Shown one piece after another: positions 1-34,743 of a stretch of DNA of 34,743 bases. The stretch is from Clostridia bacterium (GTDB lineage Bacteria; Bacillota; Clostridia; Christensenellales; Borkfalkiaceae). The position numbers and the translations under genes are program-made. Positions within the stretch are counted from its first letter, which is position 1, and each line of letters opens with the position of its first letter. The stretch is taken from the NCBI GenBank assembly GCA_014805025.1, contig JAAUYR010000017.1:1-34743 (forward strand), written 5' to 3'. The notes under the pieces were generated by a model. That model saw only the letters and a program-made list of their open reading frames with translations. It searched no databases and had not been told where the DNA came from.

Positions 1-597
1 CCACTCGGACATAATTATGAATCTACTTATCAGCCGGCTACTTGTACAGATTACGGAAAGACGGTGTTTACTTGTCAAGTCTGCGGCGACGGGTATTATG
101 AAACTGACGGAACTTATCCCACAGGACATAATTACACAAACACAATAACAAAGACTCCCACTTGTACGGAAGAAGGTGTTTTGCACAGCGCATGCGATAA
201 TTGTGGTTATTCTTATGATACAACAGTTGCTGCGAACGGGCATAGCTACGGCATATCAGATGTTCAGACGTCAAAAGGTAAAACGACAAGAGTTTATACC
301 TGTAAGACGTGTGGGGCTACATATAAACAAGAGTTGGGCGACCAATATGAAGAAGTATCCAACTATGTAGAATATCTGTTTGAACAGTATAGTCCGTACA
401 TGTGGTGGGTATTTCTTGCGGCAGCGGGTATTTGGAGTATAGTCATCGGCGTTATGATTGCCATAGCGCAGAAAAACGAAGAAAAGGAAAAGGCGAAGAA
501 AATGCTTGTGAACTACGTTATAGGTTTGGTAGTTATAGCAGTGATACTTGTCGCTTGTCCTTATTTGATAAGAGGAATAGCCGCTTTGATAACATAA
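1..597 (+). CDS. Surface protein with CxxC repeats and VirB2/TrbC-like C-terminus (5' partial)
   Basis: The reading frame is open from base 1, so the start lies outside the window; 198 codons are visible. Residues 1 to about 105 are repeats of roughly 39 residues that begin GHNY or GHSY and carry a Cys followed by a CxxCG pair, like the Cys-rich repeats of clostridial surface proteins. Two hydrophobic helices follow, around residues 133-155 and 165-195, separated by a short polar loop rich in Lys and Glu (QKNEEKEKAKK). That two-helix plan resembles VirB2/TrbC-type conjugation pilins. The extracellular-repeat reading is firm, the pilin reading is inference. It lies upstream of tnpV and a serine recombinase, so it is probably cargo or transfer machinery of an integrated element. 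Confidence 0.75.
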   Translation, partial: PLGHNYESTYQPATCTDYGKTVFTCQVCGDGYYETDGTYPTGHNYTNTITKTPTCTEEGVLHSACDNCGYSYDTTVAANGHSYGISDVQTSKGKTTRVYTCKTCGATYKQELGDQYEEVSNYVEYLFEQYSPYMWWVFLAAAGIWSIVIGVMIAIAQKNEEKEKAKKMLVNYVIGLVVIAVILVACPYLIRGIAALIT

Positions 598-629
598 CAA
601 GAATTCTAAATAAATTTTCTCTAAACCCC

Positions 630-656
630 TTGACAAACTCTAAAAAATATGATAAT
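630..656 (+). promoter_or_regulatory. Possible sigma-A promoter of tnpV
   Basis: TTGACA at 630-635 and GATAAT at 651-656 are separated by 15 bp. Both boxes are good but the spacer is short, so activity is uncertain. The tnpV ribosome binding site AGGAGG lies at 683-688. Confidence 0.4.
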
Positions 657-694
657 CGTATTAACACGAAAAAAGAATTTTTAGGAGGCTACTT

Positions 695-1057
695 ATGAAC
701 GAACAGAAAGTCATCGAAAAAGCTAATAGGAGGGAAGCATTAACGGTAGAAGAATTTAAAGTCTATCAAAAAAATGCTAAACCTAAAAAGCCCGTCTACG
801 GTAAATATGGTACGCTTGCAAAACAGTATCTTGAAGAACACAATTTCGGAAAGCTCTTGCAAATAGAGAATTTGCCCGAATACTTACACAGTATAGATAA
901 GCAAGCGGAAGAGATTTACGACACTATGTATGCGAAATTGTCCAATGACGAGCGTTATAAAAGAACTAACGACTTTATGGAAAACTATCGCAGGCAGACT
1001 GAAATACAGAAGCTCATAGAAGAAGAAATACTGAACGAGCTTGTGTATGTAGCGTGA
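695..1057 (+). CDS. tnpV: TnpV family transposon-encoded protein
   Basis: This 120-residue protein matches the clostridial TnpV family as I know it: a YGxLxxxYLxEH segment (residues 32-45), a central EIDxQAEE-like stretch (here SIDKQAEEIYD, 66-76), and a C-terminal EEEILNELVY segment. TnpV proteins travel with Tn4451-type elements and other clostridial mobile elements; their biochemical role is unknown. The start is fixed by a strong AGGAGG seven bases upstream of ATG. It is followed after 15 bp by the next small gene, so the two are probably cotranscribed. Length is normal for the family and the gene looks intact. Confidence 0.85.
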   Translation: MNEQKVIEKANRREALTVEEFKVYQKNAKPKKPVYGKYGTLAKQYLEEHNFGKLLQIENLPEYLHSIDKQAEEIYDTMYAKLSNDERYKRTNDFMENYRRQTEIQKLIEEEILNELVYVA

Positions 1058-1072
1058 GGCAGGAGAAAATTT

Positions 1073-1300
1073 ATGACACGAAAAGAAGATACGAAACAGC
1101 GGATTACCCGCAGAAAATACGAAGAACTACATAAGGAAGAGCGGCAAGCCGCTCACAAAGTTTGGGGAACGAGTATAGACCGTTCGCTTGCAGAAGAGAT
1201 AGACAAATATTTGACCCAACACAATATTAAAAAGGTCGAACTGATTTATGCAGGGTATCAAGCCCTGCTGAATCAGTACGGCTCAAAGAAAAATGAGTAG
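1073..1300 (+). CDS. Small basic protein, possible ribbon-helix-helix fold
   Basis: A 75-residue protein with a charged N-terminus (Lys, Arg, Glu, residues 1-28). Its second half could form a strand (WGTSIDR) followed by two helices (SLAEEIDKYLTQH and VELIYAGYQALLNQYG), the order seen in ribbon-helix-helix DNA-binding proteins. The fold is inferred by eye from the hydrophobic pattern, not from a recognised family match. A GGAG ribosome binding site precedes the ATG, and the gene follows tnpV closely, so it is part of the element. A role as element repressor or accessory factor is plausible but unproven. Confidence 0.6.
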   Translation: MTRKEDTKQRITRRKYEELHKEERQAAHKVWGTSIDRSLAEEIDKYLTQHNIKKVELIYAGYQALLNQYGSKKNE

Positions 1301-1434
1301 GAAATCTCGTTTTATTAGCGAGTCTTACTGCCAAAAATTGAAGTGAAACGTCTAAACTTAAAATTAATTTGCTTCATTTAGAGGTTTAATTTTTCTTAAA
1401 AAGAGAAACACTTAAATAATGGAGGACTTGCAAA

Positions 1435-1575
1435 TTGATAAAAGAAGTTAAAGTTTTTATGGGTGAAGAAGAACTTACAAGCGATGACATAAAAAAATAT
1501 ATATGTGTAAGCCCTGTTGTGAACGAAATAGTTAATAGAGTTTATTATAGGAACAAGAAAGCAAAATCATATTGA
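1435..1575 (+). CDS. Small protein upstream of the recombinase, TTG start
   Basis: A 46-residue reading frame starts with TTG at 1435, placed nine bases after a perfect GGAGG (1421-1425), and ends with TGA at 1573. The product (LIKEVKVFMGEEELTSDD and onward) ends in a basic NRVYYRNKKAKSY tail. No in-frame ATG sits near the ribosome binding site, so TTG is the best start. It ends 27 bp before the recombinase start and is probably cotranscribed with it. Small proteins at this position in serine-integrase elements are sometimes directionality factors, but I do not recognise this one and do not assign that role. The 134 bp before it (1301-1434) are AT-rich and show no clear promoter. Confidence 0.55.
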   Translation: MIKEVKVFMGEEELTSDDIKKYICVSPVVNEIVNRVYYRNKKAKSY

Positions 1576-1602
1576 TTTTTCGTATAATGCCAAGGAGGAA
1601 TT

Positions 1603-3078
1603 ATGAAAGAGAAAAGTAAGCAAATAAAATTTGATTTTCCTGTTTACGATAAAATAGACACAAGTTTAACTGATATTACTGCGTTATATTTAAGAGTTTC
1701 GACAGATATGCAAGCGCAAGACGGATACGGACTTGATGTGCAATATTCGGCATTATATAAATATTGTACGGCGTATGAGTTAAGTAATCCCGTTGTGTTC
1801 ATTGATGACGGTTATACAGGTGTAAATGGCAATAGACCTGCATTCCAAAAAATGTTGGAGCTAATGAGTAAGGGGAAAATTAAGTTTGTTATTACTTATA
1901 GTCTTGACCGTATAGGAAGAACTCAAATGCTAATTTTGAAATTCCTTAAAGAAGATTGTGAGAGAGCAAAATGCGATTTTCTTGCGGTAAAGGATAATGT
2001 CGATTCTCGCAGTAAGCAAACTTATGGGATTTTAATTTCAATTCTTTCTATTTTTGCGGAATTTGACCACGATGCAATAGTGGCAAAACTAACTCTTGGC
2101 AGGAAACAAAGAGCATTGGAAGGGTATTGGAAAGGCGGAGGATTACCCCCCTTCGGTTATAAGTACTCAAAGACAGAAAACAACTTAATTGCAGACCCTG
2201 ACAAAGCCTCGTTAATACAAAAGATTTTTGATATGTACAATACAAATGAATATTCGCCAAGACAGATTGCAGAAGCGTTGGGGATTTCAAGCGATGTTGT
2301 GGTTTTCGGAATATTACGTAACAGAACTTATTTGGGGGAAATTACATTTCGTGGCGAACAATATGAGGGCAAACATGAGCGTTTAGTTGATGAGGAATCC
2401 TTTAATAGGGCGCAAGAGTTATTACAAAAAAGAGCTAATAAAACAGGCGACTCTCATTATTTGCTTTCGTCGTTAGTTTATTGTGGAAATTGTAATGCAA
2501 AGATGCGCTATATGAAGTGGGGTAAGGGTAAAAATCAAAAAACAAAAATAATTTGCTATTCCAAATATCCATCAACGAAAAAGAATTTAGTAAAAGACCC
2601 TGACTGTCCAAATTGTATTTATGATGCCGACGAAGTTGAAGCGCAAGTAATAAAAACCATTATGGGTTTTGCGTATAACTACAAGGACGATATAAATAGC
2701 AGAATTGTAACGGAAGAAGATATTGTTGCCGGTTTACAGAAAAAGATAGATACGCTTCAAATAGAATATGGGCGACTATTAAATGCTTATAGGAAATTAG
2801 GCGACGAGAGTGTATTAGAACAGGCTTCCAATGTTAACGAAGAAATAAAGCGTATTGAACGAGATATTGAGGAAGAAAAAGAAAAGCAAACGATAGCAAA
2901 GAAAATTGAAGAAAATGAAAATATGCTGCGAACTCTTCCCGACATGTGGCCGCGAATGACTAACGTCGAACGGCAGGCAGTAATAAAATCTATCGTTAAA
3001 AAGGTTATTCTGCAAGACGGCGAAATCTCTGTTGTGTTAAATAAAACTCAATATGAAAAAAATATTTTAGTGAAATAA
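1603..3078 (+). CDS. Large serine recombinase (TnpX/integrase type)
   Basis: A 491-residue site-specific DNA recombinase that cuts and rejoins attachment sites to integrate or excise its element. The resolvase-like catalytic domain spans about residues 25-165: the nucleophile is Ser33 in LRVS, and the active-site arginines lie in YSLDRIGR (Arg103, Arg106). A recombinase domain follows (about 175-275, with PPFGYKY). A zinc ribbon is formed by Cys294/Cys297 and Cys335/Cys338, with an extra Cys318. A Glu/Lys-rich coiled coil follows at about 375-440. This is the full domain set of the family and no key residue is missing. A strong AAGGAGG at 1592-1598 fixes the start. It reads towards the element end, which lies about 140 bp downstream inside sigG. 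Confidence 0.95.
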   Translation: MKEKSKQIKFDFPVYDKIDTSLTDITALYLRVSTDMQAQDGYGLDVQYSALYKYCTAYELSNPVVFIDDGYTGVNGNRPAFQKMLELMSKGKIKFVITYSLDRIGRTQMLILKFLKEDCERAKCDFLAVKDNVDSRSKQTYGILISILSIFAEFDHDAIVAKLTLGRKQRALEGYWKGGGLPPFGYKYSKTENNLIADPDKASLIQKIFDMYNTNEYSPRQIAEALGISSDVVVFGILRNRTYLGEITFRGEQYEGKHERLVDEESFNRAQELLQKRANKTGDSHYLLSSLVYCGNCNAKMRYMKWGKGKNQKTKIICYSKYPSTKKNLVKDPDCPNCIYDADEVEAQVIKTIMGFAYNYKDDINSRIVTEEDIVAGLQKKIDTLQIEYGRLLNAYRKLGDESVLEQASNVNEEIKRIERDIEEEKEKQTIAKKIEENENMLRTLPDMWPRMTNVERQAVIKSIVKKVILQDGEISVVLNKTQYEKNILVK

Positions 3079-3083
3079 AACAA

Positions 3084-3119
3084 GGCGGTATGCTGATACA
3101 GCGTATCGCCTAATTTGTT
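3084..3119 (+). terminator. Hairpin terminator after the recombinase
   Basis: GGCGGTATGCTG (3084-3095) pairs with CAGCGTATCGCC (3099-3110) through a three-base loop, all 12 positions pairing if two G-U pairs are allowed. A weak T-rich stretch follows. It begins six bases after the recombinase stop codon. Confidence 0.6.
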
Positions 3120-3149
3120 ATTGTTGTATGGCAATTTTTATACAAAGGC

Positions 3150-3178
3150 TTGCAATTGCTCTCAATATATGCTATACT
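3150..3178 (+). promoter_or_regulatory. Outward-facing promoter at the element end
   Basis: TTGCAA (3150-3155) and TATACT (3173-3178) are separated by exactly 17 bp, a good sigma-A promoter. It lies after the recombinase terminator and reads across the right junction into the sigG 3' fragment. In an excised circle it would instead read into the left end of the element. Confidence 0.65.
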
Positions 3179-3204
3179 TTAAGCAATAAATCAAGGAAAT
3201 AGTT

Positions 3205-3226
3205 TCGCCATACAAGTGTCATTCCT
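3205..3226. other. Right attachment junction (approximate)
   Basis: From codon CCT at 3224 onward the frame reads PMILGEIKRYLRD, the conserved start of SigG region 3 (usual family text: AVPMIIGEIRRYLRD). Upstream in the same frame it reads RHTSVI and soon meets a TAG stop near 3201, which no SigG has. The recombined site should therefore lie within these bases. The core dinucleotide cannot be named without the left end. Confidence 0.6.
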
Positions 3227-3712
3227 ATGATACTCGGCGAAATTAAAAGGTATCTTCGCGACGGCAATTCTTTGAGAGTTTCGCGCTCGATAAGGGATAC
3301 CGCTTACCAAATATTAAAAGTGCGCGAAAAGCTAGAAGAGGTTGACGAGGAAGTAACTTACGATAAAATCGCCAAAGAAATGAACGTTGCCGTATCCGAG
3401 GTGGCGTACGCGCTGGACGCGATTTCCGACCCCGTATCTTTATACGAGCCCGTATATAATAAGGCAGGGGATACGCTACTTTTAATGGACCAGATTTTCG
3501 ACGAAAAGAACAACGACGAGGTCTGGACGGAAAAAGCGGCGCTGTACGAGGCCATAAACCGTTTGGAGGGTCGCGAGAAAAGAATTCTGTTTTTGAGGTA
3601 CTTCGAGGGCAAAACCCAAACGGAAATTTCCCGAGAGGTTGGCATATCTCAGGCTCAGGTATCGCGCCTTGAAAAGACTGCGTTAAAGCAAATTAAGACT
3701 TGTATTTCGTAA
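3227..3712 (+). pseudogene. sigG: 3' fragment of sporulation sigma factor SigG, interrupted by the element
   Basis: The 161 codons match the C-terminal 60 percent of SigG, the late forespore-specific sigma factor: MILGEIKRYLRDGNSLRVSR, then DAISDPVSLYEPVY, DEKNND, and the region 4 helix-turn-helix in RYFEGKTQTEISREVG with ISQAQVSRLEK. Intact SigG is about 257 residues, so region 1.2 and most of region 2 (core binding and -10 recognition) are missing, and the break is at the element boundary. Regions 3 and 4 show no frameshift or internal stop, so the interruption may be recent or reversible. An ATG happens to lie at 3227 (the internal Met of PMIL), but no good ribosome binding site precedes it. 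The 5' part is expected beyond the left end of the element. Confidence 0.88.
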
Positions 3713-3744
3713 ATTAAAAAAATAAAATTATGGCTTTAAAAAAA

Positions 3745-3773
3745 TTGACTTATTAATTTGCGTTTGATATACT
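3745..3773 (+). promoter_or_regulatory. Sigma-A promoter of rpsU
   Basis: TTGACT (3745-3750) and TATACT (3768-3773) are 17 bp apart, about 60 bp before the rpsU start codon. Confidence 0.75.
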
Positions 3774-3832
3774 TTATAAGCGTGTTGAAATTCAAGCGCA
3801 ATAAGGCTTAGGCAAGGGCAGGTGAAAAGATA

Positions 3833-4009
3833 ATGTCAACCATAAAAGTAGGCGAAAACGAGTCGGTTGAAAGCGCTTTAAGACGCTTTAAAAGAAAGTG
3901 CTCGCGTGACGGTATTATCGGCGACCTGCGCAAAAAGGAGTTTTACGAATCTCCTTCGGTAAAGCGCCGCAAAAAGGCCGAGGCCGCAAGAAAGAGAAGC
4001 AAAAACTGA
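3833..4009 (+). CDS. rpsU: 30S ribosomal protein bS21
   Basis: A 58-residue basic protein starting [20 protein letters not shown], followed by [20 protein letters not shown] and a Lys/Arg/Ala-rich end. This is the full length and signature of bS21, which binds the 30S subunit near the anti-Shine-Dalgarno end of 16S rRNA and helps initiation. The ATG follows AGGTG by about ten bases. The gene has its own promoter (3745-3773) and its own terminator (4015-4049), so it is a single-gene unit. Confidence 0.97.
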
Positions 4010-4014
4010 AATTA

Positions 4015-4049
4015 AAGTCTGCTCGATATAAACTCGGGCGGACTTTTTT
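4015..4049 (+). terminator. Rho-independent terminator of rpsU
   Basis: AAGTCTGCTCG pairs with CGGGCGGACTT over 11 positions (two or three G-U pairs) around an eight-base-scale loop and runs into six Ts (4044-4049). Confidence 0.85.
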
Positions 4050-4091
4050 CATGATAAAAAAAGTCGATTAATGTAGAATTTCGGAGTATTT

Positions 4092-4469
4092 ATGGACGAT
4101 ATCATTGGAATGGCACGCGCAGCGAAAAAACGGCTTAAAAGTAACTTTTGGGCCGACTGTAAAAAGAATTCGGAAGAAGCCGCCGTCGACGCGAAGATAA
4201 AAGGCATAAGCGAAATCAAAGTTAAATCACGACTGAACGACAAGGTTAAAAGCGAAATCAAAGGCGAAAAGCAGGACGAGTTCTATTTAAAGGTAAAGGA
4301 GCTGTTGGATGCCGAGGGCGAAGTTTCCGACGCAATAGGGCGACTTACCGATAAAGAGCTGTACGAAAGTTTGAGCTACGAGGAAAAGCAACGCTATAAT
4401 TTGCAGCTCTCCGCAAAGTATTTAAGCGCCCTGCAAAAATATAAAAAGGAAAAAGAACTCGAAATTTAA
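4092..4469 (+). CDS. Hypothetical charged, helical protein
   Basis: A 125-residue protein, soluble, very rich in Lys and Glu, with no membrane segment or signal peptide. It opens MDDIIGMARAAKKRLKSNFW and is predicted by eye to be largely helical, including heptad-like charged stretches in residues 45-80 and 100-125. I do not recognise a family; it is not the YqeY protein often found beside rpsU. A GGAG lies eight bases before the ATG. It sits between the rpsU terminator and a strong bidirectional terminator, so it is probably transcribed alone, though no convincing promoter is visible. Codon use is like the neighbouring housekeeping genes. Confidence 0.75.
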   Translation: MDDIIGMARAAKKRLKSNFWADCKKNSEEAAVDAKIKGISEIKVKSRLNDKVKSEIKGEKQDEFYLKVKELLDAEGEVSDAIGRLTDKELYESLSYEEKQRYNLQLSAKYLSALQKYKKEKELEI

Positions 4470-4472
4470 AAT

Positions 4473-4509
4473 AATAACTCCCACAAGGCTATACCTTGTG
4501 GGAGTTATT
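4473..4509. terminator. Bidirectional terminator between convergent genes
   Basis: AATAACTCCCACAAGG (4473-4488) and its perfect 16-base complement (4494-4509) form a hairpin with a five-base CTATA loop. The A-rich left and T-rich right flanks suit termination from both sides. The right arm overlaps the stop codon of the repressor gene on the minus strand. Confidence 0.85.
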
Positions 4510-4705
4510 CGTTTATGCCGAGCAGATAGTCTGCCGTTTCTCCGAAAAACTTCGAAAGTATTATTAGAGCCGAAGCCGTCGGCTCTGTTTTATCCAGCTC
4601 CCAACGCGCTATCGCCGACTGGCTTAAACCCGTAGCGTTGGCAAGCTCCATCTGGCTTAAATTTTTTTCGTTCCTCAACTCTTTTAGTCTATCACAAAAT
4701 TTCAT
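4505..4705 (-). CDS. XRE-family helix-turn-helix repressor
   Basis: A 66-residue protein consisting almost only of a Cro/CI-type helix-turn-helix: RLKELRNEKNLSQMELANAT, then GLSQSAIARWELDKTEPTAS and LIILSKFFGETADYLLG. Such proteins bind inverted-repeat operators as dimers. It has no separate dimerisation or sensor domain, so how it responds to signals is unknown. It is transcribed away from the large surface-protein gene, and the shared 115-bp intergenic region holds three copies of an AAGTC-N6-GACTT palindrome, the obvious binding sites. No clear ribosome binding site is visible before its ATG; a TAAAAT box lies six bases upstream of the ATG on the minus strand, so a leaderless message is possible. 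Confidence 0.9.
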   Translation of the reverse strand: MKFCDRLKELRNEKNLSQMELANATGLSQSAIARWELDKTEPTASALIILSKFFGETADYLLGINE

Positions 4706-4725
4706 AGCAATATTTTACCAAATTC

Positions 4726-4795
4726 AAGTCGAAAAAGACTTGACAAATCATTTTTGACTTAATATAATGGCTTAAAAATAAGTCATTTTTGACTT
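4726..4795. promoter_or_regulatory. Three repressor operators AAGTC-N6-GACTT
   Basis: Three 16-bp sites: AAGTCGAAAAAGACTT (4726-4741), AAATCATTTTTGACTT (4745-4760, one mismatched half) and AAGTCATTTTTGACTT (4780-4795). Start-to-start spacing is 19 and 35 bp. Site 1 overlaps the -35 box, site 2 fills the spacer, and site 3 covers the region just after the expected transcription start of the surface gene. They are most simply operators of the adjacent XRE repressor. Confidence 0.8.
4740..4768 (+). promoter_or_regulatory. Consensus sigma-A promoter of the LRR/MBG surface gene
   Basis: TTGACA (4740-4745), a 17-bp spacer and TATAAT (4763-4768): both boxes are perfect consensus. Such a strong promoter needs tight control, which fits the operators that overlap it. 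Confidence 0.9.
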
Positions 4796-4820
4796 GAAAC
4801 AAAAACAAGGAGAATTGTCT

Positions 4821-7800
4821 ATGAAACAAAAAGTAGGTAAACTGCGGCTGTTATTATTATCGGTATTATCGCTGATAGTATGTATAGCCGCAAGCACATT
4901 CGTCGGAATTAATTTCGGCGATAAATTATTCGTCTCTGCCGACGCGTTAGAGAAGGACGAAAACGGAAATATTATTTTGGAGGACGAGAAATACTTCGAT
5001 ATAAGCGGTACGACTTTAAACGGGTTATCGGCGGAGGGCTATAAAGTTCTCGGTTGTTCGGTTTACAGTCCACAGGCAATCAAGACGCACTTCGTTGTTA
5101 AAGTTCCGGATAAGGTTACGAATATGGCAGGTCTATGTTTTAGCGGTTGCAGAGCGTTATACGGAATAGAGTTTCCCGAGAATATGGTTTCATTAGGTGA
5201 CCATTCTATCAGATGGACGAACGTAACTAAACTGCACGTACCTGCAAAAGTTAATTCCGCGAATTTAATCGGTGCCAACGTCTATCTTGAAAGCATAACG
5301 GTTGACCCTGACAATACTACGTACAAGGATATCAACGGCGAATGTCTTGTTAATAAAGCGGGCACAGTTTTATATAAGGGCACCGGAGCGGCGGCGCAAC
5401 ATTTAACTGATGATGAATACTCTTCGATAACTACGCTTGCTCAACTTTCGTTTTCATGCGAAAAGGGTTTTACCGATTTAACTATACCTAAAAACGTTAC
5501 AACGATAGGAAACTATGCATTTCAGATGTCAAGTTTACAAAATATTTCGGTTGATTCTGAAAATGAAAAATTTTCTGTTGAAAATAACTGTTTGATAAAT
5601 TCCAACGGTGCGGTTGTTCTTGCAGCAGGAGGCGATGACGGAATTGTAAACATTCCCGAGGGTACGGAAGAAATTTTAGCTAACGCATGCAGTCTTTTAA
5701 ATAACAAAATTATTAACGTGCCTGCAAGCTTAACAAAGCTTGGCATAGCGGCGTTCAACGCACCGTATCTTGAAGATGTAATTGTTGCCGATGACCACCC
5801 GTATCTTTACAGTAACGACCAGACTACGGGCAACCCTCTGCATTGTGTAATCTTACGCGAAACCGACGACAGCGGAGAATTTACCGGCAAGGAAATTTTG
5901 CATACAGGTACCGCAAATAAAGACATGGTTGTACCTAAGGGAGTGTCTGAAATCGGCGCAAGGGCCTTTCAGAATATGTTTGGTTTAACTGAATTTGCGG
6001 TTTCGAGTTCGGTTACGGTAGTCGGAGCATACGCTTTTCAAAATTCCGGATTGGAAAAACTGACTATACACAACAATATCGGCGAATTCGGTGATGACGT
6101 ATTTGGACTGTCGCCGTATTATGGCAACGAAGACAACTGGGACGGTAGCGACGTTTTTTACGTTGAACAATATCTTGTCAGTGTCAGTAAGTTGGTAAGC
6201 GGAAAATATACCGTAAGGGCAGGCACGAGCGTTATCGTCGGCGGTTCATTTCAAAATTGCACTTCGCTTGAATATGTTGAGTTTCCCGATAGTGTAACTT
6301 ATATCGGAGGTTCAGCGTTTGTTAATTGCACTAAAATAATACAGATAAATTTATCTGCCAGTAATAAAACCAAATATGAAGCAGAAGCATTTGCCGGCGC
6401 AGAAAAAGCAAAAATAGTTGCGCCCAATTACGAAATTTATCAAAAAGTTGCCGCTCAGGTAGTGACAAACAAAGCTAACCTTACATACGAAACAACCGTA
6501 ACGGTAACCGTCGGCAGAACAAAAGCAAACTTGACCAAGCTTGCAAATAATAAGCTCGGCTACAAAAAAGCAAGCGGCGGCTTGTGGACGAATAGCGGCG
6601 CGTTCGAAGTCGGCGGTATTGATATAAGCGACGTTGCGTACTGGACTATTAACGACGGCGATACGCATTATACAACGGCTCAGCTTGCTTCGTATAAGCT
6701 GCCCATAGACGGCAGTACTGTTGCCATTACGGCTTACGCGGCGGACGATACAACCAACATCCCCGTAACTTTGGTTAAGCCCGAGGCCACCGACCTTGAA
6801 ATAACTTACGGCAACAGCGAACAGTTCAGCGCCGAAGAGGAGTACGAGGGTTTCTCGTACAGCACAATGAAAGTAACCTATCAGGGCGAGGGCTATGCCG
6901 AAAGCGAGCAGATTCCCTACGAGTGCGGCGAGTACACGGTAACGGTTTATCCCATGACGGCCGACTGGAAGGATACTTCCGACAGGCAAGCGTACGTTAT
7001 AGGCACTTTGACAATTAAACCTGCGGAAGTACAGGTTATATGGCTTGGCGCAGGCGAAAGCACAAGCGACTTCGAATACGTTTACGACGGGAAATCGCAC
7101 TTGCCCACGGCTTACTTTATAGACGTAAACGGCGACAAGGTTTGGCTTAAAGGTTACATATCTGTTGCCGACGGAAACGGCATTGCGGCGGCTACCTATA
7201 CCGCGCAGCTTGTAATCGGCGAAAACGATTTTACTAACTATACGTTTAATGGCAGTACGGAAAGGTCTTACACGGTAGCTCAGCGCGAAGTAGTAGTTAC
7301 CTGGTCCGAAGAAACGCTGTTCGATTATACCGGTCACTCGGTTGTGCCCGAACTCAGCTGGACTACGGACTATAACGACGGAAGCTTTACAGTTGAATAC
7401 TCGCTTACGGCAAAGGACGGCAGCGAGCTTACCGACGGCAAGGCGGTAAAGCCCGGCGAATATACCATAACTTTGACGCTTACGGGCAGCGATAACTATT
7501 GCATAGCCGAAAGCTCGCTTACGTTCGAGTTCACGATAGACGAGCCGGGTGCAGGCATAATCTATTGGGAAAACGTAGAGTTCGCTTACGACGGCACGAT
7601 TAAGCTTCCTACGGCGTTCTACTACGACCCGTTGAACGATAACGAAAAGACTTTCATTACCGAGGGCGTAATCGGCGGCGCGTACAATGCCGGAACGCAT
7701 ACGGCGAAGATTTCCGCATGGGTACTTGCAAAGTATAACCTTAAAGGCGTAACCGAGTGCAAGTACACGATACTCAAAAAGGAAGTAAATATCGAGTGGG

Positions 7801-8435
7801 ATATAGAGCTTGAATTCGTATACAACGGCAAGCTGCAAAAACCCGTGGCGTTCATTACCGGTGTTAACGGCGAGCGCATAATGCTTGACGTAACGGTAGA
7901 CGGCGGCATAGACGCAGGCGAATATACCGCGATAGTAAGCGCACAGACGTTTGCTAACTATGCGATAGTCGGCGGCGATTACGAAAAAGTGTTCAATATA
8001 GAAAAGAAGACGTTAACCGCGGTTTGGACGGGAAGCGAGTTCGAGTACGACGGTACGGAGCAGACGGCAACGTTCAGTATAGCCGGCTATAACGGCTCAA
8101 CGACGGTAGAGTACTATACGCTTTCCGGCGAAAAGCTCGGCGGCAAACCCGTAGAGGCAGGCACGTACGTTATGAAGGTAACGCTTGACGATACTAACTA
8201 CGAGCTTACAAACGGAAGCTTCACGTTCTCGATAGAGCCCATAGGCAGCATTACTACCAAGGACGGCGGAATTAACGGGCTTGTAATCGGGCTTATAATC
8301 GCGATAGGTACGGTAGCGCTCATATCGCTTATAGCACTGTTTGTTGCGCTCCGCAGAAGGAAAGCGGAAGATGACGACGGGTTCAACGACTTGGCGTACG
8401 ATAACGACGGTTTCTACGAAGATTATAACGGTTAA
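4821..8435 (+). CDS. Large surface protein: BspA-type LRR head, six MBG-like repeats, membrane anchor
   Basis: The ATG at 4821 follows AAGGAGA by eight bases; an upstream in-frame TTG at 4794 lies inside operator 3 and is unlikely. The product is 1204 residues. Residues 1 to about 42 are a signal peptide ending near VSADA. Residues about 95-535 are BspA-type leucine-rich repeats (for example IGNYAFQ, IGARAFQN, IGGSAFVNC). Residues about 650-1145 hold six MBG-like beta repeats of 75-90 residues, each with a (Y/F)-(D/N/T)-G motif, AGxYTA-like and NYxL-like motifs, and a closing VxxxW. One membrane helix (about 1154-1176) is followed by RRRK and an acidic tail with two DGF motifs. There is no LPXTG signal. 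It is likely an adhesin displayed on the cell membrane. Control is by the adjacent XRE repressor. The LRR half is visibly more AT-rich than the MBG half. Confidence 0.9.
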   Translation: MKQKVGKLRLLLLSVLSLIVCIAASTFVGINFGDKLFVSADALEKDENGNIILEDEKYFDISGTTLNGLSAEGYKVLGCSVYSPQAIKTHFVVKVPDKVTNMAGLCFSGCRALYGIEFPENMVSLGDHSIRWTNVTKLHVPAKVNSANLIGANVYLESITVDPDNTTYKDINGECLVNKAGTVLYKGTGAAAQHLTDDEYSSITTLAQLSFSCEKGFTDLTIPKNVTTIGNYAFQMSSLQNISVDSENEKFSVENNCLINSNGAVVLAAGGDDGIVNIPEGTEEILANACSLLNNKIINVPASLTKLGIAAFNAPYLEDVIVADDHPYLYSNDQTTGNPLHCVILRETDDSGEFTGKEILHTGTANKDMVVPKGVSEIGARAFQNMFGLTEFAVSSSVTVVGAYAFQNSGLEKLTIHNNIGEFGDDVFGLSPYYGNEDNWDGSDVFYVEQYLVSVSKLVSGKYTVRAGTSVIVGGSFQNCTSLEYVEFPDSVTYIGGSAFVNCTKIIQINLSASNKTKYEAEAFAGAEKAKIVAPNYEIYQKVAAQVVTNKANLTYETTVTVTVGRTKANLTKLANNKLGYKKASGGLWTNSGAFEVGGIDISDVAYWTINDGDTHYTTAQLASYKLPIDGSTVAITAYAADDTTNIPVTLVKPEATDLEITYGNSEQFSAEEEYEGFSYSTMKVTYQGEGYAESEQIPYECGEYTVTVYPMTADWKDTSDRQAYVIGTLTIKPAEVQVIWLGAGESTSDFEYVYDGKSHLPTAYFIDVNGDKVWLKGYISVADGNGIAAATYTAQLVIGENDFTNYTFNGSTERSYTVAQREVVVTWSEETLFDYTGHSVVPELSWTTDYNDGSFTVEYSLTAKDGSELTDGKAVKPGEYTITLTLTGSDNYCIAESSLTFEFTIDEPGAGIIYWENVEFAYDGTIKLPTAFYYDPLNDNEKTFITEGVIGGAYNAGTHTAKISAWVLAKYNLKGVTECKYTILKKEVNIEWDIELEFVYNGKLQKPVAFITGVNGERIMLDVTVDGGIDAGEYTAIVSAQTFANYAIVGGDYEKVFNIEKKTLTAVWTGSEFEYDGTEQTATFSIAGYNGSTTVEYYTLSGEKLGGKPVEAGTYVMKVTLDDTNYELTNGSFTFSIEPIGSITTKDGGINGLVIGLIIAIGTVALISLIALFVALRRRKAEDDDGFNDLAYDNDGFYEDYNG

Positions 8436-8513
8436 CCCCCACATATGCTTGAAATAAAGCATATTTACATCACCCAAAACGCAGCTTGATAGCGCGTTTT
8501 ACCCATCCCTTGG

Positions 8514-8549
8514 GCGGCGGCGAGTCCCAAATCGCCGCCGCTTTTTTTT
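8514..8549 (+). terminator. Strong Rho-independent terminator
   Basis: GCGGCGGCGA (8514-8523) and TCGCCGCCGC (8532-8541) form a perfect 10-bp GC-rich stem followed by eight Ts. A second hairpin, ATATGCTT/AAGCATAT, lies at 8443-8464 directly after the surface gene stop. Confidence 0.92.
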
Positions 8550-8560
8550 GTGCGAAAGCG

Positions 8561-8589
8561 TTGTAATTTAATTAACTGTATGCTATAAT
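8561..8589 (+). promoter_or_regulatory. Sigma-A promoter of pcrA, placed for a leaderless mRNA
   Basis: TTGTAA (8561-8566), a 17-bp spacer, and TATAAT (8584-8589). Transcription should start about seven bases after the -10 box, at or next to the ATG at 8597. Confidence 0.8.
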
Positions 8590-8596
8590 GATTTTT

Positions 8597-10834
8597 ATGG
8601 ACGAACTGCTTTCAAAGCTGAATAGCGAACAATTAAAGCCCGTGTGCGATACCGATGGGCCCGTGCTTGTGCTTGCGGGCGCAGGCAGCGGCAAAACCCG
8701 TGTTTTGACCTCGCGCATTGCGTACATACTGCGAGAGGGCAAGGCGGAGCTTTCTCAGATACTTGCCATAACCTTTACAAACAAGGCGGCCGGCGAAATG
8801 AAAGAGCGCCTTGCGGGAATGCTCGGCGAGGAAATGAACGGCAAGTGGATATGCACTATCCACTCTATGTGCGTTAAAATTTTACGGCAGTTTGCCGACA
8901 GAGCAGGGTTAAAGCCCAACTTTTCCATTTACAGCGAAACCGAGCGCGCAAGCGTTATCAAAAAGGCGTTTACCGAGCTTGACTTCGACGACGAAAAATT
9001 ATTAAAGAGCGCTAAATACCATATCGCAAACGCTAAGATGCTCGGGCTTGACCCCGACCAGTACGGCAGAAAATTCAGCCGCGAGCGCGGTATTGACAAC
9101 ATTGTTTTAATTTACGAAAAGTACGATAATCACCTGCGCGCGAACAACGCGCTCGACTTCGACGATTTGCTTCTGGAAACGCTTAGGCTTTTAAAGCGCG
9201 ACGGGGAAGCTTTGGACTATTTATCGGACAAGTTCAAGTACGTTTTAGTGGACGAGTTTCAGGACACGAACGCCGTTCAGTACAATATAATTAAACTGCT
9301 TTCTTCCAAGCACGGTAATTTGTTTGTCGTCGGCGACGACGACCAGTCTATATACGGCTGGCGCGGCGCGGAAATAGAGAATATTTTGAAGTTCGACAAG
9401 GACTTCCCCAACGCTAAAATTTACAAGCTTGAACGCAACTACCGTTCGACCAAATCAATTTTAAAGCTTGCAAACGGTATCATAAAAAACAATTCGTCGC
9501 GACACGGCAAGGTGCTGTGGACGGAGGCGGAAGAGGGCGAAAAGCCCGTATATTACCAGGCCGAAGAGGAAGCCGGCGAAGCGCTGTATACCGCGCGGAC
9601 AATTTCGGACGCGGTTGCGCGCGGCAAAAAGTTTTCCGACTTCGCCGTGCTTATGCGCATAAACGCGCTGACGCGCTCGTACGAGCAGGAGTTTACAAAG
9701 TACGGTATTCCGTATAAAGTTTTCGGCGGCTTTAAGTTCTTTGAAAGAAAGGAAATTAAGGACGTTTTGGCGTACCTCAGGCTTATATCCAACCCCTACG
9801 ACGACGAGGCGGCAGAGCGCATTATAAACGTGCCCAGGCGCGGCATAGGCGGCAAAACCATACAAGCCATGTACGAGTACGCGCAGCACCTGGGGCTTTC
9901 AATGTACGACGCGGCGGTGGACAGCGAAGATTTGCCGCTTTCGCAGGGCGCTAAGGATAAATTAAAAGATTTTGCTTCGCTTATAAAGGGCTTTATATTG
10001 TCCTCGATAGAAACTCCCGTAAACCAGCTTGTAAGGGAGGTTATAGCGCTTTCTGAATTGCGCTCTGCTTACGACGACGGCTCGGACGAGGGCGACGGTA
10101 AGCTTGCGAACCTTGACGAATTTATCGCCTCGGTTGACGATTACGTTCGCCTTAACCCCGGGGCTACGCTCGACGAGTATTTAAATCAGGTAACGCTTTC
10201 ATCCGACCTCGACGAAATGGACGACGGTGACTACGTTTCGCTTGCAACCATTCACGCGGTAAAGGGGTTGGAATTCCCCGTTGTGTTTATCTGCGGCTTA
10301 GAGGACGGAATTATGCCTTCATCTCGCGCGGAGAACGACGGCAGCGACGAAGAGGAGCGCAGGCTGATGTACGTTGCCATAACCCGTGCCAAAGAAAAAC
10401 TGTATTTAACGCGCTCCAAGTCGCGCTTTTTGTACGGGCACAGGGACTTGACCAAACCTTCGCGGTTTATCGGTGAGCTTTCGGCAGAGCTCGGTATTTC
10501 GTCGGCGGAAGCAAACCCTTACGGCATAAGATACAACGCGCCGCGTAAATACGGCGAAGAGAAAAGCTTCGGGCGCGCGCTGTATACCTCTGACGATAAC
10601 GAAAGCTTTACCGAGGCTAAAAGCAGTTTTAAAGCTTTTTGGGGCGGCAATAATAAAACGGAGACCGCTAAAAAGACGACGTCTTACACGGTGGGTATGC
10701 GCGTAAAACACGCCAAGTTCGGCGTGGGTATGATAGTCGCTGTTAAGAACGACGGCAAGGTCATAAACGTGGCTTTCGAGGGGCGCGGAATAAAGGAACT
10801 TTCCGCCGCGCTTGCACCGCTTGAAGTGCTTTGA
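8597..10834 (+). CDS. pcrA: ATP-dependent DNA helicase PcrA (UvrD/Rep family)
   Basis: A superfamily 1A 3'-5' helicase that unwinds DNA in repair and rolling-circle replication and removes recombinase filaments. Visible motifs: Q motif LNSEQ near the N-terminus, Walker A AGAGSGKT (residues 27-34), Walker B DEFQDT (from 219), GDDDQSIYGWRGA, NYRS, TIHAVKGLEFPVVF, and the motif VI region MYVAITRAKEKL. The C-terminal 50 residues (VGMRVKHAKFGVGMI and onward) are the Tudor-like domain of PcrA that contacts RNA polymerase. The 745-residue length is normal. ATG 8597 gives the standard MDELLSKLNSEQ start; an in-frame ATG at 8588 lies within the -10 box. No ribosome binding site is visible. ligA follows 39 bp downstream, the usual Firmicutes pcrA-ligA order. 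Confidence 0.96.
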   Translation: MDELLSKLNSEQLKPVCDTDGPVLVLAGAGSGKTRVLTSRIAYILREGKAELSQILAITFTNKAAGEMKERLAGMLGEEMNGKWICTIHSMCVKILRQFADRAGLKPNFSIYSETERASVIKKAFTELDFDDEKLLKSAKYHIANAKMLGLDPDQYGRKFSRERGIDNIVLIYEKYDNHLRANNALDFDDLLLETLRLLKRDGEALDYLSDKFKYVLVDEFQDTNAVQYNIIKLLSSKHGNLFVVGDDDQSIYGWRGAEIENILKFDKDFPNAKIYKLERNYRSTKSILKLANGIIKNNSSRHGKVLWTEAEEGEKPVYYQAEEEAGEALYTARTISDAVARGKKFSDFAVLMRINALTRSYEQEFTKYGIPYKVFGGFKFFERKEIKDVLAYLRLISNPYDDEAAERIINVPRRGIGGKTIQAMYEYAQHLGLSMYDAAVDSEDLPLSQGAKDKLKDFASLIKGFILSSIETPVNQLVREVIALSELRSAYDDGSDEGDGKLANLDEFIASVDDYVRLNPGATLDEYLNQVTLSSDLDEMDDGDYVSLATIHAVKGLEFPVVFICGLEDGIMPSSRAENDGSDEEERRLMYVAITRAKEKLYLTRSKSRFLYGHRDLTKPSRFIGELSAELGISSAEANPYGIRYNAPRKYGEEKSFGRALYTSDDNESFTEAKSSFKAFWGGNNKTETAKKTTSYTVGMRVKHAKFGVGMIVAVKNDGKVINVAFEGRGIKELSAALAPLEVL

Positions 10835-10870
10835 CCCCCGTATATGTTGTAGTTTAGTTGAAAAAGGTGA

Positions 10871-12811
<1,941 letters not shown>

Positions 12812-12817
12812 ACGTTT

Positions 12818-12846
12818 AAAAAAGTGCGGTACGCCGCACTTTTTTT
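12818..12846 (+). terminator. Rho-independent terminator of the pcrA-ligA unit
   Basis: A stem AAAGTGCGG/CCGCACTTT with a four-base TACG loop is followed by seven Ts (12840-12846). It starts a few bases after the ligA stop. Confidence 0.9.
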
Positions 12847-12857
12847 GTTTGTCGGGC

Positions 12858-12886
12858 TTTACTTTTTTTACAAAATATGGTATAAT
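12858..12886 (+). promoter_or_regulatory. Sigma-A promoter of parE-parC
   Basis: A perfect TATAAT (12881-12886) lies 17 bp after TTTACT (12858-12863), a moderate -35 box, and about 40 bp before the parE start. Confidence 0.7.
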
Positions 12887-12927
12887 CATACAGTATTGAC
12901 TAACAACATATGGGTTAAGGGATTTAA

Positions 12928-15006
12928 ATGGCAGAAAAAAGTTACAACGCTGACGATTTAAAAATACTCGAAGGGCTTGAAGCCGTGCGCATACGTCCCG
13001 GTATGTATATCGGTTCTACGGGCGTAAAGGGCTTGCACCACATTCTTTGGGAGATAGTGGACAACGCAATCGACGAGGCGGCTAACGGCTACGCGGACGA
13101 GTTAACCGTAAAGCTCTGGAAGGACGGCTCGGCTTCGGTTGAGGATAACGGCAGAGGTATGCCCACCGACGTCAACACCAAAGTCAAGATGAGCGGCGTT
13201 GAAATTATATTTACAAAGCTGCACGCGGGCGGTAAATTCGATACTGCAAACTACGCGTTTTCGGGCGGACTGCACGGCGTCGGAGCTTCGGTAACCAACG
13301 CACTTTCAAAGTGGCTTGACGTGGAAGTTTACCGCGGTCACGTTTACAAGATGGGCTTTACAAGCTCGTACGACGCAGAAAAAAAGAAGTGGCTGTGCGG
13401 CGTGCCCACTGCGCCACTTGCCGACACGGGCGAAAAGACGGAAAAGAAGGGAACTTTCGTAAGGTTCTTGCCCGATAAAGACGTGTTCGAAACGGTGGAG
13501 TGGAATTACGAGACCGTTTCAAAGCGGCTTAAAGAGCTTGCGTTTTTAAACAAGGGCGTCAAGATAAACCTTGTCGACGAGCGCGAAGTATACTCTTTTG
13601 AAGAGGGCGAGGAGGATGAAGAGGGCAACGCTACGACCGTAAAGGTTAAGCAGCCCGACCGCGAGCCCGTAAGCTACAAGTACGACGGCGGCGTTATTGA
13701 CTTCGTTAAGTATTTAAACGGTGACAAAACCGCGCTCTACGCCGACCCCTTATATTACTGCGCGATAAAGGATATTCAACTAAAAGGCGCGCCGGCAGGC
13801 AAAATAAAGGTTGAGTTCGCGCTTGCGCACACGAAAGACGATACCGAAAGCCTGTTTTCGTTCGTGAACAATATATCCACTATCGAGGGCGGATATCACG
13901 AAACGGGCTTCCACAGCGGACTTTTAAAGGTCATAAACGACTACGCAAAAAGTAACGGCGTTTTAAAGGCAAAGGACGCGCCGTTCATTGCCGACGATAT
14001 AAAAGAGGGTTTGACCGCCGTTTTAACGGTTAAAATGGCCAACGTGCAGTTCGAGGGCCAGACCAAAACCAAGCTCGGCAACCCCGAGGTAAAGCCGGCG
14101 GTAGAGCAGACGGTTATTGAAGGGCTTGCGGAAATTCTTAAATTAAAGACGAGCAAGGCGGTATTCGACAAGATAGCTCAAAAGGCAAAGTTCGCCGCCG
14201 ACGACAGAATAAAGCACCGCGCCGAGCGCGACGTTGCCAAAGCGGCCTCGGAAAACGACGGGCTTAACCTTGTGGGCAAGCTTGCCTCGTGCTCGGGCAG
14301 AAACCCCGATATGAACGAGCTGTTCATAGTTGAGGGCGACAGCGCCGGCGGTACGGCAAAGCAGGCAAGGGTAAGGCAGTATCAGTCGATTTTGCCGCTT
14401 CGCGGAAAACCTTTAAACGTACAGAAAAAGAGCGCTTTGCAGGCACTGCAAAACGAGGAAATCAAGACGATGATTTCCGCAATAGGCGCAGGCTTTAACC
14501 GCTCGTTCGACGTTGAAAAAACCAAGTACAAAAAAGTAATAATTTTATCAGATGCCGACCAGGACGGCATGCATATCCGCTGTATACTTCTGACGTTTTT
14601 CTTCAAGTATATGCGCGACCTTGTGAACGCAGGGTACGTGTATATAGGCATGCCGCCGCTGTATAAGGTCTATAAAAAGGACGTTGTCGAGTACGCCTAC
14701 GACGACGCCGAGCTTGACGAAAAAATAAAAAAGGTCGGCAAAGGTTATTCGCTGCAACGCTACAAGGGGCTTGGCGAGATGTCCGCAGACCAGCTTTGGG
14801 ATACCACTATGAACCCTGCGACGCGTAATCTTATTCAGGTTACAATTGAGGACGCGGCGGAGGCGGCGGAAGTTATAGAAATGCTTATGGGCGACAAGGT
14901 TGAGGGCAGAAAGGAATTCCTTGCAAAGAACGCCAACTTCAACAAGGTTGACGGCTTTATTGAAAAAACTCATTTCAAGGCCGAGAGCGAAAGGGAGGCT
15001 GACTGA
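12928..15006 (+). CDS. parE: Type IIA topoisomerase subunit B, ParE-like
   Basis: The ATPase subunit of a type IIA topoisomerase. The GHKL ATPase domain has [11 protein letters not shown] (catalytic Glu42, Asn46), [10 protein letters not shown] (73-82) and [17 protein letters not shown] transducer domain follows. The TOPRIM domain has [10 protein letters not shown] (Glu469) and SDADQDG (Asp542, Asp544) for Mg2+ binding. The C-terminus has the usual [20 protein letters not shown]. At 692 residues it is a standard Gram-positive length. I call it ParE rather than GyrB because of the [17 protein letters not shown] text, as in the second clostridial paralogue, and because its partner lacks a GyrA box; gyrase activity remains possible. 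The stop codon overlaps the parC start codon by one base, implying translational coupling. Confidence 0.9.
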
Positions 15007-17486
15007 TGGCTAAAAACGGAAACGGCGTTCAGACCACTATCCCCCAGGGCAATATTTATACCCAGCCTATCGAAGAGGTAATGCCCGGCTCGATGCTGCC
15101 GTATGCGGAGTTCGTAATTTTAGACAGGGCCCTGCCGCGCGTCGAGGACGGCTTGAAGCCCGTGCAAAGGCGCATACTTTACACCATGCACGAGATGGGC
15201 TTGACCCCCGACAAACCTCACAAAAAATCTGCGCGTATCGTCGGCGACTGTATGGGTAAATATCACCCTCACGGCGACAGCTCGGTTTACGACGCAATGG
15301 TCAGAATGGCGCAGCCTTTCAATATGCGGCTTACGCTTGTAAACGGCCACGGTAACTTCGGTTCGGTGGACGGCGACCCGGCCGCGGCAATGAGGTATAC
15401 CGAAGCCCGTTTGGAGCCGCTTGCCTTGGAGCTGCTGCGCGACCTCGATAAAGAGACCGTGCCGTTCTCTTTCAACTTCGACGACTCGCTTTTGGAGCCG
15501 GATATTCTGCCCGGCAGATACCCCAATCTTTTAGTGAACGGCGCTAACGGAATAGCCGTCGGACTTGCCACGAATATCCCCACGCATAACCTCGCCGAAG
15601 TGGTCGACGGATGCTGCGCTTTTATCGATAACCCTCGCATATCCCTGGGGGAATTGATGAAAATTATCCCCGGGCCGGACTTTTCCACGGGCGGATATAT
15701 AGTCGCAAACGAGCTTAAACAGGCCTACGAAACGGGCAAGGGAAAGATAACTCTGCGCGCGAAATATTCTGTTGAGCAGGGCGACAACGGCAAGAAGCTT
15801 ATAGTTATAACAGAGCTTCCCTATCAGACCAACAAGGCCGAGCTTCTGCGCAAAATTATGCTGCTGCGCGAGGACAAAAAAGAGCTGCTGTCGGGCATAT
15901 CCGAAATCGTTGACGAGAGCGACAGACAGGGTATGCGCGCGGTAATCGCGGTAAAGCGCGACGCGGACGTTGACGTTGTTTTAAATGCGCTTTTCAAGTA
16001 CACCGATTTGGAGTGCACTTTCGGTATAAACATGGTCGCAATAGCCGGCGGCAAACCCCGTCAGCTCGGGCTTCTGGACATTATAAGATACTACACTCAG
16101 TATCAGCAGAAAGTAGTTTTGCGGCGCTGCAAGTTCGAGCTTAAAGAAGCGCTCGCTCGTTGCCACATATTAGAGGGTCTAATCATCGGCGTTCACAACG
16201 TGGACGAGGTAGTTAAAATCATAAAAACTTCGGAGAGCACCCCCGACGCAAGGCGCAGACTTATGGAAAGATTTGCGCTTTCGGAAAAGCAGGCGCAGGC
16301 TATACTCGATTTAAGGCTGGCGCGCCTTGCAAAACTCGAAGTTACAAAGCTCGAACAGGAGCTTGCGCAGCTTAAAATAAGGATAGCCGAGCTTGAAAGA
16401 ATAATAGCCGACAGAAACCTGCAAATGGATATCGTAAAGAAGGAAATGCAGGAGATAAAGCGCAAGTACAAGAGTGAGCGAAAGACTAAAATAGTAAAAT
16501 CCGCCGAGGATATAAACGTAAAGCGCGCCGACGTCAAGCGCATAGTTACCGCGTGGTCTGTATGCCTTACCGCGGCGAATACCATTAAATTTTTGGAACA
16601 GGAAGAGTTCAGTTCGCTTTCCAAAAAGAAGCTTTCAACCTACGCAAGTCTTTCGGCAATGCACAGGCAGGTTGTAAACTGCGGACAGGACGCAACGGTT
16701 TATATTTTTACCAACCTCGGCAACTGCATAAAGGTAAATCTTGCCGAAGTGGAGCCGGGTGATTACCGCTCGTACGGGGTCAAGTTAGAGGGCTTTATCG
16801 ACGGCGTTCAGAAGGGCGAATACCCCGTTAAGGTGTTTGCCGCGACCGACGATATAAAGGGCGAGCTGTTGTTCTTTACAAAGCAAGGCGCGGTAAAAAG
16901 AAGCGATTGGGCCGAATATATATCGGGACGAAAGCTTTTCCCGGCGCTTAAACTTAAACCCGGCGACGAGCTTTTAAACGTTGAAAACTGGGACGCGGAC
17001 GAGTTCTCTACAATGCTGTTCGTAACCAAGAACGCGCTGTGTCTCAACGCGCAAAAGGACGACGTTCCCGTTCAGGGCAGGGTTGCCGGCGGCGTAAAGG
17101 GCGTAAGCCTGAACACTGGCGACGAGGTTATATTCGCAACGCAGCAAAACGGCGAGGGCGAAATTATTATTGCGACCACGCTCGGCGGCTTTAAACGCGT
17201 AATATCCTCGCTTTTCGACCCTCACGGCAGAGGCTCTAAGGGCGTAATGATAGCCGATATCAAGGGCAAGGGTGAAATACTTTTTGCCGAGTACGTAACC
17301 ATTCCGTACACGCTTGCAATAGTCTACGGCGAAAAGCAGGTTACCGAAGTGGATACCGAAAGCATAATGATAGAAAGCAGGGTATTCAAGGGCAAGCCTA
17401 TCAAGGGGCTTGATAACGTAACCAAGGTAGTTGCGCTTAAACACAAGTCGGAGTATTCCGATGGGCGTATGCAAATAAGCTTTTAA
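15006..17486 (+). CDS. parC: Type IIA topoisomerase subunit A, ParC-like
   Basis: The DNA cleavage subunit. [20 protein letters not shown] opens the winged-helix domain, the quinolone-contact region reads [12 protein letters not shown] (Ser92 and Asp96 match the usual sensitive residues), and the catalytic tyrosine is Tyr131 in [12 protein letters not shown] tower and a long coiled coil follow (about residues 370-500). The C-terminal beta-pinwheel blades (from about 560) lack the QRRGGKG GyrA box, which is needed for supercoiling by gyrase, so a topoisomerase IV role in decatenation is more likely. Length (826) is normal. Its ATG overlaps the parE stop by one base, so the two are made together. 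Confidence 0.9.
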
Positions 17487-17494
17487 ATACCCCG

Positions 17495-17522
17495 TTGACA
17501 ACCGTAAAAATTATGATATAAT
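17495..17522 (+). promoter_or_regulatory. Sigma-A promoter of the membrane protein gene
   Basis: TTGACA (17495-17500) and TATAAT (17517-17522), both perfect, are separated by 16 bp. They begin nine bases after the parC stop. Confidence 0.85.
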
Positions 17523-17549
17523 TAATTTAATAAGATTTGGAGGAAAAAT

Positions 17550-18131
17550 ATGAACGTTTTACTTGCAGAGACGGGTGTAACGCTTGCAATAGGCCTCATA
17601 GTCGGCGTGGCGGTTGCCGCCGTGCTGTTCGGACTTGTGTTTCTTGTTGCCGTGCTTCCCGTACTCAAAAAGGGCAAAGGCACTAAGGAAAAGTCGCAGA
17701 GCGCGCTCGCCAAAGAGGTAGCGACCAGCGAGGAAAAGGCCGAGGCCAAGGAAGAGAAAGCCGAAAAAGAGGCTGAAAAGGCAATAGAAGTACTCGAAAA
17801 AGAAATCGAGGAAGAAACGGTTGCCGCTGCGGCAGCTCCCGAGGTTAAGGAAGAAGTTCCCACACCCGAGCCTGTAAAAGAGCCTGAGCCCGAGAAAGCT
17901 CCCGAGGCAAAAGCTCCTGCTAAAAAGCCTGCGGCAAAGACTTCTACAACAAAGACCACTACGGCAAAGACAACTACGACAAAGACGAGTACGACAAAAT
18001 CAAGTACCGCTAAGACAACTACAACGGCTAAACCCAAGAGTACAACCGCTAAAACTTCGACGGCGACAAAATCCACAACAGCGGCAAAGAAACCTGCTGC
18101 AAAAGCGCCTGCAAAGAAAGACGGCGAATAA
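17550..18131 (+). CDS. Single-pass membrane protein with histone-H1-like Lys/Ala/Thr tail
   Basis: A 193-residue protein. One membrane helix at about residues 10-38 is followed at once by KKGKGTKEK, so the remainder should be cytoplasmic. Residues about 48-95 are Glu/Lys/Ala-rich and likely coiled coil, residues 96-130 are Pro/Glu/Ala-rich, and residues 131-190 are low-complexity with repeats of TTKT or TAKT and PAAK/PAKK, similar in composition to eukaryotic-like histone H1 tails of some bacteria. GGAGG precedes the ATG and a consensus promoter lies just upstream, so expression may be high. I do not recognise a family. A membrane-to-DNA or membrane-to-RNA tether is one idea; a structural spacer is another. 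Confidence 0.8.
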   Translation: MNVLLAETGVTLAIGLIVGVAVAAVLFGLVFLVAVLPVLKKGKGTKEKSQSALAKEVATSEEKAEAKEEKAEKEAEKAIEVLEKEIEEETVAAAAAPEVKEEVPTPEPVKEPEPEKAPEAKAPAKKPAAKTSTTKTTTAKTTTTKTSTTKSSTAKTTTTAKPKSTTAKTSTATKSTTAAKKPAAKAPAKKDGE

Positions 18132-18150
18132 TTTACATAAACAAAAAATA

Positions 18151-18185
18151 TCCCGTCCGACGTTATTCGTCGGACGGGAATTTTG
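18151..18185. terminator. Bidirectional terminator between convergent genes
   Basis: TCCCGTCCGACG (18151-18162) and CGTCGGACGGGA (18168-18179) form a perfect 12-bp stem with a TTATT loop. An A-rich left flank and T-rich right flank suit both directions. It serves the 17550 gene and the flotillin operon. Confidence 0.9.
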
Positions 18186-18224
18186 TTATTGACCCCGTAA
18201 TATCATCGATTTAACGAGAAAATT

Positions 18225-19664
18225 TTATTTCTTTTCCGATTTTTTGGGTTCAGTTTTTTTAGCCGGTTTTGCTTCCTGAGCCTTTTCCGTGGGAGCGACT
18301 ATCTTGGGCAAATTCAGACCTGCCATCGCGTACAAATCGTCGAGGGGAGGCAGAGATTTCATCATGCCGGACAAGAAGTTCGCGGTAGAGGTCTTGCCGT
18401 CAGCGCCCTGAGCGCCGTTATCCCAAACGGTAATCTTATCGATTTTGAGGTTCTTGATAGCTTCAACCTGAGTTGCAACGAGCTCTTCGAGTTTGTCGGC
18501 TATCATAAGGCGAACTGCCTCGTCGGAAGTGCCTGCCGCTTTAACGAGCTTATCCATACCTTCGGCCTGCTTGGAAAGCGTTTCGTACAAACCGCGTGCT
18601 TCCGCTTCGCGTTTTGCGAATATTGCGTCCGCTTCACCTTTGGCGCGGCGGCGGATATTTTCAGCTTCTGCGTCGGCTTCGATTTCGATTCTTCTCTTTT
18701 CGATTTCGGAAGCGACGATGACGTCGGCTTCTTTGGTTGCCTTTTCACGCGAAGCACGCGCAATTTCCGCGGACTGCTCGGCCGCATAGCTTTCTTCCTT
18801 GGCTTTTGCCGCCTGTACGTTTTCGGCGGTAACGGCAAGCTTCATAGCCTCGGCCTCTTTCTGACGGAGCAACGCACGCGACTGTGCGATATCTGCTTTT
18901 GCCTTGTTTTCGCCGTCTATAGCGCGGCTTTCCGCCTCGGCTACGGTAATACGCTGCTGCATCTGCGCGTTTGCCTGACCGATAGCACCCTTTTTATCTT
19001 CTTCCGCAACGGAAATTTTAGCGTCGTTTATAGCCTTTGCCGTTGCTTCCTTACCGAGCGCGGTTATGTATCCGCTGTCGTCGGAAATATCGGTAACGTT
19101 CACGTTTATAAGCTTTAAGCCGAGCTTTTTAAGTTCGCCCTCAACGTTTCTGGAAATTGCTTCGGAGAACTTTTCGCGGTCGGTGTTGATTTCCTCGATA
19201 TCCATCGTAGCGATAACGAGACGGAGCTGACCGAATATGATATCCTTGGCAAGCTCGGAAATCTGTTTGGGGCTGAGACCCAAAAGACGTACGGCCGCGT
19301 TCTGCATAACGGTGGGGTCGTCGGAGATACCGACGGTGAAGATGGAGGGCACGTCGATACGAATATTCTGTTTGGAGAGCGCGCTCTTCAAGTCAACCTG
19401 AATGGAGAACGGGTTTAAGTCGAGGAAAGTGTACGACTGAATGAACGGCCATATGAACGCCGCGCCGCCGTGAATACACTTCGCGCTACGGTTTGTTCCG
19501 TCCTTACCGGAGGCAATTTTACCGTAAATAACCATAATTTTGTCCGAAGGGCACTTTTTGTACCTTAACAGGACGACCATGAGCAGCATCAACAGTACCA
19601 GGGCTATAACTACAACTAAGATTATAACCAGAGTCATTGTTTCGCTAGCAAGCAAATTTAACAT
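18225..19664 (-). CDS. floT: Flotillin-family protein (SPFH domain)
   Basis: A 479-residue flotillin, a scaffold of ordered membrane microdomains. A membrane helix lies at about residues 8-33, followed by the SPFH/band 7 domain (about 35-210, with KIMVIYGKIASG and LGLSPKQISELAKDII). A long Ala/Glu-rich coiled coil follows (about 225-375, with many KAEAEA-like heptads), then a conserved C-terminal part with ANFLSGMMKSLPPLDDLYAMAG, typical of bacterial FloT/YuaG. The last 25 residues are Lys/Pro/Ala-rich. GGAG precedes the ATG. It lies three bases downstream of the NfeD gene, the arrangement known from Bacillus yuaF-yuaG, so the two form an operon. Confidence 0.93.
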   Translation of the reverse strand: MLNLLASETMTLVIILVVVIALVLLMLLMVVLLRYKKCPSDKIMVIYGKIASGKDGTNRSAKCIHGGAAFIWPFIQSYTFLDLNPFSIQVDLKSALSKQNIRIDVPSIFTVGISDDPTVMQNAAVRLLGLSPKQISELAKDIIFGQLRLVIATMDIEEINTDREKFSEAISRNVEGELKKLGLKLINVNVTDISDDSGYITALGKEATAKAINDAKISVAEEDKKGAIGQANAQMQQRITVAEAESRAIDGENKAKADIAQSRALLRQKEAEAMKLAVTAENVQAAKAKEESYAAEQSAEIARASREKATKEADVIVASEIEKRRIEIEADAEAENIRRRAKGEADAIFAKREAEARGLYETLSKQAEGMDKLVKAAGTSDEAVRLMIADKLEELVATQVEAIKNLKIDKITVWDNGAQGADGKTSTANFLSGMMKSLPPLDDLYAMAGLNLPKIVAPTEKAQEAKPAKKTEPKKSEKK

Positions 19665-19667
19665 CTT

Positions 19668-20264
19668 TTATTCTCCTTTTAAATTATTATCGGCACGTTT
19701 TACAACGGTGCATTCGTTTTCGGTTGCCACAATTTCGACTACTTCGTTATAGTTGAGCTTATCCGTTTCGTCGGTTACTGCGTCAAGTTCAAGAAATCTG
19801 CCCTGAGCGTTCAGGGTAATTTTTCCGCGGCCGCCGCGCGAAGCAGGTATGCCTACGTATACGGTTGCGGTGCTGCCTATAAGCTTTTCGGGCTGAAAAT
19901 TACCCGTAGACTGCAATTTGAGCATGGCGCGCATAAGCAGTATTACTACCGCCCAGGCGGCAATGCCGGCAATTATCGCGATTATTATCGACAGCCAGTG
20001 CAGCGAAGGCTTGGCGAGCGAGCAAATCAAAAGTCCCGTCCACGAGCCTACCGCAAAGAACGCGGTTATGCTTTTTGTTGTAAAAATCGAAACTCCCGAG
20101 TCGGTATCCACGTCGATATCGCCGTCGCCGTCAACGTCTAAATCTCCGCCGAATGCCGAAAAACACATAAGTATTATCTGCAAAATCAGGAAAATCGTTG
20201 CGGCAACGCCCAGCCAAAGGTAGACGTGCTCGTACCAACTGAGCCCCATAAACCATTCTTTCAT
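19668..20264 (-). CDS. NfeD/YuaF-like membrane protein
   Basis: A 198-residue flotillin partner. A membrane helix at about residues 13-37 is followed by an Asp-rich loop (GGDLDVDGDGDIDVDTDSG, residues about 39-57) and two more helices (about 65-85 and 90-112). The C-terminal part (about 125-190, with LIGSTATVYVGIPASRGGRG and ELDAVTDETDKL) is the OB-fold domain of the NfeD family. The Asp-rich loop after helix 1 also occurs in other YuaF/YqiJ-type proteins and looks like a metal-binding loop. A strong AGGAGG fixes the start. It is the first gene of the nfeD-flotillin operon. Confidence 0.9.
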   Translation of the reverse strand: MKEWFMGLSWYEHVYLWLGVAATIFLILQIILMCFSAFGGDLDVDGDGDIDVDTDSGVSIFTTKSITAFFAVGSWTGLLICSLAKPSLHWLSIIIAIIAGIAAWAVVILLMRAMLKLQSTGNFQPEKLIGSTATVYVGIPASRGGRGKITLNAQGRFLELDAVTDETDKLNYNEVVEIVATENECTVVKRADNNLKGE

Positions 20265-20320
20265 ATTGACCTCCTAATACATTATATATATAAACGCGCG
20301 TATAAGAGTTAAAACATTAA

Positions 20321-20340
20321 ATCGATAAATTTTTATCGAT
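20321..20340. promoter_or_regulatory. Perfect inverted repeat in the nfeD leader
   Basis: ATCGATAAA and TTTATCGAT are separated by two bases. It falls within the expected 5' leader of nfeD-flotillin, about 60 bp before the start codon, and could be an operator or an RNA hairpin. Confidence 0.5.
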
Positions 20341-20365
20341 TACCCTAAAATTTTTTAACAAATTT

Positions 20366-20395
20366 ATTATACAACACGCAAAGGAGAGTAGTCAA
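20366..20395 (-). promoter_or_regulatory. Sigma-A promoter of the nfeD-flotillin operon
   Basis: On the minus strand TTGACT (20390-20395) and TATAAT (20366-20371) are 18 bp apart, giving a leader of about 95 bases. Confidence 0.75.
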
Positions 20396-20476
20396 AGAAT
20401 TTTTAAGCCAAAAAATTTCCAAAATGGGAGTTTATTCATTTGCGAATTTAATTAAAATTAATTAAAGAGGTGTCAT

Positions 20477-21409
20477 ATGAAATACGAAAATTGGCTTAAC
20501 CAATGGCTGGAAAATTACGTAAAACCCCAGTCAAAACAGAAAACGTACCACAGGTACACCGAAATTGTCAACCAGCACATACGCGACAGGCTCGGCGGAT
20601 ACGAGCTTGACGACCTGACTCCGCTCGTGTTGCAGCAGTTTACGACAGAGCTTTTAAACTGCGGCAATTTAAAGACGGGGCGTGGGCTTTCGGCAAATTC
20701 GGTAAACGTAATCGTCACGGTTATTCAGAACTCGCTGAAATCGGCATTTATGGTCGAGCAGGTCTCCGAATACCGCGCCGACAGAATCAAGCGGCCCAAG
20801 GTCCGCGAAAAGCAGGTGACCTGTTTTACCCCCGTCGAGCAGAAGCGGATAGAACAGGCCGTGCTTAAAGGAAACCTCAGGCGAATGTTCGGGGTGATAC
20901 TCTGTATGTACTCGGGCATACGGATAGGCGAGCTGCTCGCGCTGACTTGGAGCGATATCGACTTCAAGCGCGGCACGGTCTCTATAACCAAGACTCGCCA
21001 CGACGGGGTTGACGGTGCCGGCAGGTTCACTCACATAATAACCGCGCCCAAGACAAGCTCGTCCGTGCGTGAAATTCCGCTGCCGAGGCAGCTGCTGCCG
21101 ATGCTCCGCGAACTGAAAAAAGTTTCTAACTCCCGGTTCATTGTGGCGACGGCGACGGGCACGGCGGTTTCGGTGCGGTCGTATCAGCGGAGCTTTGAAA
21201 TGCTTTTAAGAAAACTTAATATTCCGCATAAAGGATTTCACTCGCTCAGGCATACGTTCGCAACGCGCGCGCTGGAATGCGGAATGGACGTTAAAACGCT
21301 TTCGGAAATTTTAGGCCACAAATCCGCGTCGGTAACGCTCTCGCGCTACGTGCATTCTATGAACGACCATAAAAAGGCCATGATGAACAAAGTAGGCAGG
21401 CTTTTATAG
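20477..21409 (+). CDS. Tyrosine recombinase (phage integrase family)
   Basis: A 310-residue site-specific recombinase. A SAM-like core-binding domain covers about residues 1-110, and the catalytic domain follows with Arg in YSGIRIGELLAL, Lys in APKTSSSVREIPLP, the HSLRHTFATRALE box, LGHKS, and the nucleophile Tyr in LSRYVHS. All catalytic residues are present, so it should be active. It lacks the extra N-terminal arm-binding domain of Tn916-type integrases. AAAGAGGTG precedes the ATG. There is no phage or ICE gene nearby; instead it lies beside flotillin genes and in front of a giant surface-protein gene, which suggests a dedicated local role or a relic of a lost element. Confidence 0.93.
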   Translation: MKYENWLNQWLENYVKPQSKQKTYHRYTEIVNQHIRDRLGGYELDDLTPLVLQQFTTELLNCGNLKTGRGLSANSVNVIVTVIQNSLKSAFMVEQVSEYRADRIKRPKVREKQVTCFTPVEQKRIEQAVLKGNLRRMFGVILCMYSGIRIGELLALTWSDIDFKRGTVSITKTRHDGVDGAGRFTHIITAPKTSSSVREIPLPRQLLPMLRELKKVSNSRFIVATATGTAVSVRSYQRSFEMLLRKLNIPHKGFHSLRHTFATRALECGMDVKTLSEILGHKSASVTLSRYVHSMNDHKKAMMNKVGRLL

Positions 21410-21521
21410 GCGTGAAACAGCCTTGCGCCCGAATATAAACACCTTGTCGTACGATTTTTAAAAAAATTTGTCGGTTTGCGCGGTTGAGGTAGAATTTGGT
21501 AAGTTTTTTTCTGTAAATTTC

Positions 21522-21550
21522 TTGACAACGGTGGATTTTAGTTATACAAT
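21522..21550 (+). promoter_or_regulatory. Sigma-A promoter of the giant surface gene
   Basis: TTGACA (21522-21527), a 17-bp spacer, and TACAAT (21545-21550). Overlapping repeats ATACAATAA at 21544 and 21555 and an inverted ATTGTAT at 21574 flank the expected transcription start. Confidence 0.75.
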
Positions 21551-21783
21551 AAACATACAATAATACATCTAGGATTGTATCCTGCGTGTTTTTGTAAACG
21601 TTTCCGTAATCCGTTTGTGAGCGGATTTTACGGCGATATTCGGAGGTAGCAAAGTAAATCTTCACATATTGTGAGGTTGAATATTTCCTGTCAACGCCTG
21701 TGGGAGGGCGACAGGAAAATGTTTAGGCGGACTATCGGTTTTGGGAAGCTTATAGTCGGCTCTTATCAAGGGATGTGGGTTAA
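21551..21783 (+). promoter_or_regulatory. Long structured 5' leader, possible cis-regulatory RNA
   Basis: The 374 bp between the recombinase and the giant gene hold no convincing gene. From the promoter onward a leader of about 227 bases is expected, with several hairpins: CCGTAATCCG with CGGATTTTACGG (21604-21632), TCACA/TGTGA (21662-21674), TTTCCTGTC (21684-21692) with GACAGGAAA (21710-21718), and GACTAT (21730-21735) with ATAGTC (21752-21757). The start codon follows a weak AAGGGA. I could not match a known riboswitch by eye, including c-di-GMP classes. Stretch 21410-21521 shows only AT-rich sequence and a weak hairpin. Confidence 0.55.
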
Positions 21784-24700
21784 ATGAAACTTTTGGGTAA
21801 AGGGATGCCTAAAAAGGTCAGCCTTTTTGTGCTAACTTTAATTGCACTATTGTGCTGCGTTTTGGGACTAACAAAATTTAATAATGGTAAAGGCGGTTAT
21901 GACGCTTCGGCAACCACGATTGATTTCGGTGAAGAAGGGTTTACGTCAAGTTATGAGGATGAGCTTAAAGTTCTGTATGAACAGTTAGGTGGCTCGTCCG
22001 TTTCGTCGTATACGGAATTGAAAGCCGCGCTTGCGGAAAAATCCGGTAAAAAGATTACAGCGGCGGAAATCAATACGCAGAACGGCGAGGATTTGGTTTT
22101 AACCCTCGGCGGTCTTGACTGGAAAGTTGTTTACGTCTCCGAAGCGGGTTCGGGAGACGTTATAGTCACGCTCTGGCTTGCCGGTAGCAACGACAAGAGC
22201 ACGTGGAATAAGTTCTACGCGAACAATACAACTTATAAATATCCTTCGGCGTATTATTCTACGAGCTATGTCCGTAGCGTGCTCAACGGTACGTCCTATG
22301 CGGCGGAAGCCAACACCGAAACTTTGACTGCCGGCGAGCAGGACGCAAAGTGGAGCAGCTTTTTAAGCGTTTACGGCGACTACATAACCACGCCTTCGCA
22401 GGTTCCCTGGCAGGAAAAAGAAAAGAAGTTCAACTTCTATATTACCGGACAGGACGAGAGTACGTATTATAACGTACCCAACGAGGCGTACGGTGTATTA
22501 AGCGGAAACTGGTATTCGGGCGAGCTTACCGATTTTAGCAGTTATTTGACTAAGGGCGACAAGTTCGAAAATTCCGACTACGGCGCATGGGCTAACGATA
22601 AACTCTGGTTGCCCAGCCTCAGCGAAACCGGTTTTGTACACGAAGAAACCAGTGAATTGAAGTCAGGTATCTGGCAGACCAGCGTTTCGCAGAACGCCAA
22701 CGCGCTTACCACCGAAGTCGGCGGTAGCACCTATACCCATTGCTGGCTTCGTAGCGGCTCGATAACTTCTGCCGGCTCCGCATATTGCTTGTCGGGCTTT
22801 TACTCGACCCGTTCAAACTATACCGTTACAAGTACCTTGGCGGTTCGTCCGGCAATGCACCTGAATTTGCGTTCGGTTGCAATGGCGGTTTCGGGCGCGG
22901 CTTTCGAGCCCGTTGCTACGCCTGCCGCTCAGGGCTTTGGCGAAACCAACGACGGACTTATTTACTCCGCCGAAATGCAGGGTGCCGTAAAGTTCAATCC
23001 CTCGGCAAGCAACTTTTTAAGCGCGGACTGGAAGGTCGGCGATACCACAAAAACTGCAACTGCCGAAACTTTGGGTACTAACGACTGGCTTACTCTTGAC
23101 CCCGATACCGGTATAATTTCGGTTAAAAACGCCGGTACTTATACGTTCTGGTTCACTTTAAAGGACGATTACGAGCAGTGGGAGGGCGCCGACGAAGGCG
23201 ACAATGCTCCCAGAAGCGTAACTATAACCGTACAGCCCAAGACACTGAAAGTGCTTTGGGACGTTGACGACGCCTACGGCGACGAGGACGAAGGCTGGTA
23301 TTGGAATTACAACGGTCAAAATCACGGGTTCACCCCTCGGCTTGACCGTACTCAGCCCGGCATAAACTGGGACGATTTGGGTACCGATAACGACGTTGTT
23401 TCCGTTCGTTACAGGGAAAAGAATAGCGAAATCTGGACTATAACTGCGCCCAAGGATGCAGGTGTTTATACCGTTGCGGCAAATCTTAACGGTCAGAATC
23501 CCAACTACGTTATCGAAGAGAGCGAGTGGGAAGAATTCACCATTAATAAACTCAATATTAGTATTAAATGGAGCGGCACGGGTTCTTTGAACGACGCGGC
23601 CGACGGATTACACTGGATATACGACGGCAAAAACCATCCTTTGACGGCCACTATCGAGGGTCTTATAAGCGATGATACGACCGGCGCGGTTACCGTTAGC
23701 GTCAAGTACAGCAAGGGCACGGGCATTGAGACGGCCGACGGAACCTTAATACCTAAGGAAGCCGGCTCGTACATAGCGTTTGCGGAAGTTTCCGGCGACG
23801 CTGCAAAAAATTACAACCTCGTCAACAGAGAAGACGAGATTATCGAATACGCAGAACAGCCGTTCAAAATTACCCAAAGGGTAATATCGGTTACCTGGGT
23901 AAAGAACACGGTTGCAAACGACGAGTACAAGAACACCTATAAGTGGACGTATTCGGGCTATGCCGACCGCACCGATTTCAGCAATACCGATTCGGTTATC
24001 CGCTATACTCTTGAAACCGAAGCGGACAGCATTTCCGGCGATACTGGTATCGTGGGCGGACTTGCGCTGACCTCAACCATAGGCTACGCCACGGTTACGG
24101 GCGGCGTTGTAGGCGCGTACGACAGCAATATAAGACTTGACGTCGGCACGTATTGCGTAAAAGTAAGCATAACCGACAAGAACTACGTTCTGGATAACGA
24201 CGTTCTTGAATTTTCCATTGAAAAAAGAAAGGTTAACATAGAATGGACCGGCTCGGGCTCTCTTCCTACGGAAGACGGCACTATCGCTTGGAGATACGAC
24301 GGTTTGAGCCACGTTCCCACCGCAAACGCAATACTTACCATGGCGGAAGTAAGCGGCGGCGCTAACCTCAAAGACTATATACAGGTTGCGGGCGCGGAAA
24401 AGGAAGTTACCGCAATAAAGGGCGTTTCCAATTACGTTGCTACCGTAAGCTTCAAAACGGATATAACCGACGAAAACTTCAACGCAGATAACTACCAGCT
24501 TGTAAACGCAAGCGTAGACTTCAAAATTATAAAGGGCTTGATAACCGACGTCAGCTGGTTTGAAACCGTTGCCGGCGAAAAGAAACCCATCGAGGGCACG
24601 CCCAGCTACACCTGGGGCGTTATAAAGGGTAAAGGCCCCGGCTATTCGGCTGTTGCAAAAACCAAAGTTTACAACGCAAGCGGCGACGAAGTCGAAATTT

Positions 24701-27700
24701 CCTTCAACCTGTTGGTAAGCTATCCCGACGCAAACTATGCCGACGGCGTGGAGTGGGCGGTTAACGACGTAACCGGCTACAAAGCGGTAGCTAAGCTTGA
24801 CGGGCCTTCGACCGAGGGCTATAACGAGCTTTCGCAGAGGTTCGAGTTCCTGACCGACGGCGAAGCCGATTCCGAAACGTACATAGTATTCTTAATCAAA
24901 CGTAAAGCGGGCGAAAAAGACCCCGTAAACATTCAGTGGGTAGTTTACGTTGATAATACTACGTATTACACTCTTGCTCAGCTTGAAGAGCTTGGCGGAG
25001 CAGAAATTAAAATTAACGGCGGCGGATACGTCTTCGTTAAAGACGGAAAGTTCAACTTCTATTATAGCGGAAATCCTCAGGCGCCCTCTGCACATTACGT
25101 TTACAGAGAGCCGGACAAAGACGGCAATACTTACGAGACTCTTGACGTAAGCGACAGCAGCGTTGAAACGAATGCCGGAGACTGGACGGCGGTTTTAGCG
25201 CCCTCGTCTGATTTTGCGTACGGTTCCGACGAATTCGAGTGCGATTACGTAATCGTGCCTCTGAACGTAAAACTTACGTGGACGAACACCACTACAACCT
25301 ATAACGGCAAGCTGCGTACGCCTACGGCGACGCTCGATACGGCTTACGTTTCGGCTCAGGCGCAGTGGTATAAAGATTTAATAGCTAATATGCAGAGCAC
25401 GGACGGCGAGCTTGCAAAAATAACCGCTACCGGTTATATCAACGCAGGCGATTATACCTCCGAGGCTCAGCTCGGCGATAACTTTGCGGCTGTTGACGGC
25501 ACGAACGAAACCGCGTTCAAGATTAATCCTTTTGCGGTTGCGGTATCCGGTGTTAAATGGGAGTGGAACGACGGTGCCAAGAACGACACTATCAACCCCG
25601 GCACGGGCAAACCGACCGACCCCAACGCATGGTACTGGGTTTACGACGGTAAGGAGCACGCTCCCGTTCCCTCGCTTGAAACCTCGCTTGACGGCACTAA
25701 TACTATAACTTTAACACTGCTCGTTACGGGCGCAACCAAAGAGGTAGGCGAACATTACGCCTTCGCTTGGCTCGACCCCAACGACGATAACAATAAGAAC
25801 TTCATGCTGGTTGTCAACCCGCTTAACCCCGTATCTACTCTTGCTACGCAGAAATTCTCTATTGCAAAGCTTGAAATAGACAACGTTTACTGGAAGGGCG
25901 AGCCCGTTGACGAAAGCTGGACGGGCGCTTACGTCACGGTAGAGGGCACGGACTACAAGGCCGTTGACCTCGGCACGGCAGAAAAGCCCGATTTAGTGCT
26001 TGCGTTCGTATTCAACGGCAACAACGTTTGCGCGCTTCCGTTCTATATGGACGTAGCCGGCAACGAAGTTCCGCTCACTTACGAAGGCGCAATGCGCAAC
26101 GTGGGCAACGGCCCGTACACCGTGCGCATAACCAACGACTTCACGTTTAAAGATGCAGACGGCAATGCAATTTCCACCGTTTGCAGGTACGTAATACTTC
26201 CCAAGCAGCTCGAAGTAATCTGGCTTGACAACGAGGGCAACGTCATAGACGAAAACACGTCTGCGGATAAACTCGTATGGGAGTACAACGGACTTTTACA
26301 GAACCCCGAAATTAAGGAGCTTACCGGCGTTGACGGTAACCCCTTGGCAGAGGATACCGACTACACTATCAGCGGTTGGAAAGACGCCGGCAAGTACGTA
26401 TCCGAGCTTAAATTTATCAACAAAAATTACAGCGTTAAAAACAGTTCTACTCAGAATTACTCCATTAAACCGAGAGTTATCGAGGTTGAATGGACGTGGG
26501 ACGGCATTGCCGAAGACGAAGACGGCAATGTAATTCCTCCCGTGTTCTCTTACAACGCTGCACAGCCCGATATCAGCGTCAGCGCGCTTGCCTGGGCAGG
26601 CGGACTTGAAGACGCTCCGGCAACGCTTGCGGACGGCAAATTCGAAATAGAAATCGAGGGCTTCGGCAAGCTTGTAATAGGCCTCACGTACGAAAATCTT
26701 GTAGATTACGTCGGCAAGCACACCGTTAAAGCGGTAATCAGCGACGTAAAATTGCAGGACGACGAAACGGGCGATTTAATCGCTCAGAACAACGATAACT
26801 ACGTTGTCGGAATAAACGCAGAGCTTGTATACGAAATAGAAGCGTACGTTATCTACGTTGACTGGTCGGGTACGGGCGAAGACAACGACGTATTCGAATG
26901 GACTTACGACGGCATTAACTCCTTCGCACCCACGGCGACCTATGCGCTTTGGGACGGTGAGACCGTAAACGCACAGGTAAGCGGAGCAAGAATGCTTGCC
27001 GGCGACTACGTAGCAAGCGTAACACTTCCCGAGGCTTTGCGCACCAACTGCGTATTTGCAAAGCTTGACGAAAACGGCGAGCTTGACTGGGAGAACGGCG
27101 CAAGCTGCGGCGAGCACGCGTTCAAGATTCTTAAAGCCGAAGTCGAAATCGAGTGGAAGTGGACGAACGGCGCTAAAAACGACAGCGCTCTCGACCCCGA
27201 AACCAACGAGCCGAACGACCCCAACGCATGGTACTGGGTATACGACGGCACGGCGCACGCACCCGAGGCATACAACAAGGGCACGGGCGAACAGCTTGAA
27301 GTAACCGGCGCGGTAATCGACGCGGGCGAAAACTACGTTGCAAGCGCAAGCTTACCCGACGCAGCGAACTACAAGTTCAAAGACGACGATAATCAGACAA
27401 TTTTTAAAATTACCGTAAGACTCGTATGGGTAAACTGGGTTGACGAAAGCGAAAAGGCCAACGACGAAGCCTACGCATGGTTCTTCGACGGCAACGAGCA
27501 CGCACCCAGAGCTATCCTTGCCGACAAAAACGGAGACCCCTTCCTTATCGACGGCAAAACCGTTGATTTGATAGTTTCCGGCAGCGCGCGCAATTGCGGC
27601 ACCTATACGGCAACGGCGGAAATAGCTTCCTCGAACTACGCGTTCGCCGACGACGAAGACCTCAAACGCACCCAGGTATTCAAAATCGTACAGCTCGTTC

Positions 27701-30700
27701 TTGACGAGGGCGATTTCTGGTGGGATGCCGAAGGTCTTGCAAACGTCAATTACCAGGGCAAAAAGGACGACTGGTACAACTACATCTTCAACGGTGACGT
27801 TCAGTACCCCGTAGCGGAAACCGAGGCAGGCATATTATTTGCTTACACCTTCGAAGCAATCAACGAAGAAACCAAGGAAGTAATAAAAGAGCTTGCGGGC
27901 ATCTCCGACGCCGGCACGTATAAAGTAACGGTAACAATCGTAAGCACTTCGGACTACGCGCTTCCCGCAGGTCTTGAAAGCGTATACGTAAACATCGCGC
28001 CCATGACGGTTGACGTCGATTGGGATGTAACAACCAAGCTTTACTACAACGGCGGCGACCAAAGCCCCAAGGCCTACTACACCGACAACTTCGGCAACGT
28101 CAACGAGCTTGAAGTAACGGTAGACGGCGCGCACGCATTGCCCGACGTTGAGTACACGGCCAAGGCAGACTTTATCGACGCAAGCAGCGTTAAGAACTAC
28201 GTTCTCGGCAAGCACGTCGAGCACACCTATAAAATCGAAAAGCGTTCTATACGTATCGAGTGGGACGAAGAACAGACGTTCATGTTCAACAACGAGGGCC
28301 ACTACGTTAAGCACACCATATATATCAACGACGTACTTCGCGAAGATATATTCAAGCTTACCGTATCCTACGTAATTAAGGACAGCAAGGGCAACGTAGT
28401 AAAAATCGACGGCAAAAACGCCCAGGAAGTTATCAACGCAGGCGAATACGTAATGGTTATCCAGCTTGACGTACTTAACGAGGACGACGCCGAAATTCTT
28501 AAATACTACACTCTTGCGGACGACACGGCAGACGCTGAGCTGAACTTCGTAATCAAGCGTAAAGAGCTTATAGTTACAGCAGACAGCTTTATCGGCGAAA
28601 ACGCAATTTCCTACGGCGACAAAGCGCCCACGTTCACGGCAGTAATCGGCCAGGACGTAGAGGGTGACATCGTCGGCGGCCTTGTTGACGGCGACGACCT
28701 GTCCAAGTACGAGGGCATAACCGTTCTCGCAGACGGCAGAATTACCGGCGCATGGCTTGACAGCAGTTACGTTGAATTTGCAGAGCCCGGCATGTACGAT
28801 ATTATCGTACTTTCGAGCTTAGGCGTTATACTTTCCAACTACGAAATCATCTCCGTAAACGGCCAGCTCGAAGTAATCGCAGCACCCGGCACTATAATCT
28901 GGCACAACGACAGGAACACGCAGGTAGAAAATCCCAACTTTGTTTACAACGGCAAAGAGCAGAAGCCCGACGCATACATTTTCGACGGCGAAAAGAACCT
29001 GCTTCCCAAGCTCACGTTAGATTACATTGACGAAGAGGGCAACGTAATTACCGACAAGGCAATCAACGCAGGCACGTACCGTGTAAGAGCGCGCATACCT
29101 GCAAACGTAACCATTGCTGAAAACAGCAAGCAGGAAATAGAGTACACAATCTTCCCCAAGGAAGTAGTAGTCAACATCGACCGTTTTGAAACCACCTACG
29201 GCGACAGAGAGCTTTCCTCGATAGACGGCAGCGACATACTGACCGAAACCGAGCTTAAAATGCTTTGGAGCTACGACGGCGACAAATGCCCCGTCGGCAG
29301 CGACGATTTGGAAATAAGCTTCTCCTGGAACGTTGAAGGCAAAATAATAAACGGCTTCTTGCAGGCAGACATTTACTACATCAAGGGCAACTACAACGGC
29401 AACCCCAACTACATTGTATTCTTCGAGGGTCTCAACCACGACGGCGCCGACCCGGATATGGCGGAATACGGTTTATACGTAGTAAACAAAGCCGACATAA
29501 CCGATACCAGTAAGCGCGGCACGGAGTGGTACTTCGAAGAGCGCATTATCGACAAGTACGAAACCTACTTTATAACGCTTGAAGACAAAGCCAAGGACGA
29601 TGACGGCAACGAGCTTGACTCCTACCGTTACATAACGTTCAAGGGCGACCAGAGTACGGAAGTCAAGTTCTCGTACAGCCACGCATACCTTGTCGGCAGG
29701 GACGAAATTCCCGAGCCTGATGACGAGGAAGGCAACGAGTTCTTCCCTAACACCAACCAGAACCATCCCGGCATCAGGGAAATCGCCGGCGAGTGGATAA
29801 TCAACTACCGTATCGAAATTGACAACCACAACACCTACTACGGCAGGTGGCGCGTGCTTTTGAAATTCGAGGACGAGTACATAGTAGTTATCTTCTTAAA
29901 GCCTTACGAAATCGAGTACGGCACCGACGTTCCCGAAAACCTTACCGAGATTCTTGTTGACGAGCAGTACGTAACTATAACCATCAAGGACGAAAGCGTA
30001 CTTGGCGACTTAACCGCGGAAGAGTACTTCAAGGCCCACGCAACCGCGTACGTACCCCTTGGCTATAACAAATACGTAACCAACCGTACCAAGGTCGGCT
30101 CGTACACGATAAACTTCGAGTTAGACCTCGAAGCAGACCCCGAAACGGGCGTAAAACTCGACGTAATTTACAAGCGTTCCAATGCGGACGAAGCAAGCAA
30201 TATCGGAATGTATAAAATCGTTCCCCGTCAGCTTCAAATTTTGTGGGGCGAAACGGAATTCACTTACGACGGCAACAAGCATGCACCTATGCCTGCTATA
30301 AGCCACTGGATAAGCGACGGCTCGTTCATACTGGATAACATTGCAAACGGCAAAGAGTACCTTGTAACCGACGGCGGAATAACCGTAAAAGTCGTTGTTT
30401 ATACCGAAGGCAACTTCGTATCGAGCGGCGGCCACAAAGTTACGATAACCGTTGACGACCCGAACTACACCATATTAACCGCGGACGCAGTCCAGACGAT
30501 ATCCATCAAAGGCGCGTTCCCCTGGTGGCTGGTGTACACGGTCGGAGCGTTGGCACTTGCATCACTTATAGCCTTCATAATAATGGCTGTAATAATGCGT
30601 AGACGTAAAATGATAATCCTTGCAGGCATCTCCGACGACGAAGGCTTCTACGACCCGATAGCCGGCGAGGAAGACGAAACAGGTCTTAGCGACCCGTACT

Positions 30701-30786
30701 ACGCGCAGGACTACAACGACGGTTTCGACTACAACAAGATGTGGAACGACGTTTACAACCCTGACGATACAAATTATTTGAACTAA
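21784..30786 (+). CDS. Giant membrane-anchored surface protein, about two dozen MBG-like repeats
   Basis: A 3000-residue protein. The signal peptide (residues 1 to about 42, basic MKLLGKGMPKK then a hydrophobic core) is followed by a DUF6273-like head at about 100-365, recognised by WKVVY, LWLPSLSETG, CWLRSG and VRPAMHLNL. From about 390 to 2905 there are about 24 divergent beta-sandwich repeats of 80-125 residues, most with a YDG-like motif, a GxYTA-like motif, NYxL, and a closing V-x-V-x-W, as in MBG/YDG domains of bacterial adhesins. One membrane helix (about 2914-2938) is followed by RRRK and a tail of about 60 residues with DEGFYD and DYNDGFDYN. No sorting signal is present. The head domain's function is unknown; adhesion or glycan contact is likely. 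The frame is intact over 9 kb. Confidence 0.92.
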   Translation: MKLLGKGMPKKVSLFVLTLIALLCCVLGLTKFNNGKGGYDASATTIDFGEEGFTSSYEDELKVLYEQLGGSSVSSYTELKAALAEKSGKKITAAEINTQNGEDLVLTLGGLDWKVVYVSEAGSGDVIVTLWLAGSNDKSTWNKFYANNTTYKYPSAYYSTSYVRSVLNGTSYAAEANTETLTAGEQDAKWSSFLSVYGDYITTPSQVPWQEKEKKFNFYITGQDESTYYNVPNEAYGVLSGNWYSGELTDFSSYLTKGDKFENSDYGAWANDKLWLPSLSETGFVHEETSELKSGIWQTSVSQNANALTTEVGGSTYTHCWLRSGSITSAGSAYCLSGFYSTRSNYTVTSTLAVRPAMHLNLRSVAMAVSGAAFEPVATPAAQGFGETNDGLIYSAEMQGAVKFNPSASNFLSADWKVGDTTKTATAETLGTNDWLTLDPDTGIISVKNAGTYTFWFTLKDDYEQWEGADEGDNAPRSVTITVQPKTLKVLWDVDDAYGDEDEGWYWNYNGQNHGFTPRLDRTQPGINWDDLGTDNDVVSVRYREKNSEIWTITAPKDAGVYTVAANLNGQNPNYVIEESEWEEFTINKLNISIKWSGTGSLNDAADGLHWIYDGKNHPLTATIEGLISDDTTGAVTVSVKYSKGTGIETADGTLIPKEAGSYIAFAEVSGDAAKNYNLVNREDEIIEYAEQPFKITQRVISVTWVKNTVANDEYKNTYKWTYSGYADRTDFSNTDSVIRYTLETEADSISGDTGIVGGLALTSTIGYATVTGGVVGAYDSNIRLDVGTYCVKVSITDKNYVLDNDVLEFSIEKRKVNIEWTGSGSLPTEDGTIAWRYDGLSHVPTANAILTMAEVSGGANLKDYIQVAGAEKEVTAIKGVSNYVATVSFKTDITDENFNADNYQLVNASVDFKIIKGLITDVSWFETVAGEKKPIEGTPSYTWGVIKGKGPGYSAVAKTKVYNASGDEVEISFNLLVSYPDANYADGVEWAVNDVTGYKAVAKLDGPSTEGYNELSQRFEFLTDGEADSETYIVFLIKRKAGEKDPVNIQWVVYVDNTTYYTLAQLEELGGAEIKINGGGYVFVKDGKFNFYYSGNPQAPSAHYVYREPDKDGNTYETLDVSDSSVETNAGDWTAVLAPSSDFAYGSDEFECDYVIVPLNVKLTWTNTTTTYNGKLRTPTATLDTAYVSAQAQWYKDLIANMQSTDGELAKITATGYINAGDYTSEAQLGDNFAAVDGTNETAFKINPFAVAVSGVKWEWNDGAKNDTINPGTGKPTDPNAWYWVYDGKEHAPVPSLETSLDGTNTITLTLLVTGATKEVGEHYAFAWLDPNDDNNKNFMLVVNPLNPVSTLATQKFSIAKLEIDNVYWKGEPVDESWTGAYVTVEGTDYKAVDLGTAEKPDLVLAFVFNGNNVCALPFYMDVAGNEVPLTYEGAMRNVGNGPYTVRITNDFTFKDADGNAISTVCRYVILPKQLEVIWLDNEGNVIDENTSADKLVWEYNGLLQNPEIKELTGVDGNPLAEDTDYTISGWKDAGKYVSELKFINKNYSVKNSSTQNYSIKPRVIEVEWTWDGIAEDEDGNVIPPVFSYNAAQPDISVSALAWAGGLEDAPATLADGKFEIEIEGFGKLVIGLTYENLVDYVGKHTVKAVISDVKLQDDETGDLIAQNNDNYVVGINAELVYEIEAYVIYVDWSGTGEDNDVFEWTYDGINSFAPTATYALWDGETVNAQVSGARMLAGDYVASVTLPEALRTNCVFAKLDENGELDWENGASCGEHAFKILKAEVEIEWKWTNGAKNDSALDPETNEPNDPNAWYWVYDGTAHAPEAYNKGTGEQLEVTGAVIDAGENYVASASLPDAANYKFKDDDNQTIFKITVRLVWVNWVDESEKANDEAYAWFFDGNEHAPRAILADKNGDPFLIDGKTVDLIVSGSARNCGTYTATAEIASSNYAFADDEDLKRTQVFKIVQLVLDEGDFWWDAEGLANVNYQGKKDDWYNYIFNGDVQYPVAETEAGILFAYTFEAINEETKEVIKELAGISDAGTYKVTVTIVSTSDYALPAGLESVYVNIAPMTVDVDWDVTTKLYYNGGDQSPKAYYTDNFGNVNELEVTVDGAHALPDVEYTAKADFIDASSVKNYVLGKHVEHTYKIEKRSIRIEWDEEQTFMFNNEGHYVKHTIYINDVLREDIFKLTVSYVIKDSKGNVVKIDGKNAQEVINAGEYVMVIQLDVLNEDDAEILKYYTLADDTADAELNFVIKRKELIVTADSFIGENAISYGDKAPTFTAVIGQDVEGDIVGGLVDGDDLSKYEGITVLADGRITGAWLDSSYVEFAEPGMYDIIVLSSLGVILSNYEIISVNGQLEVIAAPGTIIWHNDRNTQVENPNFVYNGKEQKPDAYIFDGEKNLLPKLTLDYIDEEGNVITDKAINAGTYRVRARIPANVTIAENSKQEIEYTIFPKEVVVNIDRFETTYGDRELSSIDGSDILTETELKMLWSYDGDKCPVGSDDLEISFSWNVEGKIINGFLQADIYYIKGNYNGNPNYIVFFEGLNHDGADPDMAEYGLYVVNKADITDTSKRGTEWYFEERIIDKYETYFITLEDKAKDDDGNELDSYRYITFKGDQSTEVKFSYSHAYLVGRDEIPEPDDEEGNEFFPNTNQNHPGIREIAGEWIINYRIEIDNHNTYYGRWRVLLKFEDEYIVVIFLKPYEIEYGTDVPENLTEILVDEQYVTITIKDESVLGDLTAEEYFKAHATAYVPLGYNKYVTNRTKVGSYTINFELDLEADPETGVKLDVIYKRSNADEASNIGMYKIVPRQLQILWGETEFTYDGNKHAPMPAISHWISDGSFILDNIANGKEYLVTDGGITVKVVVYTEGNFVSSGGHKVTITVDDPNYTILTADAVQTISIKGAFPWWLVYTVGALALASLIAFIIMAVIMRRRKMIILAGISDDEGFYDPIAGEEDETGLSDPYYAQDYNDGFDYNKMWNDVYNPDDTNYLN

Positions 30787-30792
30787 CGGCTC

Positions 30793-30825
30793 GGTAATCG
30801 GGCGAAGTAAACTTCGCCCGTTACC
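30793..30825 (+). terminator. Hairpin after the giant gene, no T-run
   Basis: GGTAA-t-CGGGCGAAG (30793-30807) pairs with CTTCGCCCGTTACC (30812-30825) around TAAA. The stem is strong but followed by CCCAAATAAG rather than Ts, so termination may be partial and read-through into the next gene is possible. Confidence 0.55.
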
Positions 30826-30840
30826 CCCAAATAAGATTAA

Positions 30841-30895
30841 GTTATTAAAGGGTAAAAAAACTTCATTGTTTCCATAACAAGTAGTTATTAAAGGG
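30841..30895. repeat. Short direct repeats GTTATTAAAGGG
   Basis: GTTATTAAAGGG occurs at 30841-30852 and 30884-30895, each followed by an A-rich run, with 31 bp between the copies. Confidence 0.7.
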
Positions 30896-30902
30896 AAAAA
30901 CA

Positions 30903-31078
30903 GTGCCCACCCGTCATTGCAATGGAGCGGCGCGTCGTACCAAAGGCGAATGCCTTACGCGGCAATCCAGTGCCGTGCCCACCCGTCATTGCGAGGAGCG
31001 CAGCGACGCGGCAATCCAGTGTTCAAATAATACGTACCTATTTTCTGGATTGCTTCGGCATAAATGCCTCGCAATGAC
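30903..31078. repeat. Palindromic interspersed repeats (MITE-like), one full unit and one degenerate copy
   Basis: A full unit spans 30985-31078: GTCATTGCGAGG (30985-30996) and its exact inverse CCTCGCAATGAC (31067-31078), with inner CAATCCAG (31012-31019) and CTGGATTG (31045-31052). A degenerate half unit precedes it; both begin GTGCCCACCCGTCATTGC (30903 and 30975, 72 bp apart). Repeats with this text are widespread in bacterial genomes. They often yield spurious small protein calls containing HCEERSDAAIQ. Confidence 0.88.
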
Positions 31079-31203
31079 GAAGTGACGACAAGGCTAACGC
31101 CTTGCCGAGAGGGCTAACACACACCAACTACATTCCCTATTGTTCCCATTACCGAGCCGCACCCGTTAAGGGAGCGGCGAGGGGTGGGGGAAAGGAGTAA
31201 TAT
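31079..31203 (+). other. Rest of the 417-bp gap between the two head-domain genes
   Basis: It contains a small hairpin CAAGGC-TAAC-GCCTTG (31089-31104), a GC-rich GCCGC/GCGGC hairpin (31156-31178), and the ribosome binding site AAAGGAG (31191-31197). No clear -35/-10 pair was seen, so the next gene may be transcribed from upstream. Confidence 0.5.
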
Positions 31204-34200
31204 ATGAAATTTACAAAAATCAAAAATGCTATTATCTTCGCATTGCTTTCCGTGCTGCTTGCAGCTACGGTTGCTTTCGGCGCGGTCTTTGCGACGAAAA
31301 ACATCGAGGATAATTCGTTGCCCGTTCAGGCAAGCTCTGCCGGTGCTGATAACATAGGAGCGATAACTAACGGCTCTTTTAACAGTTTCGGCGCTTGGAA
31401 TATAGCTACTATAAGAACGCTTGTTCATAGGCTTGCAGGGGATACTACTGCAAGTATTGCTACTTTAAGCAGCAATACCTCGATTACCTCAACAAAAGGT
31501 TTAACCCAAGGTAATCTTCGTACAAACAATCACAAAGCTGGCGGTACGTCTAACTACAACGTTGAAATAAGCCTTGGCGGTTATAACTGGCTTGTAACTT
31601 ACGTTTCCAAGAATAGAAGCGGCGATATTATTGCAACGCTTTGGATGAGTACTGCCGTTACAACACTGGCTTGGCACGATTATACGTCAACCGCTACTGT
31701 TACATATCCGTCAGATTTATATACTTCAAGTAAAATAAGAAGCTATCTTACGGGTTCTACTTACGTTAAAAATTCAAGCGGTACTTCCACGGGTGCTTAT
31801 ACAGCTTCAACTACGAGTGCCGGTACTACTACAACTTCGCCGATGATAACTTTCGGCAATACCTATAAAACCTATTTTGACCAACCTAAAAATATAGCTT
31901 GGCAAGAAACTTTAAGAGCAAAAGATACAGTAACTTTCGGAAGCAACAGACATAATGAAGCTTATACTAACACAGGCGACGTTAGCTATACCGGTACAAA
32001 TTATACCAACAAAGGCGGTGCGGCTGTAGACGGTATAAAGTACTACAACCTTTGGCAAAACGATTACGTTTGGCTTCCGGCCATTGCCGAAGCTTCACAA
32101 CACTCAAAAAGTGATGGCACGCATAACGGTTTATGGGTTTGCAGCTCCAATGCAAGAAAGGACACTACCGGCACTTGGGTGCGTTCAAGTGAAGGCGATG
32201 GTAGCAAAGTGTGGCGTATAGCCGCAAGCGGTGCGGCGTCAACAGGTGTTGCGGATGGTACAGTTGCACTTACAAGCGTGCTTGGTGTTCGTCCGGCAGT
32301 TCACCTCAACTTGACCAAGGTTTGCAGCGCAGCAGGTGCTTACAAAGAAACCAAACCCTACTTTTTAACTACGCAAAATACGGGCATAACAAGGACGAGC
32401 AACACCGTTGCAAGCGCAACTTACAACGGTTCTGCGCAAACTGTAAAAATTTACGAAACTACTTTTTCCACGCCCACGTTATCAAGTGGTTCATCAAGTC
32501 TTTCGGGTACAACTCGTTCCGTAAGTGGCACGAGTGCTAACACTTATACTATAACCTATAAATTAGCCTCAGGCTATGTTTGGGCAGACAATACAACTGC
32601 CGACGTTGTTTTAACTTTTACAATAAATAAGGCTACAAAAAAAGCTCATTTTTACGATACCGGTCATTCAACGGGAGTTACTATAAGTTCGGACAAAAAA
32701 ACCGCAACGGCAACGTATACCGGCAGTGCAATTACTTTTAAAGCGTACGAAGACGGTGATATGTCCACGCCAACTTGCCCTACCGGCGTTACAAGCGGTA
32801 GTTATAGCGGTACGGACAAATACCGTCTGTTAACGGTAACCAACCCCGGTACGTATACGGTATCGTGGACTATTACAAGCACTACTAACTATCAATGGGA
32901 TGACGGCAGTGCCGGCAGTGTAGCTAAGTCTATTACTATAAAGGTTCTCAATGCCTCACCGGACGTTTCGGGAATAGGCTTTGCTAATAAAACCGTAACT
33001 TATAGCGGTAGTGGGCAGTCCATTTCATACACGGGTACGCTACCAACGGGTGTAAGTAGCGCCGCGGTAACTTATAAAAATTCAAGCGGAACGGCGGTAA
33101 CCTCGCCAACCAACGCAGGCACGTATACGGCAACACTGACCTTTACTGCTGCTACAAACTATAATACACCTACGGCAAAAACGGCAACGCTTACAATAAA
33201 CCGTGCGGTAATTACTCCTACTTGGAGCACGACTACAAGCTTTACTTACAGCGGTGCGGTGCAGGGTGTAACGCTTTCAAGCACATCGTCAAACGGCGCT
33301 GCGCTTGCGGCCTCAAGCATAAGCGTATATTACAGCGGCAATACTTACAGCAATACGGCTGTGGCTACTGCCTGGGGTAACAGTAGTACGCAGACTACAA
33401 GGCCGTCAGCCGTTGGCTCGTACACGGCAACTGCAAGGCTTACTACTACGCAGGCGGCAAACTACACTTTCTCGTCTACAACGGCTGCGCCGAGTACAAC
33501 TTCTACGACTACTGCAACAAAGGCATTTACAATAAACCGTGCAGTATTAACGCCTACTTGGAGCACGACTACAAGCTGGACCTATGACGGTTTAGAGCAC
33601 GCTGTAACGATTACAAGCACTTCGACAACGGGCGCTTCGCTTACGCCGTCGGTATATTACAGCGGCACTTCAAACGGTGCGGCTTGGGGTAACAATACTT
33701 CCAATACTACAAAACCTGTAAATGCAGGCTCGTACACGGCGACGGCAAGACTTACAGCCGCGCAGGGCGCAAACTACACGTTCTCGTCTACAACTGCCGC
33801 GTACAATACGAATTCAACGCTTACCACAACAAAAGACTTTACCATAGGTAAACGTGCTTTAACTTTGGTATGGAGTTATACGGGTGCGACAGATACAACT
33901 ACGCATACTTATACTTTCATTGGCAACCCCCAAGGCCCTGATGCAAGTTATAGTAACCTTGCAAGCAAGGATAGTGCTTTAATACCTGCTGTAACCTATA
34001 AAGGCACTACAAACGGCGGTATAGAGTTTGAAAGAACTTCCCCCAAGATTACTGGTGCAGGTCGCAATTATACTGCAACAGTAAGTACGGACGCGCCCAG
34101 CGCGAACTATACTTTAACAGTATCCGAACCTACTGTAACCTGGCATATCGCCAAAGCGGTAGTAAACAGCGTAACTTACGATAAGTTAACGTTTACTTAC

Positions 34201-34743
34201 ACGGGCGAAGTACAGTGCCCCGTATTGACAGGTTTAACCACGGCAACAGCAGTAAACGACGACCGTAAACCCCTTAGTATGTTTGAAATAACGGGTGGAC
34301 AGACAGACGCGGGCAACCACGTTGTAACTGCAACTATAAAGCCCGAGTATGCTACACAATTTACCACGTCTGCAACGGACGAGAACTTAACGCAGAGAAA
34401 TACAACGTACGTAATAAACAAAGCCGTGCTTGCGTTTACGCTTGGCAATGACTTTGTATACGGAATGAAGTATAACGGTTTGGCGCAAATACCCGAACTT
34501 ACGCTTGTAGTACCGAGTACGGTAATAGAGAGCGCGCGCCCCACAGTGGACGATTTCTCAAAGGAAATAAAGGCGCAGTCGGGTTCGCACCTGACAAGCG
34601 GCAGCGCAGTGGACGTGGGCGGTTATACTGTAACGCTCAGATTGCCTAAGGCGTATTCAAAGAACTTTACGCTTTCGGAGACCTCGCAGAACGTAGCAAG
34701 TACGACGTTGTCGTTCAAGATTTATAAAGCGGATATAACTCCG
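31204..34743 (+). CDS. Large Thr/Ser-rich surface protein with DUF6273-like head (3' partial)
   Basis: The frame opens with ATG at 31204, seven bases after AAAGGAG, and stays open through the last base, 1180 codons. Residues 1 to about 32 form a signal peptide (MKFTKIKNAIIFALLSVLLA). Residues about 120-370 match the head of the preceding giant protein: GGYNWLVTYVS, VWLPAIAEA, TWVRSS and GVRPAVHLNL. Thereafter come MBG-like beta repeats rich in Thr, Ser and Asn (AGTYTATL, AGSYTATARL, NYTFSS), two of which are close tandem copies. No Cys-rich, enzymatic or anchor segment is visible before the edge. It is a paralogue of the giant gene by its head, but its codons and composition differ (many ACT, ACA, TAT). 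Its C-terminus and anchor are outside the window. Confidence 0.88.
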   Translation, partial: MKFTKIKNAIIFALLSVLLAATVAFGAVFATKNIEDNSLPVQASSAGADNIGAITNGSFNSFGAWNIATIRTLVHRLAGDTTASIATLSSNTSITSTKGLTQGNLRTNNHKAGGTSNYNVEISLGGYNWLVTYVSKNRSGDIIATLWMSTAVTTLAWHDYTSTATVTYPSDLYTSSKIRSYLTGSTYVKNSSGTSTGAYTASTTSAGTTTTSPMITFGNTYKTYFDQPKNIAWQETLRAKDTVTFGSNRHNEAYTNTGDVSYTGTNYTNKGGAAVDGIKYYNLWQNDYVWLPAIAEASQHSKSDGTHNGLWVCSSNARKDTTGTWVRSSEGDGSKVWRIAASGAASTGVADGTVALTSVLGVRPAVHLNLTKVCSAAGAYKETKPYFLTTQNTGITRTSNTVASATYNGSAQTVKIYETTFSTPTLSSGSSSLSGTTRSVSGTSANTYTITYKLASGYVWADNTTADVVLTFTINKATKKAHFYDTGHSTGVTISSDKKTATATYTGSAITFKAYEDGDMSTPTCPTGVTSGSYSGTDKYRLLTVTNPGTYTVSWTITSTTNYQWDDGSAGSVAKSITIKVLNASPDVSGIGFANKTVTYSGSGQSISYTGTLPTGVSSAAVTYKNSSGTAVTSPTNAGTYTATLTFTAATNYNTPTAKTATLTINRAVITPTWSTTTSFTYSGAVQGVTLSSTSSNGAALAASSISVYYSGNTYSNTAVATAWGNSSTQTTRPSAVGSYTATARLTTTQAANYTFSSTTAAPSTTSTTTATKAFTINRAVLTPTWSTTTSWTYDGLEHAVTITSTSTTGASLTPSVYYSGTSNGAAWGNNTSNTTKPVNAGSYTATARLTAAQGANYTFSSTTAAYNTNSTLTTTKDFTIGKRALTLVWSYTGATDTTTHTYTFIGNPQGPDASYSNLASKDSALIPAVTYKGTTNGGIEFERTSPKITGAGRNYTATVSTDAPSANYTLTVSEPTVTWHIAKAVVNSVTYDKLTFTYTGEVQCPVLTGLTTATAVNDDRKPLSMFEITGGQTDAGNHVVTATIKPEYATQFTTSATDENLTQRNTTYVINKAVLAFTLGNDFVYGMKYNGLAQIPELTLVVPSTVIESARPTVDDFSKEIKAQSGSHLTSGSAVDVGGYTVTLRLPKAYSKNFTLSETSQNVASTTLSFKIYKADITP
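33193..33840 (+). repeat. Tandem repeat within the Thr-rich surface gene
   Basis: Two copies start with the codons for TINRAV at 33193 and 33529, a 336-bp (112-codon) period. Shared stretches include PTWSTTTS, VYYSG, GSYTATARLT and NYTFSSTTAA. A third, more diverged copy begins near 33841 (TIGKRAL). Confidence 0.8.

Follow-up and report, generated by a model that had tools for sequence, protein, structure and literature searches.

The sporulation sigma factor gene sigK has its role in the mother cell. That cell's DNA is discarded, and excision of an element there is a dead end for the DNA, whereas the cell in which sigG works, the forespore, passes its DNA on to the spore. This distinction underlies the comparison, made below, of a family of elements found in sigG with the intervening elements described so far; for the latter, the statements given here follow excerpts of the papers cited.

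In Bacillus subtilis and in Clostridioides difficile (skinCd), the sigK skin elements also split a sporulation sigma gene whose frame is restored by excision. In skinCd the 3′ part of the gene is directly preceded by a large serine recombinase gene, the same arrangement as in the sigG element, and the directionality factor is CD1234; as excerpted, regulated excision is proven for these skin elements, whereas it is so far a proposal for those in sigG (PMC5025042). The phage SPbeta, inserted in spsM, resembles the sigG elements in having a large serine recombinase and attachment sites within a sporulation gene; growing cells already make its recombinase, and the timing is governed by SprB, a small separate factor (PMC4191935). 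It differs from them in being a phage with a lytic cycle, whose excision is shown in the excerpted text only in the mother cell, and its sprB gene has a mother-cell promoter of its own instead of a place behind the promoter of the interrupted gene; the same text describes the interrupted genes as mother cell-specific (PMC4191935). Further cases are gin in gerE, which has no phage genes and, like the sigG elements, has attachment sites with an imperfect inverted repeat around the central bases (PMC5595907), and yin in yabG and vfbin in spoVFB (PMC10747680). The three are elements of varied origin in sporulation genes, as those in sigG are, with different genes and recombinases (PMC5595907, PMC10747680). 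The interrupted genes named in the excerpt of PMC10747680 are sigK, spsM, spoVFB, gerE and yabG, and the word sigG is absent from it. Our literature searches for intervening elements in sigG (spoIIIG) found no report of such an element.

The integrative conjugative elements of the Tn4451 group carry a serine recombinase and TnpV, and have a promoter that faces across the junction of the circle; we know of none tied to a sporulation gene. The sigG elements share with this group the recombinase and TnpV, a pilin and a TraG/VirB4-type ATPase in one of the relatives (G080), and a junction-facing promoter-like site.

The two halves of sigG

The window, i.e., the whole stretch of 34,743 nucleotides analysed here, is one entire contig (C17) of a 1.32 Mb host assembly (G000) that comprises 83 contigs and is 84.8% complete, and its base 1 is the end of the contig, not that of the element. 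The window features described below, up to and including the sigG 3′ part, lie on the + strand. The first, at 1..597 and open at the contig edge, is element cargo, a T4SS pilin-like membrane protein with N-terminal repeats, which scores 26.3 bits against Pfam T4SS_pilin, just below the cut-off of 26.6, and whose 76% identical counterpart adjoins the recombinase in G080. It is followed by a gene for a TnpV-like protein (695..1057; Pfam TnpV, 2.1e-12), also present beside the recombinase in G080, G031, G101 and G159, by a conserved ORF of 75 aa that belongs to the recombinase module (1073..1300; homologues in G080, G137, G159 and G101), and by an ORF of 46 aa with a TTG start, immediately before the recombinase (1435..1575). 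Homologues of this small ORF precede the recombinase in G080, G031, G169, G137, G159 and G101, a similar one was seen by eye in G399 and G400, and PHROG gave no match for it; it is an alternative candidate for the directionality factor of the element.

The original prediction placed the recombinase as the last gene of the element, followed by a SigG frame that reaches its natural stop with regions 3 and 4 intact, and this is what the sequence holds. The gene at 1603..3078 encodes a large serine recombinase of 491 aa, with the resolvase catalytic domain (PF00239, 90.6 bits), the recombinase domain (PF07508, 41.2 bits) and the zinc ribbon (PF13408, 35.8 bits) all above cut-off, and a PHROG integrase match of 4.2e-90. 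Behind it, the SigG frame begins with the Pro codon (3224-3226) and ends with the stop (3710-3712), and the 3′ part of sigG (3226..3712) covers SigG residues 89-252 by hmmscan, with region 4 well over the Pfam cut-off and region 3 barely so. The 5′ fragment expected at the left end of the element was found on another contig (C18:11881-12164), where it encodes residues 1-96 directly behind spoIIGA and sigE, and because of this position the arrangement of recombinase and sigG on C17 is beyond chance.

As anticipated, no second intact sigG was found in this 84.8% complete assembly. The joined halves pass the SigG cut-off of NCBIfam NF006071 (372.5 vs 372 bits), which the single halves fail at 140.6 and 226.9 bits; the joined protein is below the stricter cut-off of TIGR02850 (358 vs 457), one that is reached in 0 of 61 genomes of the genus. 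Decay of flanking sporulation genes, named in the original prediction as a refutation, is not seen among those covered, namely spoIIGA, sigE and the SpoVA genes, all of which are present with open reading frames.

About 9.2 kb of the element is on C18, and the stretch between C18 and C17 lies outside the assembly. The ORF next after the sigG 5′ part, here called the left-end gene, encodes 273 aa behind a ribosome-binding site that looks good by eye. Its product has a weak HNH_repeat similarity, below cut-off, and a structure predicted at moderate confidence as all-helical repeats; it is probably a DNA-binding protein, predicted to be helical and made of multiple repeats. The SigG 5′ part might also be thought to work together with an in-frame left-end protein as a chimeric sigma factor, in which SigG region 2 is combined with the DNA-binding part of the element, a reading that we hold to be very improbable. 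The remaining ∼8 kb of C18 encodes a Y-family polymerase, a YpsA-like protein, an ABC ATPase and others. At this end of C18 (L017), and apparently inside the element of the window, are an unusually long MalK/MsmX-type ABC ATPase of 783 aa (9171-11522) and a weakly rhamnogalacturonidase-like protein (11515-12376). Outside the element and downstream of sigG, the window has an ORF for a repeat protein of 1213 aa, read from TTG (4794-8435).

Attachment site and restored frame

In the 12 elements for which both ends are available, both junctions were cut at the codon after FSTY[AG]V, and the short core that had been expected at both junctions was found as two bases, CC in 11 elements and TC in G399, whose host has TCA (Ser) as this codon. 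Right end, two core bases and left end together form an imperfect inverted repeat in all 12. In the window, the right half of this attP repeat, on the element side of attR, lies at 3198..3223, recognised by its complementarity to the left end on C18, and the predicted crossover dinucleotide CC, at the centre of the inverted repeat as in the other elements, occupies the first two bases of the Pro codon (3224..3225). The right arm is complementary to the C18 left end at 20 of 26 positions, and within elements the arms agree at 16-21 positions (mean 17.7), against 7.2 ± 2.2 for shuffled arms, whose highest value among 60,000 shuffles was 17; arms paired across different elements, which are related to each other, reach 14.4 of 26. 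With the centre on the core, the mean complementary fraction is 0.69; shifts of the centre by 1-6 bases lower it to 0.15-0.35.

These arms also bear on the suspicion that C17 and C18 match by coincidence, as a product of assembly or binning. The suspicion draws on the fact that the halves are on separate contigs of a fragmented and incomplete assembly (83 contigs, 84.8%), and on the gene downstream of sigG, which differs from the neighbour seen in relatives: rpsU (3833) and the next ORF stand behind sigG in none of the 37 continuous sigG loci read in 34 relatives, a biased set of mostly best-scoring loci, and therefore the downstream neighbour lends no support to the pairing. As judged from sequence, it is the attP arms on which the pairing rests, and because the ends of the two contigs are arms of one inverted repeat, C17 and C18 are paired independently of the assembly. 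With G400 and G169 moreover carrying the whole arrangement in one contig, a coincidental match is scarcely credible. The finding is real and recurs: a family of serine-recombinase elements has its attachment site in sigG.

When the host 5′ part, the core and the host 3′ part are put together, all 12 pairs give a frame that stays open through the join. The joined SigG of G400 is identical to a natural full-length SigG, P0164, over 259 of 259 residues (100%), and since P0164 is present in 166 contigs, the empty site exists in nature, which is no indication of when excision takes place; for the joined SigG of G000, none of the matches listed is above 95% identity. A sporulation gene is thus split in frame with both halves intact in each of the 12 genomes that have both, by an element with a site-specific recombinase inside it, a short core and inverted-repeat attachment sites, so that the sigG element is skin-like in anatomy and probably in chemistry. 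The recombinase would join attL with attR at the core, which would release a circle and restore the FSTYAVP-MILGEI frame.

The basis for this picture lies in both junctions, the two-base core, the attP inverted repeat, the shared site, ends that are nearly identical across genera, and the lack of another sigG. We regard the anatomy of element and sigG as almost certainly that described here, and the restoration of sigG by excision as very likely. The broader statement, that the start of the window is the right end of a mobile element inserted by a serine recombinase at a fixed attachment site in sigG, and that its precise excision would rejoin SigG, we consider reasonably probable.

Distribution, mobility and cargo

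The gene is split at one and the same codon in 17 genomes, this host and 16 others, with both halves found in 12, the 3′ junction only in G080, G096, G229 and G334, and the 5′ junction only in G321, where no sigG 3′ half was found. A query with the 3′ part of sigG matched 79 of 93 genomes of the genus at E≤1e-32. In five of these genomes (G000, G031, G054, G080, G081) the match begins at the shared codon and is preceded by foreign sequence, and in 73 the open frame continues upstream past the site, for at least 182 residues; the match in G047 ends at a contig edge. The sigG locus of G009 was read in a separate comparison.

The 273-aa left-end protein, used as a query, found a match at E≤1e-10 in 11 of the 398 family genomes; ten of these carry the gene directly after a truncated sigG. 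The exception, G117, has an intact sigG and a left-end homologue of 174 aa away from it (L092 1453-1977), which may mark a related element at another site. When the genomes of 84,980 species were scanned with the left-end alignment, 10 loci came back, each of them at a truncated sigG; eight belong to genomes already known from the family search, and the new ones are L103 and L104 (G399, G400). The 10 records are metagenome-assembled genomes of uncultured Clostridia, including Candidatus Gallimonas merdae, and because proteins close to the SigG of G400 are named Oscillospiraceae, the elements probably occur in more than one lineage. At each of the 13 left junctions read, the same gene family follows the truncated sigG, with the copy of G081 cut after its first codons. 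The start codon of the left-end gene shares the frame of sigG in G000, G031 and G249 as well as in G054 (left junctions of L030, L042, L017, L088), even where stops intervene, a hint of either a common frame constraint or common descent.

The recombinase as a query matched 15 of the 398 family genomes at E≤1e-110, with a sigG half at most 1.5 kb away in nine, and 3.9 kb away within the same element in G169; this query added G096, G229 and G334, for which only the 3′ junction was read. The five without a link to sigG are G335 and G328, cut by a contig edge, and G147, G331 and G338, whose recombinases (L154, L156, L152) are 54-63% identical and have no sigG in their 1.5-kb flank, which suggests other attachment sites or other element layouts.

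Between genera, the left ends of the elements are 88-100% identical, as compared with 70-75% for the sigG 5′ parts. For example, 571 bases of the left end are the same in G101 (g2) and G164 (g4), whose sigG 5′ parts are 70% identical; G101 and G159 share 97.7% over 860 left-end bases vs 71%, and G101 and G137 87.8% vs 75%. At the other side, a 47-base right end is common to G080 and G081 and precedes differing sigG halves. Because left ends are near-identical across genera and the cargo varies, these are mobile elements rather than one fixed skin. The proposed analogy with skin is supported in the anatomy. In contrast to the sigK skin, the elements in sigG have spread from genus to genus, with T4SS or metabolic genes as cargo, and since they move in this way, "mobile integrative element with sigG as attachment site" describes them better than "skin-type".

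Complete elements within single contigs measure, core to core, 3,821 bases in G400 and 9,251 bases in G169. The parts common to the elements are the attachment sites, the left-end gene, and the recombinase with the small ORF before it. The recombinase is on the sigG 3′ side in G000, G080, G096, G101, G137, G159, G169, G229, G334, G399 and G400, with other genes between it and the sigG 3′ part in several of them, and at the left end of the element in G031; it was not seen in the partly assembled elements of G054, G164, G249 and G081.

As for cargo, an 880-aa ORF of G080 matches P-loop_TraG (9e-15) and encodes a TraG/VirB4-type ATPase next to the pilin and the recombinase, and G031 has an ORF likened to it by size alone. 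In the window's element, type IV secretion is represented in the assembled part by the borderline pilin only, its middle being outside the assembly. The element of G249 carries glycosidases and that of G400 a pilin-like gene. G399 (L145 1-6453, L146 431-7331) has branched-chain amino-acid biosynthesis genes on both sides, namely an aminotransferase, LeuA and an acetolactate synthase-like gene on the left, and IlvD, isopropylmalate dehydrogenase-type and threonine dehydratase-like genes on the right, and is a biosynthetic island in sigG. The element of G169 encodes a TIR-TPR protein and a weakly HipA-like/HTH pair (L135 2634-4955, 5001-6327), possibly defence cargo. In a database protein, P0012, the left-end part stands behind an unrelated start, presumably acetyltransferase-like, that ends in STYPFP and resembles the FSTYAVP site of sigG, which looks like an off-target insertion into another gene.

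Excision and the fate of the spore

The sigG elements differ from the described mother-cell cases in having a forespore gene as target. Confinement of excision to the mother cell, a feature of the skin type, is expected to fail for a gene expressed in the forespore, and the difficulty of heredity raised in the original prediction is real: the future spore itself requires sigG, and therefore the element must either sterilise the sporulation of its host or leave and return.

That excision is coupled to sporulation seems to us slightly less than an even prospect. Excision at the start of sporulation is proposed because the left-end gene sits directly behind the 5′ end of sigG, where the sigG promoter would serve it. 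The host sigG transcript would run into this gene, and the left-end protein would then be made as part of the forespore programme; this protein, or else the small ORF before the recombinase, may set the direction of recombination. With less assurance, the forespore programme would in this manner turn on the element's own regulator of excision, and excision would take place at the onset of sporulation. For persistence, the circle would be carried in the spore and would re-integrate at attB after germination.

A further feature is an outward sigma-A-type promoter-like site at 3150..3178 (TTGCAA-17-TATACT, by sequence match), which faces the sigG 3′ part when the element is integrated and would face the left-end gene in the circle. 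Such a site, with at most three mismatches and a 17-base spacing, starts 71-96 bases before the core end in 10 of 12 elements, of which four are near-identical copies, and G169 and G400 are without it; random segments score as well in 348 of 3000 cases. A right-end promoter that keeps the left-end protein on in the circle fits maintenance or transfer as well as excision, or better, and thus counts against the proposal. The complete scheme, a developmental switch in the spore lineage that leads from the sigG promoter through the left-end regulator to excision, with the circle in the spore and re-integration after germination, appears unlikely to us. If true, a forespore gene would here have its first intervening element, and for the first time the excision of such an element would have to be heritably reversed in each generation.

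Alternatively, the element may target sigG for its conserved sequence and nothing else, and its carriers would be sporeless by insertion, with no developmental control, unless the element happens to leave; the element may even benefit from keeping its host out of dormancy. Because the elements move between genera and their cargo varies (T4SS, amino-acid, sugar and possible defence genes), repeated recent insertion is likely, which suits such a loss, as do the occurrence of the G400-type sigG both intact (P0164) and interrupted (P0042), the missing 3′ half in G321, and the lack of a sporulation-type promoter at the recombinase by eye. Against it, sigG is open across the join in all 12 pairs; fusions of sigG with the left end head protein clusters of 119, 59 and 103 sequences (as judged from the head sequences), which would be odd for a strongly harmful insertion; and all five split genomes of the genus retain two SpoVA genes (SpoVAC/SpoVAEB). 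Among the 14 genomes of the genus without a sigG 3′ match, SpoVA genes number none in six (G003, G024, G042, G045, G063, G066), two in seven and one in one; their absence alone is no proof of loss, because G039 and G087 have a sigG match and no SpoVA. The pN/pS of the carriers' sigG 3′ parts within the genus is low, at 0.03-0.15, with a median of 0.07 in 32 intact ones, and since this divergence mostly predates any insertion it is no proof of selection while sigG is interrupted. We take loss of sporulation by insertion as a serious alternative, though one less likely than not.

For SigG to be produced the element must leave precisely, and spore formation in the carriers is likely to be tied to its excision. 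Whether the element is a switch or a steriliser is a question that has now become approachable, since 17 genomes are at hand, along with a defined two-base crossover and two small elements, of 3.8 and 9.3 kb, in complete form. It also follows that a score of "sigG truncated" for a metagenome-assembled genome need not mean that the organism is non-sporulating.
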